Below are positions 1-64,000 of a stretch of 64,000 bases of DNA, piece after piece. The stretch spans positions 31,727 to 95,726 of the forward strand of contig NZ_JACESA010000014.1 of the NCBI RefSeq assembly GCF_013912065.1. Reading direction: 5' to 3'. The number at the start of each line of letters is the position of its first letter. Positions within the stretch are counted from its first letter, which is position 1. Both the position numbers and the translations under genes were made by a program. The DNA is from Brevundimonas sp. (GTDB lineage Bacteria > Pseudomonadota > Alphaproteobacteria > Caulobacterales > Caulobacteraceae). The notes below the pieces were generated by a model that made no database searches, was not told the DNA's origin, and saw only the letters and a list, made by a program, of their open reading frames with translations.

Positions 1-587
1 GTCACGCCCTCGATCTCGGCGCGGCGGTCGCCTTGAGCGCTCTCGGTCGTCAGCAAGCGCTCCGACGACAGGACGGCTAGACGGCGGATGCGCATGATTT
101 CGTCCTGACGATCAGCCAGGGTCCTGGCCCGCTTCTCCAGATCGGGCGTCATGGCCTTCAGCAGAATGGAGGCGCGCACCGTGTCCACCGCCTTATCCGC
201 CGGCACCAGCAGGGGCGGCGGCGGGCGGCGGCTCATCATCTGCAGGGCGCTGAGCAGCCGGCCCTGGGCGCCGCGTTCCCGGGCCAGGTTCGCGACCAGT
301 TCAGCCTCCCGCACGCTGAGCTGCTGAAGGCGGGCGCGCTGATCCTCGATCTGGCGGTCGTCGGTCCGTTCGTCGGCGCGCAGAGCGGCCAGACGGCGTT
401 CAAGGGTCGTCAGCTCCGCCTTGGCGGCGTCGGCGTCGGCACGCAGACGGCGGGCCCGCACGGCCTCGTCGCGGTATTCCGCCTGGATGCGCGACAGCTC
501 GCTCTCGCCTGCCTGACGCCCCACGGCGGGTGCGGCGAGGACGAGACCCGTCAGCAGGGCGAGGGAGAGTGTGGTGGCGCGACCCAT
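1..587 (-). CDS. EnvC-like murein hydrolase activator, N-terminal part (cut by window edge)
   Basis: About 195 N-terminal residues are visible. A signal peptide (hydrophobic stretch at residues 5-21) is followed by a long heptad-rich region full of Arg, Glu, Ala and Leu, which looks like the coiled coil that precedes the LytM/M23 domain in EnvC proteins. The catalytic-like M23 domain would lie beyond the left edge and is not seen. The ATG begins one base after the rlmH stop codon, so the two genes are probably co-transcribed. EnvC proteins act in the periplasm to activate amidases that split septal peptidoglycan. The assignment rests on the coiled coil and on the gene order rsfS-rlmH-envC known in Caulobacterales. 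A plain coiled-coil secreted protein remains possible. Confidence 0.72.
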   Translation of the reverse strand, partial: MGRATTLSLALLTGLVLAAPAVGRQAGESELSRIQAEYRDEAVRARRLRADADAAKAELTTLERRLAALRADERTDDRQIEDQRARLQQLSVREAELVANLARERGAQGRLLSALQMMSRRPPPPLLVPADKAVDTVRASILLKAMTPDLEKRARTLADRQDEIMRIRRLAVLSSERLLTTESAQGDRRAEIEGV

Positions 588-588
588 G

Positions 589-1053
589 TCAGTCGCGATG
601 ATAGGGTGATCCGGCCAGGATGGTCACGGCCCGATACAACTGTTCCGCCAGCATGGCGCGGGCCAGGGCGTGGGGCCAGGTCTGGGGGCCGAAAGCCAGG
701 GTCGATCCGGCGGCGGCGCGCACGCTCTCGTCCAGCCCGTCGGCCCCGCCGATGGCGAAGACCAGCCGGCGTTCGCCCTGATCGCGCAGTTTGGCCACAT
801 GATCGGCGAAGGCGCGCGACGGATAGGTCTTGCCGCGTTCGTCGCAGGCGATCAGATGCGCGCCTTCGGCGGCGGCGAGGATCAGCTCGGCCTCCGGCGC
901 CTTGCCCGGCTTGCGGGCCTCCAGATCGATCAGTTCGAGGGGACCGAGGCCCAGCGCGCGGCCCGCGAGGGTGGCGCGCCGGGCGTAGTCGTCGGCGAGC
1001 GTCGCCTCAGGCCCCCGGCCCGGTCGGCCGATGGCGACGATGCTCAGCCTCAC
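589..1053 (-). CDS. rlmH: 23S rRNA (pseudouridine1915-N3)-methyltransferase RlmH
   Basis: This 154-residue protein has the usual RlmH length. It shows the SPOUT trefoil-knot signature: the FAIGGADGL stretch near residues 98-106 binds S-adenosylmethionine, and the C-terminal LAEQLYRA...YHR segment is the family's hallmark end. RlmH methylates pseudouridine 1915 in helix 69 of 23S rRNA on assembled 70S ribosomes, in the cytoplasm. It lies directly downstream of the ribosome silencing factor gene with a 4-base gap and just upstream of the EnvC-like gene, so the three probably form one leftward operon. Nothing unusual is seen. Confidence 0.96.
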   Translation of the reverse strand: MRLSIVAIGRPGRGPEATLADDYARRATLAGRALGLGPLELIDLEARKPGKAPEAELILAAAEGAHLIACDERGKTYPSRAFADHVAKLRDQGERRLVFAIGGADGLDESVRAAAGSTLAFGPQTWPHALARAMLAEQLYRAVTILAGSPYHRD

Positions 1054-1057
1054 GGTC

Positions 1058-1483
1058 CTAGTCGCGGACCATGCGGTGGGCGGAATCGACGGCCCAGATC
1101 TTCTCGATATTGTAGAAGGTCCGTACTTCCGGGCGGAACAGGTGGACGATCACGTCGCCGGCGTCGATCAGAACCCAGTCGCAGTGCGGCAGGCCCTCGA
1201 CCTTGGCCTTGCCCAGACCCTGTTCCTTGAGGGTGCGCAGCAGGTGGTCGGCAATGGCGCCGACGTGGCGGTGCGACCGGCCCGAGGCGACAATCATGGT
1301 GTCGGCCATGGCGCTTTTGCCCTTGAGGTCGATCAGGACCATGTCCTGGGCCTTGTCCTCGTCGAGGCGGGTCAGCAGGGCTTCTTCAAGCGGGGTCGAG
1401 CCGACCGGACGCGGGCCGGAATCGCCGAAAGCGGCGACAGACTCGGATCCGTCTTCGGAATGGAGAGGTTCGATAGCGTCCAT
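1058..1483 (-). CDS. rsfS: Ribosomal silencing factor RsfS
   Basis: The conserved RsfS/Iojap domain runs from PLEEALLTRLDEDKAQ to the WAVDSAHRM end, with the typical DTMIVASG and GDVIVHLF blocks. RsfS binds ribosomal protein uL14 and blocks joining of the 50S and 30S subunits when nutrients are scarce. I chose the ATG that gives 141 residues. A GTG at 1585 would add 34 poorly conserved residues, and neither start has a strong ribosome binding site. The gene sits between nadD and rlmH on the same strand, a common order in proteobacteria, and is probably co-transcribed with rlmH. Confidence 0.93.
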   Translation of the reverse strand: MDAIEPLHSEDGSESVAAFGDSGPRPVGSTPLEEALLTRLDEDKAQDMVLIDLKGKSAMADTMIVASGRSHRHVGAIADHLLRTLKEQGLGKAKVEGLPHCDWVLIDAGDVIVHLFRPEVRTFYNIEKIWAVDSAHRMVRD

Positions 1484-1616
1484 CTCGTGCGCCGTGTTCG
1501 AAACGGCGGCGTCTTGCGTATCATACGCGGGCGAGGGGGTCAGCGGAGGGCTCCGGGAGCGTTGACTAAAGCAGCCCTTTAGCACGGATAGGCCGAAACG
1601 TGAACCGGCGCCGGGA

Positions 1617-2357
1617 TCACGAGGCCGAGCGTCGTCCGTCCGAGGTTCGGATCGCGGTCGAGGACAGGGGATTCAGCGGCGCCGTCAGATAGGTCCAGGC
1701 AGGGGCCGCCAGGGTCGGCAACAGGCCGGCCTGCTCCGCCGGAACGCGGAAGGTGGCGAACCGCGCGGCCGCCGGGGCGGTGCGGCTGTCGAGCAGAGAC
1801 CCCGGCCGGGCGATCACCGCCACCGGCGTCAGCCGCATGATGTCGGTCCAGCCCCGCCAGCGGTGGAAACTGGCCAGATTGTCCGACCCCATCAGCCAGA
1901 CGAAGTGGACGCCGGGGTGGCGGGCGACCAGCAGGCGCAGGGTGTCCACCGTCCAGGCCGTCCCGGCCCGGCTCTCGAAGTCCGACACGATCATCGACGG
2001 ACCGCGCGCCTGTTCGCGGGCCGAGGCCATGCGGTCTTCCAGGGGGGCGCTGTGGCGGGCGTCCTTCAATGGATTCTGGGGCGAGACCAGCCAGACGACC
2101 CGATCCAGGCCCAGGCGACGCATCGCGGTCTCGGCCACATGGGCGTGCCCCTCGTGCGCCGGATTGAAGGAACCGCCGAACAGGCCGACCTTCATCCCCG
2201 GCGTCAGGATCAATCCGTCGCGCAACCCCCCGGAGCGGGGGCCGGCGCCTTTGGGCGCGGGACCGGCGTGGAAGAAGGACAAGCGGGCGTCTCGGGGGGA
2301 GTTATGCTCAACGGCGCCCTTATCATGGGGCTCGGCGCCTGTCCCCCGATTAATCAT
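1617..2357 (-). CDS. nadD: Nicotinate-nucleotide adenylyltransferase NadD
   Basis: The protein carries the nucleotidyltransferase motif GGSFNPAHEGH near residue 60 and the second motif SSTAIR near its C-terminus. NadD joins nicotinate mononucleotide and ATP to make deamido-NAD, an essential step of NAD synthesis in the cytoplasm. The start used gives 246 residues and begins 6 bases after the upstream hydrolase stop. An internal ATG at residue 55, right before the motif, would give a protein of about 192 residues, closer to the usual family length, so the first 54 low-complexity residues may not be translated. It is followed by rsfS on the same strand. Confidence 0.92.
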   Translation of the reverse strand: MINRGTGAEPHDKGAVEHNSPRDARLSFFHAGPAPKGAGPRSGGLRDGLILTPGMKVGLFGGSFNPAHEGHAHVAETAMRRLGLDRVVWLVSPQNPLKDARHSAPLEDRMASAREQARGPSMIVSDFESRAGTAWTVDTLRLLVARHPGVHFVWLMGSDNLASFHRWRGWTDIMRLTPVAVIARPGSLLDSRTAPAAARFATFRVPAEQAGLLPTLAAPAWTYLTAPLNPLSSTAIRTSDGRRSAS

Positions 2358-2363
2358 CCGCGC

Positions 2364-3260
2364 TCAGACGGCGGCCTCGAACAGGGCGTCGCGGGCGACG
2401 TCGGCGTGGGTCATGGGGAACAGATGCCCGCCGCCGGCCACCGCCTCGACCGAGACATGGGACAGGCCGCGCGGGGCGACGGGCACGCTGGTCAGGGCGC
2501 CGTGCTCGGCCTTCAGGATCCGGGTCGGGCCGTGATAGCGCCGTAGCGCCCGCCATGGATTGTGCGCCTGGGCCGAATAATTGGCCGCCTCCCAGGCCGG
2601 GGTCGCCGTCAGGGCCAGGCCCTGGGGCGTCTCGGCCAGGCCTTCCGACAGATAGTCGGCCAGCACCATGTCGGGCCAGCCCTTGAAGGCGCCCCGCCCG
2701 CGATAGGCGGCCATGGCCTGTTCGCGGCTGTCGAACAGACTGCGGCGGCGCAGGGTGGATTTGGCGAGCGGGATGGCCGCCATCAGCCGGTGGGCGAAGG
2801 GCAGGTTGAAGGCCAGCACTGCGGACCGTTTCCAGATCACCGGATCGAACAGGACCAGGCGCGAGACGCGGTCCGGCCGTTCGGCGGCGGCCAACAGCGA
2901 GGCGGTGCCCCCCATCGAATGGCCGGCCAGAACCACCGGCGGGCCGTCGATGGACTGGATCAGGCTCAGCAGATCGTCCCTATGGTCCAGCCAACTGGTC
3001 TTGGGACGGGCGAACACCGGCAGGTCCGATCCGCCGTGGCCGCGAAGATCCGGCGCCCAGATCCGCAGCGACGCCGACAGGGGCGAGAGCAGGCTTCGAT
3101 AGGTCGCGGCGTTGAAGCCGTTGGCGTGGGAGAAGATCAGATCGACGGGCCGGTTCGGGTCCCCGTAATCCATCACGGACATCCGGCCCGCGCCCCAGCG
3201 GTTGTCGATCGGCACGCTGAGACGGCGGGGCGGGGACATCAGCGCGGCGTCCATGATCAT
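2364..3260 (-). CDS. Alpha/beta hydrolase (esterase-like)
   Basis: The protein of 298 residues has the alpha/beta hydrolase fold: an oxyanion HANG block near residue 45, DLRGHGGSD, the nucleophile elbow GHSMGG near residue 113 and a late GGGHLFPMTH histidine. These give a full Ser-His catalytic set. The substrate cannot be read from the sequence. I chose the ATG that overlaps the zur stop codon as ATGA, which implies translational coupling to zur. An ATG 6 bases further in is a possible alternative. Coupling to a zinc regulator does not by itself suggest a role in metal handling. Confidence 0.82.
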   Translation of the reverse strand: MIMDAALMSPPRRLSVPIDNRWGAGRMSVMDYGDPNRPVDLIFSHANGFNAATYRSLLSPLSASLRIWAPDLRGHGGSDLPVFARPKTSWLDHRDDLLSLIQSIDGPPVVLAGHSMGGTASLLAAAERPDRVSRLVLFDPVIWKRSAVLAFNLPFAHRLMAAIPLAKSTLRRRSLFDSREQAMAAYRGRGAFKGWPDMVLADYLSEGLAETPQGLALTATPAWEAANYSAQAHNPWRALRRYHGPTRILKAEHGALTSVPVAPRGLSHVSVEAVAGGGHLFPMTHADVARDALFEAAV

Positions 3261-3748
3261 GCAGCCTCTCGGCAGGCGGCGCACAGACCGTGCGCCTCTA
3301 TGGTCGTGCGGGCGATCGCATAGCCCACGGCGGCCGCGGCGGCGTCTATGACGCCCTGGTCCGGTCCGCTGATCTCACGCGTCGAGCCGCAGCAGTCGCA
3401 GATCAGGAAGGCCGCCGCATGGGTCGTCTCCCCTTCGTGACCGGCGCAGGCGACATAGGCGCTGATGGAGGCGATCCGGTGCGCCATGCCCTGGCGTTCC
3501 AGGAACTCGAGGGCGCGATATACGGTCGGCGGCTTGGCGGCCTGACCGTCCTCGCCGAACCGGGCGATCAGATCATAGGCCTTCACCGGTTCGCCGGTCT
3601 GAAGCAGCAGAGACAGGACCCGCCGGCGCGGCGGCGTCATCCTTTCGCCCGCTGCCGCCATGCGCGCTTCCGCCCCCTCCAGCGCGCGGGTCAGAGCCGC
3701 GCCGTTCAGGCCCGAAGGATCGTGGTCATGGTCGCAGGTGGAACTCAT
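3257..3748 (-). CDS. zur: Zinc uptake regulator Zur (Fur family)
   Basis: This 163-residue Fur-family repressor has the winged-helix region (MTPPRRRVLSLLLQ and PPTVYRALEFLERQG) followed by a metal-binding dimer domain. Two CxxC pairs, in FLICDCCGST and in the last ten residues (LCAACREAA), form the structural zinc site typical of Zur. The N-terminal CDHDHD is a further metal-binding cluster. Zur with zinc bound represses zinc-import genes. The call as Zur rather than Fur is supported by the perfect palindrome TGTTAT-N3-ATAACA between this gene and the divergent TonB receptor, which matches the alphaproteobacterial Zur box. The downstream hydrolase overlaps by four bases. Confidence 0.88.
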   Translation of the reverse strand: MSSTCDHDHDPSGLNGAALTRALEGAEARMAAAGERMTPPRRRVLSLLLQTGEPVKAYDLIARFGEDGQAAKPPTVYRALEFLERQGMAHRIASISAYVACAGHEGETTHAAAFLICDCCGSTREISGPDQGVIDAAAAAVGYAIARTTIEAHGLCAACREAA

Positions 3749-3808
3749 GCGCCACAGCTAGTCGCTGACCGCCTCCGCCGCAACAGAACACGGCTTGACG
3801 TTTCGTGA

Positions 3809-3823
3809 TGTTATCTCATAACA
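3809..3823 (+). promoter_or_regulatory. Zur box before the TonB receptor
   Basis: A perfect 15-base palindrome, TGTTATCTCATAACA, lies in the zur/TonB-receptor intergenic region about 33 bases before the receptor start. It matches the GTTAT-N3-ATAAC core known for alphaproteobacterial Zur operators. The adjacent divergent gene is zur itself, so the site may control both directions. Confidence 0.85.
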
Positions 3824-3856
3824 CATTCAGCCCTCCTACCGAAAGAAGTCGTGTCC

Positions 3857-5896
3857 ATGCGTCATTTCGCCCCTCGCTCCCTTCTGTTGTCCGCCGCAAC
3901 CGGCGCCTTGGCATGGAGCGCCCTGGGCGGCGCCGCTCTGGCCCAGACAGCCCCGGGTCCGACCGCTCAGGTGGACGACATCATCGTCACGGCGACTCCG
4001 TTCGGCGTCACCCAGCGCGCGACCACCATCGCCACCGACGTGCTGGACGAGCAGAAGCTGGCCATCGCCCCGGCGACCTCGCTGGGCGATCTGGTCAACG
4101 GCATGCCGGGCATCCGTTCGACCGACTTCGCGCCGGGCGCCAGCCGACCGGTGATCCGCGGCCTGTCCGGCCCGCGCGTCCAGGTGCTGACCAACGGCCT
4201 GGGCCAGATCGACGCCAGCTCGGTCTCGCCCGACCACGCCGTCGCCACCGATCCCGGCGAGGCTCACCGTATCGAGATCGTGCGCGGCCCGGCGACCCTG
4301 ATCTATGGCGGCTCGGCCATCGGCGGGGTGGTCAACATCATCGACGACCGCATCCCCGAGACTCTGCCCGAGGGCGGTATCGAGGGCCGGGTCTCGACCC
4401 AGTATTCCAGCGTCGACGACGGACGCGGCGCCTCGGGCCATGTCACGGTCGGGGCCGGCCATTTCGCCCTGAACGTCAGCGGCGTGACGCGCAAGACCGA
4501 CGACTACGACATCCCCTCCCCCGCCCGCTCGCAGGTTCTGGCCGACAGCGACGGCGAGCCGCGCGGCGAGGGCGACAAGCAGCCTAACAGCTGGTCTGAA
4601 CTGAACGCCTGGGGCGTCGGCGGCTCCTATATCGCCGACAAGGGCTTCGTCGGCCTGTCCTACAAGTCGACCGAGAGCGAATACGGCACGGTGGCCGAGC
4701 CGGAGGTCTTCATCAACCTGGAGCAGGAACGCTGGGACGGGCGCGGCGAATACCGCTTCGACAGCGGTCCCTTCGCCAAGGTGCGCGCCTCCTACGGCCA
4801 TGCCGACTACACCCACACCGAGTTCGAAGGCCCGGGCGAGCCGGGCACCGTCTTCAACTCCGACGGCTGGGAAACGCGCGGCGAACTGATCCAGCGTGAG
4901 CAGAACGGCTGGAACGGCGCCGTCGGCGTCCAGGCCCTGGAGCGCAATTTCGAGGCCATCGGCGAAGAGGCCTTCGTCCCGACCGTCAAGATCGAGGAAC
5001 AGGGCGTCTACACCGTCCAGCGCTACGACCTGGGCCGTTACGGCTTCGAGGGCGGCCTGCGCTACGACCGCCGCACCCTGACCGCCACCCCGATCGGCGA
5101 AACGGCCGAGGTCGAGCGCGAGTTCGACAATTGGTCGGCCAGCGCCGCCGCCTTCGTGCGTCCCCAGGCCGGTCTGTTCCTGGGCCTGAGCCTGTCGCGC
5201 ACCGAAAGGGCGCCCAGCGAGGTCGAGCTGTTCGCCGACGGCGTCCATATCGCCACCGCCGTCTACGAGACCGGCGACGTGAACCTGGACACCGAAAAGG
5301 TCACGACCCTGGAAGGCACGGTCCACTATGACCGCGGTGCCTTCACCGGCGACCTGCATGTCTACAAGTCCTGGTACGACGGCTTCATCGACGAGCGGGC
5401 GACCGGCGAAGACTTCTACTTCGAGGAAGAGGACGAGCTGTTCCCGATCTATCAGTTCGTCCAGACCGACGCCGACTTCCAGGGCTTCGAGGCCGAGGCC
5501 GCCTACGCCCTGTGGCAGAGCGGCGACCGCAAGCTGTCGCTGGAAGGCGCGGCGGACTACGTCAAGGCGGACACCGACCTGGGTCCCGCCGCACGTATCC
5601 CGCCGTGGTCCGCGACCGCCCGCCTGGCCTGGACATCGAGGACCTGGGATCTGGCGGGCGAAGTGCGTCACGTCGGCGAGCAGGATCGCCTGTCCGACAA
5701 CGAACTCCCGACCGACGCCTACACCATGGTCAATCTGCGCGGCGCGGTCCGCCCGTTCGGCGATCGCAACGTCACCGTCTTCGCCGAGGCGCACAATCTG
5801 ACGGACGAGGAGGCGCGCGAGCATACCTCCTTCCTGAAGGACATCGCGCCCCTGCCCGGACGGAACCTTCGCGTCGGCGTCACCTACGCCTTCTGA
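3857..5896 (+). CDS. TonB-dependent outer-membrane receptor, probably zinc-related (ZnuD-like)
   Basis: A 679-residue receptor with a signal peptide ending near ALAQ (about residue 30), a TonB-box-like DDIIVTATP segment, a plug domain with the VRGPATLIYGGSAIGGVVNI signature near residues 135-155, and a beta barrel that closes with the aromatic end VTYAF. Such receptors use TonB energy to move scarce ligands across the outer membrane. I prefer the ATG with an AAAGAAG ribosome binding site 8 bases upstream over a GTG 6 bases earlier. The perfect Zur box and the divergent zur gene indicate zinc as the regulatory signal, so zinc or a zinc chelate is the likely ligand. The ligand itself is inferred. 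Confidence 0.87.
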   Translation: MRHFAPRSLLLSAATGALAWSALGGAALAQTAPGPTAQVDDIIVTATPFGVTQRATTIATDVLDEQKLAIAPATSLGDLVNGMPGIRSTDFAPGASRPVIRGLSGPRVQVLTNGLGQIDASSVSPDHAVATDPGEAHRIEIVRGPATLIYGGSAIGGVVNIIDDRIPETLPEGGIEGRVSTQYSSVDDGRGASGHVTVGAGHFALNVSGVTRKTDDYDIPSPARSQVLADSDGEPRGEGDKQPNSWSELNAWGVGGSYIADKGFVGLSYKSTESEYGTVAEPEVFINLEQERWDGRGEYRFDSGPFAKVRASYGHADYTHTEFEGPGEPGTVFNSDGWETRGELIQREQNGWNGAVGVQALERNFEAIGEEAFVPTVKIEEQGVYTVQRYDLGRYGFEGGLRYDRRTLTATPIGETAEVEREFDNWSASAAAFVRPQAGLFLGLSLSRTERAPSEVELFADGVHIATAVYETGDVNLDTEKVTTLEGTVHYDRGAFTGDLHVYKSWYDGFIDERATGEDFYFEEEDELFPIYQFVQTDADFQGFEAEAAYALWQSGDRKLSLEGAADYVKADTDLGPAARIPPWSATARLAWTSRTWDLAGEVRHVGEQDRLSDNELPTDAYTMVNLRGAVRPFGDRNVTVFAEAHNLTDEEAREHTSFLKDIAPLPGRNLRVGVTYAF

Positions 5897-6002
5897 TCGA
5901 CGAGCGCGGCCTGGCGGTCCCCCGACCGTCAGGCCGTTTGCCGCTGAGGCGGGCTTGGGCTAGAAGGCCCGCCTCATTCCATTCCAGAGTGCCTGGCTTC
6001 TC

Positions 6003-6779
6003 ATGACCGACACGACCAATTCGCCGCTCGAAGGCAATGTCCTCTTCTACACCAACCCCGAGCCGTTGGACCCGACCCTGCACGCAACGCTGGGCGTCAA
6101 TCCGGCTGAGAAGCCCTATGCCTTCGTGGGCCAGACCAATGTCGTGCCGCTGACGGTGACCGAGTTCGCCGCCGCCGCCCTGTCCTATCCGGTGATCTTC
6201 ACCGGCGACAACCGGCAGCCGGTCGTGGTCATGGGCCTGCGCCAAGGCGAGAACCTGTTCGTCGCGGCTGACGGCGAGTTCCGTCCCGACGCCTATATCC
6301 CGGCCTATGTTCGCCGCTATCCGTTCGTCTTCGCCGACGACAAGCAGAACCAGCGCCTGATCCTGTGCATCGACCGCGGCGCCTCGATCGTGACCGAAGG
6401 CGGCCAGAACCCGCTGTTCGTCAACGGCCAGGCCAGCGACTACACCACCATGGCGATGGAGTTCTGCAACAACTTCGAGCAGGAGCGCCAGCGCACCGAA
6501 GCCTTCGTCAAACTGATCCAGGACCTGGACCTGTTGGACGTCCGCGAAGCCGTCTTCACGCCGCGCAACCCGGACGGCTCGCCCGGCGCGCCGCAGAAGC
6601 TGGCCGAATATTACGCCGTGTCGGAAGACAAGCTGAAGGCTCTGCCGGTCGAGAAGCTGGCCGAGCTGCGCGACAACGGCGCCCTGGGCCAGATCTACGC
6701 CCACCTGGTGTCGCTGCTGGGCTGGGATCGTCTGATCGCCCTGGCCTTCCTCCGTCAGGCGCCCGGCACGGTCAACTAA
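6003..6779 (+). CDS. SapC family protein
   Basis: A 258-residue protein matching the SapC family throughout. It has no signal peptide and carries the typical YIPAYVRRYPFVF block near residues 98-110, followed by LILCIDRGA. SapC proteins in Caulobacteraceae often accompany TonB receptors and tryptophan-halogenase-like genes in carbohydrate-use loci. The biochemical role is not settled, and the link to peptide resistance in the family name is historical. Here it follows a zinc-type TonB receptor with a gap of about 100 bases and ends at a strong terminator, so it may be its own transcription unit. Confidence 0.85.
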   Translation: MTDTTNSPLEGNVLFYTNPEPLDPTLHATLGVNPAEKPYAFVGQTNVVPLTVTEFAAAALSYPVIFTGDNRQPVVVMGLRQGENLFVAADGEFRPDAYIPAYVRRYPFVFADDKQNQRLILCIDRGASIVTEGGQNPLFVNGQASDYTTMAMEFCNNFEQERQRTEAFVKLIQDLDLLDVREAVFTPRNPDGSPGAPQKLAEYYAVSEDKLKALPVEKLAELRDNGALGQIYAHLVSLLGWDRLIALAFLRQAPGTVN

Positions 6780-6804
6780 GACCCGCAACCGAGTATCGAG
6801 ACAA

Positions 6805-6835
6805 CGCCCCGCCGGTCAGCCGGCGGGGCGTTTTT
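6805..6835 (+). terminator. Intrinsic terminator after sapC
   Basis: An 11-base GC-rich stem (CGCCCCGCCGG with its complement) and a short loop are followed by five T residues, 25 bases after the SapC stop codon. It also separates this gene from the convergent MaoC-like gene. Confidence 0.9.
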
Positions 6836-6839
6836 CGTT

Positions 6840-7247
6840 TCAGCGTCGTGCGAACAACGCCCGCGTCAGGCAGGAAAAGACCAGGCGCCCTGCCTCGTCC
6901 AGCAGATCGTGCGAGGCGATGACGATGCCTTTTTCGTCACCGACCGGATCCTTGCCCATCACCGTCATGCGGCCGCGCAACAGTTCGCCCGGCGGCGGAT
7001 TGCGCATATAGCGCAGTCCGTCCACCGCCAGCACCTTGCTCTGGGCCCAACCGCCGGACTTTTCGGCCGCCATCCGGCTCCACAGGGCGTAGACCATGGC
7101 GTCCGGCGCCCCATAGGCGGCGTCCCAACCCGGCGAAAACCGCTCGACGAAGACGTCCAGCGCCGCCGCATCGACTGCGCAGGCGCCCAGGGGCACGACC
7201 TGCCCTGTCTCCAGATCCTCGAAATGGACGAGCAGGGGATCGCTCAT
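6840..7247 (-). CDS. MaoC-like hot-dog-fold dehydratase
   Basis: The 135-residue protein fits a MaoC-type acyl dehydratase: HFEDLETGQVVPLG at the N-terminus, then a hot-dog core with residues of the GRMTVMGK kind and a C-terminal VFSCLTRALFARR strand. Family members hydrate or dehydrate enoyl-CoA thioesters. The usual D-x4-H catalytic pair is not obvious to me, so activity is uncertain. It lies 9 bases downstream of the CurA-like reductase on the same strand, so both are probably transcribed together. Confidence 0.72.
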   Translation of the reverse strand: MSDPLLVHFEDLETGQVVPLGACAVDAAALDVFVERFSPGWDAAYGAPDAMVYALWSRMAAEKSGGWAQSKVLAVDGLRYMRNPPPGELLRGRMTVMGKDPVGDEKGIVIASHDLLDEAGRLVFSCLTRALFARR

Positions 7248-7256
7248 GGACTTCCT

Positions 7257-8285
7257 TCAGGCCGGTTCTTCGGAAACGCGAACCAGCAGCTTGCCGTCGT
7301 GATCGCCGGTGAACAAGCGGTTCAATGAGTCCACCGCGCCTTCCAGTCCGTCATCGACATGGACCTTCCACTTGACCTTGCCTTCGGCGAGCCACGGGCC
7401 CATCTCGGCGACCATTTCGCGGGCGCGGTGGGCGTAGTCCAGCACCAGGAAGCCCTGAACGTTAAGGCGATGGGTGATGAGGCGGGCGAAGTTCGGCGAC
7501 GGCGGCGCCTTGGTCGCATTATAGGACGACACCAGCCCGCATACGGCCATGCGGCCATGCACCTTCAGACGATTGAACACGGCGATCATGATGTCGCCGC
7601 CGACGTTTTCGAAATTCAGTTCGATCCCGTCCGGCGCCAGTCGATCCAGCGCCGTGCCTACATCCTCGTTCTTGTAGTCGACAGCCGCGTCGAAGCCGAG
7701 TTCATCCGTCAGCCAGGCGCATTTCTCCGGCCCGCCGGCGATGCCGATGACCCGGCAACCGCGCTGTTTGGCGATCTGCCCGGCGATGGATCCCACCGCG
7801 CCGGCCGCCGCCGAGATCACGAGGGTTTCGCCGGCCTTGGCCTTCAAGACATCGGTTACGCCGAAATAGGCGGTCAGGCCGGTCATGCCGAGGACCGACA
7901 TGTTCGCCGTCAGCGGCATTCCCGGCGCGCGGTGCACCGGTCGCAGGCCGGTGTCCGGCACGACCGCATAATCCGCCCAGCCGCCCGAGGCCGGCATCAC
8001 CACATCCCCGACCTTGAACCGGTCCGAACGGCTGTGCTCGACGACGCCCAAGGTCAGGCCGCGCATGACCTCGCCCAGGGCTACGGGCGGCAGATAGCCT
8101 TCGGAATCGTTCATCCACGTGCGATTGGTCGGATCCAGCGACAGATAGACGGTGCGGACCAGAACCTCTGAATCGTTCAGCGCGGGGATCGGGCTCTCCA
8201 CCAACTCCAAGTCGCCGGGCTGGATCAGCCCCCGTGGTCGTTGGCGCAGCACCCATTGGCGATTGATCTTGCCGTTCGAAGCCAT
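7257..8285 (-). CDS. NADP-dependent zinc-free medium-chain reductase (CurA/leukotriene B4 dehydrogenase-like)
   Basis: A 342-residue enzyme of the zinc-independent MDR family. It begins with the family pattern RQWVLRQRPRGLIQPGDLEL, has LDPTNRTWMND near residue 50, and a nucleotide-binding AAAGAVGSIAGQIAKQRG Rossmann motif near residues 155-175. Relatives reduce alkenals and enones using NADPH, with curcumin reductase as the best-known example. The ATG is preceded by a GGAGAG ribosome binding site. The downstream MaoC-like gene suggests a shared acyl or carbonyl pathway, but this is only context. Confidence 0.88.
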   Translation of the reverse strand: MASNGKINRQWVLRQRPRGLIQPGDLELVESPIPALNDSEVLVRTVYLSLDPTNRTWMNDSEGYLPPVALGEVMRGLTLGVVEHSRSDRFKVGDVVMPASGGWADYAVVPDTGLRPVHRAPGMPLTANMSVLGMTGLTAYFGVTDVLKAKAGETLVISAAAGAVGSIAGQIAKQRGCRVIGIAGGPEKCAWLTDELGFDAAVDYKNEDVGTALDRLAPDGIELNFENVGGDIMIAVFNRLKVHGRMAVCGLVSSYNATKAPPSPNFARLITHRLNVQGFLVLDYAHRAREMVAEMGPWLAEGKVKWKVHVDDGLEGAVDSLNRLFTGDHDGKLLVRVSEEPA

Positions 8286-8361
8286 GCGTCTCTCTCCGTG
8301 CGTTTTCTTTATAGACCATCCTGACCCGAGCGAACGCGACGGTCGAGGCCTATTCGGAAAG

Positions 8362-8476
8362 AAAAAGGGCGACCCATGGCGGGCCGCCCTGAAAGTGGCA
8401 TCATCGAGAATGAGGCGCGGAGGCGACAGATTGGCTGTCGCCAATCTCAAGTCGGGGGGCGTCGCCGCCTCCGCAG
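8362..8476 (-). ncRNA. gsrN: GsrN-like general-stress small RNA (predicted)
   Basis: The minus strand holds a compact transcription unit with no reading frame. An exact EcfG promoter would start a transcript of about 110-115 bases, and a strong intrinsic terminator (10-base stem, 5-base loop, T5CT3 tail) ends it. The 5' half folds as nested stems: outer GCGGAGGCG... with ...GTCGCCTCCGC, and an inner AGATTGGC-GACA-GCCAATCT hairpin. Between them lies an unpaired run of six C. This matches the known features of Caulobacter GsrN: sigma-T control, about 105 nt and a C-rich loop that pairs with target mRNAs such as katG. The identity is inferred from architecture and promoter, not from alignment. 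Confidence 0.78.
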
Positions 8477-8482
8477 GCCGAT

Positions 8483-8507
8483 AACGGCACGTGTGAACAG
8501 TGGTTCC
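8483..8507 (-). promoter_or_regulatory. EcfG (sigma-T) promoter of the GsrN-like RNA
   Basis: On the minus strand the sequence reads GGAAC, 16 bases, CGTT. This is the exact EcfG consensus and spacing. It faces the GsrN-like RNA with a predicted start 7-10 bases downstream. No other minus-strand gene lies between it and the terminator. Confidence 0.88.
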
Positions 8508-8567
8508 CGACGTCGTCGGATTTATTTCACACGCCACATAACCGGGACAGCCATAGGGCCCGCAGGC

Positions 8568-8592
8568 GGAACGTCGCCTCTCACCCCGCGTT
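8568..8592 (+). promoter_or_regulatory. EcfG promoter of the small membrane protein gene
   Basis: GGAAC, 16 bases, CGTT is an exact EcfG consensus. It lies 38 bases before the ATG of the 115-residue membrane protein and is divergent from the GsrN-like promoter, with about 60 bases between the two -35 elements. Confidence 0.87.
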
Positions 8593-8630
8593 GAGCGGCG
8601 GCCAGAAAAATAACAGCGGGAGCCCCGGAC

Positions 8631-8978
8631 ATGACCCAGCAAGATCCCCACGCCAATACAACGAAGGTCCACACGCTTCGCCCGGTGGACGCCAAGTCGG
8701 CCCGTCAGGGTCGCTCAGGCACGCGAATTCTGTGGGTTCTGATCCTTTCGGCCGGCGCGGCGGCCTTTTTGATGATCGGGATCTGGTTCTTCAGCCAGTG
8801 GGGGCTGTCGGCGACCAACGCCAATGACGGCGATCAGCCGGTGGACGTGCAGGCTTTCCAGGACGACGCCGCCACTCCGCCCGCCGCAGACGCCCCGACG
8901 GGACCCAACGGAGAAGCCCGGCCGCAGCCCACCGGCGAAACGCCCAACGTCAACGCCCCGACCGAGCCGTCCAACTGA
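8631..8978 (+). CDS. Small single-pass membrane protein of the stress regulon, function unknown
   Basis: A 115-residue protein with a basic N-terminus, one transmembrane segment at about residues 33-55 (ILWVLILSAGAAAFLMIGIWFF), and a Pro/Ala/Asp-rich, probably periplasmic tail. I recognise no domain. A GGGAG ribosome binding site stands 8 bases before the ATG. The exact EcfG promoter upstream places it in the general stress response, between the GsrN-like RNA and phyR. The tail is of low complexity, so a tether or envelope sensor is possible, but no function can be read from the sequence. Confidence 0.8.
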   Translation: MTQQDPHANTTKVHTLRPVDAKSARQGRSGTRILWVLILSAGAAAFLMIGIWFFSQWGLSATNANDGDQPVDVQAFQDDAATPPAADAPTGPNGEARPQPTGETPNVNAPTEPSN

Positions 8979-8983
8979 CACGC

Positions 8984-9020
8984 GGCAGAACCCTCGCGAC
9001 GCCGTCCCGAGGGTTCTGCC
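8984..9020. terminator. Inverted repeat between convergent genes (probable bidirectional terminator)
   Basis: Two perfect 13-base arms (GGCAGAACCCTCG and its complement) flank an 11-base loop. They lie between the convergent small membrane gene and phyR. No T run follows directly, so termination is likely but unproven. Confidence 0.6.
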
Positions 9021-9038
9021 ATAGGCCGTCAGGATCTT

Positions 9039-9833
9039 TTAGGCGGCTTCCTTGTGACGCGAAGGGTGGAAGAACAGCGCCTGACTGATCGCCGCCTTCA
9101 CCGTCTCCGGCTGGAAGGGTTTGGTGATCAGGAAGGTCGGTTCGGGACGTTCGCCGGTCAGCAACCGTTCGGGGAAGGCGGTGATGAAGATCACCGGCAC
9201 GTCGATATTCTTCAGGATTTCCTTGACGGCGTCGATCCCCGAAGAGCCGTCGGCCAGCTGGATGTCGGCGAGAACAAGGCCCGGCTTGTGACGGGCGACG
9301 GCGTCGATGGCCTCCTCGTGCGTGGTGGCGGCGCCGGTCACGCGGTGACCCAGTTCCTTCACCAGGCTCTGGATGTCGGCGGAGATGATGGCCTCGTCCT
9401 CGATCACCAGGACGTCGGTCGCCAGTTCGGCGTCGATGTCGGACTGGGCGTCCGCGATCAGGCGTTCGACGTCGCGCGCGTCAGCCGACAGGATCTGGGC
9501 CGCTTCCGACGGCGTGAAGCCCTCGAGCGCGGTCAGCAAAAACGCCTGACGGGACCGCGGCGCGATGCGGAGCAGCCGGCTCGAGGCGTCGCTGCCGCCT
9601 TCGGCCTCGCCGCCGTCCTCCAACTGCGCTCCGGTCGAGGACCAGATGGCGTGAAAGACGTGATACAGGGCGACGCGAGGCGTCATTTCCGGCGAAAGCT
9701 GTTGCTCGCCTGCAGCCAGCGCTTCCAGCGCGACGCGGACATAGTTGTCGCCGGTGGCCTGATCGCCCGTCAGCGCCCGCGCATAGCGACGGACATAGGG
9801 CAGGTGCGGCGCAAGTCTGGCCAATAGGCTCAT
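9039..9833 (-). CDS. phyR: General stress response regulator PhyR (sigma-like/receiver anti-anti-sigma factor)
   Basis: The 264-residue protein has an N-terminal sigma-like domain (residues 1-135, beginning MSLLARLAPHLPYVRRYARALTG as in other PhyR proteins) and a C-terminal receiver domain. The receiver shows the acidic pair E145-D146, phospho-acceptor D190 in VLADIQLADG, the FITAF segment and K238 in ITKPF. When phosphorylated, PhyR binds NepR and frees EcfG. I chose the conserved MSLLARL start rather than an ATG 18 bases upstream. The gene is divergent from nepR-ecfG and has its own exact EcfG promoter, so it takes part in a positive feedback loop. Confidence 0.97.
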   Translation of the reverse strand: MSLLARLAPHLPYVRRYARALTGDQATGDNYVRVALEALAAGEQQLSPEMTPRVALYHVFHAIWSSTGAQLEDGGEAEGGSDASSRLLRIAPRSRQAFLLTALEGFTPSEAAQILSADARDVERLIADAQSDIDAELATDVLVIEDEAIISADIQSLVKELGHRVTGAATTHEEAIDAVARHKPGLVLADIQLADGSSGIDAVKEILKNIDVPVIFITAFPERLLTGERPEPTFLITKPFQPETVKAAISQALFFHPSRHKEAA

Positions 9834-9896
9834 ATAGGTAGTCCCCGACAAAGTTTGCTGAACCGTCCCTTCGGACGCAGCGCTACAGCGGATCGA

Positions 9897-9921
9897 AACG
9901 TATGAAATGGATCACGGTTCC
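9897..9921 (-). promoter_or_regulatory. EcfG promoter of phyR
   Basis: The minus strand reads GGAAC, 16 bases, CGTT, an exact consensus about 65 bases before the phyR start. It indicates that EcfG activates transcription of its own activator PhyR. Confidence 0.9.
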
Positions 9922-9961
9922 GCACGGCCTCGCAAGCTTGAGTATTTAATCTCGAAGGGGA

Positions 9962-9986
9962 GGAACCCAGCGACGAGGGCGACGTT
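9962..9986 (+). promoter_or_regulatory. EcfG promoter of nepR-ecfG
   Basis: GGAAC, 16 bases, CGTT is an exact consensus about 50 bases before the nepR ATG. Together with the divergent phyR promoter 40 bases away, it makes the whole module autoregulated. Confidence 0.9.
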
Positions 9987-10034
9987 ATCTACGCTGCATT
10001 TCTGCACTGCAGTTGGGTGGGCGGTGTTCTGTCT

Positions 10035-10238
10035 ATGATTGATTCTTCCGATTCCTCGCGGCGCAAGGGCGCCGACAAAGCGGGGGAGGCGGGGCTCGAG
10101 GAAGCTCGGCTTCGCCAACAGGCTATCGGCGTCAAATTGCGCCATATGTTCGACGAGGTCGTCAACGAACCCGTGCCAGATGAATTCCTGGACATTCTGA
10201 AGCGCGCCGACGCCAAGTCATCGGGTGGTGGCGCATGA
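10035..10238 (+). CDS. nepR: Anti-sigma factor NepR
   Basis: A 67-residue protein with the NepR core IGVKLRHMFDEVVNEPVPDEFLDILKRAD near residues 31-60. NepR holds EcfG inactive until phosphorylated PhyR takes it away. I chose the ATG that opens MIDSSDSS. A GTG 18 bases upstream is possible. The gene lies downstream of an exact EcfG promoter, and its stop codon overlaps the ecfG start as ATGA, so repressor and sigma factor are translationally coupled. The N-terminal part is charged and probably disordered, as is usual for the family. Confidence 0.95.
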   Translation: MIDSSDSSRRKGADKAGEAGLEEARLRQQAIGVKLRHMFDEVVNEPVPDEFLDILKRADAKSSGGGA

Positions 10239-10846
10239 GTTCCCCTCGCCTGGGCGCCGCGCCTAAACCCGCGTCCGCAGATGACGAGGGCTTCAAGCGC
10301 GAACTGGTCCAGCTGATTCCTCATCTGCGCGCCTTCGCGCGAACCTTGACCGGCGATCCGACCGCAGCAGACGACCTGGCCCAGGACGCCATGATGAAGG
10401 CGTGGGACGCCCGCGCCAGCTATCAGATGGGCACCAACATGAAGGCCTGGACCTTCATGATCCTGCGCAACCAGTTCTATTCCGAAAAACGCCGGTCCTG
10501 GCGCCAGTCGCAACTGGATCAGGAAGCGGCCGAGCGGACCCTGGTGGCGGTCGATGATCCCGAGGCGCCGGTCGCCCTGGACGAACTGCGTCAAGCGCTG
10601 AAGACCCTGCCTGAAGAACAGCGCGAGGCCCTTATCCTCGTCGGCGCGGGCGGTTTCGCCTATGAAGAGGCGGCCGAAATCTGCGGCTGCGCCGTGGGGA
10701 CCGTGAAAAGCCGGGTCAGCCGCGCGCGCCGGGCGCTTCAGGCCACGCTCGAAAAGGGCGGTTACGGGCGCGACGGCAAGGCCGCCGGCGACGCCATGCG
10801 CACCATCCTGGGCGAGGCCGACAGACTGGCCGGCGCCAGGTCCTGA
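10235..10846 (+). CDS. ecfG: General stress ECF sigma factor EcfG (sigma-T)
   Basis: A 203-residue ECF sigma factor. Region 2 spans about residues 20-85, with DPTAADDLAQDAMMKAWDARASYQMGTNMKAWTF-type sequence, and region 4 spans about residues 118-172, with LPEEQREALILVGAGGFAYEEAAEICGCAVGTVKSRVSRAR as its helix-turn-helix. It directs RNA polymerase to GGAAC-N16-CGTT promoters. The ATGA overlap with nepR and the shared promoter give stoichiometric coupling. Six matching promoters occur within this window alone. A sensor kinase gene follows after 6 bases on the same strand. Confidence 0.97.
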   Translation: MSSPRLGAAPKPASADDEGFKRELVQLIPHLRAFARTLTGDPTAADDLAQDAMMKAWDARASYQMGTNMKAWTFMILRNQFYSEKRRSWRQSQLDQEAAERTLVAVDDPEAPVALDELRQALKTLPEEQREALILVGAGGFAYEEAAEICGCAVGTVKSRVSRARRALQATLEKGGYGRDGKAAGDAMRTILGEADRLAGARS

Positions 10847-10852
10847 GCCTCG

Positions 10853-12661
10853 GTGACGCAGGGGTCCAGATCAGGCGACGCCGAGACCCGGCCTCGTCTC
10901 GGCCGGAAATGGAGCACGGCCCGGTTTCAGGGCATCCGCTTTCGGCTCGGCACGGCCATGGCCCTGGCCCTGCTGCCCTTCTTCATCCTGATCCTGATCC
11001 AGACCCAGGCTGACTTCAGCCGACAGGCGGAGGATCGCAAGATCGATCTGCAACTGGCCGCGGAACGCAGCGCCGGCGACGCCAAGGCGCGGCTGGACAG
11101 CGCCCAGGTGCTGTTGCGGGCCCTCAGTCCAGATGCGCTCGGCCCCTATTGCGCCCCGCGTCTTACGGCCCTGGTCGATCGGCTGGAGGGCTACGAAGGC
11201 CTGTACCGCCTCAGCCCCACCGGCGATGCGGTCTGCTCGTCCGGGCGGCTGGACGGCCTTCGTTCCGGCGTGGCCCCGGCAGCGCAGGCGGACTGGTTCC
11301 AGCGCCTGCGACAAGGCGAGGAAATGGTCGTGGTCCGGGCGCCGGCCGACGCAGGCTATCCGGCGGCCCTGATCATCGCCATCCGCGCGGAGCGGCCGAT
11401 GGGACGGTTCGACGGCGCCATGGCCGCCGTCATTCCCCTGTCCGTCCTTCAGCCCGACATCCGCGATCCCGCCCTGCCCGCCGCATCCGAGGCCGCCCTG
11501 ACCGACGGCGCGGGCCGCATACTGATCGCCAGCGATCCCGCAGCCTTCCACCTGTCCGACGGCGGCGACGTGTCGGGCTGGGTCGCCCGAGCACGTGACA
11601 GGGGTTCGGCCGTCTTCGCAGCGACCGACAGTCGTAATCAGCGCCGCGACTACGCCGGCGCCGTGCTCGCGGGCGGCGATCTCTATGCCCTGTTGTCGGC
11701 GCCGGCGCCGGGACTGCTATCGTGGGCGCGGCTGAATCCGATCGGCACCCTGCTGCTGCCGCTGGGCGCCTGGCTGGCCGCCTTCGCGGCGGTCATGCTG
11801 CTGTCGGAACGCATCTTCATCCGCTGGCTCGACTATCTGGAGCGGATCGCGGCCCTCTACGCCAGGGGACGGTTCTCGGTGCGGCCGTTGCAGGCGATGA
11901 ACGCTCCGTCCGAGATTCGCACCATGGCCCGGACCCTGGACGAGATGGCCGAGGCCATCACCGTCCGCGACCGCGAGCTGATGAACTCCATCGCCGAGAA
12001 GGACGCGCTGATGCGCGAGATCCATCACCGGGTGAAGAACAATCTGCAGATCATCTCCTCCCTGCTGTCCATGCAGCAACGGGCCCTGACCGACGCCCCG
12101 GCCAAGGCGGCCCTGGGCGACACGCGCCAGAGGATTTCGGCCCTCGCCCTTATCTATCGCACCCTCTACCAGAGCGAGGATATCCGTCACGCCGACGCAC
12201 GCGACTTCCTCACCGAACTGGTCGGGCAGCTGATCGCCAGCGAAGCCGGCAGAGGACCGGTCGTGATCAGTTCAGTGGATGCGGATTCCCTGCTGGTCGA
12301 TCCCGACAAGCTGGCGCCGCTCGCCCTCTGGCTGGTCGAGGCGGTGACGAACGCTCAGAAGCACGCCTTCGCGGGGCGGGGCGGGTCGCTGAAGGTCCGC
12401 TTCCGGGTTCACGGCGACACTTCGGTGTTGGAGGTCGAAGACGACGGTCCCGGCCTCGCGTCCGGTGCGGAGGCGGGTGTCGGACGAACCCTGATGGGGG
12501 CCTTCGCCAAACAGTTGCGGGGCGAAGCGGAATTCTTCGAGGCGCCGGAAGGCGGAGCTATCGCCCGCATGACCTTCGCAACGCCTGAAGCGCTTTCGCC
12601 CGTGGATCCCGCCGACAAGACGAGCGCGGCCGACGGAACCGGCGCCGTGCGGTCGCGTTGA
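10853..12661 (+). CDS. PhyK-like sensor histidine kinase (HWE/HisKA_2 family)
   Basis: A 602-residue kinase with a GTG start. It has a transmembrane helix near residues 33-51, a periplasmic sensor domain to about residue 290, a second helix near 298-318, a HAMP-like linker, and a HisKA_2 dimerisation domain. The phospho-acceptor histidine is near residue 392 in IHHRVKNNLQIISSLL. The ATPase domain follows, with EAVTNAQKHAF and EDDGPGL motifs. HWE/HisKA_2 kinases beside ecfG, such as Caulobacter PhyK, phosphorylate PhyR. Orthology to PhyK is inferred from position and family. The 3' end of the gene carries an embedded EcfG promoter for the next gene. Confidence 0.86.
   Translation: MTQGSRSGDAETRPRLGRKWSTARFQGIRFRLGTAMALALLPFFILILIQTQADFSRQAEDRKIDLQLAAERSAGDAKARLDSAQVLLRALSPDALGPYCAPRLTALVDRLEGYEGLYRLSPTGDAVCSSGRLDGLRSGVAPAAQADWFQRLRQGEEMVVVRAPADAGYPAALIIAIRAERPMGRFDGAMAAVIPLSVLQPDIRDPALPAASEAALTDGAGRILIASDPAAFHLSDGGDVSGWVARARDRGSAVFAATDSRNQRRDYAGAVLAGGDLYALLSAPAPGLLSWARLNPIGTLLLPLGAWLAAFAAVMLLSERIFIRWLDYLERIAALYARGRFSVRPLQAMNAPSEIRTMARTLDEMAEAITVRDRELMNSIAEKDALMREIHHRVKNNLQIISSLLSMQQRALTDAPAKAALGDTRQRISALALIYRTLYQSEDIRHADARDFLTELVGQLIASEAGRGPVVISSVDADSLLVDPDKLAPLALWLVEAVTNAQKHAFAGRGGSLKVRFRVHGDTSVLEVEDDGPGLASGAEAGVGRTLMGAFAKQLRGEAEFFEAPEGGAIARMTFATPEALSPVDPADKTSAADGTGAVRSR
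12635..12659 (+). promoter_or_regulatory. EcfG promoter of the entericidin gene, inside the kinase gene
   Basis: GGAAC, 16 bases, CGTT is an exact consensus that lies entirely within the last codons of the kinase gene. The -10 element ends two bases before the kinase stop codon ends, and the entericidin ATG is 52 bases further on. Confidence 0.82.
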
Positions 12662-12710
12662 GAAGGCCAAGACCGACAGACTCCCGTGTCGGCTCAACCG
12701 GAGCTTTCTC

Positions 12711-12848
12711 ATGCGCAAGATTTTCGTACTGTTCGCCGCCGCCGCCGCCCTGACCACCGCCGCCTGCAACACCGTCGAAGGCGTGGGCCGCGACACCCAG
12801 GCCGCCGGTCAGGCCGTCACGGGCGCCGCCCAGGACGCCCAGAACTGA
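12711..12848 (+). CDS. Entericidin A/B-like lipoprotein
   Basis: A 45-residue lipoprotein precursor. It has a short basic start (MRK), a hydrophobic Ala/Leu stretch, the lipobox LTTAAC at about residues 14-19, and a mature part of about 27 residues (CNTVEGVGRDTQAAGQAVTG and onward) typical of the entericidin family. Entericidins are small membrane-active lipoproteins first described as a stationary-phase antidote/toxin pair. In alphaproteobacteria they are common members of the general stress regulon. An exact EcfG promoter sits upstream and a strong terminator follows, so this is probably a monocistronic stress gene. Confidence 0.88.
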   Translation: MRKIFVLFAAAAALTTAACNTVEGVGRDTQAAGQAVTGAAQDAQN

Positions 12849-12883
12849 TCGTCCGCGGCCTCGGCCGCATAGACGACGCTTGC

Positions 12884-12912
12884 AAGGCCCCGCTTCGTCG
12901 GGGCCTTGTTCG
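12884..12912 (+). terminator. Intrinsic terminator after the entericidin gene
   Basis: Nine-base arms (AAGGCCCCG and complement) around a six-base loop are followed by a T-rich stretch. It closes the stress locus before gabD. Confidence 0.85.
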
Positions 12913-12939
12913 TTTCAGGACCGCCTCAGGAGACTTGTC

Positions 12940-14394
12940 GTGAACCAGACCGCCCGCAACGCCGGCCTCGCCCTTCTTCGCCAGCACGCGCTGATCGCCG
13001 GAGAGCCGATACCCGCGAACGGCGGCGGCATCGCGGTGGATGACCCGGCGACCGGTGAGATCATCGGCCATATCCCTGATCTTGGCGTGGCCGAGACCGA
13101 GCGCGCCGTCCAGGCCGCCGCCGAGGCCTTCCCGGACTGGTCGCGGTCCGATCCACACAGGCGGGCCCTGTTCCTGCGCAAATGGGCCCTGCTCATCGAC
13201 GAAAATATCGAGGGGTTGGGCGCCCTGATGTCCCTGGAGAACGGCAAGCCGTTCGCCGAGGCCAAGGGCGAGGTCGCCTATGCCAACGGCTTCCTGAAAT
13301 GGTTCGCCGGCGAGGCCGAACGGCTGATCGGCGAGACCCAGGACAGCCCTCTGGGCCATCTGCTGCTGACCTATCGCGAGGCAGTGGGGCCGTGCGCCCT
13401 GATCACCCCGTGGAACTTCCCGGCCGCCATGTTGACCCGCAAGCTGGGGCCGGCCTTCGCCGCCGGCTGCACCGCCGTGGTCAAGCCGGCCAGCCAGACC
13501 CCCTTCACCGCCATCGCCCTGGCCGAACTGGCCTATCAGGCCGGCTTGCCAATCGGCGCCCTGTCCATCGTCACGGGCGAGGCCTCGGTGATCGGTCAGG
13601 TGATGACCGACAGCCCGCTGATCCGCAAACTGTCCTTCACCGGATCGACCGGAGTGGGCCGCAAACTGGCCGCGCAGTGCGCGCCGACCCTGAAACGGGT
13701 TTCGATGGAGCTGGGCGGGGCGGCGCCCCTGATCGTCTTCGCCGACGCCGACCTGGATCTGGCGGTGGCGGAGACCATCAAGGGCAAGTTCCGCAACGCA
13801 GGCCAGACCTGCATCTGCCCCAACCGAGTCTATGTCGAACGGTCGGTCGCCGAGGCCTATGCCGAGAAGCTGGCTGCCGAGGTGGCGAAGATCAAGGTCG
13901 GCGCCGCCTTCGAAGACGGGGTCACGGTCGGGCCGCTGATCGAAGACAAGGCCATCGAAAAGGTGGAACGCCATGTGGCGGCGGTCGTCGCCGACGGCGG
14001 GCGCGTCCTGACCGGCGGCGCGCGCCATGACCTGGGCGGCCGCTTCTTCCAGCCCACCGTGACCCTGGGCGGAAACGACGAACTGTTCCGCGAAGAAGAG
14101 ACCTTCGGCCCGATGATCCCCGTCTTCCCGTTCAACACCGAGGAAGAAGCGCTGGAAAAGGCCAACGCCAGCGAGTTCGGCCTGGCCTCCTATCTGTTCA
14201 CCCGCGACCTGGACCGCGCCATGCGGTTCAGTCGTAGGATCGAGGCGGGCATGTGCGGGGTCAACACCGGCCTGATCTCCACCGCCGTCGCCCCGTTCGG
14301 CGGGGTCAAACAGTCCGGCTACGGCCGCGAGGGCTCGATCCACGGCATCGACGAATATGTTGACGTGAAGACGGTGACCCTGGCGCTGAGGTAG
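12940..14394 (+). CDS. gabD: Succinate-semialdehyde dehydrogenase
   Basis: A 484-residue aldehyde dehydrogenase with the family landmarks WNFPAAMLTRK near residues 158-168, the NAD loop FTGSTGVG near 229-236, the catalytic glutamate in MELGGAAP near 252, and the catalytic cysteine in NAGQTCICPNRV near 286. The sequence style fits succinate-semialdehyde dehydrogenase (GabD), which makes succinate from the GABA-shunt aldehyde. The GTG start is preceded by AGGAG at good spacing. The gene starts 28 bases after the entericidin terminator and ends 2 bases from a convergent unknown gene. Other aldehydes cannot be excluded. Confidence 0.9.
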   Translation: MNQTARNAGLALLRQHALIAGEPIPANGGGIAVDDPATGEIIGHIPDLGVAETERAVQAAAEAFPDWSRSDPHRRALFLRKWALLIDENIEGLGALMSLENGKPFAEAKGEVAYANGFLKWFAGEAERLIGETQDSPLGHLLLTYREAVGPCALITPWNFPAAMLTRKLGPAFAAGCTAVVKPASQTPFTAIALAELAYQAGLPIGALSIVTGEASVIGQVMTDSPLIRKLSFTGSTGVGRKLAAQCAPTLKRVSMELGGAAPLIVFADADLDLAVAETIKGKFRNAGQTCICPNRVYVERSVAEAYAEKLAAEVAKIKVGAAFEDGVTVGPLIEDKAIEKVERHVAAVVADGGRVLTGGARHDLGGRFFQPTVTLGGNDELFREEETFGPMIPVFPFNTEEEALEKANASEFGLASYLFTRDLDRAMRFSRRIEAGMCGVNTGLISTAVAPFGGVKQSGYGREGSIHGIDEYVDVKTVTLALR

Positions 14395-14396
14395 GG

Positions 14397-14804
14397 TCAG
14401 ACCCTTTTCAGGGACCGGCCGAAATCAGCCACATCCTGGATCATCAAGTCCTGACCTTCGAACCAGAAGCTTGTGAGGGCCTCATGGTTCAAAGCGACCC
14501 ACTCCAGAGCCTTGGGCGCGATCCGCTTAAGATCGCGCTCCTCCAGACTGCTCGCCAGGACACGGGGGTTTGGATCTATCGAAATCGATGCGCTGGGCTG
14601 GCCCCTGCCCGTCTTGAGATAGAGTTTGATCTTCGGACCATGGCCGCCCAATGCGGTTGAAATGAAGACGGTCGCCAGCACCCCGGTCCAGTCGGGCGGC
14701 AGATTAGCCATCTCGAAGACGTCCTCCTCGCCCAGCGCGCGCAGTTCTTCATCGAGCGTGGGCTCGCGATCAGTCCAGACAGCGATGCTTTCTTCTACAC
14801 CCAT
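14397..14804 (-). CDS. Conserved-looking protein of unknown function
   Basis: A 135-residue soluble acidic protein with no signal peptide or membrane segment. It alternates predicted strands and helices (VLATVFISTALGGHG, IKLYLKTGRGQPSASISID, LEWVALNHEALTSFWFEGQDL). I do not recognise the family. The ATG chosen has a G-rich stretch just upstream, and an ATG 45 bases earlier is possible. It lies between the convergent gabD gene and an Lrp-type regulator on the same strand. No function is assigned. Confidence 0.65.
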   Translation of the reverse strand: MGVEESIAVWTDREPTLDEELRALGEEDVFEMANLPPDWTGVLATVFISTALGGHGPKIKLYLKTGRGQPSASISIDPNPRVLASSLEERDLKRIAPKALEWVALNHEALTSFWFEGQDLMIQDVADFGRSLKRV

Positions 14805-14850
14805 GCCCCCCTGATCTTCCTGCGTCCCAAGGGCGTCAAGGCCACACAAT

Positions 14851-15327
14851 CTAAACGGGCAGCGCCCCGCGCTTGACGACCGACCGCATGGCCACGCTGG
14901 ACGAGACCCGATGCACCCCCGGCAGGCGGGTCAGGGTCTTGGCGTGGACCCGCTCCAGATCGTCGACGTCGCGCACCACCAGCCGCAGCAGATAGTCGGC
15001 GCCCCCGGTCATCAGATAACATTCCATCACCTCGGGCGCGGCGGCGACGGCTTGTTCGAAGGCGGTCAGCACCGCCTCGGACTGGGACGACAGAGTGACG
15101 GTGACGAAGACGCTGATCGGCAGGCCCACGGCCCGTTCGCTGATCACGGCGGCGTAGTGGTCGATCACCCCGACCGCCTCCAGCGCCCGCAGCCGACGCA
15201 GACAGGCGCTTTCCGACAGCGCAACCTGCCGCGCCAGGTCGGCGTTGGTCACGCGGCCGTCCTGCTGCAAAAGGCGGAGCATTTTTCTGTCGGTTCCGTC
15301 CAGTTCGACGGCGGAAACAGTCTTCAT
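14851..15327 (-). CDS. Lrp/AsnC family regulator, probably of alanine dehydrogenase
   Basis: A 158-residue Lrp-type regulator. The N-terminal helix-turn-helix (LDGTDRKMLRLLQQDGRVTNADLARQVALSESACLRRLRALE) is followed by a RAM ligand domain (VMECYLMTGGADYLLRLVVRDVDDLERVH). The gene is divergent from alanine dehydrogenase with about 145 bases between the starts. This arrangement is seen for AldR-type regulators that activate ald in response to alanine. Alanine as the effector is inferred from the neighbour only. Confidence 0.9.
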   Translation of the reverse strand: MKTVSAVELDGTDRKMLRLLQQDGRVTNADLARQVALSESACLRRLRALEAVGVIDHYAAVISERAVGLPISVFVTVTLSSQSEAVLTAFEQAVAAAPEVMECYLMTGGADYLLRLVVRDVDDLERVHAKTLTRLPGVHRVSSSVAMRSVVKRGALPV

Positions 15328-15472
15328 AGTCGCAATTCCTCGCAGATGCTGCGCATGTACGGCGATCAGATCGCGAAATGAACAGGATTCTGCGCCCCGC
15401 TCGGCGCTATATCTTCGGCAAAGGCGATCCGCTCACACAACGGACGCCGCCAATATCCAAGGAGAGGCTCCC

Positions 15473-16591
15473 ATGCGCGTCGGCGTTCCCAGCGAGATCA
15501 AGAAGAACGAACACCGGGTCGGCCTGACGCCGACGGCGGTGCGCGAATATGTGGCCCACGGCCATAGCGTCTCTGTGCAGACCGGCGCCGGTCTGGGCGC
15601 CGGTTTCACCGACGCTGATTACGAAAAGGCGGGCGCGACTCTGGTCGCCGACGCCGCGACCGTCTTCGCGAACAACGACATGATCGTGAAGGTCAAGGAG
15701 CCCCAGAAGGTCGAGTGGGAGATGCTGCGCGAGGACCAGATCCTTTACACCTATCTGCACCTCGCGCCTGACCCGGAACAGACCAAGGGCCTGCTGGCGT
15801 CGAAATGCGCCGCGGTGGCCTATGAGACCGTCACCGACGCCCGCGGCGGCCTGCCGCTGCTGGCGCCCATGTCGGAAGTCGCCGGCCGGATCGCCGTCTT
15901 CTCGGCGGCCGAGACCCTGCTGAAGCACAACGGTGGCATGGGCCTGCTGTTCTGCGGCGTGCCGGGCGTGGCGCCGGCGCGGGTTCTGGTGCTGGGTGGC
16001 GGCGTCGTCGGTCTGAACGCGGCGCGGATGGCCATGGGCCTGGGCGCCGAGGTGGTGGTGCTGGAACGCTCGATCCCGCGCATGGCCTATATTGACGAAG
16101 TCACCCAGGGCCGGGTCATCACCCGCTATTCGTCCATCGGCGCGATCGACGAAGAGATCGTCAAGGCCGACGTGGTCATCGGCGCCGTCCTGGTGCCCGG
16201 CGCCTCGGCGCCCAAACTGGTCAAACGCGAGCACCTGACCAAGATGAAGCCCGGTTCGGTCCTGGTTGACGTCGCCATCGACCAGGGCGGCTGTTTCGAG
16301 ACCTCAAAGCCGACGACCCACGAAGACCCCACCTATGTCATCGACGGCGTGGTCCATTATTGCGTCGCCAACATGCCGGGCGCCGCGCCGCGCACCAGTT
16401 CCGAGGCCCTGAACAACGCCACCTTGCCGTTCGGCCTGGCCCTGGCGGACAAGGGCTTGGACGCCCTGAAGACCGACCCGCACCTGGCGCGCGGCCTGAA
16501 CGTGCTGAAGGGCGAGATCACCTATCCGGCGGTGGCGCAGGCGCTGGGGATGGAATGGAGCGACCCGTTCGGGGTGTGGGCGAAGGGGTGA
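15473..16591 (+). CDS. ald: Alanine dehydrogenase
   Basis: A 372-residue enzyme that begins [20 protein letters not shown], the hallmark of alanine dehydrogenases. It carries the NAD-binding [26 protein letters not shown] region near residues 167-190 and the catalytic H/D region around YTYLHLAPD. Ald interconverts alanine and pyruvate with NAD and ammonia. A clear AAGGAGAGG ribosome binding site precedes the ATG. The divergent Lrp-type gene is its likely regulator. Length and motifs are normal. Confidence 0.96.
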
Positions 16592-16598
16592 CGCCTCC

Positions 16599-16748
16599 TC
16601 CTTCTCGCCTTGCGGGAGAAGGCAGCCCAGAGGGCCGGATGAGGGGTGACACGGGCGTCCAAGCGCCTGTGAAACCCCTCGCCCGACGGCGCCAGAACGA
16701 CGGCTTCGTCGCCGTGCGCGGTCTCCCTCTCCCGCAAGGGGAGAGGGC
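16599..16748. repeat. Imperfect inverted-repeat element between ald and obgE
   Basis: Related end sequences (TTCTCGCCTTGCGGGAGAAG on the left; CTCTCCCGCAAGGGGAGAGG on the right, in inverted orientation) bound about 150 bases. The inside includes a GAGGGGTGAC/AACCCCTC partial complement. This pattern is typical of dispersed non-coding repeats in alphaproteobacteria. It has no coding capacity of its own. Confidence 0.7.
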
Positions 16749-16756
16749 GTCTGTAA

Positions 16757-17833
<1,077 letters not shown>

Positions 17834-17965
17834 GGCCGTCGACAGGTGTGACGCCTGGACCGCACCGAAGGATTTCGATTTCGAAATCTCGCGGCGATCA
17901 AGCGCACGACGGTTTTCGGTGTTATGCGTTAACCGCCCCAATGGTGTAGCTGGAGCCTCGTCCCG

Positions 17966-18883
17966 ATGCGTCGCTTGTTGATATGGACCGGCCTGGCCGC
18001 CCTCGTCGGGCTGGTTATCGCCGGGGTCGCCTATTGGGCCTACTGGAACTTCTATTCGCGTTTCCAGCCGGTGGTGATCAGCCGCAATCAGGCCGAGATC
18101 CAGCAGCTTCTGGACGAGGCCTCCTGGGTGTCCGGCGGCGGCGGGGGACAGCCCCTCTATATCGTCGCCTACCGCGACAGCGCCTCGGCCCAGCGTTACG
18201 AGCACGAGGAGGCTGAAAAGCTTCGCGCCGCCGGTGTCGAGCCCAGGATCATCCTGTTCGCCCGCCCCGACCTCGAAGGCCTGGCCCAGTCCACGGCCGC
18301 CGAACGGGCGACCATCGCCGAACTGTGGCTGACCCGCGACTGGTCGCTGTATCAGCGCTGGACCGCGACGCCGGCGCGTCAGTGGACCGCCGCCGGGATC
18401 CCCCCGGCGGACGGCAATCTGGCCCGCGCCGCCGTGGTGGAGGCCAGCCGCCAGTTTAACACGCGCCTGACCGCCCTGCTCGAGGACGCCGGGGTGCAGA
18501 TCACCTATCCGCTGATCCTCTGGCGCGACCGCGACGGCTTCCTGAAGGCCTGCGGCTGCGCCGACAGCCGGTCCTGGCCCTTTATCCGCGACGATCTGAA
18601 CGCGCCCGAACGTGTGGGGCAGGCCGAGCCCGTCGACGCCCTGCCGGCGGCGGAAACCTATCCGGGCGACGGAACGCCGGCGGACGCGAACGCCCCCGCC
18701 GCCCTGCCCTATCCCGCCTTGCCGGGCATCCCGCCGGCGGACGGCCAGGCTCCCGAAGGCCCGGCGCCGGACGGCCAGAACCCCGGTGTGGCGCCATCGT
18801 CCAGTCCTGCGGGACAGAACCGATCCGCCGCGCCACGGGCCGCGCCCGTGGCCAAGAAGCAGGAAGACAGCACCTTCTTCTAG
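17966..18883 (+). CDS. Membrane-anchored protein with a proline-rich tail, function unknown
   Basis: The 305-residue protein has an N-terminal signal anchor (residues 4-30), then a folded region of about 190 residues that includes two close cysteines (KACGCADS near residue 195), and a long Pro/Ala/Gly-rich tail from about residue 215. I recognise no enzyme family. The folded part resembles a thiol-fold or nucleotide-fold organisation (PLYIVAYRDSASAQRYEHEEAEKLRAAG), but this is weak. It follows obgE at 132 bases and overlaps the convergent PLP-enzyme gene by four bases. The low-complexity tail suggests a periplasmic spacer. Confidence 0.75.
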   Translation: MRRLLIWTGLAALVGLVIAGVAYWAYWNFYSRFQPVVISRNQAEIQQLLDEASWVSGGGGGQPLYIVAYRDSASAQRYEHEEAEKLRAAGVEPRIILFARPDLEGLAQSTAAERATIAELWLTRDWSLYQRWTATPARQWTAAGIPPADGNLARAAVVEASRQFNTRLTALLEDAGVQITYPLILWRDRDGFLKACGCADSRSWPFIRDDLNAPERVGQAEPVDALPAAETYPGDGTPADANAPAALPYPALPGIPPADGQAPEGPAPDGQNPGVAPSSSPAGQNRSAAPRAAPVAKKQEDSTFF

Positions 18884-20049
18884 AGGCGCTGAATCCGGCG
18901 ACAAGCGGTGATCAGCCGGTCCACGTCCTCGGCCTCCTGGTACAGGCCGAAGCCGAACCGGATGACGTCGTCGCGCACGTCGGTCACCACTCCATCCGCC
19001 AACAGGGCCGTGCGCCAGGCCTGGGCCTCCTCGTGGCGCAGGGCCAGAAAGCGCGCGCGGGGACCGTCGCCCGCGACAGGATTGAGGATCTCGGCCTCGT
19101 CGAACACCCCCGCGTCACCCGCCCGAACCGCATCCTGAAACCGAACCGCCAGCGCCCGACCGTGATCGGCGACATCGGCGGTCGTCAGTCCGGCCCCGGT
19201 CAACATCCCGCGCACCGCGTTGAAGCGGTAGAGGGCCGAACTGTCGAAGGTCGCCCCCCAGAACCGGCCGCCGTCCGACCGGTACTGGACCCCGCCCGGC
19301 GGACCTGACAGGTCCCCGAACTCGGCGAACCAGCCGGTGACCACGGGCCGGGGCGCGAAACCGGCGGGCGCGTGCAGGAAACAGACGCCCTCGCCCGCCA
19401 TGGCGTATTTATAGCCCCCGGCGACATAGAAGATCCGGTCCGCGACCTTGGACAGGTCGGTCGGGGTCGCCATGAAGCCGTGATAGCCGTCGACCAGCAC
19501 CCAAGGACCTTCCGGCCGGGCCAGGGCCGCCAGATCCTCCATCCGGTCGAACAGGCCGCCGGTGCGGAAGAAGACCTGACTGACTACGATCCAGTCGTGC
19601 CCGCCCGCCTTCGCCGCCGCCACGAACCGTTCGGCGAAGGTCTCGAACGGCGCCAGGGGCACGCGCGTGACCACCGCCTCGCCCGCCTCCTCCCAGCGAT
19701 CGGCCTGACGCCGGAACGAATGGAATTCGCCGTCGGTCGACAGGATGCGCACCGGCCGGGTCTCGAAGGCCGAAAATACCCGCAGCAGCAGGTCATGGGT
19801 GTTGGGCGCGAACACCAGGCTGTCGGACGAGGACAGTCCGAGCTCCGCCGCAACCTCGGCCTGCGCGCGCGGGATGACCTCGCCGAAGATCAGATCCCAC
19901 TTTCGATCGGCGTGCTGATTGGCGTCGATCCAGGCCTGCTGCTGGGCCTCGAAACTGGCGTCGGGCCACAGGTGATGGCTGTGGGCGGCGAAATGCAGAC
20001 GCTCGGGCGACAGGGCCAGGGCGCGCGAAAAGAGGGGCTTGAACGACAT
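18880..20049 (-). CDS. Kynureninase-like PLP-dependent enzyme (class V aminotransferase fold)
   Basis: A 389-residue fold-type I PLP enzyme. The cofactor lysine is probably in YVAGGYKYAMAGEG near residue 219, preceded by the aspartate in VLVDGYHGFMA near 192. The N-terminal FAAHSHHLWPD and APNTHDLLLRVFSA are typical of the kynureninase-like branch. Kynureninases cleave kynurenine to anthranilate and alanine. No other tryptophan-degradation gene is nearby, so the true substrate is open. The gene overlaps the convergent membrane protein by four bases and follows the MprF-like gene on the same strand. Confidence 0.78.
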   Translation of the reverse strand: MSFKPLFSRALALSPERLHFAAHSHHLWPDASFEAQQQAWIDANQHADRKWDLIFGEVIPRAQAEVAAELGLSSSDSLVFAPNTHDLLLRVFSAFETRPVRILSTDGEFHSFRRQADRWEEAGEAVVTRVPLAPFETFAERFVAAAKAGGHDWIVVSQVFFRTGGLFDRMEDLAALARPEGPWVLVDGYHGFMATPTDLSKVADRIFYVAGGYKYAMAGEGVCFLHAPAGFAPRPVVTGWFAEFGDLSGPPGGVQYRSDGGRFWGATFDSSALYRFNAVRGMLTGAGLTTADVADHGRALAVRFQDAVRAGDAGVFDEAEILNPVAGDGPRARFLALRHEEAQAWRTALLADGVVTDVRDDVIRFGFGLYQEAEDVDRLITACRRIQRL

Positions 20050-20086
20050 GGGCGCACCATGACGGCTTCGGGCCCGCCAGTCGATA

Positions 20087-21745
20087 TCAGCGCCCCTTGC
20101 GCAGCCCCAGCATTCCCAGCCAGCCGCCGCTGGTCAGCAGCGCGACGTCCAGCAGGGCCAGGGGCAGAGGCGTGGAGACCGGGGCGGCGATGAAGCGGGC
20201 CTTCCAGTCCGGGGCGAATTTAGCCTTGTAGCTTCGCAGGCCCTGGAAGCCGTACAGGGCGCCGCCCTCCTCGAACACCAGGGCGCCGACGCGGGCGAAG
20301 ACGGGGGCCACGCGCCGATCCTCCAGTCCGGCCAGAGGCGCCATGCCCAGGTCGAAGGCGGCGATTCCCTCGGCCTTGGCCCACTGAACGCAGCGAGTGA
20401 ACAGATAGTCCATCACCCCGTGCGGCGCGTCGGGGGTGTAGCGCATCAGGTCCACGGCCGCTTCGCCCGGCGTGACCAGAAGATTGGCGAAGGCCACGAT
20501 CCGCTCGCCCTCGCGCACCAGGGCCAGGGGCGTCAGGTTCAGATAGTCGATGTCGAACCGGCCAAGAGAAAAAGCCTTTTCCGAGCCGTTGTGCATCGCC
20601 AGCCAGGCGTCGGAAATCGCCTTCAATTCCGGCTCCAGCGTAATGGCTGCGCCAGGCGGCAGGACCTCGAAGCGGGCGCCTTCGCGCTCGGCCCGATTGA
20701 GGGCGGTGCGCAGGTTTTGCTTGCCCTTGCCTTCGGTGGTGAAGGCCTCTGTGCGGATAACCGCCGTCTCGCCGACCTTGCGCATGGCCAGGCCCATGGT
20801 CGCCAATTCGCTGAGGATGTGGTCCCCCACCGAATAGAAGACCGCCGAGCCGCCATAGCTGTCGGCCATTTCGGCGAAGGCCCACAACAGTTCCTGACGT
20901 TCCTCCGGTGATCCGGCCGGTTCGCCCATGGCGATCCAGCGCCGGCCCCGCACCCTATAGGCCAGGAAGCTGCGGCCGGACGGGCTGAACAACAGCGCCT
21001 TGTCGCCCAGCATGGCCAGCCAGGCTTCCGGGGTCGCATGTTCGGCGGCCTCCAGCGCGATGCGCGCGCGCTCGACCTCTTCTGGCGCGGCGGGGCCATG
21101 GCTGTCGGCGCCGGGCGAGCTCAGCAGCGACCGCCCCGCCACCAGCAGGGTCAGCAGCGACAGGACCAGACCCGCCCGCAGGAAGCCCGAGGCCTGGCGG
21201 TCCACCAGGAACCGCCACCACAGCTCGTCCGAATAGGCCACGTCCCGATAGGCGAAGAAGCCCAACCACAGCATGGACGCCACCACGGCGATCAGCAGCA
21301 GCAGCCACCCCGGCCGCAGCGGCTCGCTGAGACGTGAACGCCGATCAAAGGCCGTGCGGCACGGCGCCAGCAGGGCGGCGACGACGATCAGGTCGATCGA
21401 CTCCTCCCAGTCCAGCCCCTTCAGCAGCGAGAAGACGGCGCCGACCGCCAGGACCGCCAGGGCGGCCCAATAGGCGCCGCGCCGCCGGCGCCACAGCCCC
21501 GCCGACAGCAGCATCAGCACGAATCCGGCGATGCTGGCGACGAAGTGCGACAGGTCGATCAGGATCGGCGAGACCACGCCCGTCAGCTGGCGTAGTCGGC
21601 CGTCGAACTCGGGCGTCACCGCCGAGATCAGCATCAGGGCGCCCGCGCCGAAGGCCAGCACCGCGAAAATCTGCGGCGTCAGCTCATAGGCGAGACCCAG
21701 CAACCTGCGCAGCAGGCCGGGGACATAGGCGTTCCGGCGATTCAA
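20087..21745 (-). CDS. MprF-like membrane protein with DUF2156 acyl-transferase domain
   Basis: A 552-residue protein with about six transmembrane helices in the first 210 residues. A cytoplasmic DUF2156 domain of the GNAT-like type follows, with KGKQNLRTALNRAEREG near residue 335, and LTPLALVREGERIVAFANLL and VMDYLFTRCVQWAKAEG further on. This is the arrangement of phosphatidylglycerol aminoacyltransferases such as MprF, which attach Lys or Ala to membrane lipids and change surface charge. The flippase part is shorter than in classical MprF of about 850 residues, so the flipping role is uncertain. It is followed by the kynureninase-like gene. Confidence 0.8.
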   Translation of the reverse strand: MNRRNAYVPGLLRRLLGLAYELTPQIFAVLAFGAGALMLISAVTPEFDGRLRQLTGVVSPILIDLSHFVASIAGFVLMLLSAGLWRRRRGAYWAALAVLAVGAVFSLLKGLDWEESIDLIVVAALLAPCRTAFDRRSRLSEPLRPGWLLLLIAVVASMLWLGFFAYRDVAYSDELWWRFLVDRQASGFLRAGLVLSLLTLLVAGRSLLSSPGADSHGPAAPEEVERARIALEAAEHATPEAWLAMLGDKALLFSPSGRSFLAYRVRGRRWIAMGEPAGSPEERQELLWAFAEMADSYGGSAVFYSVGDHILSELATMGLAMRKVGETAVIRTEAFTTEGKGKQNLRTALNRAEREGARFEVLPPGAAITLEPELKAISDAWLAMHNGSEKAFSLGRFDIDYLNLTPLALVREGERIVAFANLLVTPGEAAVDLMRYTPDAPHGVMDYLFTRCVQWAKAEGIAAFDLGMAPLAGLEDRRVAPVFARVGALVFEEGGALYGFQGLRSYKAKFAPDWKARFIAAPVSTPLPLALLDVALLTSGGWLGMLGLRKGR

Positions 21746-21899
21746 GCGACCTCCTGCCGATTCGGCGCGACATGCATCCTAAACCAGGAATCGTCCAATC
21801 GAGGCAGGTCGGAGGTCATTTAGGGGCAGGTGAAACAATCGGTAACAGGGCGGGTTCTGTCGTTGCGGGCGTCGGGCCCGTGCAACACGGGACAGTCCC

Positions 21900-22400
21900 A
21901 TGAGCTTCAAGACCGCCATTCTGGCCAGCGCCGCCGCCTTCCTGATCGCCTCTCCCGCCCTGGCGCAAGACGCCGCGACGACAACGCCGGCGGACCAAGA
22001 CCCGGCCGCCGCAACCGCCGCCCCGCAGAGCCTTTCGTTGAATCCCGGCACGGCGGTCCACGGTCCTGACGGCGAACTGGGCAAGCTTGAAGGCGTTCAG
22101 AATAATGAATCGGGCGCGCAGGAGCTGACCGTGCGCGGCGCCGACGGACAGTTGCGCGCCGTGCCGCTGAACGGCATCCGCCAGGACGGCGCCCATGTCG
22201 TCGTGGCCTACACCAAGGCCGAGTATGACGCCGCCGCTCCGATCCCGGGCGCTCCGCCCGCCATGGAGTCCGCTCCGGCCCCTGCTGCGGTGTCCGATCC
22301 CGCCGCCGATCCCGCGACGCCGCCCCCGACCGAGCCGGTCGATCCGTCGGGCAGCAGCGATCCGATGGCCCCGCCGACCGGCGACCAACCGCAACGATGA
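21900..22400 (+). CDS. Secreted PRC-barrel-like protein, function unknown
   Basis: A 166-residue protein with a signal peptide cleaved after ALAQ (about residue 22). A small beta-rich core follows (AVHGPDGELGKLEGVQNNESGAQELTVRGADGQLRAVPLNGI) that looks like a PRC barrel, and then an Ala/Pro-rich tail. The next gene codes for a protein with the same plan. PRC barrels often mediate envelope or RNA-related binding, and here the signal peptide places it in the periplasm. No catalytic residues are visible. Confidence 0.75.
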   Translation: MSFKTAILASAAAFLIASPALAQDAATTTPADQDPAAATAAPQSLSLNPGTAVHGPDGELGKLEGVQNNESGAQELTVRGADGQLRAVPLNGIRQDGAHVVVAYTKAEYDAAAPIPGAPPAMESAPAPAAVSDPAADPATPPPTEPVDPSGSSDPMAPPTGDQPQR

Positions 22401-22478
22401 TCGCCTGAGTTTCTCCCCGCTGACGCTGCACCTCGAAGCGGTCGCCTCGGCCGCCTATTCAAACAAGGAGGACTGACC

Positions 22479-22970
22479 ATGAAAACCCTCGCATCCCTCG
22501 CCGGCCTCACGGCCGCAGCCGCTCTCGCCCTGCCGGCCTCGGCCCAGGTTCTGGGCGGCGATATCTCCGGCCAGGCCGGCGTCTCCACGCCGCCGATCGG
22601 CGGGGTGACCGGCACGGTCGCCGGCGCCGCGCGCGGCGCCGGCGACCTGACCCGCGACACCGTCCGAAACACGCGCGACGTAGTTCAGGACGCCACGTCT
22701 GTCGGCGCGAACGCCCAGACCGACACCCATGTCGATCACGACTCCGCCACCGCCGATGTCTCGGTCGGCGCCGCGGTGCGCGCTTCGGACGGCGACTTGC
22801 TGGGTCAGGTCGTGGGCCTGAGCCGCGACACGGCGGGCCGTACCCAGGGCTATCTCGTCCGCACGATCGACGGGGCCACCCGCCTGCTGCCGGCCGGCGC
22901 CGCCTCCGTGCAGGGCGGCGTCGTCATCGGCGCGCAAGGCGATTTGCAGCCCGCGCCTCGCGATCAATAG
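22479..22970 (+). CDS. Secreted PRC-barrel-like protein, second copy
   Basis: A 163-residue exported protein (signal peptide to ASAQ, about residue 23). A Gly/Ala/Thr-rich linker leads to a C-terminal beta core (VSVGAAVRASDGDLLGQVVGLSRDTAGRTQGYLVRTIDGATRLLPA). The core follows the same pattern as the preceding gene product. An AAGGAGG ribosome binding site precedes the ATG at good spacing. The pair may be an old tandem duplication, with the barrel at the N-terminus in one and at the C-terminus in the other. It ends at a strong terminator. Confidence 0.77.
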   Translation: MKTLASLAGLTAAAALALPASAQVLGGDISGQAGVSTPPIGGVTGTVAGAARGAGDLTRDTVRNTRDVVQDATSVGANAQTDTHVDHDSATADVSVGAAVRASDGDLLGQVVGLSRDTAGRTQGYLVRTIDGATRLLPAGAASVQGGVVIGAQGDLQPAPRDQ

Positions 22971-22988
22971 ACCGATCGCGGCGAATGC

Positions 22989-23020
22989 AAAAAAGGGCGG
23001 CTCTCGCGAGCCGCCCTTTT
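22989..23020. terminator. Bidirectional intrinsic terminator
   Basis: Thirteen-base arms (AAAAGGGCGGCTC and complement) around a TCGC loop give U-tracts in both directions. It ends the PRC-like gene and the convergent glsB-like gene. Confidence 0.92.
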
Positions 23021-23042
23021 CCATTTCTGTGCTTCTAGTTGA

Positions 23043-23285
23043 TCAAGCGCGACGCTTGACCAGCCCCAGCAGGAACAGAAGAATGATGGCGCCGATGGTG
23101 GCGACGATGGTCGAACCGATCCAACCGCCCCAGGCGAAGCCCAGCGCATTGGCGATGAAGCCGCCGATCAGGGCGCCGATCACGCCGACGATGAGATTGG
23201 TGATCAGGCCGTGGTTACGACCCATGATCTGTTCCGCGAGCCAGCCCGCGACGATGCCGATGATGATCCAGGCGATAATGCCCAT
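23043..23285 (-). CDS. GlsB/YeaQ/YmgE family stress-response membrane protein
   Basis: An 80-residue protein with three hydrophobic helices and the family pattern GWLAEQIMGRNHGLITNLIVGVIGALIGGFIANALG. Members are small inner-membrane proteins induced by general stress in many bacteria, and their exact role is unknown. I looked for an EcfG promoter upstream and found none. The upstream sequence contains a TATACA-like -10 element, so control may be by the housekeeping sigma factor. It converges with the PRC-like genes. Confidence 0.9.
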   Translation of the reverse strand: MGIIAWIIIGIVAGWLAEQIMGRNHGLITNLIVGVIGALIGGFIANALGFAWGGWIGSTIVATIGAIILLFLLGLVKRRA

Positions 23286-23476
23286 GGTATTCCCTTCCTG
23301 TATAAGCCTAGCTGCGGACTAAATGCGCCCGGCCTCATTGGGTTGCGGCCGGAGCGTATCCCGCGTTCGAAGAACCCCGGAACTCCCCTGACGCGCGACC
23401 TGCGGCACGCGGATTGCGACGTGGCAGGCGAACCGTCCCGCGTCGGGACAGGTCGCAAGATGAGGAACTGGGGGCC

Positions 23477-23857
23477 ATGGCCACCGACATCGATCTCCAC
23501 CTGGGCCGCCGCCTGCGTCGTCGCCGTCGCCTGCTGGGTCTGACCCAGCAGCAGTTGGCCGTTCAGGTCGGCATCCGCTTCCAGCAGATCCAGAAATACG
23601 AATGCGGCGCCAACCGCATCTCGGCCGCCCGCCTGTGGCAGCTGGCCGAGGCCCTGGAAACGCCCGTCAGCTATTTCTACGACGGCGTGAACGAGGCGCT
23701 GGAACGCAAGGACGCGGCCCCGGCTAGCGGCGAAATGTTCTCGCGCAAGGAAACCCTGGATCTGATCCAGGCCTATTACCAGCTCGGTGAACGGCCGCGG
23801 CGGCGACTGCTGGACCTGGCCAAGTCCCTGCACGACGCCAACGACGTCGCGGCCTGA
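23477..23857 (+). CDS. XRE family transcriptional regulator
   Basis: A 126-residue DNA-binding protein with the XRE helix-turn-helix at about residues 10-65 (LGRRLRRRRRLLGLTQQQLAVQVGIRFQQIQKYECGANRISAARLWQLAEAL). A C-terminal helical part (SRKETLDLIQAYYQLGERPRRRLLDLAKSLH) follows. Similar small regulators are common in Caulobacteraceae. The four consecutive arginines before the helix-turn-helix are notable. I chose the ATG of MATDID; an upstream in-frame start would add 21 residues. Its targets are unknown. hisN follows on the same strand. Confidence 0.9.
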   Translation: MATDIDLHLGRRLRRRRRLLGLTQQQLAVQVGIRFQQIQKYECGANRISAARLWQLAEALETPVSYFYDGVNEALERKDAAPASGEMFSRKETLDLIQAYYQLGERPRRRLLDLAKSLHDANDVAA

Positions 23858-23913
23858 GCCTCGGGTCATGCGCGGGGTTCTCGCGGCGCGGTGATCCGCG
23901 CTAAGAGCCGTGC

Positions 23914-24699
23914 ATGACTGAATTCGAATCCTTCGCCGTGGAACTGGCGCGCGAGGCTGCGCGCGTCACCCTTCCCTTCTTCCGCTCGGATCTCAGGCAT
24001 GAGGACAAGGGCGGAGCGGCGGGCTTTGATCCCGTCACCGAGGCCGACCGCCAGGCCGAGGCCGCGATCCGTCGTCTGATCGCCGCCCGCTATCCCGATC
24101 ACGGCGTGATCGGCGAGGAATATGGCGAGGACCGGCCGGACGCCGAACACGTCTGGGTGCTGGACCCCATCGACGGCACCCGCGCCTTCATCTCCGGCCT
24201 GCCGCTGTGGACCACCCTGATCGCCCTGCGCGCGGAAGGCCGACCGAGCGTCGGCGTCATCGCCCAACCCTATCTGGACGAGATCTTCCTCGGCGGTCCG
24301 AACGGCGCCCGCCTGCTGCGCGGCGAGACCGAGACGCCCCTGGCCGTCCGGGCGTGCGCGCATCTGACCGACGCCGTCATCTCGACCACGGACCCCGACA
24401 TCTTCAACGGTGCCGAACGGGGCGCCTGGACCCAGGTGCGCGCCGCCGCCCGCCTGGCCCGTCTGGGCTGCGACGCCTACGCCTACGCCATGGTCGCGGC
24501 CGGCAAGATGGATCTGGTCGCGGAGGCCAGCCTGAAGTCCTGGGACTGGTCCGCCCTGGTTCCCGTGATCGAGGCCGCCGGAGGCCAGGTCGTCAACTGG
24601 CGCGGCGACACGCCGGACGACAGCGGCCAGATCCTCGCCGTTGGCGACCCTCGCCTGATCGACCAGGCTCTGGTGACGTTGAAGCGCGCGGCGGGGTAG
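23914..24699 (+). CDS. hisN: Histidinol-phosphatase, inositol monophosphatase type
   Basis: A 261-residue metal-dependent phosphatase. The IMPase motifs are visible: the GEEYG glutamate near residue 68, WVLDPIDGT near 82-90, and the C-terminal KSWDWSALVPVIEAAGG near 208-225. The subtype sequence fits the HisN histidinol-phosphatases of alphaproteobacteria, which complete histidine synthesis by removing phosphate from histidinol phosphate. Inositol phosphatase activity remains an alternative. It is 56 bases downstream of the XRE regulator on the same strand. Confidence 0.87.
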   Translation: MTEFESFAVELAREAARVTLPFFRSDLRHEDKGGAAGFDPVTEADRQAEAAIRRLIAARYPDHGVIGEEYGEDRPDAEHVWVLDPIDGTRAFISGLPLWTTLIALRAEGRPSVGVIAQPYLDEIFLGGPNGARLLRGETETPLAVRACAHLTDAVISTTDPDIFNGAERGAWTQVRAAARLARLGCDAYAYAMVAAGKMDLVAEASLKSWDWSALVPVIEAAGGQVVNWRGDTPDDSGQILAVGDPRLIDQALVTLKRAAG

Positions 24700-24736
24700 C
24701 GGACTAGGCGACGAAAGCGGTCATCTTCCGCCACCC

Positions 24737-25792
24737 TCACGCCACCGACGGCGTCTCCTGCGTCACGTCGTTGGTCTGGGCGGAGGGGTCGGGGATGGCG
24801 GACAGGTCCTGGATCGGGGAGACATAGTCGGCCATGGCGTCGAACTCGTCCAGGAAGACGGCGCGCATGTCGTCGGCCTCCATGATCACCTCGTGCTTGG
24901 CGCCGGGAACCTCGACATAGCGGCCGCGGCCCAGGCGTTTGGCGGCCCAGCGGCAGGTCTGTTTCCACACCACGTCGTCATTGTCGGCCTGGACGATGGA
25001 GACCGGAATACGCACGGTTTTCAGCGCCTTGGGCTTCAGCGCCCGTTCACCGGCGTCGAGCGCGAAGGCCAGCCAGCCGTAGGTGGGGCCGCCGACGGCC
25101 AGGTGGGGGCAGGCGTACAGTTGCTGGCGCCACATCTCGTAACGGGTCTCGTCCGAGGTCAGGGCGTCCTCGGCGAACGTATGGTCGAACGGATCGTCGG
25201 GGTCGCCCAGGATATAGTCGCCGGCATGGCCGTGGCGGATGTTCCAGCGCACCGCCAGTTTGACCGACCACATCGACCGTTTGCCGGTCTTGATGCGCAG
25301 CATGGGGCTGGACAGGAGGGCGCCGGAGAACCGGTCCTCGCCGGCCTCAAGCGTCAGCAGGTTCAGGCAGGCGCCCATCGAATGGCCGACCATGATCCAC
25401 GGCTTGGGGCAGCGGTCCTCGAAGGCGTCCAGCAGGCGGCCGTAGTCGTCCAGGAATTCCTCGACCGCGCGAGCATGGCCCTTCAGCCGGTCGGGCAGCA
25501 GGCGGGCGGACAGGCCCTGGCCGCGCCAGTCGTGGGCCAGGACGCACCAGCCGCGCGCCAGGAAATTGCCGATGACCTCGAAATATTTCTCGATCGGCTC
25601 GGTGCGGCCGGGGCTGAGCACCACGGTGCCGCGCGGCTTTTCGGCGGTCAGGTGCGACGGGGTCCAGACGGCGGCGCGCAGGCGCATGCCGCCGGCGCCG
25701 CGATACCAGTCGCCCTTGCCGCCCGGCGGCGAGGACGCGCCCGGAACCCCCATCAGGGGCGCATTGGCGGCGAAGGCTTGGGCGCGGTTCAC
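24737..25792 (-). CDS. Alpha/beta hydrolase, lysophospholipase-like
   Basis: A 351-residue protein with the PldB/monoacylglycerol-lipase arrangement. A TVVLSPGRTEPIEKYFEV start of the fold leads to HDWRGQGLS and the nucleophile elbow GHSMGACLN near residue 138, then DDVVWK with the acid residue near 270, and the late histidine in PGAKHEV. Such enzymes cleave lysophospholipids or monoacylglycerols. Its start overlaps the stop of the upstream exported methyltransferase by four bases, so the two are translationally coupled. The coupling is the only clue that the pair acts together. Confidence 0.85.
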   Translation of the reverse strand: MNRAQAFAANAPLMGVPGASSPPGGKGDWYRGAGGMRLRAAVWTPSHLTAEKPRGTVVLSPGRTEPIEKYFEVIGNFLARGWCVLAHDWRGQGLSARLLPDRLKGHARAVEEFLDDYGRLLDAFEDRCPKPWIMVGHSMGACLNLLTLEAGEDRFSGALLSSPMLRIKTGKRSMWSVKLAVRWNIRHGHAGDYILGDPDDPFDHTFAEDALTSDETRYEMWRQQLYACPHLAVGGPTYGWLAFALDAGERALKPKALKTVRIPVSIVQADNDDVVWKQTCRWAAKRLGRGRYVEVPGAKHEVIMEADDMRAVFLDEFDAMADYVSPIQDLSAIPDPSAQTNDVTQETPSVA

Positions 25793-26715
25793 TCGGGCTT
25801 CCTGAACTTCAAGGTCATGCGATCGCTCTCGCCGATCTCATCGAACTTTGATCGGTCGAATGCGGGGTCGGCGGGCTCGCCCCTGGGTGCGGTCAGGCGC
25901 ATCGGCGGCAGGGTGTCGACCCCGAACGGATGGTCCTTGGTGTCCTTCTCGTTGGCGTTGACCTCGGAGGCGGCGACGAAGACGAAGCCGGCCTCGGCCG
26001 CCAGCTGGCGCACGAAGGCCTCCTGGACATATCCGTTGGCCGCCACCGGATCCTGGTCCTCTTCGGGCGCCAGACGGTGCTGTTCGATGCCCAGGACCCC
26101 GCCGGGTTTCAAGGCGGCGAAGGCGTCGGAAAAGGCTTTCTCGGCGATCCCGGCGGCCATCCAGCCGTGCAGGGTGCGCATGAACAGACACAGGTCCGCC
26201 GTGCCCGCCGGCGTCACGGGGCCGGAGGCGGCGCCGAAGGTGGTGAACTGGGGCTCGCCGTACAGTCGCTTGTCGGCGCTGAACCGGGTCTGGAAGGCGG
26301 CGTTCAGGGCGGCCTGGGCCGGGTCGGCCATCGGGCCTTCCGGGAACACGGCGGCGACATAGACGCCCTTGCCCCGCGCCAGATAGGGCGCAAGGATTTC
26401 CGTGTACCAACCGCTGCCGGGCCAGAACTCGACCACCGTCATCGCCGGTTGCAGGCCGAAGAAGCGCAGGGTCTCCATTGGATGGCGGAAGGCGTCGCGC
26501 CCTCGATCCTGTGCGCGCCAAGGGCCGGCGACGGCCCATTCCAGAGAGCCCTCGGGCGGGCCGGCCGGCGCGGGCGGGGCTTCGGACGCGGCGTCTTTCT
26601 TGCGATCGCAGGCGGTCAGGCCGGCCGCGAGCCCCGTGAGAGCCAGCGCGGTCGCGCCGGACAGCAGGGATCGGCGGGACGGGCCGCTGGAAATCGCAGA
26701 AAGATCAACCATCAA
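25789..26715 (-). CDS. Exported methyltransferase-fold lipoprotein (Tat-like signal)
   Basis: The 308-residue protein starts with a twin-arginine-like signal (SRRSLLSG at about residues 13-20) and a lipobox-like LTAC near 33-36. It continues into a class I SAM-methyltransferase fold: VVEFWPGSGWYTEILAPYLARGKGVYVAAV near residues 93-122, LCLFMRTLHGWMAAG, and a GGVLGIEQH strand. SAM is not known to be present in the periplasm, so an enzyme with another ligand or a folded cofactor-loaded export is possible. A second exported paralogue lies just upstream. The family assignment is firm and the function unknown. Confidence 0.8.
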   Translation of the reverse strand: MMVDLSAISSGPSRRSLLSGATALALTGLAAGLTACDRKKDAASEAPPAPAGPPEGSLEWAVAGPWRAQDRGRDAFRHPMETLRFFGLQPAMTVVEFWPGSGWYTEILAPYLARGKGVYVAAVFPEGPMADPAQAALNAAFQTRFSADKRLYGEPQFTTFGAASGPVTPAGTADLCLFMRTLHGWMAAGIAEKAFSDAFAALKPGGVLGIEQHRLAPEEDQDPVAANGYVQEAFVRQLAAEAGFVFVAASEVNANEKDTKDHPFGVDTLPPMRLTAPRGEPADPAFDRSKFDEIGESDRMTLKFRKPE

Positions 26716-26802
26716 AACACCCCCTCGGAACGCCGGGCCCCACGTCCGGCAGACCTTGGTGAAACGGGCATAAGCAGGTTCGTCGCGCGGGTCAAAACCG
26801 GA

Positions 26803-27624
26803 CTATTCGGGCTTGCGGAAACGCAGGGTCATGCGGTCGCTCTCGCCGACGGCGTCGAAGGCCGCGCGCTGTTCGGCCGTAAGGGCGCCGCTTCCGTCCC
26901 GGGCCTGCGACTGACGGACCGGCGGCAAGGTCCAGACGCCGAACGGATGATCGTGATCGTCCTTGGGATTGGCGTTCAGCTCGCTGCGCGCCTCCAGCAC
27001 GAAACCCGCGTCCCGGGCGGCGTGGATGACATAGCTTTCGGGCACATAGCCGGTCGAGGCGACGTCGGCGACGTTCAGTCCCTCGGCGCTGCGATGTTGT
27101 TCGACGGCCAGGATTCCGCCCGGCTTAAGCGCCGCGTAGAAGGCCTTCAGATAGGGTTCGGTCCGGCCGTCGCGCGACCAGTTGTGGAAGGCGCGGGCCA
27201 CCAGGATGAAGTCGGCCGAGCCCGGCTCGACGCCCATGCTCTCCAGCGGACGATTGACGCCGACATAGCGGCCGCCGGTCGCCGCCGCATAGGGTTCGAG
27301 GATATGGCGCCACCAGCTGGCGCCGCCCGGTTCGATCTCGACGATCGTCATGCCCGGCGTCAGGCCCCAGAAGGTCAGGGCTTCATAGGGATGACGGGCG
27401 GCGTCACGGGCGCGGTCGGCGGCGGGGCGGCTGTCGGCGGCGATGGCGGCCTGAAGCGCCGTATCCTCGGCGAGGGTCGGCATGGCGCTGGACAGGGCCG
27501 AGCGCGGCGGCGTCCAGGCGCCTTCGGTCTGGCTTTGGGCCATTACGGCGGTCGGCGCGACCAGAGCGGCGACGGGGATGAGGCTCGAAATCACGGCGGC
27601 GAGGCGGAGGGCGGTCAGACGCAT
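26803..27624 (-). CDS. Exported methyltransferase-fold protein, paralogue
   Basis: A 273-residue protein with a Sec-type signal peptide ending near AVMAQ (about residue 30). It has the same methyltransferase core as the next gene: HPYEALTFWGLTPGMTIVEIEPGGASWWRHILEPYA, DFILVARAFHNW, and GGILAVEQHRS. It shares the C-terminal ESDRMTLRFRKPE ending with its neighbour, where the sequence is ESDRMTLKFRKPE. I chose the ATG directly before the signal sequence rather than one 75 bases upstream. The tandem pair differs in export route: Sec here, Tat/lipoprotein there. The substrate is unknown. Confidence 0.8.
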   Translation of the reverse strand: MRLTALRLAAVISSLIPVAALVAPTAVMAQSQTEGAWTPPRSALSSAMPTLAEDTALQAAIAADSRPAADRARDAARHPYEALTFWGLTPGMTIVEIEPGGASWWRHILEPYAAATGGRYVGVNRPLESMGVEPGSADFILVARAFHNWSRDGRTEPYLKAFYAALKPGGILAVEQHRSAEGLNVADVASTGYVPESYVIHAARDAGFVLEARSELNANPKDDHDHPFGVWTLPPVRQSQARDGSGALTAEQRAAFDAVGESDRMTLRFRKPE

Positions 27625-27725
27625 GAGGGAGTTTCCTTGATCCGGTTCGATCTTCCTTAAGGAGCATGACGTCCCACGCAAATGACGATCCTGAGACACA
27701 GACGATTCGTCGCGCGGCGACGCCC

Positions 27726-27753
27726 CTTGACGCCCGTTCGCCGCATCCCATCT
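27726..27753 (+). promoter_or_regulatory. Sigma-32 (RpoH) promoter of hsp20
   Basis: CTTGACG, 14 bases, then CCCATCT fits the heat-shock sigma consensus in both elements and spacing. It lies about 130 bases before the hsp20 start and leaves a leader of about 120 bases. Confidence 0.75.
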
Positions 27754-27852
27754 CAGTGTCCGAGAGCGCCGGTCACGGGCTCTCCAGACCGACGGCGCCG
27801 ATTCCGGGTCGCCGGCCTGAACTCCAACCGTCCGGGCAAACCGCCGGGCGGC

Positions 27853-27885
27853 TCAACCTTGCTGATCCTCAGGAGGATGCTGATG
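27853..27885 (+). promoter_or_regulatory. Possible ROSE-like RNA thermometer in the hsp20 leader
   Basis: The AGGAGG ribosome binding site is part of a hairpin, ATCCT-CAGG-AGGAT. It is preceded by TTGCT, which resembles the anti-Shine-Dalgarno of ROSE elements found before alphaproteobacterial small heat-shock genes. Melting at high temperature would free the site. This is a fold prediction by eye. Confidence 0.45.
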
Positions 27886-28356
27886 CGTACCTATGATTTT
27901 ACACCCCTGTACCGTTCGGCCGTCGGCTTCGACCGTCTGGCCAATCTGCTGGAGACCGCCGCGCGGACCAGTCAGGACGGCGGCTATCCGCCCTATAATA
28001 TCGAGACCACGGGCGAGAACGCCTATCGCATCGAGATCGCCGTCGCCGGCTTCACGCCCGACGAGCTGAACATCGAGGTGAAGGAAAACCTGCTGACCGT
28101 CACCGGCCGCAAGACCGCCAACGACGACGCCTCGGCGCAGAAGACCTATCTGCATCGTGGCCTGGCCGAGCGCGACTTCGAGCGCCGCTTCCAGCTGGCC
28201 GACTATGTGGTCGTGACCGATGCCGATCTGGTCAACGGCCTGCTGTCGATTTCGCTGAAGCGCGAACTGCCGGAGGCCCTGAAGCCCCGCCGGATCGAGA
28301 TCGGCGCCGGCCAGCCGCTGATCGAAGGCAAGACGGACAAGGCCAAGGCGGCCTGA
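27883..28356 (+). CDS. Small heat-shock protein Hsp20
   Basis: A 157-residue alpha-crystallin-domain chaperone. The crystallin core runs from YPPYNIETTGENAYRIEIAVAGF near residue 36 through KENLLTVTGRK to GLLSISLKREL near 125, with a short charged C-terminal tail. Such proteins bind unfolding polypeptides without ATP. The ATG sits 6 bases after a perfect AGGAGG, which is folded into a hairpin, and a sigma-32 promoter stands upstream. Heat induction is therefore probable at both transcription and translation level. A strong terminator follows. Confidence 0.94.
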   Translation: MRTYDFTPLYRSAVGFDRLANLLETAARTSQDGGYPPYNIETTGENAYRIEIAVAGFTPDELNIEVKENLLTVTGRKTANDDASAQKTYLHRGLAERDFERRFQLADYVVVTDADLVNGLLSISLKRELPEALKPRRIEIGAGQPLIEGKTDKAKAA

Positions 28357-28377
28357 GCCGTCTTCAGGCGAAACTGG

Positions 28378-28405
28378 AAAGGGCGGCGTTCGCGCCGCCC
28401 TTTTT
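28378..28405 (+). terminator. Intrinsic terminator after hsp20
   Basis: Eleven-base arms (AAAGGGCGGCG and complement) with a TTCG loop are followed by T residues, 22 bases after the hsp20 stop codon. Confidence 0.92.
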
Positions 28406-28413
28406 CTATGCGC

Positions 28414-28893
28414 CTATTGGGCGGCCAGATGCGAAAACGCGGCGACGACCTGTTCGTAGGCCGGCCGTTTGAACGGCACGATCAGCTCGCAGGCGTCCGA
28501 CAGCGGTCCCCAGCGCCAGGCGTCGAACTCCACCTCGTCGTCGGCCGCCAGATCGATCTCGCTGTCTTCGCCGGTGAAACGGAAGGCGAACCACTGCTGC
28601 TTCTGGCCCACGAAGCCGCGCCAGGCCTTGGGGTTGTTCATCGCCTCGGGCGGGAAGTCGTACAGGATCCAGTCCTCGGTCCGGGCCAGAAATTCGACCG
28701 AGCTCACCCCCGTCTCCTCGCGCAACTCGCGCAGGGCCGCGGCCAGCAGATCCTCGCCCTCGTCCACGCCCCCTTGCGGAAATTGCCAGTTGTGCGGCCC
28801 CGGCGTGGCGTGACGCTGGCCGTACCAGACCAGGCCGTCGCGATTGAACAGCACGACCCCGACATTGGGGCGATACAGGGCGAGGTCGGTCAT
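28414..28893 (-). CDS. rppH: RNA pyrophosphohydrolase RppH
   Basis: A 159-residue Nudix hydrolase. The Nudix box GGVDEGEDLLAAALRELREETGV occupies about residues 41-63, and the start LYRPNVGVVLFNRDGLVWYGQRH and WQFPQGG are typical of RppH. The enzyme removes pyrophosphate from the 5' end of mRNA, which triggers decay by RNase E. It converges with hsp20 and is preceded by a short tandem repeat region. Family length and motifs are normal. Confidence 0.95.
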   Translation of the reverse strand: MTDLALYRPNVGVVLFNRDGLVWYGQRHATPGPHNWQFPQGGVDEGEDLLAAALRELREETGVSSVEFLARTEDWILYDFPPEAMNNPKAWRGFVGQKQQWFAFRFTGEDSEIDLAADDEVEFDAWRWGPLSDACELIVPFKRPAYEQVVAAFSHLAAQ

Positions 28894-29005
28894 CGAGTGG
28901 CGAGTGGCGAGCGGCGAGTGGCGAGTTCGCTCGGCCCGATCCCGCCAGACCTTTCACTGCGGCGAAGGTGGACGTAATCGACAGGATGGACGCAGCCGCC
29001 ACTCG
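28893..29005. repeat. Seven-base tandem repeat with an inverted partner
   Basis: Next to the rppH start are four consecutive copies of GAGTGGC (one with a T-to-C change). At the far end of the gap lies a GCCACTCGCCAC stretch in the opposite orientation. The region between rppH and the deacetylase gene holds no gene. Confidence 0.6.
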
Positions 29006-29011
29006 CCACTT

Positions 29012-30202
29012 CTAACGGCCCGGCCGCAGGGTCATGGCCGAGGCCGGCGCCAGCTGCAGGCCGCGCTGTTCCAGGCCGGCGGTCCAGCGGGCGGCGGCCT
29101 CGACCGTCACCGGATAGGAGAAGCCGGTCCCCAGGGCCGAGCCGCGCAGCTTGGCCTGGGCCTCAAGGCTGTTCAGGGCGGCGATGATGGCGGCGGGCGA
29201 CTGGGTCTGGTCGATGACCTTGTCGGCGCTGGCGCGGGCCCAGGCGCCGGGTCGACGCTGGAACGAGCCGTCGTCCACGAAGGCGATCCCGCGCTGACGC
29301 AGGGCCGACAGGAAGGCGTTCATCCCCGCGTCGGAGGTCGCGAACCGGTCGCCCAGATAGTTGGTGACGCCGAAATAGCCGGTCGCCCGGCCCAGCAGCC
29401 AGTCCATCTTGGCCTGGACGTCATCGGGACCGCCGCTGGCCAGAAGGGTGTAGGGGCCGGGGTCGTTGTCCGGATAGCCGGACGGCTCCATCGGCATTTC
29501 CAGCATGACCTCATGGCCCTGGGCGCGGGCCTGGTCGATCCAGGACTGGAGATTGTCGGCATAGGGCACGAAGCTCAGCGTCACCTCGGCCGGCAGGCGC
29601 TCGATGGCCGCGCGGGTGGTGGTTGCGTTCAGGCCCAGACCGCCGACGATCAGGGCCACGCGCGGCTTGCCGTTCGAACGGAACGGGCGGGCGTAGGCCT
29701 GGGCCGGGACCCGGCCGTCCGGCGCGATGATCGGCAGGGGACCGCTGGGGCCGGGCTGCGACAGACCGGCGAGCGGCGCCTTGGCCAGGGGCGAGGCGGC
29801 GTGGACCGGCGCGCTATAGCTGGCGCCCCCCGCGACCGTGGCGCCGTCCGGCAGGGTGATCACGGCCTCCCCGCCTTCCGCGCCCGACGGTTCGCCGGTC
29901 CCGGTCAGATCCTGATACAGGCCCATGGCCCCCATGGAGAAGGCTTCGAACCCCGTCGGCGCTGGCGGAGGCGCCGCCTCTTCGCGATGCAGGGCGACGC
30001 GAGCCGAGGGCGTGCCGGCGCGGGGATCGCCCAGAACGGTCAGGAACAGGGCGGTCGTGGACAACAGAAACAGACCGGCGAGACCCGCGATCACCGGCGG
30101 CTTCTTCAGCACGGCGACGACGGGCTTCAGGCTCGGCTTTCCACGCGCGGCGGGCGGGGAACCGGCGGCGGCGGCGAGGGCGGACTGGCGTTTGGCGAAC
30201 AT
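29012..30202 (-). CDS. Divergent polysaccharide deacetylase family protein
   Basis: A protein of about 396 residues with a transmembrane anchor near residues 33-53 and a long linker to about 160. A divergent polysaccharide deacetylase domain follows (PRVALIVGGLGLNATTTRAAIERLPAEVTLSFVPYADNLQSWIDQARAQGHEVMLEMPMEP). This is the YibQ/EnvC-linked type found beside murein hydrolase activators in many bacteria, although the envC-like gene here is at the left end of the window. Its biochemical role is not settled. The ATG is two codons inside a GTG alternative. Confidence 0.87.
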   Translation of the reverse strand: MFAKRQSALAAAAGSPPAARGKPSLKPVVAVLKKPPVIAGLAGLFLLSTTALFLTVLGDPRAGTPSARVALHREEAAPPPAPTGFEAFSMGAMGLYQDLTGTGEPSGAEGGEAVITLPDGATVAGGASYSAPVHAASPLAKAPLAGLSQPGPSGPLPIIAPDGRVPAQAYARPFRSNGKPRVALIVGGLGLNATTTRAAIERLPAEVTLSFVPYADNLQSWIDQARAQGHEVMLEMPMEPSGYPDNDPGPYTLLASGGPDDVQAKMDWLLGRATGYFGVTNYLGDRFATSDAGMNAFLSALRQRGIAFVDDGSFQRRPGAWARASADKVIDQTQSPAAIIAALNSLEAQAKLRGSALGTGFSYPVTVEAAARWTAGLEQRGLQLAPASAMTLRPGR

Positions 30203-30371
30203 GGACACTGGGCGGAATCCTTCACCGCCATCCTCGCATCCGGCCGGTTAAGAAAGCCTAACGGCCGTTCACCATGAAGAGAGCCGGTGGTCCTTGTCAC
30301 GGATCGTGCGTTGACGCGCATGGCGGGCCGCTTTCAGATGCCGATCTCCCCCGCTCGCTCAGGATGCGCTC

Positions 30372-33071
30372 ATGATGACCCCCGCCGCCGACGACGCCCT
30401 GCGTGAAGAAGTCCGACTGCTGGGCGGCATTCTCGGCGAGGTCATTCGCGACGAGGGCGGCGAGGCCCTGTTCGACCATGTCGAGGCGGTGCGTCAGGCC
30501 TCTATCGCCTACCACCGCGACCCGGCCTCCCATCCGGCCAAGCGTCTGGAAAAGCTGCTGGCCGCCATGTCGGTCGATCAGGCCGCGGGTCTGGCCCACG
30601 GCTTCGCCCTGTTTTCGCTGCTGGCCAATATCGCCGAGGATCGCGCCACCCGTCGTCGCGCCCAGGATCAGGTCGAGGCGGGGGCCCGCGCCGACACGCC
30701 CGAGGGCGCCCTGCAACGGCTGGCCGAGCAGAAGATCGACAAGACCGCTGTCCGCGCGCTGCTGGACGAGGCCCTGGTGTCGCCTGTCCTGACCGCCCAC
30801 CCGTCCGAGGTGCGGCGCAAGAGTGTGATCGACCGGATCGCCGCCATTTCCGACATGCTGGACGCCTGCGACAAGGCCGGCGACGCCTGTTCCCCCGCCC
30901 TGATCAATGCGCCTCTGCGCCGTCAGATCGTCATCCTGTGGGCCACCCGCCTGGTCCGCACCCAGGGTCTGGTGGTGCAGGACGAGATCGACACCGTCGT
31001 CTCCTTCCTCGACCGCATCTTCCTGCATGTCGCGCCGGAACAGCTTTCGGCCTGGCGTCGCCTGCTCGATGCGCCGGATCTTCAGCCCTTCATGCGGGTC
31101 GGCACCTGGGTCGGCGGCGACCGCGACGGCAATCCGAATGTGGACGGAACCGTCCTGGCCGCCGCCTTCCGCACTCAATCGCGCGCCGTGCTCGGCTTCT
31201 ATCTGGAAGAGGTCCATGCCCTGGGCGCCGAGCTCAGCCTGGCCGCCGAACTGGCCGAGGTCTCGCCTGAACTGGCCGACCTGGCCGATGCGGCCCACGA
31301 CCCGTCGCCCCAGCGCGCCGACGAGCCCTATCGCCGCGCCCTGACCGGAATCTATGCGCGTCTCGCCGCCACCTACGAGGCTCGGGGCGGAACGCCTCCG
31401 CCGCGTCGGGCCGCCGTCGCGGCCGAAGCCTATCCCGGCCCGGACGCTTTCGAGGCGGATCTGAAGATCCTGCGTGACAGTCTGGTGTCGCATCACGGCG
31501 GCGTATTCGCCGACGACCGGCTGGGCGACCTGGTCACGGCGGTCGAGATCTTCGGCTTCCACATGGCCACACTGGACCTGCGCCAGAACTCCGATGTCCA
31601 TGAACGTGTGGTCGGCGACCTGCTGAAAGTCGCCGACGTCTGCCCCGACTACAGCGGTCTGGACGAGGAGGGCCGGCTGGCCGTCCTCGCCGCCGAACTG
31701 GCCTCGCCCCGCCTGTTGTTCAGCCCTTACGCCGACTACGCCGCCGAGACCCTGAAGGAGCGCGGCATTCTCCAGGCGGCGGCCGCCGCCCTGGCCGCCT
31801 TCGGGCCTCAGGCCATCCGCACCCATATCGTGTCCAAGACCGACGCGGCCTCGGACCTGCTGGAAGTCTATCTGCTGCTCAAGGAGGTCGGTCTCTATCG
31901 CCCCGAGGAGCCTGGCGCCTGTCCGATCCAGGCGGCGCCGCTATTCGAGACCATCGAAGACCTTCGCGCCTCGCGCCCCACCCTGGAGCGGCTGCTGAAG
32001 GAACCGTCCGCCCTCGCCGTCGCCAAGACCCGAGGCGTGCAGGAAGTGATGATCGGCTATTCGGACTCCAACAAGGACGGCTCCTATCTGACGTCCGGCT
32101 GGGAGTTGCACGAGGCCTCGCGCGCCCTGGTCGAGGTGACCCAGGCCGCCGGGTTGAAGCTGCAACTGTTCCACGGGCGCGGCGGCACGGTCGGTCGCGG
32201 CGGCGGCTCGTCCTTCGCCGGGGTGCTGGCCCAGCCGGAGGGCACGGTCCAGGGCCGGATACGCACCACAGAACAGGGCGAGGTCATCGCCAACAAATAC
32301 GGCGAGCCGGAAATCGCCCTGCGCAATCTGGACGCCCTGACCTGCGGCGCCGTCCTGGCCTCGCTCGGCAAGGGCAAGGACCATGTCTTCACGGCCGACC
32401 ACGGCGCCACCCTGTCGGACCTGTCGGCCCGGTCGATGGCCGCTTATCGCAAGCTGGTCTACGAGACCGACGGCTTCGTCGACTATTACCGCGCCGCCAC
32501 CCCCATCGCTGAGATCGCCGATCTGAAGATCGGCTCGCGCCCGTCTTCACGCACGGCTTCGACCCGGATCGAGGATTTGCGCGCCATTCCCTGGGTGTTC
32601 AGCTGGTCCCAGAGCCGAGTGATGCTGCCCGGCTGGTTCGGCTTCGGCTCGGCGGTCCAGGGCCATGACATGGGCGAGCTGAAGGCGATGGCCGAGGCCT
32701 GGCCCTTCTTCCGCACCCTGGTCCAGAACATGGAGATGGTCATGGCCAAGTCGGACATGACCATCGCCCGCCGCTACGCCACCCTGGTGCCCGACCCTTC
32801 GCTGGCGGCGCGCATCTATGGCGAGATCCGCGACGAGTGGCAGAGGACCCATGACGCCGTCCTGGCCATTACCGGCCATGACAAGCTGCTTGGGGGGCAG
32901 CCCGAACTGGACCGGCTGATCCGGCTGCGGATGCCCTATGTCGAGCCGCTGAACCACGTCCAGATCGAACTGATCCGCCGCCGTCGCGCCGGCGACGAGG
33001 ATCCCCGCGTTCGCGAAGGCATATTGCTGGCGATCAACGGGGTCGCGGCGGGCCTGCGCAACAGCGGCTGA
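30372..33071 (+). CDS. ppc: Phosphoenolpyruvate carboxylase
   Basis: An 899-residue enzyme of normal length. It shows the catalytic histidine in VLTAHPSEVRRKS near residue 140, the second signature VMIGYSDSNKDGSYLTSGWEL near residues 560-580, and FHGRGGTVGRGGG near 605. PEP carboxylase makes oxaloacetate from PEP and bicarbonate and so refills the TCA cycle. It is monocistronic by position, with no neighbour on the same strand within 130 bases on either side. No frameshift or missing motif is seen. Confidence 0.97.
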   Translation: MMTPAADDALREEVRLLGGILGEVIRDEGGEALFDHVEAVRQASIAYHRDPASHPAKRLEKLLAAMSVDQAAGLAHGFALFSLLANIAEDRATRRRAQDQVEAGARADTPEGALQRLAEQKIDKTAVRALLDEALVSPVLTAHPSEVRRKSVIDRIAAISDMLDACDKAGDACSPALINAPLRRQIVILWATRLVRTQGLVVQDEIDTVVSFLDRIFLHVAPEQLSAWRRLLDAPDLQPFMRVGTWVGGDRDGNPNVDGTVLAAAFRTQSRAVLGFYLEEVHALGAELSLAAELAEVSPELADLADAAHDPSPQRADEPYRRALTGIYARLAATYEARGGTPPPRRAAVAAEAYPGPDAFEADLKILRDSLVSHHGGVFADDRLGDLVTAVEIFGFHMATLDLRQNSDVHERVVGDLLKVADVCPDYSGLDEEGRLAVLAAELASPRLLFSPYADYAAETLKERGILQAAAAALAAFGPQAIRTHIVSKTDAASDLLEVYLLLKEVGLYRPEEPGACPIQAAPLFETIEDLRASRPTLERLLKEPSALAVAKTRGVQEVMIGYSDSNKDGSYLTSGWELHEASRALVEVTQAAGLKLQLFHGRGGTVGRGGGSSFAGVLAQPEGTVQGRIRTTEQGEVIANKYGEPEIALRNLDALTCGAVLASLGKGKDHVFTADHGATLSDLSARSMAAYRKLVYETDGFVDYYRAATPIAEIADLKIGSRPSSRTASTRIEDLRAIPWVFSWSQSRVMLPGWFGFGSAVQGHDMGELKAMAEAWPFFRTLVQNMEMVMAKSDMTIARRYATLVPDPSLAARIYGEIRDEWQRTHDAVLAITGHDKLLGGQPELDRLIRLRMPYVEPLNHVQIELIRRRRAGDEDPRVREGILLAINGVAAGLRNSG

Positions 33072-33209
33072 TTTGCGGCACAACCCTAACGACGATTTAA
33101 CCCGCTTGTCGTGGATCGGCGGTCGAACCCTCATTGAGCTGTTACACAACACGCGTATTGCGCCTTCGTCGCCGTCTCGAGCGATTATTTTTCTCTTAGG
33201 AGCAAAGCG

Positions 33210-33548
33210 ATGAAGGTTCTGTCCCCCGTTCTCTTCGCCGTCGCCGTCCTGTCCGCGTCCTCCGCCCTGGCCCAGAACAACGACGCCCGGATCGCCATCG
33301 GCGACCTGGACCTGTCGTCCGCCGCCGGCGCCGCCGCCTTCGACAACCGTGTCGATCAGGCCGCCCACCAGATCTGCCGCAACTTCACCGTCACCGGAAG
33401 CCGGATCGTCAACCGCGAATCCTGCCGCGCCGCCGTCCGCGCCGAGGCCATGCGCCAACTGCCGACCCAGCGTCAGGTCGAATACGCCCGCGCCCCGCGC
33501 GGCGCCCGTCAGGTCGCCCAGGTCGTCGGCCTGTTCGCCAACAGCTGA
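33210..33548 (+). CDS. UrcA family protein
   Basis: A 112-residue exported protein with a signal peptide ending near ALAQ (residue 22). The UrcA pattern follows: IAIGDLDLSSAAGAAAFDNRVDQAAHQICR and two conserved cysteines (in ICRNF and ESCRAAV) that probably form a disulfide bond. UrcA proteins are abundant in Caulobacterales and sphingomonads and have no known function. A TTAGGAG ribosome binding site precedes the ATG. A perfect inverted repeat follows and may act as terminator. Confidence 0.88.
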   Translation: MKVLSPVLFAVAVLSASSALAQNNDARIAIGDLDLSSAAGAAAFDNRVDQAAHQICRNFTVTGSRIVNRESCRAAVRAEAMRQLPTQRQVEYARAPRGARQVAQVVGLFANS

Positions 33549-33555
33549 TCCTGCA

Positions 33556-33585
33556 ACAGGCGAAGGGCGCTCGCCCTTCGCCTGT
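33556..33585. terminator. Perfect inverted repeat between urcA and corA
   Basis: Fourteen-base arms (ACAGGCGAAGGGCG and complement) are separated by only two bases. They lie between two convergent genes, and no T run follows, so it is a weak or Rho-independent-like stop at best. Confidence 0.65.
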
Positions 33586-34551
33586 CTACAGCCACTTCGT
33601 CCGCTTGAACGTGACGTAGAGGCCCGCGCAGACGACCGCGATCAACGCCATCACATAGGCGTAGCCGTAGCGCCAATGCAGCTCCGGCATGAAGTCGAAA
33701 TTCATCCCATAGATGCCGGCGATCGCCGTCGGCACGGCCAGCAGCGCCGCCCAGGACGCCAGTTTTCGGGTGATGACGCCCTGCCGCTGCTGTTCCAGCA
33801 GATTGGCGACCTCGAAGACCGAGGACAGGATTTCCGTCAGTCCGTTCAACCGGCTGTTCACCCGTCGCACATGGTCGCCGATGTCGCGGAAATAGGGACG
33901 GACTTCGGGATCGATACAAGGCAGGTCCAGCGACTGCAGCCGCCCCGCCGCCTCCTCCATCGGCCCCAGGATGCGACGAAACTTCAGCAGTTCGCGACGC
34001 AGCGTGAACAGGCGCCGGATTTCGACACGGGACAAGAAGGCGTCCAGGGCCCGCTGTTCCATCTCCAGAACGGCGTCCTCGGACTTGTCCACGATCGGGC
34101 CATAGGCGTCGACGATGAAGTCCAGCACCCCGTGCAGGACAAAATCGGGACCGGCCCGCAGTTGCTCAGGCGATGCCTCCAACTGGGCGCGCAGGGCCGT
34201 ATGTGATCGGCCCGAGCCGTGGCGGATGGTGATGACATGGTCGTCGCCGACGAAGACATGGGTCTCGCCGTATTCGATCCGATCATCGACCTTCTCGGCC
34301 GTACGGGCCACGACGAACAGTTCGTGACCATAGACCTCGACCTTGGGCATCTGGTGCGCCGACAGGGCGTCCTCGACCGCCAACGGGTGCAGATGAAACC
34401 GCTCCACCAGAATGTCGAACTCGGCGTCCGTCGGGTCGTGCAGGCCGATCCAGACGAACTCTTCCCTCCCCAGTTTCAGTCCCGCCTCGGTCAGGGGCGC
34501 CGCCCGAAGACGATGACCGCCCGAATAGACGTAGGAGGCGACGACAGGCAT
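33586..34551 (-). CDS. corA: CorA-family magnesium/divalent-cation transporter
   Basis: A 321-residue protein with a large N-terminal cytoplasmic domain and two C-terminal transmembrane helices. The first helix ends in the invariant pore motif YGMNFDFMPEL near residue 285. CorA channels admit magnesium and may also pass cobalt or nickel. I chose the ATG of MPVVASYVY; an upstream in-frame start would add 31 residues with no similarity. It converges with the UrcA gene and follows the M3 peptidase on the same strand with a gap of about 110 bases. Confidence 0.94.
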   Translation of the reverse strand: MPVVASYVYSGGHRLRAAPLTEAGLKLGREEFVWIGLHDPTDAEFDILVERFHLHPLAVEDALSAHQMPKVEVYGHELFVVARTAEKVDDRIEYGETHVFVGDDHVITIRHGSGRSHTALRAQLEASPEQLRAGPDFVLHGVLDFIVDAYGPIVDKSEDAVLEMEQRALDAFLSRVEIRRLFTLRRELLKFRRILGPMEEAAGRLQSLDLPCIDPEVRPYFRDIGDHVRRVNSRLNGLTEILSSVFEVANLLEQQRQGVITRKLASWAALLAVPTAIAGIYGMNFDFMPELHWRYGYAYVMALIAVVCAGLYVTFKRTKWL

Positions 34552-34661
34552 GGGGCGCTTTCTTATCGGATCTGAACCAGACTTAGGCCAGGTCGCACCC
34601 AAACGAAACGGCCGGCGGATCGCTCCGCCGGCCGTCGTAGTCACGCTCCTAAGCGGTTGCC

Positions 34662-36839
34662 TCAGGAAACGGGGAAGCCCCGCACCTTCAGCAGGGCCGC
34701 CACGTCGGGATCACGGCCGCGGAAGGCGCGATAGGCGTCCGCGCGGTCCGTGGTGTTGCCGGGCGCCAGCATGATGGACCGGAAGCGGCCGGCGATGTCC
34801 GGATTGAAGACGTCGCCCGAGTCCTCGAAATAGGCCCAGGTGTCGGCGTCCATCGTCTCGGACCACAGATAGCTGTAATAGCCGGCCGAATAGGCGTCCG
34901 AGGTGAACAGGTGATTGAACTGCGGCAGGCGGTGCCGCATCACGATCTCTTCGGGCATGCCGATCCGCGCCAGGCTGGCCTTCTCGAATGCGTCGATGTC
35001 GGTCGGGGGCACGGCCTGGGTGTGCAGGTCCATGTCGACGATGGCCGAGGACAGATAGCTGACCGTCGCATAGCCCTGGTTGAAGGTGGACGAGGCCTGG
35101 ATCTTGTCGACCAGGGACTGGGGCATGGCCTCGCCGGTCTGATAGTGTTTCAGATAGCCGTCCAGGATCGGCCGGCTCAGCACCCAATGCTCGTGCACCT
35201 GCGACGGATATTCGACGAAGTCGCGCGGCGTATTGCCGAACGACGGATAGGTCACCACCGACGACAGATAGTGCAGGGCGTGGCCGAACTCGTGGAACAG
35301 GGTCTCGGCGTCGTCCAGCGAGATCAGCACCGGCTCGCCGGGCTCGGGCTTGGTGAAGTTGTTGTTGTTCGAGGCCAGGATCACCTTCGAACCGTCCAGG
35401 GTCGAGAAGGAGCGGTAGGTGGTCATCCAGGCGCCCGAGCGCTTGCCCGGCCGGGCGTAGTCGTCGGTGTAATAGATGCCGATCAGGCGACCGTCCCGGG
35501 TCTTGTCGTAGACCTCATAGACCTCGACGTCCGGCTCGAAGGTCGGAATCGTGCCCTTGGGCAGTTGCTTGAACTGGAACCCGTACAGACGCTCGGCCAT
35601 GGCGAAGGATCCGGCGCGCACCGCGTTCAGTTCGAAGTAGGGCTTCAGCTGGTTCTGATCGAGGTCGTACTTGGCCTTACGGACCTTCTCGGCGAAGTAG
35701 AGGTAATCCCACGGCTCGATGTCGAATCCGGCGATCGCCTTCATGTCAGCGACCTCCTCGGCGACGCGGGCCTTGGCCGGCGCCCAGACGCGATCCATCA
35801 GGGCTTGGGCGTTGGCCGGAGTCTTGGCCATGGTGTCCTGCATCCGCAGTTCGGCATGGTTGCGGTAGCCCAGCAGCTTGGCCCGCTGATCGCGCAGCTT
35901 CACGATCTCGGCGATGGTCGCATTGGTGTCGTTGGCGTCGCCGTTGTCGCCGCGATTGACGAACTTCTTCCAGACCTGCTCGCGCAGGGCGCGATCGTCG
36001 GCGAAGGTCAGGAAGGGGTCCACCGCCGAACGGGTGTTCAGAATGGCCCAGCCCTGCAGATTGCGGCTGCGCGCGGCCGAGGCGGCGGCCGCCTTGTTCG
36101 AGGCGGGCAGGCCCGCGACCCCGGCTTCGTTCGCGATCAGGGTCCAGCTGTTCTCGTCGGCCACCACCTTCTGGCCGAAGCGGGTGAAGGCGTTGGACAG
36201 GGCGGTGTTGATGCGGCCCAGCTCGGCCTTGCCGGCGGCGTCCAGATTGGCGCCCGAACGGACGAAGGCGTCGCGGCGACGTTCGGCCAGACGCTTCTGC
36301 TGGGCGTTCAGGCCCATGGCGTCGGCGTTGTCAGCGACGGTCTTGATGCGCTGGAACAGTTTCTCGTTGAAGGTGATCTCGTCCGAGGCGGCCGACAGCA
36401 GCGGCGACAGTTGGGTGTCGACGGCGTCATAGGCTTCGCCGCCGATGTTGGACGTCATGACGCCGTACAGGTTCGAGGCGCGGTCCAGCGGCTCGCCGGC
36501 CAGTTCCAGCGCCGCCATGGTGTTGGCGAAGGTCGGGGCTTCCGGATTATTGGCGATGGCGGCGATGTCGGCGCGCTGCAGCTCGATGCCTTCCAGCATG
36601 GCTTCGCGCAGCTTGGCCGGGGTCACCTTGTCGAACGGCGGAACGCCGTCATAGGCGCCCGTCCAGGGCTGAAGCAGTTCGGCCTTCGGGCTTGCGGCGG
36701 GCAGGACGGCGCGCGCGACGCGGGCTTCCTCGACCACGTCCATCGGCGCGGCGGCGACCGGTCCGGTCACGCCCGTCGAGGCGCAGGCCGAAAGGGCCAT
36801 CAGGCTGCCGCCCGCGATGAGAAGCTGGCGTCTATGCAT
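34662..36839 (-). CDS. M3 family metallopeptidase (Dcp/oligopeptidase-type), lipoprotein
   Basis: A 725-residue exported peptidase. It has a signal sequence with a lipobox (LMALSACAS near residues 13-21), then the M3 fold with the zinc site HEFGHALHYLSS near residue 508 and the more distal glutamate. Dcp-type enzymes remove C-terminal dipeptides, and OpdA-type enzymes cut short peptides. The lipobox places this copy in the envelope, so it may recycle peptides outside the cytoplasm. The ATG has a GGAG site six bases upstream. It diverges from murI. Confidence 0.9.
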   Translation of the reverse strand: MHRRQLLIAGGSLMALSACASTGVTGPVAAAPMDVVEEARVARAVLPAASPKAELLQPWTGAYDGVPPFDKVTPAKLREAMLEGIELQRADIAAIANNPEAPTFANTMAALELAGEPLDRASNLYGVMTSNIGGEAYDAVDTQLSPLLSAASDEITFNEKLFQRIKTVADNADAMGLNAQQKRLAERRRDAFVRSGANLDAAGKAELGRINTALSNAFTRFGQKVVADENSWTLIANEAGVAGLPASNKAAAASAARSRNLQGWAILNTRSAVDPFLTFADDRALREQVWKKFVNRGDNGDANDTNATIAEIVKLRDQRAKLLGYRNHAELRMQDTMAKTPANAQALMDRVWAPAKARVAEEVADMKAIAGFDIEPWDYLYFAEKVRKAKYDLDQNQLKPYFELNAVRAGSFAMAERLYGFQFKQLPKGTIPTFEPDVEVYEVYDKTRDGRLIGIYYTDDYARPGKRSGAWMTTYRSFSTLDGSKVILASNNNNFTKPEPGEPVLISLDDAETLFHEFGHALHYLSSVVTYPSFGNTPRDFVEYPSQVHEHWVLSRPILDGYLKHYQTGEAMPQSLVDKIQASSTFNQGYATVSYLSSAIVDMDLHTQAVPPTDIDAFEKASLARIGMPEEIVMRHRLPQFNHLFTSDAYSAGYYSYLWSETMDADTWAYFEDSGDVFNPDIAGRFRSIMLAPGNTTDRADAYRAFRGRDPDVAALLKVRGFPVS

Positions 36840-36956
36840 GGAATGCTCCGTGGGAAAATCATGTCGACCCCACACTTAGGCGCACCGGGCGGGATCGTCA
36901 CCTGACGGAGCTGTAATCTTGTTGGATGCGTCGTCGCACTGTTCTAAAGCGCGGTC

Positions 36957-37814
36957 ATGGCTATTGGCGTTTTCGACTCCGGCGTGGGCGGCCTGACCGT
37001 CCATCGCGAACTGACCCGGCGCTTTCCGCAGCGCGACTTCGTCTATCTGGCCGACCAGGCCCACGCCCCCTATGGCGGGCGCGGCGGCGAGGAGATCGTC
37101 GAACTGACCAAGGCGGGCTGCGAGAGGCTGTTCGAGGCGGGCGCCTCCGTCGTCGTCCTGGCCTGCAACACCGCCAGCGCCATCGCCCTGCGCCGGCTGC
37201 AGCAGACCTGGATCCCCGGTCTGCGCGAGCGGCTGGGACGCCCTGTCAATGTGCTGGGCATCATCGTCCCGACGATCGAGGCCGCCACCGGCCTGCCCTG
37301 GAGCTTCGAGGCGGATCGCGCCGCAGAAGGGGATAAAGTCGAGGCGATCGCTGTCACCGGCGTCTTCTGCACCGCCGCCACCGCTATCAGCCGCGTGTTC
37401 GAGATCGAGATCGACAAGCGCCGCGAGGACATCGCCGTCTTCTCCGAGCCCTGCCCCGGTCTGGCGGGTCTGATCGAGCTGGGCGCCCCGGCCGAAGAGC
37501 TGAAGGTGGTGGTGGACGACCACGTCGACGCCCTGCGTCGCCGCATCGGCCGTCATCCGGACAAGGCCATACTGGGCTGCACCCATTATGAGATCATCGC
37601 CGAACTGTTCGCCTCGGCCCTGCCGGCGGGCACCGTGCTGATCGAACAGCCGACAGCCGTGGCTGACGCCCTGGACCGGTATTTCGCCCGCCATCCCGAA
37701 TATGCGCTGGGCGACAGCGGCCGTCGCGACTTCCTGACCACGGGTCAGGCCGGGCCCCAGTCGGAGCTTGTGGCCCGCTTCTGGGGCGCGCCGCTGACGT
37801 TCGACAGGGCGTGA
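36957..37814 (+). CDS. murI: Glutamate racemase
   Basis: A 285-residue racemase with both catalytic cysteine motifs: VVVLACNTASAIALRR near residue 70 and ILGCTHYEII near residue 209. The N-terminal DSGVGGLTV is also typical. MurI makes D-glutamate for peptidoglycan. It diverges from the M3 peptidase gene with a gap of about 120 bases and is followed by a long inverted repeat that probably stops transcription from both sides. The sequence is otherwise ordinary. Confidence 0.96.
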   Translation: MAIGVFDSGVGGLTVHRELTRRFPQRDFVYLADQAHAPYGGRGGEEIVELTKAGCERLFEAGASVVVLACNTASAIALRRLQQTWIPGLRERLGRPVNVLGIIVPTIEAATGLPWSFEADRAAEGDKVEAIAVTGVFCTAATAISRVFEIEIDKRREDIAVFSEPCPGLAGLIELGAPAEELKVVVDDHVDALRRRIGRHPDKAILGCTHYEIIAELFASALPAGTVLIEQPTAVADALDRYFARHPEYALGDSGRRDFLTTGQAGPQSELVARFWGAPLTFDRA

Positions 37815-37823
37815 CCTGATGAC

Positions 37824-37933
37824 CCGTCACCCTCGGGCTTGACCCGAGGGCCGGACCTTCCGCCCCTCCGCCTCGACTTCAGACGCACCGCCCGATCCGC
37901 ATCTGGCCCTCGGGTCAAGCCCGAGGGTGACGG
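37824..37933. repeat. Perfect 29-base inverted-repeat element between murI and the CDF exporter
   Basis: Two identical, inverted arms of 29 bases flank a 52-base non-coding centre. Each arm is itself palindromic (CCCTCGGG-CTTGA-CCCGAGGG), so the element can fold in several ways. It lies between convergent genes. Confidence 0.88.
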
Positions 37934-37944
37934 AGATCAGAAGC

Positions 37945-38949
37945 TCAACACCCCGGACAATCCGGCAGGGGCTCGCTTTCCAGCTGAACCGTCGTGTGGC
38001 TGATCGCATGGCGTTTCGCCACGGCCTGGGCTTCCATCAACAGGGCGTCCCCGTCCGACCGGTCGTGCACCAGATGGACGGTCAGGGCTGTCTCGGTCGT
38101 GGACAGGCCCCAGACGTGCAGGTCATGGACGGCGCGCACGCCCGGCAGGCTGGTCAGCGCCGCCTCCAGTCCCGCCATGTCCACGCCGCCCGGAGCCCCG
38201 TCCATCGCCAGATGAACCGAGTCCTTCAGCAGGCCCCAGGTGGACCACAGGATCACGACGACGATGACCAGGCTGACGATCGGGTCGATCAGGGACCAGC
38301 CGGTCAGCATGATCAAGCCTCCCGCCGCCACCACCCCCAGCGACACGCCCGCGTCGGCCATCATGTGAAGATAGGCGCCGCGCGCATTCAGATCGTGCTG
38401 GGACTTCATGAACAGCATGGCCGTGCCCAGATTTATGACGAAGCCGATGGCCGCCACTGTCATGATCACGCCCGACCCGACCGGCGCCGGCTCGGCGAAA
38501 CGGCGCACGGCCTCGAAGGCGATGGCGCCGCAAGCGAAGATCAGCAGCAGGGCGTTGCCCAGAGCCGCCAACACCGTCGCCTTGCCGAAGCCGTAGGTGC
38601 GCCGGCCGGCCGCCGCCGCGCCATGACCGCCCCGCCGCGCCAGCCAGGCGGCGCCGCCCGCCATGGCCAGGCCCAGGACATCCGAAAGATTGTGCCCGGC
38701 GTCGGCCATAAGGGCGGTGGAATCTGCGATCAGACCGGCGCCGAACTCGCAGGCGACGAAGGCCAGATTGACCACCAGACCGACGGCGTACCGCCAGTCG
38801 CCGGTATCCACCGGTCCATGGGAATGACCGTGCCCGGGGTGATGACCGCCGTGCCCGCGACCGTGCCCGTGACCATGCCCATGATGGCCGTGGTTATGAT
38901 CATGCGGATGATCATGGTCGGCGTGGTCATGTCCGTGCGAATGGCTCAT
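37945..38949 (-). CDS. CDF-family zinc exporter with a His-rich N-terminus (ZitB-like)
   Basis: A 334-residue cation diffusion facilitator with six transmembrane helices. The site residues are visible in helix 2 (LMADAGHNLSD) and helix 5 (HMMADAGVS, the H-x3-D pair), and a C-terminal cytoplasmic domain follows (LTSLPGVRAVHDLHVWGL). The first about 46 residues hold about 20 histidines alternating with Gly and Asp, an unusually strong metal-binding lead. CDF proteins use the proton gradient to expel Zn(II), Cd(II) or Co(II). The upstream inverted repeat and Zur-like site suggest zinc regulation. An ATG 18 bases earlier is an alternative start. Confidence 0.92.
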   Translation of the reverse strand: MSHSHGHDHADHDHPHDHNHGHHGHGHGHGRGHGGHHPGHGHSHGPVDTGDWRYAVGLVVNLAFVACEFGAGLIADSTALMADAGHNLSDVLGLAMAGGAAWLARRGGHGAAAAGRRTYGFGKATVLAALGNALLLIFACGAIAFEAVRRFAEPAPVGSGVIMTVAAIGFVINLGTAMLFMKSQHDLNARGAYLHMMADAGVSLGVVAAGGLIMLTGWSLIDPIVSLVIVVVILWSTWGLLKDSVHLAMDGAPGGVDMAGLEAALTSLPGVRAVHDLHVWGLSTTETALTVHLVHDRSDGDALLMEAQAVAKRHAISHTTVQLESEPLPDCPGC

Positions 38950-38988
38950 GCTTCGCCTATACGCCATTTCCGCCCAAGGCCAAGCCGC

Positions 38989-39019
38989 TACATGATAACG
39001 CGTTGAATGTTATCATGTA
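38989..39019. promoter_or_regulatory. Everted Zur-like inverted repeat before the CDF gene
   Basis: Eleven-base perfect arms, TACATGATAAC and GTTATCATGTA, flank nine bases, 40 bases before the CDF start. Each arm contains the GTTAT half of a Zur box in everted order, so Zur or another metal regulator may bind. The exact protein is not proven. Confidence 0.55.
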
Positions 39020-39027
39020 ATATCCAG

Positions 39028-39684
39028 TCAGTGCGGATGCAGGGCGACTAACAGCCCCAGGGCGATCAGGGCCGCGCCCAGCACCGCCCCCTCGTACCGC
39101 GCCCAGCGTTCCAGCCGCAGGATCGAGGCGCCCGCACTGGCCAGGGCCGTGAAGACCGCCATCCCGGCGATGGTGCCGACCGCGAAGACCAGGGTCAGCA
39201 GGGCCAGGGCCAATAAACCCTCCGACGCCGAGGACAGATAGATGGGCAGCAGCACCTCGCCCGGCGACACCGCCATCATGGCCACCAGACCCAGGAAAGC
39301 GGCCTTGTCGGACACAGCTGGTTCGGTAGCGTCCATGACGGGGCCGCCAGCGGTCGCCGGTCGTCTCAGCATGGCGCGAGCCAGATAGAAGGCGCCGAAC
39401 AGGAAAAGAAGCACCGCCGCCAGATGGGGCAGCAAACCGTCAATCCACCGGTCCAGCGCCAGACCCGCCGCGACGATCAGCCCGCCGACCACCGCCGTAG
39501 AGGCGATATGGGCCAGGCCCGCCGTCGTCACCGCCAGCAGAACGCGCGACGCCCGCCAGCCTTGCGCCCGCCCAACCAGGGTGAAGGGCAGCCAGTGGGT
39601 CGGCAGGGCCGCGTGCAGAAAGGCGGCGACGAAGCCGCCCCCCAGCAGGGGCAACAGCACGGACGGTTCGGACACGGGCGACAT
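39028..39684 (-). CDS. UreH/TauE-like membrane protein with metal-type His-Pro motif
   Basis: A 218-residue protein with about six hydrophobic helices. Near the start lies FLHAALPTHWLPF and further on MMAVSPGEVLLPIYL, which resemble the HALGPDH and SPCE-like elements of the UreH/nickel-cobalt transporter-like superfamily. Such histidines often line metal paths. A near-perfect Zur box lies 17 bases upstream of the start, and the CDF zinc exporter gene follows on the same strand, so a zinc role is plausible. The family is recognised only loosely and the transport direction is unknown. Confidence 0.68.
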   Translation of the reverse strand: MSPVSEPSVLLPLLGGGFVAAFLHAALPTHWLPFTLVGRAQGWRASRVLLAVTTAGLAHIASTAVVGGLIVAAGLALDRWIDGLLPHLAAVLLFLFGAFYLARAMLRRPATAGGPVMDATEPAVSDKAAFLGLVAMMAVSPGEVLLPIYLSSASEGLLALALLTLVFAVGTIAGMAVFTALASAGASILRLERWARYEGAVLGAALIALGLLVALHPH

Positions 39685-39700
39685 GGGCGGCCCTATAGCC

Positions 39701-39715
39701 TGTTACTTTATAACG
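39701..39715 (-). promoter_or_regulatory. Zur-like operator before the UreH-like gene
   Basis: TGTTACTTTATAACG contains GTTAC-N3-ATAAC, which has one mismatch to the perfect GTTAT-N3-ATAAC core found upstream of the TonB receptor. It lies 17 bases before the UreH-like start. Confidence 0.65.
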
Positions 39716-39733
39716 GTCGAGAGAAATTCGCCG

Positions 39734-41008
39734 TCACAGCCAGTCGGCGAAGGGTTCGCGGTCCAGCATTTCCTCATAGGTGGGACGGGGCCGGATGACG
39801 GCCCACTCATCGCCATCGACCAGAACCTCGGGGACCAGGGGGCGGCTGTTGTATTCACTGGCCATGACCGCTCCATAGGCGCCGGCGCCGGTCAGGACGA
39901 CCAGATCCTCGGCCTCCAGCGGCGGCAAGCCGCGGTCCCTGGCGAAGGTGTCGCCGGTCTCGCAGACCGGCCCGACCACATCATAGGGCAGGGCCGCCCC
40001 GACGCGCGGATTGACCGGCTGGATGTCATGGAAGGCGTCGTACAGCGCCGGCCGCATCAGGTCGTTCATCGCTGCGTCCAGCACCAGGAACCGGCGTCCG
40101 TCCGACCGTTCGTTGACCTGGATCACCTGACTGAGCAGCACCCCGGCGTTGGCCGCCAGCAGCCGCCCCGGCTCGAACGCCGCCTCGACCTCAAGCCCGG
40201 CCAGGACCCGCGCGGCCATGGCCACATAGTCGGCCGGCGACGGCGGTTCGACCCCGCCCGAATAGGGCACGCCCAGGCCGCCGCCCAGATCCAGCCGCGT
40301 CACAGCGTGGCCCTGGCTTCTCAGGTCGCGCGTCATCTGGGCCAGCACCTCGAAGGCGGCTTCCAGCGGCGCCAGGTCGGTGATTTGGCTGCCGATATGG
40401 CAGGCCAGGCCTACGGGTGTCGCATGGGGCGAGGCCGAGGCGCGGGCATACAGTTCCATCGCCTCCTCGACCGGAACGCCGAACTTGTCGCCCTTTCCGC
40501 CAGTGGTGATCTTGGCGTGACCGCCGGCGCCGATATTGGGATTGACGCGCACGGCCACGGCGGGCGCGGCGTTCATCAGGGCCGCGACCGCCGTCAGACG
40601 GTCCAGTTCGGCGCCGGATTCGATATTGATCTGGCGCACGCCGACGCTGACGGCGAAGGCCATCTCCACATCGGTCTTGCCGACGCCCGAAAAGATGATC
40701 CGGTCGGCCGGGATCCCCGCCGCCAGGGCGCGGCGGATCTCGCCTTCGGATACGGTGTCGGCGCCCGAACCCAGTTTGGCCAGGGTCGCCAGCACCGACA
40801 GATTGGAGTTGGCCTTGACTGCGAAGGCGATCAGGGCCTCGCCCAGGGCGTCGCGATGCGCGTCGGCGGCGGCGCGCAACAGGCCGTAGTGCCGCTTCAG
40901 CGTCGCGGTGGAATAGACATAGACGGGCGTACCCACCTCGTCGGCGATGATTTCCAGCGGCACGCCCTCGGCATGGAGAGCCCCGCCCTTCAGGTCGAAA
41001 TGATGCAA
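39734..41008 (-). CDS. lysA: Diaminopimelate decarboxylase
   Basis: A 424-residue PLP enzyme of fold type III. The cofactor lysine lies in LIAFAVKANSNLSVL near residue 62, with GGGLGVPYSGG and the FEPGRLLAANAG block downstream. LysA makes lysine from meso-diaminopimelate in the cytoplasm. It follows the small LptM-like lipoprotein gene and argH on the same strand, in the order argH-lipoprotein-lysA common in proteobacteria. Length and motifs are normal. Confidence 0.96.
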   Translation of the reverse strand: MHHFDLKGGALHAEGVPLEIIADEVGTPVYVYSTATLKRHYGLLRAAADAHRDALGEALIAFAVKANSNLSVLATLAKLGSGADTVSEGEIRRALAAGIPADRIIFSGVGKTDVEMAFAVSVGVRQINIESGAELDRLTAVAALMNAAPAVAVRVNPNIGAGGHAKITTGGKGDKFGVPVEEAMELYARASASPHATPVGLACHIGSQITDLAPLEAAFEVLAQMTRDLRSQGHAVTRLDLGGGLGVPYSGGVEPPSPADYVAMAARVLAGLEVEAAFEPGRLLAANAGVLLSQVIQVNERSDGRRFLVLDAAMNDLMRPALYDAFHDIQPVNPRVGAALPYDVVGPVCETGDTFARDRGLPPLEAEDLVVLTGAGAYGAVMASEYNSRPLVPEVLVDGDEWAVIRPRPTYEEMLDREPFADWL

Positions 41009-41014
41009 GACAGC

Positions 41015-41245
41015 CTAACGCGGATCGTTCTGGGCGGCGCCGGCGCCGATGGGATTGGACGGCCCGCCGTCGATCGGCACGCTGCTGGACGGGCGGTTGA
41101 TGGTCGCCGGCTCGGGCAGGCCGGGGGCGCGGCTGCCGCGCGGCGCGCGCTCGGTCTCGCGCACCGGCGATTCCAGATCGGCCATGCGGCCGCAGCCCGC
41201 TGTCAGAAGGGCGAGGACGCCCGCGACGATCAGGGTCTTGTTCAC
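41015..41245 (-). CDS. LptM-like small lipoprotein between argH and lysA
   Basis: A 76-residue lipoprotein precursor with a GTG start, a hydrophobic stretch and the lipobox LLTAGCGR near residues 14-20. The mature part is short and Pro/Ser-rich. Its position between argH and lysA matches the place of the LptM (YifL)-type lipoproteins, which assist maturation of the LPS translocon LptD. The first mature residues differ from the classical CGxxGPL motif, so the assignment is mainly positional. Its start overlaps the argH stop as GTGA. Confidence 0.72.
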
Positions 41246-42642
41246 AGGCGGGTTCTCCAGTCGGCGATACGCGCACGGACCTGTTCCGGCGCGGTTCCGC
41301 CAAAGCTTTGACGGCTTCGGCACGAAGCCTCGGCGGTCAGCACCTTGTAAACCGCTTCCGTGATCCCCGGCTCGAGTTTCTGCATTTCTTCCAAAGGCAG
41401 TTGCGACAGGTCCACGCCTATCGCCTCGGCCCGTTTCACCGCCGCGCCCGTCACGTGGTGCGCCTTGCGGAAGGGCAGGTTCAGTTCGCGCACCAGCCAG
41501 TCGGCCAGGTCGGTCGCGGTCGAGAAGCCGGCCCCCGCCGCCGCCGCCATCCGTTCGGTATTGGGCCGCAGGGCCGAAACCATGGCGGTCATGGCGACCA
41601 GGGCCAGGTCCAGGGCGTCGAAGGCCTCGAACACCGGCGGCTTGTCCTCCTGCATGTCCTTGGAATAGGCCAGCGGCAGGCCCTTCATCACGGTCGACAG
41701 GGCGACCAGCGAGCCCAGGATCCGACCTGTCTTGGCCCGCACCAGTTCCGCGGCGTCGGGATTGCGCTTCTGCGGCATGATCGACGAGCCGGTCGTCAGA
41801 TCGTCGGGCAGGGTCGCGAAGCCGAACATCGGCGTCATCCATACCACGATCTCCTCGGCCAGACGCGACAGGTGACCCGCCGTGATCGAGGCGGCCGCCA
41901 GGCTCTCCAAGGCGAAATCGCGGTCCGAAACGGCGTCCAGAGAATTGGCCATCGGCCGGTCGAAACCCAGTTCCGCCGCCGTCATGTGGCGGTCGATCGG
42001 GAAGGGCGAACCGGCCAAGGCCGCGGCGCCCAACGGGCTTTCGTTCATCCGTGTCCGCGCGTCGGCGAACCGGCCGGCGTCGCGGCCGAACATCTCGACA
42101 TAGGCCATCAGATGGTGGCCCAGGGTCACCGGCTGGGCGGTCTGCAGATGGGTGAAGCCGGGCATCAGGTCATCGGCATGCTGTTCGGCCCGGTCCAGCA
42201 GGGCGGCTTGCAGCGCCTTTAGCTGATGGATGCTGCGGTCGGTGGCGGCGCGGACCCACAGGCGAAAATCGACGGCCACCTGGTCATTGCGGCTGCGCGC
42301 CGTATGCAGCCGGCCCGACGGTTCGCCGATCAGTTCCGACAGCCGGGCCTCCACATTCATGTGGATGTCCTCAAATTGGTCGCGGAACGGGAAGGTCCCG
42401 CCGACGATCTCGGCCTCGATGGCGTCCAGCCCGCCCAGAATGGCCTCGGCGTCGGCCTGTTCGATGATCCCTTGCCTGGCCAGCATGCGGCAATGGGCGC
42501 GCGAACCGGCCAGATCATGCCGCCAAAGACGCTGGTCCACGCCGATGGAGACATTGATCGCCTGCATGATTTCGGCGGGCCGCGACGAAAAGCGACCGCC
42601 CCACATGTCTTGACCTGCGGGCGTGGTCGGGGCCTTAGACAT
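41242..42642 (-). CDS. argH: Argininosuccinate lyase
   Basis: A 466-residue enzyme of the fumarase/ASL superfamily with the signature [15 protein letters not shown] near residue 280 and the [10 protein letters not shown] start. ArgH splits argininosuccinate to arginine and fumarate. I chose the ATG of MSKAPTT. An ATG at 42678 would add 12 residues but would overlap the start codon of the divergent tlpA gene in a CATGA sequence. The lipoprotein and lysA follow, so the three genes probably form one operon. Confidence 0.93.
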
Positions 42643-42676
42643 ATTGGCTTCGGCGGTTGGGGAGGCGGCGTCTGTC

Positions 42677-43342
42677 ATGAGTGGCTCGAGAAAGGCGATC
42701 TGGGCGGTCGTCGGCGCGCTCGTGCTGATCAGCACCCTGGCGGGCGCCGGCGGCCTGGCGATGTCGCTATACGCCAATCATGCCCGTGAGACGCAAGCCC
42801 CGAAGACGACGGCGGCCGAAAGCGACCTGGCGCGCTTCGCCGTCGGACCTCTGGCCTCGCTGGAGACCCCGACCGAGCTGAAGACCGCGCCGGAATACAT
42901 GTTCCGCGACCGTAACGGCACGGCGGTGCGGTTCTCGACCTTCGAGGGCAAGGTGGTCGTGGTCAATCTGTGGGCCATGTGGTGCGCGCCCTGCCGCACC
43001 GAAATGCCGACCCTGGCCAAGCTGGCCCGGTCCTATCAGCGGAACGAGGATCTGATCGTCCTGCCGATCAATGTCGACGCCTCGGCCGACGCCCTGGCCG
43101 ACGCCAAGAGCTTCATCGACGTGCACGAACCCCTGCCGCTGTACAGCGACATCAAGTTCCAGCTGCCGTTCGAGTTTCCTGGCAAGGGCAAGATGCCCCA
43201 GACCATATTCCTGGATCGCGAGGGCCGGATCCGCGCCACCTTCTCGGGCGAAGCGGACTGGGACAGCCCGCAGGCCCACGCCCTGATCGACGCCCTGCTG
43301 GCCGAAGGCGCGCCGGCGCCGGGGACGGCGCCAGCCGCCTGA
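42677..43342 (+). CDS. tlpA: TlpA-type thiol:disulfide reductase
   Basis: A 221-residue protein with an N-terminal signal anchor (about residues 9-30) and a thioredoxin fold holding the active site [13 protein letters not shown] near residue 100. TlpA proteins are periplasm-facing, membrane-bound reductants, used for example in cytochrome oxidase assembly. The divergent argH gene leaves at most 34 bases between the start codons, so the promoters must overlap coding sequence. The sequence has no unusual feature beyond this spacing. Confidence 0.92.
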
Positions 43343-43351
43343 GCCCCGGGA

Positions 43352-43663
43352 TCAGTGGTCGGACGGCACCCGCTCCCCCGTCGCCGGATCGATGGCGCCG
43401 GGCTTGCCCTTGGCAGCCGCTTCAGCCTGATTTTCCTCAAGCTCGTCGGCGACATTGCCTGCGCCGGTCTCAATCGCCTGGGCCGCCTTCATGGCCCCGG
43501 ACTCGATAACTTCGCCGGCCTGGGCGGCCGCGTCGGCGGTGTTGTCGGCGGCGGCCTCGGCATGGGCTTCGGTGTTTTCCTGCTCGGCCTCGGTGCAGGC
43601 GGCGGCGCCTAGGGACAAAACGGCAGCGGCGGTGGCCAGCAGGGTCTTGGTGCGGACGGTCAT
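43352..43663 (-). CDS. Small lipoprotein of unknown function
   Basis: A 103-residue precursor with a signal sequence and the lipobox LSLGAAACTE near residues 17-25. The mature part is rich in Ala, Glu, Asp and Asn and probably helical, ending in a short Pro-Asp segment. I do not recognise a family. It converges with tlpA at 9 bases. The charge and composition suggest an envelope lipoprotein, perhaps a periplasmic spacer. I looked for an EcfG promoter and saw none. Confidence 0.75.
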   Translation of the reverse strand: MTVRTKTLLATAAAVLSLGAAACTEAEQENTEAHAEAAADNTADAAAQAGEVIESGAMKAAQAIETGAGNVADELEENQAEAAAKGKPGAIDPATGERVPSDH

Positions 43664-43797
43664 AAATTCTCTCCGGTCAAGGTTTGCAATCTCGACAGGA
43701 AACGCAGCACGAAAGGGGCAGGTTGCAACGGGCGGAACCACAAGCGGAACCATAATCTTAAGCGCGCAGTTCATGCAGACTTGGAGGAGGACGACCA

Positions 43798-44262
43798 ATG
43801 GACGAGTTCAGACGCGATGACCCGAACGTCATCATACCGCTGGCCAGCACCCAGCCTCGGGTCGAGGAGACCATCATCATTGAACGCGAGAGCAGCGCGG
43901 GCTGGTGGGTCGTCGGCGTGGTCAGCGCCCTGGTGATTGGGGTCGCAGTCTGGCTGTTCACCCGCCCCTCCGAACAGGATCTGTCAGCCGAGCTTCGTAT
44001 TGCTCAAGCCGAGGCGGCGGCTGCGGACGCCCAGGCGACGGCGCAAACCGCTATCGTACAGAACCGCGTCGCGGACGCGCGAGACAGCATCGCCCTCGCT
44101 CAAGCGCAGACGATGGCGGCACGTGCAGATGCGGCGCGCGCAATCCAGCAAGCGCGTGAAGCAGAGGCGCGTGCAGATCCGGTGGTGGTCGAACGTCAAA
44201 CGGTAATCCGACCCAGCGGAAGTGAGGACGCCGTCGTGACCACCACGACAACTCAACCATAA
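43798..44262 (+). CDS. Single-pass membrane protein with coiled-coil periplasmic part
   Basis: A 154-residue protein with an acidic N-terminus, one transmembrane helix near residues 35-53 (GWWVVGVVSALVIGVAVWLF) and an Ala/Gln/Arg-rich helical stretch with heptad-like spacing (residues 60-125), ending in a Thr-rich tail. No domain is recognised. It resembles small membrane-tethered coiled coils that link envelope layers. An AGGAGG ribosome binding site precedes the ATG. It lies alone between two small lipoprotein-type genes. Confidence 0.75.
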   Translation: MDEFRRDDPNVIIPLASTQPRVEETIIIERESSAGWWVVGVVSALVIGVAVWLFTRPSEQDLSAELRIAQAEAAAADAQATAQTAIVQNRVADARDSIALAQAQTMAARADAARAIQQAREAEARADPVVVERQTVIRPSGSEDAVVTTTTTQP

Positions 44263-44332
44263 ACCCGCCAGCGCGGCCCTTCATTGTCAGCAAGCTGTAA
44301 TCGTGAGAGCTTGAGCGACCAGGGAGGAAACT

Positions 44333-44581
44333 AGGTTCTCTACGCCGGTCATTTTCGCAGTCGCGCTTTCGTTTCAAGCGTCGGCCCAAACTCCCTCCGT
44401 CCCGGCGGCGCCATCACCTTAGATGGGCGCGACTGAACAGCAGCAGACACCGAACCGCGCGGGTCGCATCTGCGAGCGCCGCGCCCCGACCGGAAGCCGG
44501 CTCGACCGACGCATATGCTACACGCCCGAACAGTATGCTGCTCTTTTTGAAGCCAAGCGGAAAGAAGCTGAAGAAATCTAA
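44333..44581 (+). pseudogene. Decayed gene for a small secreted C-x-R/TGSRL protein
   Basis: A GGAGG site is followed, in the expected place, by AGG where an ATG would stand. Then comes a clear signal peptide (FSTPVIFAVALSFQASAQ), an in-frame TAG after 29 codons, and another 52 codons that encode a recognisable C-terminal part (ICERRAPTGSRLDRRICYTPEQY) of a family common in Caulobacteraceae. Both the lost start and the internal stop are in one frame, so this looks like a recent pseudogene. The downstream ATG could still give a 52-residue peptide without a signal. Confidence 0.72.
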
Positions 44582-44665
44582 GGCAGAGGCAACATTCAGA
44601 ATGACCGCGGAATTGTCGGTATCTCTGATCCCAACTAGGCGGGGAGCCCTGGCCCTTTTAAGGAG

Positions 44666-44742
44666 TGGTGACTGGAGGCGGGATCGAACCGCCGACCTGT
44701 GGGTTATGAATCCACCGCTCTAACCATCTGAGCTACCCAGTC
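44666..44742 (-). tRNA. tRNA-Met (anticodon CAT)
   Basis: The 77-base cloverleaf is complete. It has a 7-base acceptor stem (GACTGGG with TCCAGTC), a D-arm, an anticodon loop TTCATAA, a T-arm GGCGGTTCGATCCCGCC and an encoded CCA end. The anticodon stem has one A-C mismatch. CAT in this position reads methionine. An isoleucine tRNA modified with lysidine would carry the same anticodon, so elongator Met is the more likely but not certain identity. Confidence 0.9.
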
Positions 44743-44875
44743 GCATCCCGTCTCCGGGCGTCCGCGCGACCATAGGTCTGCGCGAAAGAGGCGTGCCTAT
44801 ATCGCCGTCGGGCGCGCGGTTCAAGTCGTCTCAATGCACATCGTGCGGCGATAGGGCGCACGACAGGCTCTAACG

Positions 44876-44901
44876 GGAACGGTAACGCTGGATGTTCCGT
44901 T
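44876..44901 (+). promoter_or_regulatory. EcfG-like promoter before the PQQ-type dehydrogenase
   Basis: GGAAC, 17 bases, CGTT is the EcfG consensus with the permitted longer spacer. It lies 42 bases before the dehydrogenase start. This is the only copy in the window outside the stress locus. Confidence 0.68.
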
Positions 44902-44943
44902 TCCAACGCCAGCATCCCAGACCCGACCGGAGCGTTTTTCGAC

Positions 44944-46197
44944 ATGCGCATGATCGTCCTCGCCGCCTCCACCTCCCTGCTCGTGCTCGCCGCCGCTTGC
45001 GGCGCCAACAGCGAGTCCGCGAAGGCGCCCGACCAAATGGCAGGCCAGCCTCTGGAAACCCGCCCGGCCAACAATCCGGATCAGACCCCTGCCTTTCCCG
45101 GACAGACCCGCGCACCGGGCGTGACCACTGAACAGGCCCTGACCCACACCGTGGTCGCCTCCGGCCTGGTCCACCCCTGGGGCCTGGCCCTGATGCCCGA
45201 TGGGCGTTGGCTGGTGACGGAGAAGCCGGGTCGGCTGCGCATCGTCACCGCCCAGGGCCAGATCAGCGAACCGGTCCAGGGCCTGCCGACCGTCGACGCG
45301 CGGGGTCAGGGCGGTCTGCTCGATGTCGTGACCGGTCCGGACTTCGCCCAGGATCGGATGATCTACTGGAGCTATGCCGAGCCTCGTCCAAATGCTGGAA
45401 ACGGGGGCGGAAACGCCACCTCGGTCGCACGAGGTCGCCTGTCCGACGACGGCGCGCGAGTAGAGAATGTCCAGGTCATCTTCCGCGCCCTGCCCGTCTA
45501 TGACGGCGACAAGCATTTCGGCTCCTCCCTGGCCTTCGCGCCCGACGGCAAGCTGTTCATCACCCTGGGCGAACGCTCCGACCGGCCGATGCGGGCGCAG
45601 GCCCAGGACCTGGGCTCGCACATGGGCAAGACCATCCGCATCAACGCCGACGGCTCGGTCCCGCAGGACAATCCCTTCGTCGGGCGGGAGGGCGCCCTGC
45701 CCGAGATCTGGAGCCTGGGTCACCGCAACGTCCAGGGCATAGCTGTCCAGCCTGGCACGGGCGCGATCTGGACCATCGAGCACGGCACGCGCGGCGGCGA
45801 CGAGGTCAATCTGGACAAGCCCGGACTGAACTACGGCTGGCCCGACGCGGCTTACGGCGTCGAATACGCCGGCGGGGCGATCACCGGCGGCAATACGCGC
45901 GCGCCGGGCACGGAACAGCCCGTCTATTACTGGGACCCGGTCATCGCGCCGGGCGGGGCGACCTTCTATCAGGGCGCCATGTTCCCCGGCTGGGACGGCG
46001 ATCTGCTGGTCGCGGGCCTGAAGGAAAAACACATCGCCCGGCTGGTGATTGAGAACGACCGGGTCGTCGGCGAGGAGCGGCTGCTGACGGACCTGGGCGA
46101 ACGGATCCGTGACGTCGCCGTCGGCCCGGACGGCGCGGTCTGGGCCATCACCGATCAGGACGACGGCAAACTGGTCAGGTTGTCGGTCGCGCGGTAA
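44944..46197 (+). CDS. PQQ-dependent sugar (aldose) dehydrogenase, lipoprotein
   Basis: A 417-residue exported protein with a lipobox (LVLAAACGAN near residues 12-21). A six-bladed beta-propeller of the soluble aldose dehydrogenase (Asd/YliI) type follows, with HPWGLALMPDGRWLVTEKPG near residue 77, AFAPDGKLFITLGERSD and SLGHRNVQGIAVQPGTGAIWTIEHGTRGGDEVN near 255. These enzymes oxidise sugars in the periplasm with PQQ. Whether the cell makes PQQ cannot be judged here. An EcfG-type promoter upstream suggests stress control. Confidence 0.87.
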   Translation: MRMIVLAASTSLLVLAAACGANSESAKAPDQMAGQPLETRPANNPDQTPAFPGQTRAPGVTTEQALTHTVVASGLVHPWGLALMPDGRWLVTEKPGRLRIVTAQGQISEPVQGLPTVDARGQGGLLDVVTGPDFAQDRMIYWSYAEPRPNAGNGGGNATSVARGRLSDDGARVENVQVIFRALPVYDGDKHFGSSLAFAPDGKLFITLGERSDRPMRAQAQDLGSHMGKTIRINADGSVPQDNPFVGREGALPEIWSLGHRNVQGIAVQPGTGAIWTIEHGTRGGDEVNLDKPGLNYGWPDAAYGVEYAGGAITGGNTRAPGTEQPVYYWDPVIAPGGATFYQGAMFPGWDGDLLVAGLKEKHIARLVIENDRVVGEERLLTDLGERIRDVAVGPDGAVWAITDQDDGKLVRLSVAR

Positions 46198-46222
46198 GCT
46201 GGCCGCGCCGGGGGGCATGACT

Positions 46223-46239
46223 GGAACGCCGAGCGTTCC
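46223..46239. promoter_or_regulatory. Perfect palindrome upstream of the small lipoprotein
   Basis: GGAACGC-CGA-GCGTTCC is a perfect 17-base inverted repeat, 19 bases before the ATG of the 73-residue lipoprotein. It could be an operator or a weak hairpin. Its binder is unknown. Confidence 0.4.
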
Positions 46240-46257
46240 GGATATCGGGAGACGCCC

Positions 46258-46479
46258 ATGCGTATCGTTGTTCTTTCCACCCTGATCGCCCTGCCCCTGC
46301 TGGCCGCCTGCGCCTCCAATGGCCAGAACAGCACCTATAAGACCGACTATGATCGACTGGACGCCGACTGCACCGCGCGGGGCGGCATCCTGACGCCGAC
46401 TGGCGCCCAGACCGGCCGGCCGCAAACCGAATACGCCTGTCGCATCACCGGCGGCGCCAGCCGTATTCCGGCGATCTGA
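46258..46479 (+). CDS. Small lipoprotein of unknown function
   Basis: A 73-residue precursor with a typical lipobox (LPLLAACAS near residues 13-20). The short mature part has two more cysteines, in DADCTARGG and YACRITGG, that probably form a disulfide bond. A GGGAGACGCCC stretch precedes the ATG. No family is recognised. It lies between the dehydrogenase and a VOC-family gene on the same strand with short gaps, so the three may be one operon. Confidence 0.8.
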   Translation: MRIVVLSTLIALPLLAACASNGQNSTYKTDYDRLDADCTARGGILTPTGAQTGRPQTEYACRITGGASRIPAI

Positions 46480-46530
46480 TCGGCGCCACCCAAAGGCGGT
46501 TGGGGCGTTCCTCCCTCTCGGAGAACGCCC

Positions 46531-46920
46531 ATGCTCGATCACATCGGCCTCGCGGTCCGCGACATCGACGCCTCGCGCGCCTTCTATGAACAGGCGCTTG
46601 CCGCCCTCGGCTATGGCGTCGTCGCCGTCATTCCTCCCGAACAGATGGAATCAGGCGGGAGGGCGGTGATGTTCGGGGTCGACGGCGAGCCCGATTTCGT
46701 CATCGCCGACAACGAACGCCCCGGCGAAGGAACGCACGTCGCCTTCCGCGCCTCAACCCGCGCCCAGGTCGAAGCCTTCCACGCCACGGCCATCGCCGCA
46801 GGAGGCCGTGACAACGGCAAACCGGGCCTGCGCCCGGAGTACGGCCCGAACTACTACGCCGCCTTCGTGTTCGATCCGGACGGAATCAATGTCGAGGCGG
46901 TCTGTCACGCGATAGAATGA
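46531..46920 (+). CDS. VOC family protein (glyoxalase/dioxygenase fold)
   Basis: A 129-residue single-domain VOC protein. It begins [23 protein letters not shown], with a metal-ligand histidine at position 4, and continues to [15 protein letters not shown] with the late glutamate. VOC proteins include glyoxalase I, fosfomycin-resistance enzymes and extradiol dioxygenases, and most short members of this type have no known substrate. The gene is 51 bases downstream of the small lipoprotein on the same strand. No resistance role can be inferred. Confidence 0.88.
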
Positions 46921-46958
46921 GCCGGCGACTGGCCCTTGCTCACGCGGCTTATTACTTG

Positions 46959-46974
46959 ACGTTGACGTAAACGT
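46959..46974 (+). promoter_or_regulatory. Palindromic operator before the thiolase/fadJ operon
   Basis: ACGTTGAC-GTAAACGT is a palindrome with one mismatch, overlapping a TTGACG -35-like element. Similar ACGT-rich palindromes are bound by fatty- or branched-acid catabolism regulators (LiuR/PsrA type). The identity of the regulator is an inference. Confidence 0.5.
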
Positions 46975-47068
46975 AGGGTTCTTGGCCTCCGAGCTTGGAA
47001 CCGTCCTTTCCTCAAGTCGCGAGACGCCGCGCGTCGAGCGCAGGGACCAAAAACTGGAGACTCACGCC

Positions 47069-48274
47069 ATGGCTGACGCCTATATCTACGACGCCGTCCG
47101 CACGCCGCGCGGCAAGGGCAAGAAGGACGGCTCGCTGCACGAGATCACCGGCCTCAGCCTGGCGACCCAGGTGCTGGAGGCCCTGCGCGATCGCAACGAC
47201 CTGGACACGTCCAAGGTCGACGACGTCATCCTGGGCTGCGTCACCCCCGTGGGCGAGCTGGGCGCCGACATCGCCCGCACCGCAGTGCTGTCGGCCGGCT
47301 GGTCGCAATATACGGCGGGCGTTCAGGTCAACCGCTTCTGCGCCTCGGGCCTGGAAGCCGTGAACATGGCCACCGCCAAGGTGAAGTCCGGTGAAGCCGA
47401 TTTCGCCGTCGGCGGCGGCGTCGAGGTCATGAGCCGCGTGCCCATGGGCTCCGACATGGGCGCCTGGCCCACCGATCCGGCCGCGGCCTTCCCGACCTAT
47501 TTCGTGCCCCAGGGCGTGTCGGCGGACATGATCGCCACCAAATATGGCTTCAGCCGCGACGACGTCGACGCCTATTCGGTCGAGAGCCACAAGCGCGCCG
47601 CCAAGGCCTGGGCCGAGGGCCGGTTCAAGAACTCGGTCATCGGGGTCAAGGATCAGCTGGGCCTGACCATCCTCGACCATGACGAGACCATTCGTCCGAA
47701 CACGGACATGCAAGCCTTGGGCGGCCTGAACCCCTCCTTCGCCATGCTGGGCGAGCTTGCATTCGATTCCGTGATCAACCAGCGCTACCCCGAGGTCGAG
47801 CGCGTCAACCACGTGCACACCCCCGGCAACTCCTCCGGCATCGTCGACGGTTCGGCCGGGGTGCTGATCGGTTCGCTGAAAGCCGGCCAGGCTCTGGGCC
47901 TGAAGCCGCGCGCCAAGATCCTGGGCGGCGCCTCGATCGGCTCGGAGCCGTCGATCATGCTGACCGGTCCGGAATATGTGACCCGCAAGCTGCTGGGCAA
48001 GCTGGGCATGACGCCCGACGACATCGACCTGTGGGAGCTGAACGAGGCCTTCGCGGCCGTCGTGCTGCGCTATATGCAGGCCCTGAACATCGACCACGCC
48101 AAGATGAACGTGAACGGCGGCGGCATCTCGATGGGCCACCCCCTCGGCGCCACCGGCGCCATGATCACCGGCATCGCGCTTGACGAGCTGGAACGCTCGA
48201 ACAAGTCGACCGCCCTGGTCACCCTCTGCATCGGCGGCGGCATGGGCACCGCCACCGTCATCGAACGCGTCTGA
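47069..48274 (+). CDS. fadA: Acetyl-CoA acyltransferase (thiolase)
   Basis: A 401-residue thiolase with the nucleophilic cysteine in [16 protein letters not shown] near residue 92, NEAFA near 325, GHPLGATGA near 357 and the second cysteine in [11 protein letters not shown] near 389. It releases acetyl-CoA in the last step of beta-oxidation. The fadJ-type gene follows after 16 bases, so the two enzymes form an operon and probably one complex. A palindromic operator stands upstream. The sequence fits the degradative FadA/FadI group better than PhaA. Confidence 0.92.
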
Positions 48275-48290
48275 TCCGGGAGCAATGAAC

Positions 48291-50483
48291 ATGGAAAACT
48301 TCAAGATCGACGTCGACGCGGACGGCATCGCGGTCATCGCCTTCGACGTGCCGGGCCGTTCGATGAACACCCTGACCGCCTCGGTCATGGCGGAAATTCC
48401 TGCCCTGGTCGAACGGATCAAGACCGACGACGCCATAAAGGGCGCGGTCATCACCTCGGGCAAGGCTTCGGGCTTCTGCGCCGGAGCGGACCTGGGCGAC
48501 ATGGCTTCGGGCCTGCTGGCGGGCGCGGGCGACCTGCAGAAGGCGTTCGACGCTGGCTGGAAACTGAACGGCGCCTTCCGCGCGCTGGAGACCTGCGGCA
48601 AGCCGGTTGCGGCCGCCATCAACGGCCTGGCTCTGGGCGGTGGGCTGGAGTTCACCCTGGCCTGCCACTATCGCGTGGTCGAGGACGACAACAAGATCCA
48701 GCTGGGCCTGCCCGAGATCAAGGTCGGCCTGTTCCCCGGCGGCGGCGGCACGCAGCGCCTGACCCGCCTGGTCGGCGTGCAGAACGCCATGATGGCCATG
48801 AGCGAGGGCAAGTCCTATCGCCCGAACGACGCCAAGGGCGCCGGCATCGTCCATGAAGTCGTCGCAAAGGGTCAGGCCGTCGAGGCCGCCAAGACCTGGA
48901 TCAAGAATGGCGGCAAGGCCGTCCAGCCGTGGGACGACAAGTCGTTCAAACTGCCCGGCGGCGGCCCCTATCACCCGGCCGGCATCCAGAACTTCATGGT
49001 CGGCAACGCCATGCTGCGCAAACAGTCCTACGGCAACTATCCGGCCGTGGTGAACCTGATGAAGGCCGTCTACGAGGGCACGCAGGTGCCGATGGACGCA
49101 GCCCTGCGGATCGAGACCCGCTATTTCATCAAGACCCTGATGACGCCGCAGGCCCAGGCCATGATCCGTTCGCTGTTCCTGTCCAAGCAGGAGCTGGACA
49201 AGGGCGCCGTGCGTCCGGCCGACGTGCCGAAATCCGATCCGAAGAAGGTCACCGTCATCGGCGCCGGCATGATGGGCGCGGGCATCGCCTATGTTCAGGT
49301 CATGGCCGGCATCGAGACCGTGCTGATCGACCAGACCCAGGAAGCCGCCGACAAGGGCAAGGCCCATGTCGAGGACCTGCTGAAGAAGCGTCTGTCGCGC
49401 GGTCAGATGACGCAAGAGAAGTTCGACGCCACCCTGGCCCTGGTCACGGCCACGACCGACTATGACCACATCAAGGGCTCGGACCTGGTGGTCGAGGCCG
49501 TGTTCGAAAGCCGCGAGATCAAGGCCGACGTCACCAAGCGCGCCGAGGCCCAGCTGGCCGAGGGCGCCGTCTTCGGCTCCAATACCTCGACCCTGCCGAT
49601 CACCGGCCTGGCCGAGGCCAGCATCCGGCCCGAGGACTTCATCGGCATCCACTTCTTCTCGCCCGTCGACAAGATGATGCTGGTCGAGATCATCCTGGGC
49701 GAAAAGACGGGTCAGGCCGCGATCGCCAAGGCGCTGGACTATGTGCTGAAGATCAAGAAGACGCCGATCGTCGTCAATGACAGCCGCGGCTTCTACACCT
49801 CGCGCTGCTTCTCCACCTTCCTGATGGAAGGCATGGCGATGCTGGAAGAGGGTTACGGCCCGGCCCTGATCGACAATGTCGGCCGCATGACCGGCATGCC
49901 GCGCGGCCCGCTGGAAATGCACGACGACGTCGCCCTGGACCTGTCCTACAAGATCGCTAAACAGACCAAGGCCGACCTGGGCGACAAATACGTCGCCAAC
50001 GAGGGTGAGCAGATCGTCGCGACAATGGTCGAGGGCGGACGCTTCGGCCGCAAGAACGGCAAGGGCTTCTACGACTACGATTCCAAGCCCAAGACCATCT
50101 GGCCGGGCCTGAGCGAACTGGCCCCAACCACCAAGGGCGTCGACCAGCCCGAGGAGCCGACCGCCTTCGCCCAGATCGACGAGCTGAAGACGCGTCTGCT
50201 GTATCGCCAGGCGGTCGAAGTCGCCCGTTGCTGGGAAGAAGGCGTCATCGACGACCCGCGCGAAGCAGACCTGGGCGCCATCCTGGGCTGGGGCTTCGCC
50301 CCTTGGACCGGCGGCCCGATCAGCATGATCGACGGCATCGGCCTGGCCAAGTTCGTCGAGACGGCGGATCGCCTGGCCGCGACCTATGGCGATCGGTTCA
50401 AGGTTCCGCAGCTGCTGCGAGACATGGCCGCCAATAACGAAACCTTCTACGGCAAGTTCGCCCCGGAGAAGGCCGCCGCCTGA
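48291..50483 (+). CDS. fadJ: Bifunctional enoyl-CoA hydratase/3-hydroxyacyl-CoA dehydrogenase (FadJ-like)
   Basis: A 730-residue two-domain enzyme. The hydratase domain spans about residues 1-200, with [15 protein letters not shown] and the [14 protein letters not shown] oxyanion region. The dehydrogenase spans about 315-730, with the NAD motif [21 protein letters not shown] near 320-340 and the [16 protein letters not shown] segment. It carries out two consecutive beta-oxidation steps. I chose the ATG eight bases after CGGGAG; an ATG 6 bases earlier has poor spacing. The thiolase precedes it and a terminator follows. Confidence 0.94.
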
Positions 50484-50508
50484 TCGGCGACGACAATCTG
50501 AACGACGG

Positions 50509-50538
50509 AACGGGCGGCCTTCGGGTCGCCCGTTTTGG
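50509..50538 (+). terminator. Intrinsic terminator after fadJ
   Basis: A 10-base stem (ACGGGCGGCC with GGTCGCCCGT) and a TTCG loop are followed by T residues, 27 bases after the fadJ stop codon. Confidence 0.9.
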
Positions 50539-50560
50539 TTTGGGGTCCGCCTCACCCCTT

Positions 50561-50727
50561 TCGTCATTCCGGGCGCAGCGCAGCGGAGACCCGGAACCCA
50601 GCGGCGCCGAAGGCGAAATGGTTCAGCCGCACGATGTCTGAGCGCGGGGTGCGCGACAGGTTCTCGCTCGCGCGCGCCGCTGGGTTCCGGGTCTGCGGGC
50701 CAAGCGGCCCTTCGCCCGGAATGACGA
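50561..50727. repeat. Nested inverted-repeat element between fadJ and recA
   Basis: Perfect outer arms of 15 bases (TCGTCATTCCGGGCG and complement) enclose perfect inner arms of 21 bases, so the element forms a long bulged hairpin. It holds no reading frame of note. The remaining bases of this 355-base gap carry the recA terminator and nothing else that I recognise. Confidence 0.85.
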
Positions 50728-50730
50728 AAG

Positions 50731-50767
50731 CAAAAAAAGACCCGCCCGACACGAGGTCGGACGGGTC
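50731..50767 (-). terminator. Intrinsic terminator of recA
   Basis: On the minus strand a 12-base stem with two mismatched pairs at most, a five-base loop and a run of seven T lie about 70 bases after the recA stop codon. Confidence 0.88.
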
Positions 50768-50838
50768 GCTCCGCCGCCCCTCGCGGGGTCGGTGGCGGGT
50801 CGCTTGGAGCGACGGAGTGTCTTAGGGACGGGTCGGCG

Positions 50839-51918
<1,080 letters not shown>

Positions 51919-52022
51919 TGCCTTCGTCTCCCTTGCCATGATTCCCGTCATTTAGCCTGGGAGAGACCCGCCATGGACCCGCCCCCGTTTCGTGAGACCG
52001 ACTATGTGCACGGTTTGTTCTG

Positions 52023-52037
52023 GTTCACAAGATGTTC
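52023..52037 (-). promoter_or_regulatory. LexA (SOS) box of recA
   Basis: GTTC-ACAAGAT-GTTC is the exact alphaproteobacterial SOS box (GTTC, 7 bases, GTTC). It lies about 105 bases before the recA start, in a region that also has overlapping GTTC/GAAC half sites. Confidence 0.88.
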
Positions 52038-52086
52038 TCTTTGGAACAAATGAGAACATCCGAACCCTACGTCCAATTCTGACGTA

Positions 52087-53994
52087 TCAGGGAGCCTGAA
52101 TTTCCACCGCCACGGCCGGTTCCGCGTGACGGGCCGCCAGGGACAGACCAGCCCCCAGGACCAGGGCCGCAGCCCCCATGGCGGCCAGTGTATGGATCGC
52201 CAGCTTCGCCGAGGCCGGATCGCTCGAAGTCGCGGCCGGCGCCAGCGGTCGCGCCAAAATCAGGATCAGCAGGGCGATCAGGCCCAGGGCGCCAGGCTGG
52301 TCCATGCCGACGCCCAGGAAGATGAAATGGCCCAGCCCCGCCAGCCAGCCGCCGACGACCACGGTCGCCACGGCCGCCGGAACCAGCGCCGCCCATCGCT
52401 CCAGCCGCGCGCCGATCGCCGCCGCCAGGGCCGCCGCGACCGAGGCCGCAAGACCGGTCCAGACGAACAGTAGAGCCGCCTCCGGCGCTGCGGCCTGGAC
52501 CAGGACCCCGAGCATCAGCACCAGGACGATGGCCCCCAGCCAGCCGCCCCAGACCGTCTCGTCCTCCCCGCCCGGCCATAGACTGAGCCCCACGGCGACC
52601 AGGGCCGCGCCGAGCACGACGGGATCGAACCCGCCCAAGGCTGTCGCCAGCACGGCCGCCGCGCCGATCACCCCGGCCAGTAGTCGGCGCCCGATCGTAG
52701 CCCGCCCGGCCGTCAGGGCGAACACGGCGCCCAGCAGCACCAGGCCGACGCCCGCCTCCATCCACGGCAGGCGGCGCAACATCACATAATAGGTCTCGAC
52801 CGACTGGCTCCGGTCCCAGATCGGCCCGCCCAGCAACCGCGCGGCCTGGGCCAGAACACCCCCTGCCGTCAGGAGCCATAGTCCGCCCGTCAGACCCTTG
52901 ACGCCTTGACGCCACGTCAGGCCCGTCGCGTGCCGCGCCCCCCAGGCCGCGAAGACGGTCAGTAATCCGGCCACGCCCAGCAGCCACCACCCGGTATCCA
53001 GCCCGTGCCTCAGCACCCCCAGGCCGAAGACGTCGGAATAGACGGCGTTCCGCGTCGCGACCGGCAGAACCGGCGCGCGCAGCAGGGCGTCGGCGCTCTC
53101 CAGCGCCTGGGCGCCGATATGCTGCAGACTGCCCTGGTCCAGCGCCTCCGGCGTCGAGCGCGGCGAATGATACTGATCCGGACGGCCGATGAAGGCCAGG
53201 TTCAACCCCGTCAGCCCCCGATCCCGCGCCAGGGTGAAGTCGGTGTCGTTCGACATCAGCCGATAGACGAACACGGCCAGGGCGTTGCTAGACGGGCCCC
53301 CCTCGGCGCGGCGGGCGGCGCGGGCGTACAGGTCTATGGTCTGGGCGTTGCCGGGGCCGGTCTCGAACATCAGGGCCCGGCCGCCTCCACCCCGCGCCTC
53401 CAGGTTGACCACCGCCCCCACCCGGTGGCGCAGCGGATGATCGCTGAAGAAGGTTCGCGCCCCGTCCAGGTTCAGTTCCTCGCCGTCGGTCAACAGGACC
53501 ACCAGGCCGCGATCCGCCGGTCCGCGCGCCTTGATCGCCCTCACGGCCTCCAGCACGGCGGCGACGCCGCTGGCGTCATCGGCCGCGCCCGGCGAGCCCG
53601 GCACGCTGTCGTAATGGGCCATCAACACGACCAGGGGCAGGCTGGGATCGCGGCCGGGCAGGACGCCCACCAGATTGACCACCGACACCCCCTCGACCGA
53701 GTCTCCTCGATCTTCGATCCGGCGTACGGCCGCCGGCGAAAGCGCGCCCCCCTGGAAGGTCGGCGCCAGACCCAGCTGCATCATCCGCCCATGCAAATAG
53801 GCCTGGACCAGGGCGTGGTCGGTCGAGCCGACGGGACGCGGCGCCTGCGACATCCTTCGCACGTCGGTCATGGCCCGCTCGGCTGAGAACCGCTCGGCCG
53901 GGGCGTCGGCGGGGGCGGGTCGGGGCGTCTGGGTCGTCAGGACGGCCAACCCCAGGGCGGCCGCCAGGGACGTCAGAAGCAAGGCCAACCGCAT
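52087..53994 (-). CDS. M28 family metallopeptidase with a multi-helix C-terminus
   Basis: A 635-residue protein. A signal anchor at about residues 2-20 is followed by an M28 aminopeptidase domain to about 300, with the metal-site sequence VVLMAHYDSVPGSPGAADDASGVAA near residues 120-145 and LTDGEELNLDG near 172. About eight transmembrane helices come after that. M28 peptidases with such tails resemble the Ste24/Fxna-like membrane aminopeptidases. The cell location is the inner membrane with the peptidase outside. Its substrate is unknown. I chose the ATG with a G-rich site at good spacing. Confidence 0.86.
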   Translation of the reverse strand: MRLALLLTSLAAALGLAVLTTQTPRPAPADAPAERFSAERAMTDVRRMSQAPRPVGSTDHALVQAYLHGRMMQLGLAPTFQGGALSPAAVRRIEDRGDSVEGVSVVNLVGVLPGRDPSLPLVVLMAHYDSVPGSPGAADDASGVAAVLEAVRAIKARGPADRGLVVLLTDGEELNLDGARTFFSDHPLRHRVGAVVNLEARGGGGRALMFETGPGNAQTIDLYARAARRAEGGPSSNALAVFVYRLMSNDTDFTLARDRGLTGLNLAFIGRPDQYHSPRSTPEALDQGSLQHIGAQALESADALLRAPVLPVATRNAVYSDVFGLGVLRHGLDTGWWLLGVAGLLTVFAAWGARHATGLTWRQGVKGLTGGLWLLTAGGVLAQAARLLGGPIWDRSQSVETYYVMLRRLPWMEAGVGLVLLGAVFALTAGRATIGRRLLAGVIGAAAVLATALGGFDPVVLGAALVAVGLSLWPGGEDETVWGGWLGAIVLVLMLGVLVQAAAPEAALLFVWTGLAASVAAALAAAIGARLERWAALVPAAVATVVVGGWLAGLGHFIFLGVGMDQPGALGLIALLILILARPLAPAATSSDPASAKLAIHTLAAMGAAALVLGAGLSLAARHAEPAVAVEIQAP

Positions 53995-54063
53995 TAGATG
54001 CATCCCCCGAGGCGTCATGGCGCCAATAGGGCCGAGACTGCGGCTTTTCGCAAGTGCGAGGGC

Positions 54064-55011
54064 CTAGCGAACCGTACGGTTCCGCTCGACCCGATTGCCG
54101 GCCGCCTCGTCGCCGTCATCGGCGCTGGAACCGAACGGATAACCGGCGTCGTCGCCGCAATAGCGCCGGTTCCCCTCGCGCGCGCCGACCACCACCGTCC
54201 GGGGCCTCAGCCAGTTCGTTCCTGAAAACACATTGTCCGTGATCAGATTATAGGACGGCGTCTGATGCCGGATCACCCCGTCCTCGCCGCAGTTGCGGTA
54301 CAGGAAGATCCCGCCCCGGCCGCCAAGGGCGAACCGGTTGCCCAGGATCCGGTTGGCGCCCGATCCGTCCACGGCGATCTGCTCACGGCCCGTACGGATG
54401 GAGAAGTCGTTGTCCTGGATCAGCGCCCCGGCGCTCTCGGCGTCCAGATAGACGGCGGTCGAGACCGACCGGCCCGAAAAGCGCGACCGGACCACCGTCG
54501 TCCGCGTCACGCCCGGCCCGACATAGAGGGGGATGGTCCCTGTCGCCTCGAACCGCACCCGCTCCAGCAGGGTCCCCACAGGCGCCGCGCTCTGGGCCGC
54601 CGTCGTATGATCCGCAGTCCGCGACGAATCCAAAAGGTCGCGCATCGAGCCGCCCGCCCCCATGCCCCAGATCCGCACATTGCCGACCACGGTGCAGTTC
54701 CGCACATAGGTCTCGACCGGCCGGCTCCAGCCGCCGTCGTCATGCCGCGACCAGATCGCCACCGTCGGCGCCTGGGCGGTCGCCTCGCCCGGGCGCCGGA
54801 TCGTACCGCCGCCGCAGTCGATCCCCGCGCCCGAGGCCTCGGCCCCCTCGATCAGGATCGGTCGCGCCACGGTCGCCCCCGCCAGGGTGGCGCGGCAGGT
54901 CAGGCGATAAGGCTGGTCCGCCGGCGTGGTCAGGTCGCGCGTCTCCTGCTGCGTGCAGGGGCGCGCCGCCGCCAGATCGACCGCCGCCGCCAGGGCCAGC
55001 GCCTCCCACAT
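54064..55011 (-). CDS. Secreted right-handed parallel beta-helix protein
   Basis: A 315-residue exported protein (signal sequence MWEALALAAAVDLAAA, about residues 1-16). The bulk consists of repeated short strands with the DNDFS, GNRFALGGRGGIFLYRN and TDNVFSGTNW pattern of right-handed beta helices. Cysteines in RPCTQQ, RLTCRA, DCGGG, RNCTV, RNCGED and RYCGDD may form disulfides. Such folds often bind or cut polysaccharides, but no catalytic set is evident. It starts two bases after the stop of the dead-phosphatase-like gene, so both are in one operon. Confidence 0.82.
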   Translation of the reverse strand: MWEALALAAAVDLAAARPCTQQETRDLTTPADQPYRLTCRATLAGATVARPILIEGAEASGAGIDCGGGTIRRPGEATAQAPTVAIWSRHDDGGWSRPVETYVRNCTVVGNVRIWGMGAGGSMRDLLDSSRTADHTTAAQSAAPVGTLLERVRFEATGTIPLYVGPGVTRTTVVRSRFSGRSVSTAVYLDAESAGALIQDNDFSIRTGREQIAVDGSGANRILGNRFALGGRGGIFLYRNCGEDGVIRHQTPSYNLITDNVFSGTNWLRPRTVVVGAREGNRRYCGDDAGYPFGSSADDGDEAAGNRVERNRTVR

Positions 55012-55013
55012 GA

Positions 55014-55856
55014 TCAGGGCCGAGCCGTTGAAACAGTCTGGGCCAGGGCGGCCCGTTCCGCCGCGCAACCGGGGTTGGTCCGCCCCGTCGCCCGCGCCGC
55101 CGTCAGTTCGCGCCGCGCGGTTTCGGCCTCCGACTGGAACTCCGGCGTCGCGACGATCTCGGCCATGACGGCCCGACCGATGGCCTCGCCCGCCGCCACG
55201 TCGCTCGGATAGTTCATCGCGCAGACCAAACGGCTGACGCCGATCTCATGGCCGATGCGACGCGTCTCGGCCGCCCGTTCAGGCTCGACGGCGGCCAGGG
55301 CCTCGGCATAGGCCGTCCCGGTCGCGGCGCCTGCGGACGGATAGGAGGCGCTGCGGCGCGCGGCCGGCGTCAGGGTCTGGCAGGCCCGACGCGCCGCTTC
55401 GTCGGCGACCGGCCGTCCGCGAGCGGCGCTCGCCGCCACCTGTGCGACCACCGCCTGGACGTCGTGAAAAGCCTTGGCGGCCATCCGGTCCAGCGCCGGC
55501 GTCTCCGCCGAGCCCAGCCTCACCCCCAGGGCGCAGTCGAAATGCTGCAAGGCCAGCGGCGGGCGCAGTTCGGCGTGGGTGGTGGCCAACAGCCAGCGGT
55601 CCGTATCCTCCAGCGCTGCGAACCCGGCCGATCCGGCCTTGTCGGCCCGGTCCTGGGGCGAGTCCGCGACGGGGGCCGAGGGCGCGGCCTGGGCCAGGCG
55701 CGCCAGGGCGCCGGGCTGCAGATATCCGGAGTCGGCGGCGATGAAGATCGGCTGGGCCGAGGGTCGTTCGGCCGGAGCGCAGGCCGCCAGCCCGGACATA
55801 ATCAGAGCTAGAGGCGTCAGCAGCGTCGCCGCACGCGGGGCGGCGACGGGTCTCAC
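55014..55856 (-). CDS. Acid-phosphatase (PAP2/class A) homologue lacking catalytic histidines, lipoprotein
   Basis: A 280-residue exported protein. The N-terminus has a lipobox (MSGLAACAP near residues 20-28). The C-terminal half follows the class A acid phosphatase pattern, but the motif SYPSGHT is SYPSAGA near residues 171-177, and SR-x5-H-x3-D is SRLVCAMNYPSD near 208-219. Both catalytic histidines are replaced and the lysine of K-x6-RP is missing, although RP is kept. It is therefore probably catalytically inactive. The GTG start overlaps the stop of the upstream lipoprotein as GTGA, and the beta-helix gene follows after two bases. Confidence 0.8.
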   Translation of the reverse strand: MRPVAAPRAATLLTPLALIMSGLAACAPAERPSAQPIFIAADSGYLQPGALARLAQAAPSAPVADSPQDRADKAGSAGFAALEDTDRWLLATTHAELRPPLALQHFDCALGVRLGSAETPALDRMAAKAFHDVQAVVAQVAASAARGRPVADEAARRACQTLTPAARRSASYPSAGAATGTAYAEALAAVEPERAAETRRIGHEIGVSRLVCAMNYPSDVAAGEAIGRAVMAEIVATPEFQSEAETARRELTAARATGRTNPGCAAERAALAQTVSTARP

Positions 55857-56362
55857 CGGCCCGCGCTCCAACTCAGTTGCACCGAGGTCTGGTCGTTTTC
55901 GCCGGGCGCCGCCACCACCTGGATATTGGTCGCCCCGTCCGAGCCGCCCGCCGCCCCGTAGGCCCGAGCGTCGCCCTGGTTCATGCCCATGACCGAGATC
56001 AGGCCGGCCTCTTCGGCGCGGGCACGATAAAAGGCCACCACCTCGTCGGGCGTTGCGTCGGTGTGGAAGGTCACCAGCCCGCCTTCTCCGTCCGGACCCG
56101 TCGCGGTCGTCGCGGGCTCGTCCAGCGCCGCGCCCGGATAAAGGGTCGCGAAGACAGGAGCGCCGGGCGCCGCGAGAATCTCAGCCTTAGACGGCAAGGC
56201 CGCCTCCGCCGAAGGCGGGGCCTCCACGATCGCCGCGGCGGTCTTTTCGCGAGGTGTGGCGGTGGGAACCTCGGCTCGGGCCCCTTCGGTCTTCGACCGG
56301 TCGTCGCAACCCGCAAGGCAGAATAAGACTAAGGCGGCCGAAGCCGCCAGACGGCGTATCAT
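55853..56362 (-). CDS. Lipoprotein of unknown function
   Basis: A 169-residue precursor with a lipobox (LVLFCLAGCDD near residues 12-22), a Pro/Ala-rich linker and a compact C-terminal domain (GGLVTFHTDATPDEVVAFYRARAEEAGL and NIQVVAAPGENDQTSVQLSWS). It has the look of the small ferredoxin-like domains seen in other envelope lipoproteins. An ATG 24 bases earlier is possible. It is the first gene of a coupled operon with the phosphatase-like and beta-helix genes, so the three products probably meet in the envelope. Confidence 0.8.
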   Translation of the reverse strand: MIRRLAASAALVLFCLAGCDDRSKTEGARAEVPTATPREKTAAAIVEAPPSAEAALPSKAEILAAPGAPVFATLYPGAALDEPATTATGPDGEGGLVTFHTDATPDEVVAFYRARAEEAGLISVMGMNQGDARAYGAAGGSDGATNIQVVAAPGENDQTSVQLSWSAGR

Positions 56363-56434
56363 CTGGGATTCTTCCCTTGAACCCATGGTCAAGGCTCCAC
56401 CGTGGAGCATGGATGAGGCGGCGGCAAGGCGTGT

Positions 56435-56794
56435 TCAGTCGTCTCGCGCGCCTTCGGCCGGATCGCCGCCCGCGCCGCCGAAACGACGACCCGAGCCCAC
56501 GGCGTCCGGTTCCGCGTCCGACGGCGAATCCGGATCGGCCCAGGCCCGTCCCTCCTCGGCCAGCCTCGCGTTGATCGCCTGCGAATCAGGGTCGTCGTCC
56601 GATCCGCTGGCCGATCCGCCGCGCAGCGACCCTGCGCGGGTGTCGGAGCCGGAATCGGTCCCGTCCAACGCCTCGATCAAGGCGTCGGCCCTGTGGCCCA
56701 GATCGGGCTTTTCGCCCATGTCGGCCGCCTCGCGCGCGTCTTCGCCCTCGCGGCCTTCTTCCGTCGGGATATGTTCGGGATTGGCGTCCGTCAT
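56435..56794 (-). CDS. Small acidic, probably disordered protein
   Basis: A 119-residue protein with very high Asp, Glu, Gly and Ser content and no hydrophobic core, signal or membrane helix. It is probably unfolded in isolation. I recognise no family. The ATG follows a reasonable GGAG site. It lies just upstream of the lipoprotein/phosphatase-like operon on the same strand, with about 70 bases between. Composition alone does not reveal a function, and it may be a stress or hydration-related protein. Confidence 0.6.
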   Translation of the reverse strand: MTDANPEHIPTEEGREGEDAREAADMGEKPDLGHRADALIEALDGTDSGSDTRAGSLRGGSASGSDDDPDSQAINARLAEEGRAWADPDSPSDAEPDAVGSGRRFGGAGGDPAEGARDD

Positions 56795-56891
56795 GGCCCA
56801 GGTCTCCTGTTCGCGGAGTCAAAGCATCCGACCCGCTCGGGTTCCCGACCCGTCCCCTTGAACCGGAGCCCGCAGCCCCGATCTAACGGCA

Positions 56892-57896
56892 ATGATCCCG
56901 TTCTCAGTGCTCGACCTGTCCCCCATCGTCGAAGGCGGCGACGCTCGCCGCGCCCTCGACGAGACCCTTGCCCTGGCCCAGGCCGCCGACCGGCTGGGCT
57001 ACAACCGCTTCTGGCTGGCCGAGCATCACAACATGCCGGGCATCGCCAGCGCGGCCACCGCCCTCGTCATCGGCCATGTGGCGGCGGGAACCGAGCGTAT
57101 CCGCGTCGGCTCCGGCGGGGTCATGCTGCCCAACCACGCCCCCCTGGTCGTCGCCGAACAGTTCGGAACGCTGGAGACCCTGTTCCCCGGCCGGATCGAT
57201 CTCGGTCTGGGCCGGGCGCCCGGCACGGACGGCGCCACCGCCCGCGCCCTGCGCCGCTATTTCGAGGGCGCCGACCAGTTCCCGCGCGACGTGGTCGAAC
57301 TTATCCAGTGGTTCGAGCCGGCCTCAGAGAACCAGCCCGTCCGCGCCGTTCCCGGCGCCGGCCTGCGGGTGCCGATCTGGCTTCTGGGCTCCAGCCTTTT
57401 CAGCGCCCAACTGGCCGGGCAGCTGGGCCTGCCCTACGCCTTCGCCAGCCATTTCGCGCCCGAGCTTCTGCTGGAGGCCCTGGCCCTCTATCGCCGCAGC
57501 TTCACCCCGTCGGACCGAATGGCCCAGCCCCACGCCATGGCCGCGATCAACGTCTTCGCCGCCGAGACCGACGAGGACGGCGTGCGCCTGTCTACCTCGA
57601 TGCAACAGAGCTTCGCCCGTCTTTCGACCGGCAAGCCCGGCAAACTGCCCCCGCCCGTCGACGACATCACCGCCGTCCTGACCCCGCAGCAGATCGAGGG
57701 CGCGCGCAGCCGTCTGCTCTACTCCGCCGTCGGCGGACCAGAGACGGTGCGGAAACAGATCGCCGACTTCATCGCCCTGACCGGGGTGGACGAACTGATG
57801 ATCACCGGCATGGCCTTCGACAACGCCGCCCGCATCCACAGCCTCGAGATCGTCGCCGAAGCCCGCATCCGGCTGAGCGAAGCGGCGGCGGCTTAG
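56892..57896 (+). CDS. LLM-class flavin-dependent oxidoreductase
   Basis: A 334-residue luciferase-like TIM-barrel monooxygenase. The pattern is typical: [68 protein letters not shown] at residues 31-98, then [13 protein letters not shown]. Such enzymes use reduced FMN or F420 to oxidise diverse small molecules, and the substrate is not predictable here. The gene is monocistronic between the acidic protein and the convergent type I secretion genes. Confidence 0.92.
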
Positions 57897-57924
57897 AAGC
57901 AGGCTGTCTAAACCCGGCCCAGCC

Positions 57925-59259
57925 CTACTGTTGAGCGCCGGAGCGCCATAGGTTCTGCGCCATCGGTTCGAACAGATAGGCGAGGGCTGTCCTTTTGCGC
58001 GTGAGAATGACCACCTGCACCGGCATGCCGGAGCGGATGCTGCGCGCGGCGGCCCCGAGCTTCTCCAGTTGCTGGGGTGAAACGACCACCTCGGCGCGGA
58101 AATAACTGCGTCCGGTCGCCTCGTCGGTGAAACTGTCAGCCGATATCCGCGTGACCATCCCGCGCACGATCGGCGGATTCCGCTCCCGCAAGCCCGGGAA
58201 TTTGACCTCGGTATCCAGGCCGACCCGCAGATTGTCGATATCCGCCGGATCGACCTGGGCGACGATGATCTGGGATGCCTGGTCCGGCACCACTTCCATC
58301 AAGGTCTGTCCGGGCTGAACCACCCCGCCCTGAGTAAAGACGGTCAGGCCCACGACCTGGCCCGTCGCGGGGCTGCGTATCTCGGCCCGCGCCAGTTGCT
58401 CGCGCAGTTCGATCATCTTTGGTCGCAGCTCGTTCAACTGCACCTCGACCTGGCGCAATTGTTCGGCGACATCCTCGTTCAGCCTGGTGGACACGCCCAG
58501 GGTCTGCAGCCGGGTTTCCCCGATCTGCTCGCGCGTGCTGGCCACCTGAGCCCGCAGCGCGCCCTGTTCGCCCTCGAGAGCGGCGGCGGTGCGTTCTAGC
58601 GCTCGGACCCGCGTCAGCGGCGCATAGCCCTGGGCGGCGAGCGATCTCAAACCCTCCAGTTCCTCTCCGATAAGACGTTGCTGGATGGCGTTGGCCTCGA
58701 TCTGACGTTCATAGCCGTCCATCTGGTCGCGCAGCTGTCCAACGCGCTGGTTCAGCACGCCAGTTTCGGTGGAACGGCCGGCGCCCCGGGCCGAATACTG
58801 CAACCGCTGCAGGCGCATGGCCTCGTCGGCCAACGCCCGATCCGCCTCGGACAGATCGGTGAACTCCGCCGGAACGGGCAGGACGGGAAGACGGTCGCGC
58901 TCGGCGATCAGTCGCGATCGTTGGGCCAGAAGGGCGAAAACCTGTCCGGCCGCGCCCCGCTCGCTGGCGTGCAACTCGCCGGCGTTCAATTCGACCAGAA
59001 CCTGTCCCTGACGGACCCGGTCCCCCTCCGCGACCTTCAGCGCGCTGACCACGCCGCCATCGCGATGCTGGACCGCCTGGCGATTGCCCGACACCGTCAC
59101 CTGGCCCTGGGCGAAGGCGCCGGCGTCCAGGGGCGCGAAGGCCGCCCACCCCAGGAAGATCACGAAGAAGGCCACGATCACCACGCCGCCCAGGATCAGT
59201 TCGCGTCGCGGCGAATCCGGCTGCTCCGATTCACCGGCGACAAGGCTCAAATCGGTCAT
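57925..59259 (-). CDS. HlyD-type periplasmic adaptor of a type I secretion system
   Basis: A 444-residue adaptor with one N-terminal transmembrane helix (about residues 26-46) and a biotinyl-lipoyl-like segment (GRNRQAVQHRDGGVVSALKVAEGD). Long coiled coils follow (residues 100-290), then a C-terminal barrel region. HlyD-type proteins bridge an ABC exporter in the inner membrane with a TolC-like channel. The gene follows the PrtD-like ABC gene after one base. No outer-membrane channel gene is present in the window. Confidence 0.93.
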   Translation of the reverse strand: MTDLSLVAGESEQPDSPRRELILGGVVIVAFFVIFLGWAAFAPLDAGAFAQGQVTVSGNRQAVQHRDGGVVSALKVAEGDRVRQGQVLVELNAGELHASERGAAGQVFALLAQRSRLIAERDRLPVLPVPAEFTDLSEADRALADEAMRLQRLQYSARGAGRSTETGVLNQRVGQLRDQMDGYERQIEANAIQQRLIGEELEGLRSLAAQGYAPLTRVRALERTAAALEGEQGALRAQVASTREQIGETRLQTLGVSTRLNEDVAEQLRQVEVQLNELRPKMIELREQLARAEIRSPATGQVVGLTVFTQGGVVQPGQTLMEVVPDQASQIIVAQVDPADIDNLRVGLDTEVKFPGLRERNPPIVRGMVTRISADSFTDEATGRSYFRAEVVVSPQQLEKLGAAARSIRSGMPVQVVILTRKRTALAYLFEPMAQNLWRSGAQQ

Positions 59260-59260
59260 G

Positions 59261-61012
59261 TCAGGCTCTCCCCGCGGCGACCATGGCGGGCGGCGCCTCT
59301 CTCAGCCGGGCCAGAACTTCTTCCCTGGGCCCTTCCAGCTGCACGGCTCCGTCACGCATCACCAACAGCCGATCGACCCGCGCCAGAACCCCGGCGCGGT
59401 GGGCGACCACGACCACGGCCGCGCCCCGCGTCGCGGCGCCCAGTATGGCGGCCATCAGGGCCGTCTCGCCTTCCTGGTCTAGGTTCGAGTTCGGCTCGTC
59501 CAGCACCAGCAGGCAGGGGTCGCCATAAAGCGCGCGCGCCAGGGCGATACGTTGCGCCTGCCCGGCCGACACGCCGGCGCCATAGGGGCCGAGCGCGGTG
59601 TCATAGCCGTGCGGCAACCGCAAGATCATCTCATGTGCGCCCGCGGCGATGGCGGCGGCGACGGCTGTCCGGTCGACCTCGGCCGCTTCCAGACCCGTGG
59701 CGGACGAGAAGCGCGAGATATTGTCCTTGATCGACCCGGCGAAAAGGCTTGGCGACTGAGGCATATAGCCGATGAAACGCGCCAGTTCGTCGCCGTCGCG
59801 CGCGCCGTACTCGGCCCCGTCCAGACGGACGTCGCCCGCCGTAGGGACCAGGGCGCCGGCGATGACCCGCGCCAGTGTGGTCTTGCCCGATCCGCTGGCG
59901 CCGATGACGCCGAGGGTCTGACCCGGTTCCAGCCCCAGAACGGCGTGGCGCAGTTGAGCGGTTTCGGTGTCGGGCAGCCGCACCGTGACACCTTCCAGCC
60001 TCAGCCGTCCGGCGGGCGGCGGAAGAGCTGTGCGCGACCGGTCCTGGGCCGCGGTCTTGGCGAACAGTTCAACCAGTGTGTTCCAGCTGGAGCGCGCCTG
60101 GACCAGTCCCGGCCAAGCCCCGACCAGAAGCTCCACCGGCGCCACGGCCCGGCTCAACAGCACAGAGGCGGCGATGATCGAACCGGCGGACATCTCGCCC
60201 TTTACGACCAGATAGGCGGCCAGCCCCAGAGCCGCCGATTGCAGCACAAGCCGCACGAACTTTATGGCCCCGGAATATTTGCCGCCGGTCAGCTGGGCGT
60301 CGGCCTGTTGAGCCACCGCGCCGCGTCTCTGGTCGATCTGGCGCGCGATGCTGGAGCCGCGCATGCCCAGGGCGCGGACGACCTCGGCCTGGCCCGCCAC
60401 GCTTTCCTGGGCGGCGTAGGCAGCGGCGTTGGACTGTATGGCCTTGGCCAGACGAGGGCGGCTGTCGCGTTCGTTGCGCCACGCCAGGGTGAACAGGATC
60501 AGGCCGCCGACCAGGGTCAGAAGGCCGATCGCCGGGTGCAGCAGAAAGCAGCAGCCGAGATAGAGCGGCGTCCACGGCGCGTCGAACAGGGCCAGGGCCC
60601 CCGGCCCGGAGACGGCGGTTCGCACATTGTCGAACTCCCTCAAGGCCTGACTGCCCGGCGCCTGGCCCACTGACCTGGCTTGGATATCGACCACGCGCGC
60701 CAGGATCCGGCTCGACAGCATCCGATCCAGCCGCAGTCCGGCGCGCAGCAGCAGCCGACCCCGCAGCCAGTCCAGGATCGCCAGACAGGCCAGTGCGAAG
60801 ACCGCGACCGCCGTGATCAGGCCCAGGGTCGTCAGACCTCCGGTCGGAACGACCCGGTCATAGACCTGCAGCATGTATAGTGTGGGGGCCAGATACAGCA
60901 GATTGACCAGGGCGCTGAACACCGCAGCCCAGACGAAATGGGTGCGGCAAGCGCGGAAGGCGGCGGCAAGCGGCTCCGTGCCGGGACGATCTGAAAGCAA
61001 CGACTTGAACAC
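59261..61012 (-). CDS. Type I secretion ABC permease/ATPase (PrtD family)
   Basis: A 583-residue half-transporter with six membrane helices in the first 320 residues. The ATPase domain follows, with Walker A GASGSGKTTLA near residue 373, the signature GAGVSAGQAQRIALARAL near 475, and Walker B LLVLDEPNSNLDQEG near 503. The NSNLD ending is typical of PrtD/RsaD-type exporters for proteases and S-layer proteins with C-terminal signals. Together with the HlyD gene it forms a two-gene export unit. No repeat-rich RTX substrate is encoded nearby. Confidence 0.94.
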   Translation of the reverse strand: MFKSLLSDRPGTEPLAAAFRACRTHFVWAAVFSALVNLLYLAPTLYMLQVYDRVVPTGGLTTLGLITAVAVFALACLAILDWLRGRLLLRAGLRLDRMLSSRILARVVDIQARSVGQAPGSQALREFDNVRTAVSGPGALALFDAPWTPLYLGCCFLLHPAIGLLTLVGGLILFTLAWRNERDSRPRLAKAIQSNAAAYAAQESVAGQAEVVRALGMRGSSIARQIDQRRGAVAQQADAQLTGGKYSGAIKFVRLVLQSAALGLAAYLVVKGEMSAGSIIAASVLLSRAVAPVELLVGAWPGLVQARSSWNTLVELFAKTAAQDRSRTALPPPAGRLRLEGVTVRLPDTETAQLRHAVLGLEPGQTLGVIGASGSGKTTLARVIAGALVPTAGDVRLDGAEYGARDGDELARFIGYMPQSPSLFAGSIKDNISRFSSATGLEAAEVDRTAVAAAIAAGAHEMILRLPHGYDTALGPYGAGVSAGQAQRIALARALYGDPCLLVLDEPNSNLDQEGETALMAAILGAATRGAAVVVVAHRAGVLARVDRLLVMRDGAVQLEGPREEVLARLREAPPAMVAAGRA

Positions 61013-61098
61013 GGACGCCCGGTCTCCGGAACGCTTGGGGTGGCGAGCTGAACTCGCTGGGGAGAGCCCTACTCTAAGGGCCGAACCTTCCTTTAGCC

Positions 61099-62082
61099 CT
61101 AACGCGCCTTCGCAATTTGCGCGAGAAACTCCAGCAGCAGGTCATTCACCGTGTCCGCCCGTTCCTGCTGGATCCAGTGTCCCGCGCCGGGCACGACCAC
61201 TGACCGGGTCAGGTTCGGAACCCAGTCCTTCAGCCCCGCCTCGGCCGCGCCAGCATAATGGCGCACCGGGTCGTCCTCGCCGACGATGAACAGGGCCGGT
61301 TGAAGGATGCGCTGGTTCTGGGCGAAAGCCGTCAGCGACCAGTTCAGGTCAAGCGCCCGATACCAGTTCAACGGCCCGTCGAAACCCCCGGCCGCAAAGG
61401 CCTCGACATATTCGGCGAAATGCGCCTCGCTCATCCAGGGCGGCAGGGTCGCCGCGTCGTCGACGCTGTCCAACAGGCTGACGCCCCTGGGCATGAAGCC
61501 GGTCGAGCGTTTCGCGGCCGGCGTCGCGCCGTCAAAGGCCCAGAACAGCTTCCTCAGCGTCGTGACCGGATCGGCCTCCAGCGCCAGATGGGCGTCCGGC
61601 GCCTGGAAGCGGTTGATATAGAGGTCGCCCAGTCCGGCCCGTTCCGAGATCGCCGCCATGGCCTGGGTCGGCGGCCCCTTGGGGCGACGCGGCTGGAACG
61701 GGACCGACAGGCCCGCCACGGCGGTGAACAGATCGGGCCTCAGAAGGGCGCAGTGCCAGGCGACCGGCCCGCCCCAGTCGTGACCGACGACAATACAGGA
61801 CGGCTTCTCCAGCGCCCGGACCAGATCGACCATGTCCCCGACCAGGTGCAGAATCGAATAGGCCTCGACACCCCGAGGCTTGTCCGTCCCGCCATAGCCT
61901 CGCATGTCGGGGGCCAAGACGTGATAGCCCCCCTGCGACAGGGCCTCGACCTGGGCGCGCCAACTGAGCCCCAGTTCGGGAAAACCGTGGATCAACAGGA
62001 CCAGGGGCGCGTTCGGGTCTTCATGCCCGGCCTCCAGCACCTGTTGGACAAGGCCGTCGGTCTTGATAAGCCGGGTGCGCAT
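61099..62082 (-). CDS. Alpha/beta hydrolase of the epoxide-hydrolase type
   Basis: A 327-residue enzyme with HGFPELGLSWR near residue 33, the aspartate nucleophile in VVGHDWGGPVAWH near residue 101, and the late histidine in VPGAGHWIQQE near 305. The Asp nucleophile and the HGFPE oxyanion hole are typical of soluble epoxide hydrolases and haloalkane dehalogenases. The epoxide group is more likely from the sequence style. The aldo-keto reductase gene diverges from it with 45 bases between starts. Confidence 0.9.
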   Translation of the reverse strand: MRTRLIKTDGLVQQVLEAGHEDPNAPLVLLIHGFPELGLSWRAQVEALSQGGYHVLAPDMRGYGGTDKPRGVEAYSILHLVGDMVDLVRALEKPSCIVVGHDWGGPVAWHCALLRPDLFTAVAGLSVPFQPRRPKGPPTQAMAAISERAGLGDLYINRFQAPDAHLALEADPVTTLRKLFWAFDGATPAAKRSTGFMPRGVSLLDSVDDAATLPPWMSEAHFAEYVEAFAAGGFDGPLNWYRALDLNWSLTAFAQNQRILQPALFIVGEDDPVRHYAGAAEAGLKDWVPNLTRSVVVPGAGHWIQQERADTVNDLLLEFLAQIAKAR

Positions 62083-62127
62083 TCTAACCTCTCCGGCGGC
62101 TTTCGCCGCTCACAGAACAGGACGGAA

Positions 62128-62964
62128 ATGACCCGCCTCGTCACATTCGCAGACGGTACGACCGTTCCCGCCCTGGGCCAAGGCACCTGGGAATTGGGCG
62201 ACGACCCCGCCTGGCGCGATGAGGAGCAGCAGGCTCTGGCGCGGGGAATCGACCTGGGCCTGACCCTGATCGACACGGCCGAGCTCTACGGCGACGGCCG
62301 TTCCGAACGGCTGGTGGGCGAGGTCATCGCCGGGCGGCGCGACGAGATATTTCTGGTCTCCAAGGTCCGGCCCGAGAACGCCTCGGAAATGAAGATGATG
62401 CTGTCCTGCGAAAAGTCGCTGGAACGGCTGGGGACCGACCGGCTGGACCTCTATCTGCTGCACTGGGAAGGCCGGGTTCCGCTGGAAGAGACCATCGCCG
62501 CCTTCCAGGAGCTGGTGGACGAGGGGATGATCGCCCGCTGGGGCGTGTCCAACCTCGACCTGCGGGCCATGCGGCGGCTGGAGGAGATCGAGGGCGGCGA
62601 GGACTGCGCCGTCAACCAGCTGCTCTATAATCTGGGCTCGCGCGGTGTGGAGTTCGATCTGCTGCCCTGGATGCAGGCCCGCGACATGCCGATGATGGCC
62701 TATTCGCCCCTGGGGCGCGGCGAGTTGCTGGAACAGCCGCTGATCCGCGACATCGCCAACCGCCACGACGCCGATCCGGCCCAGGTCGCCCTGGCCGCCG
62801 TCCTGCGCCACGACGGCGTCATCGCCATCCCCAAGGCCAGCTCCGTCGAACACGTCGAGGCCAACGCCGACGCCCTGGAGATCCAGTTCGACCTCGAGGA
62901 CCTGGAACGCCTCGACGAGGCCTTCCCCCCGCCCACGCGCGAGACGCCGCTGGATATTATTTGA
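62128..62964 (+). CDS. Aldo/keto reductase
   Basis: A 278-residue NADPH-dependent reductase of the AKR superfamily. The tetrad residues are visible in LIDTAELYGDG near residue 53 (Asp and Tyr), VSKVRP near 82 (Lys) and LYLLHWEG near 115 (His). The C-terminal VIAIPKASSVEHVEAN is the cofactor-binding segment. AKRs reduce aldehydes and ketones, and the substrate is not predictable. The ATG follows a GGACGGAA site. It is followed by an inverted-repeat element. Confidence 0.92.
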   Translation: MTRLVTFADGTTVPALGQGTWELGDDPAWRDEEQQALARGIDLGLTLIDTAELYGDGRSERLVGEVIAGRRDEIFLVSKVRPENASEMKMMLSCEKSLERLGTDRLDLYLLHWEGRVPLEETIAAFQELVDEGMIARWGVSNLDLRAMRRLEEIEGGEDCAVNQLLYNLGSRGVEFDLLPWMQARDMPMMAYSPLGRGELLEQPLIRDIANRHDADPAQVALAAVLRHDGVIAIPKASSVEHVEANADALEIQFDLEDLERLDEAFPPPTRETPLDII

Positions 62965-63020
62965 GGGAGAAGCTCGGTCGAGGAAAGGCCGACGCTCCGT
63001 TAAAGAACCCCCTTTTAGAA

Positions 63021-63131
63021 CCGTCATCCTAGGGCTTGTCCCTAGGATCCATACGCCCGGTGCGTCCGTAGGGTGCGCTCTGTTCGACACACCGGGAGTA
63101 TGGATCCTCGCCACAAGGGCGAGGATGACGG
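63021..63131. repeat. Inverted-repeat element between the AKR and HIT genes
   Basis: Outer arms CCGTCATCCT and AGGATGACGG and further matching segments (GGATCCATAC with GTATGGATCC, and CCCGGTG with CACCGGG) form a long imperfect hairpin of about 110 bases. It has no coding capacity. Confidence 0.85.
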
Positions 63132-63157
63132 CATATGGTGGGGATTACAGGAAGCCC

Positions 63158-63559
63158 CTACGCCCCCGCGATCACCGCCAGCAGCCGCGCACGCTCCTCC
63201 GCCGCATAGGGAACCGCCGGCCCACGCCCCCAGACCGGATCGGGCCACAGGCCGTCGACGCGACGGCGGCCCACGACATGCACATGCAGTTGGGCCGTCA
63301 CATTGCCGATCGCCCCGATGTTCAGCTTCTCGACGACGCCCAACCGCCGCACCAGAGCCCCCGCCCGCACCGTCTCCTCCATCAGAACGGCCCGCTGTTC
63401 GACGCTCAGGTCCGCCAGCTCCACCGCCCCCTCGACGCGCGGAATCAGGATCAGCCACGGGAAGCGCGCGTCGTCCTGAAGCCGCACATGGCACAGCGGC
63501 CATTCGGCGGCGGCGACCGAGCCGGCGGCGAAGGCGGGGTCTGGACGAAAGTCGGTCAT
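63158..63559 (-). CDS. HIT family protein
   Basis: A 133-residue histidine-triad protein. The motif near residues 90-98 is QLHVHVVGR, so the first histidine of the triad is Gln, as often seen in proteobacterial Fhit-like members, and the LHVHV pair is kept. An IPRVEGAVELADLS segment is typical. HIT proteins hydrolyse or transfer nucleotides, and here the natural substrate is unknown. It faces mdh with about 107 bases between the start codons. Confidence 0.9.
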   Translation of the reverse strand: MTDFRPDPAFAAGSVAAAEWPLCHVRLQDDARFPWLILIPRVEGAVELADLSVEQRAVLMEETVRAGALVRRLGVVEKLNIGAIGNVTAQLHVHVVGRRRVDGLWPDPVWGRGPAVPYAAEERARLLAVIAGA

Positions 63560-63653
63560 CAGGGCTCCTCAAGGCGCGTCAGCCAGCCTTGCAGCGCCGC
63601 CTTTGCGGGTCTAGACCGCCCGCACGATTAATCCCCTTTCGCACACGCAATAA

Positions 63654-64000
<347 letters not shown>

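Follow-up and report, generated by a model that had tools for sequence, protein, structure and literature searches.

The window, by which we mean the whole 64,000-nucleotide stretch of Brevundimonas DNA analysed here, carries a gap at positions 8286 to 8630, between an oxidoreductase gene whose start lies at 8285 on the minus strand and an open reading frame (ORF) that starts at 8631 on the plus strand. A cmscan search assigned the minus strand of this gap, at 8367 to 8472, to the Rfam family RF01529 (CC3552), with a match that spans model positions 1 to 106 of 106 and scores 102.7 bits, where the family's gathering score is 50 bits. It is the sole RF01529 match at E ≤ 0.001 in the 3.54-Mb genome, and the predicted RNA would be about 106 to 112 nt long. 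The original prediction had described this stretch as an unannotated small RNA with the parts of Caulobacter GsrN, and had proposed a covariance model as a check; the match bears out the likeness, while the word "unannotated" applies to the raw window only, since Rfam already has the family.

The other parts of the predicted gene are in place as well. An exact EcfG-type promoter, GGAAC-N16-CGTT, lies at 8483 to 8507 on the minus strand. The window contains five exact copies of this box against 0.51 expected, a number reached by none of 100 shuffles, and the other four precede a 115-aa ORF, phyR, nepR and a small lipoprotein-like ORF. In its minimum-free-energy fold, the minus strand from 8361 to 8472 forms a nested 5′ hairpin, with a run of six cytosines (8454 to 8459) in an open loop, followed by a 3′ terminator hairpin. 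The fold energy of -54 kcal/mol (z = -4.37) was equalled by none of 200 shuffles. The loop includes the sequence CCCCGAC (8451 to 8457), the complement of GUCGGGG. Both the fold and a terminator scan place the stem of a predicted intrinsic terminator at 8366 to 8390, followed on the minus strand by TTTTTCTTTCC, with its T tail at 8361 to 8365. The scan finds three such sites in 1.1 kb against 1.2 expected, and so is weak evidence when taken alone. Promoter, nested hairpin with six unpaired cytosines and T-tailed terminator had all been proposed from the sequence, and each was recovered in our analysis, the terminator as a sequence prediction.

The gene is embedded in a general stress response locus, with phyR, nepR, ecfG and phyK all within about 4 kb. 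Downstream, on the same strand, lies a zinc-type oxidoreductase gene (7257 to 8285; ADH_N_2 and ADH_zinc_N domains). Divergent from gsrN is the 115-aa ORF (8631 to 8978, plus strand), which has no Pfam or NCBIfam match and is preceded by its own exact EcfG-type box at 8568 to 8592 on the plus strand. Then follow phyR (9039 to 9833, minus strand; PhyR_sigma2, PhyR_sigma-like and Response_reg domains, and the PhyR family model), with an exact box at 9897 to 9921 on the same strand, and on the plus strand an exact box at 9962 to 9986 in front of nepR (10035 to 10238; Pfam NepR) and a sigma factor gene (10235 to 10846; Sigma70_r2 and r4_2), which we name ecfG from its place after nepR. The sensor kinase gene phyK (10853 to 12661, plus strand) scores above the cut-off of the PhyK model NF051872. 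At the end of phyK, the segment from 12635 to 12848 on the plus strand holds an EcfG-type box and then a 45-aa ORF that by eye resembles an entericidin-type lipoprotein.

We compared this arrangement across an alignment of 61 loci, comprising the window and 60 high-scoring loci, 20 each from Brevundimonas, Caulobacter and Phenylobacterium. In 53 of the 60 high-scoring loci, phyR lies within 3 kb of gsrN (19/20 in Brevundimonas, 15/20 in Caulobacter and 19/20 in Phenylobacterium). A direct physical link between gsrN and phyR had been proposed for this locus; the position beside phyR is correct, and the link itself is already in print (Tien et al, 2018; PMC5869019). The oxidoreductase adjoins gsrN in all 20 Brevundimonas loci and in none of the 40 Caulobacter and Phenylobacterium loci. 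The 115-aa ORF lies no more than 1 kb from gsrN in 19, 15 and 4 of the 20 loci of Brevundimonas, Caulobacter and Phenylobacterium, respectively. Among the loci that have this ORF, an EcfG-like box stands before it in 19/19 in Brevundimonas, 0/15 in Caulobacter and 0/4 in Phenylobacterium, against a background of 292 in 5000 random stretches.

Across the family Caulobacteraceae, RF01529 matched 208 of 299 sampled genomes and 17 of 22 genera, with 201 of the genomes scoring above the cut-off, and gave no match in the other 91. Of 289 genomes sampled across the class, it matched three, all of them Brevundimonas. A pattern scan of our genome collection returned at least 119 loci, many in unrelated bacteria; when 14 of these loci were scanned with Rfam, RF01529 was present in nine, all Caulobacteraceae, and absent from the other five, all outside that family. 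Second matches of 35 to 37 bits, below the cut-off, occurred in four genomes and were taken as chance; two of the four were examined and by eye lie in aspartate carbamoyltransferase coding sequence.

The stem of the 5′ hairpin covaries. Over its 17 base pairs, 48 distinct 5′ halves have a standard pair in 812 of 816 cells, and eight of the 17 pairs change on both sides. The loop, whose loss in close relatives would have counted against the original prediction, keeps a run of at least six cytosines in 61/61 loci (range 6 to 10), although in a few Brevundimonas genomes a diverged copy carries an altered loop. The run is mostly seven in Brevundimonas and Caulobacter and eight in Phenylobacterium, compared with six in the window and in C. 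vibrioides. A strict EcfG box stands at the expected place in 37 of the 61 loci (17/21 in Brevundimonas, 19/20 in Caulobacter and 1/20 in Phenylobacterium) and a relaxed box in 52 (18/21, 19/20 and 15/20, in the same order). A tail of at least four T is present in 21/21 Brevundimonas loci, 4/20 Caulobacter loci and 13/20 Phenylobacterium loci, so that the terminator is less clear beyond Brevundimonas. Since 60 of the 61 loci were chosen as high-scoring, conservation in this set is overstated.

Eleven of the sampled Brevundimonas genomes gave no RF01529 match in the family search. When these were searched less strictly, six (G174, G198, G207, G210, G237 and G267) proved to have a weak match next to phyR, and a script search turned up a related motif next to phyR in G231. 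In G279, G267, G198 and G231, the diverged loop beside phyR reads TTCCCCCG rather than C6-8GAC. Some of the listed absences are thus fast-evolving copies.

Overall, the covariance-model match, the EcfG box, the C6 loop, the terminator and the site beside phyR argue that the minus strand at 8367 to 8472 is the gsrN orthologue of Brevundimonas, served by an EcfG-type promoter and a terminator of its own, within the general stress response locus; we put the probability of this sequence-based reading at about 0.93. From the matching length and loop and the single match in C. vibrioides, we infer that Rfam CC3552 is GsrN (CCNA_R0081). The gene is a well-supported but unexceptional copy within a known family, in a context that has already been published.

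We next considered what the conserved loop might bind. In C. crescentus, the GsrN loop is described as pairing with GUCGGGG, the seven nucleotides with which the katG mRNA begins (Tien et al, 2018; PMC5869019), and stabilization of katG mRNA was the function that the original prediction carried over to this locus, together with a search for G-rich complementary sites in katG leaders. The genome studied here does carry katG. Its leader contains neither GUCGGGG nor TCGGGG, and agrees exactly with the loop complement over no more than 4 nt. From 194 genomes that gave a katG match, we examined 89 katG regions (30 returned as loci and 59 chosen from the three genera). Sites were counted in the 200 nt that precede each profile match, a set length used since some katG start codons are uncertain; five of the 89, from two other genera, lie outside the three-genus comparison. 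GTCGGGG is present in 9 of 28 Caulobacter leaders (0.9 expected from shuffles) and in none of 36 Brevundimonas (0.4 expected) or 20 Phenylobacterium leaders (0.5 expected), a contrast between genera with a Fisher p value of 1.9e-5. Moreover, at least nine genomes with gsrN above the cut-off have no katG match. The loop is therefore kept where the validated site, or the katG gene itself, is missing. Because the sites are missing, we infer from these sequences that katG is not a target of the loop in Brevundimonas, in which case the loop must be held by other targets; the katG function proposed for this locus is thus not supported by its own katG leader or by the 36 Brevundimonas leaders.

That GsrN works here exactly as in C. 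crescentus, with its loop pairing to the katG leader and raising KatG, is accordingly very improbable, even though the genome has katG and the loop keeps CCCCGAC. Some room for this reading comes from weak or imperfect pairing. When we compared duplex energies between the loop and katG leaders with those of shuffles at the 0.05 level, 0/28 Caulobacter leaders passed, and 1/36 and 1/20 leaders did in Brevundimonas and Phenylobacterium; Caulobacter leaders with the known site were not singled out either, so this test does not discriminate. A reading with still less chance of being right is that the RNA is no free small RNA but the cis-acting leader of the oxidoreductase gene that lies 77 nt downstream of it, with the terminator serving as an attenuator and EcfG reaching the gene by read-through. 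The shared strand and the invariable adjacency of the two genes in Brevundimonas are what such a leader would predict, but the RNA is conserved in the 40 Caulobacter and Phenylobacterium loci where the oxidoreductase is not its neighbour, and C. crescentus GsrN is described as acting in trans (Tien et al, 2018; PMC5869019).

Searches for other targets of the loop gave no enrichment. Full-loop complement sites numbered 8 in the genome itself, against 18 for a backward control, and 75 in 41 Brevundimonas genomes, against 144; the backward control differs in dinucleotides, so these counts show no depletion either. Loop duplex energies at the starts of six genes of the locus, again set against shuffles, gave scattered low fractions, for example 7/15 for phyR in Caulobacter and 5/19 for ecfG in Brevundimonas, and since the test spans six genes in three genera we draw no conclusion from it. 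One element in the phyR leader deserves separate consideration. The block GTCGGGGA (9842 to 9849, minus strand) is both a possible ribosome-binding element and a complement of the GsrN loop. It is unchanged in 20/20 aligned Brevundimonas phyR leaders, in which no other block from the EcfG box to the start codon is invariant. Among 50 Brevundimonas phyR leaders, the block reads GTCGGGGA in 39, GTCGGGGT in one, ATCGGGGA in five, GTCGGGAA in four and CTCGGGGA in one. GTCGGGG, a 7-mer identical to the katG site of C. crescentus, thus occurs in 40 of the 50, 5 to 11 nt before the ATG. Caulobacter phyR leaders have GGGAGGGGTC at the position of the block, and TCGGGG was not found in the tested stretch of these leaders.

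These observations raise the possibility of a local feedback, in which the CCCCGAC of the GsrN loop would pair with GUCGGGG at the ribosome-binding position of phyR and tune PhyR synthesis, so that the small RNA would regulate its own activator. The invariance of the block and its identity with the katG 7-mer speak for such pairing, as does a calculated loop pairing of about -15.5 kcal/mol for the majority of leaders that carry GTCGGGG. Covariation between loop and leader, which we sought as a sign of this feedback, failed to appear: all five genomes whose loop lacks CCCCGAC (G213, G198, G231, G267 and G279) keep GTCGGGG in the leader, and of the ten genomes with a changed block, seven (G282, G240, G210, G049, G002, G066 and G225) keep the CCCCGAC loop, while two of the remaining three gave no clear reading. 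The spacing of the block and its pairing with the ribosomal anti-Shine-Dalgarno (-5.7 kcal/mol) fit a plain ribosome-binding site. The element is also mostly paired in the fold (mean openness 0.30), GTCGGGG shows no enrichment across the window (29 against 27.9), and the lead arose post hoc, as one of six leaders tested. In C. crescentus, moreover, GsrN is described as having no feedback on transcription of the general stress response (Tien et al, 2018; PMC5869019). We therefore regard local feedback on phyR as unlikely, and its fuller form, in which the phyR leader in place of katG is the conserved GsrN target of Brevundimonas and feedback on its own activator is built in, as very slightly more doubtful. 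Because the block does not covary with the loop, a plain ribosome-binding role, as read from the sequences, is likelier than pairing with GsrN.

Taking the locus as an orthologue of gsrN, we can outline how it may act by analogy with C. crescentus GsrN. Under stress, PhyR would free EcfG from NepR, and EcfG would then transcribe gsrN. The RNA would be cleaved downstream of the 5′ hairpin, and its open, C-rich loop would pair with G-rich sites in several mRNAs, altering their translation or stability. In Brevundimonas, to judge from the missing sites, conservation of the loop would be held by targets other than katG. The gene itself is one more copy of a published family. Its value lies in a contrast: the loop is kept across the family, while the single target site that has been validated is confined to some members of Caulobacter. 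With the loop kept and the katG site restricted, the ancestral target of GsrN becomes a testable question, and the identity of the conserved target is the main interest of this locus.

Several known systems can be set beside this one. The GsrN-like RNAs proposed in Rhizobiaceae by Tien et al (2018; PMC5869019) share an EcfG box, a place near the general stress response locus and an open 5′ loop, but RF01529 has no match outside Brevundimonas in our 289 class-wide genomes. The Rfam family itself is matched over its full length, with a 3′ linker between the cleavage region and the terminator that varies between genera. A BLASTn search by Tien, Fiebig and Crosson (2018; PMC5869019) recovered gsrN homologues from three genera, Caulobacter, Brevundimonas and Phenylobacterium. 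These genes typically lie close to ecfG/sigT, nepR and phyR, though not in C. crescentus, and conservation is strongest in the C-rich loop. The Brevundimonas and Phenylobacterium homologues predicted there (Figure 9) belong to the same family and occupy the same position as ours, and we found no difference from them. C. crescentus GsrN (CCNA_R0081) is described in that paper as transcribed from a sigma-T promoter and cleaved to a stable 5′ isoform of 51 to 54 nt, with stabilization by Hfq reported and the target behind its hyperosmotic protection stated to be undefined. Our locus is unlike it in lying beside phyR, whereas the C. crescentus gene lies away from phyR, and in missing the katG leader site GUCGGGG. 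In its build the predicted RNA is alike: C. crescentus GsrN is 106 nt long and has a nested 5′ hairpin, six tandem cytosines in a loop with CCCCGAC, an EcfG/sigma-T promoter and an intrinsic terminator.
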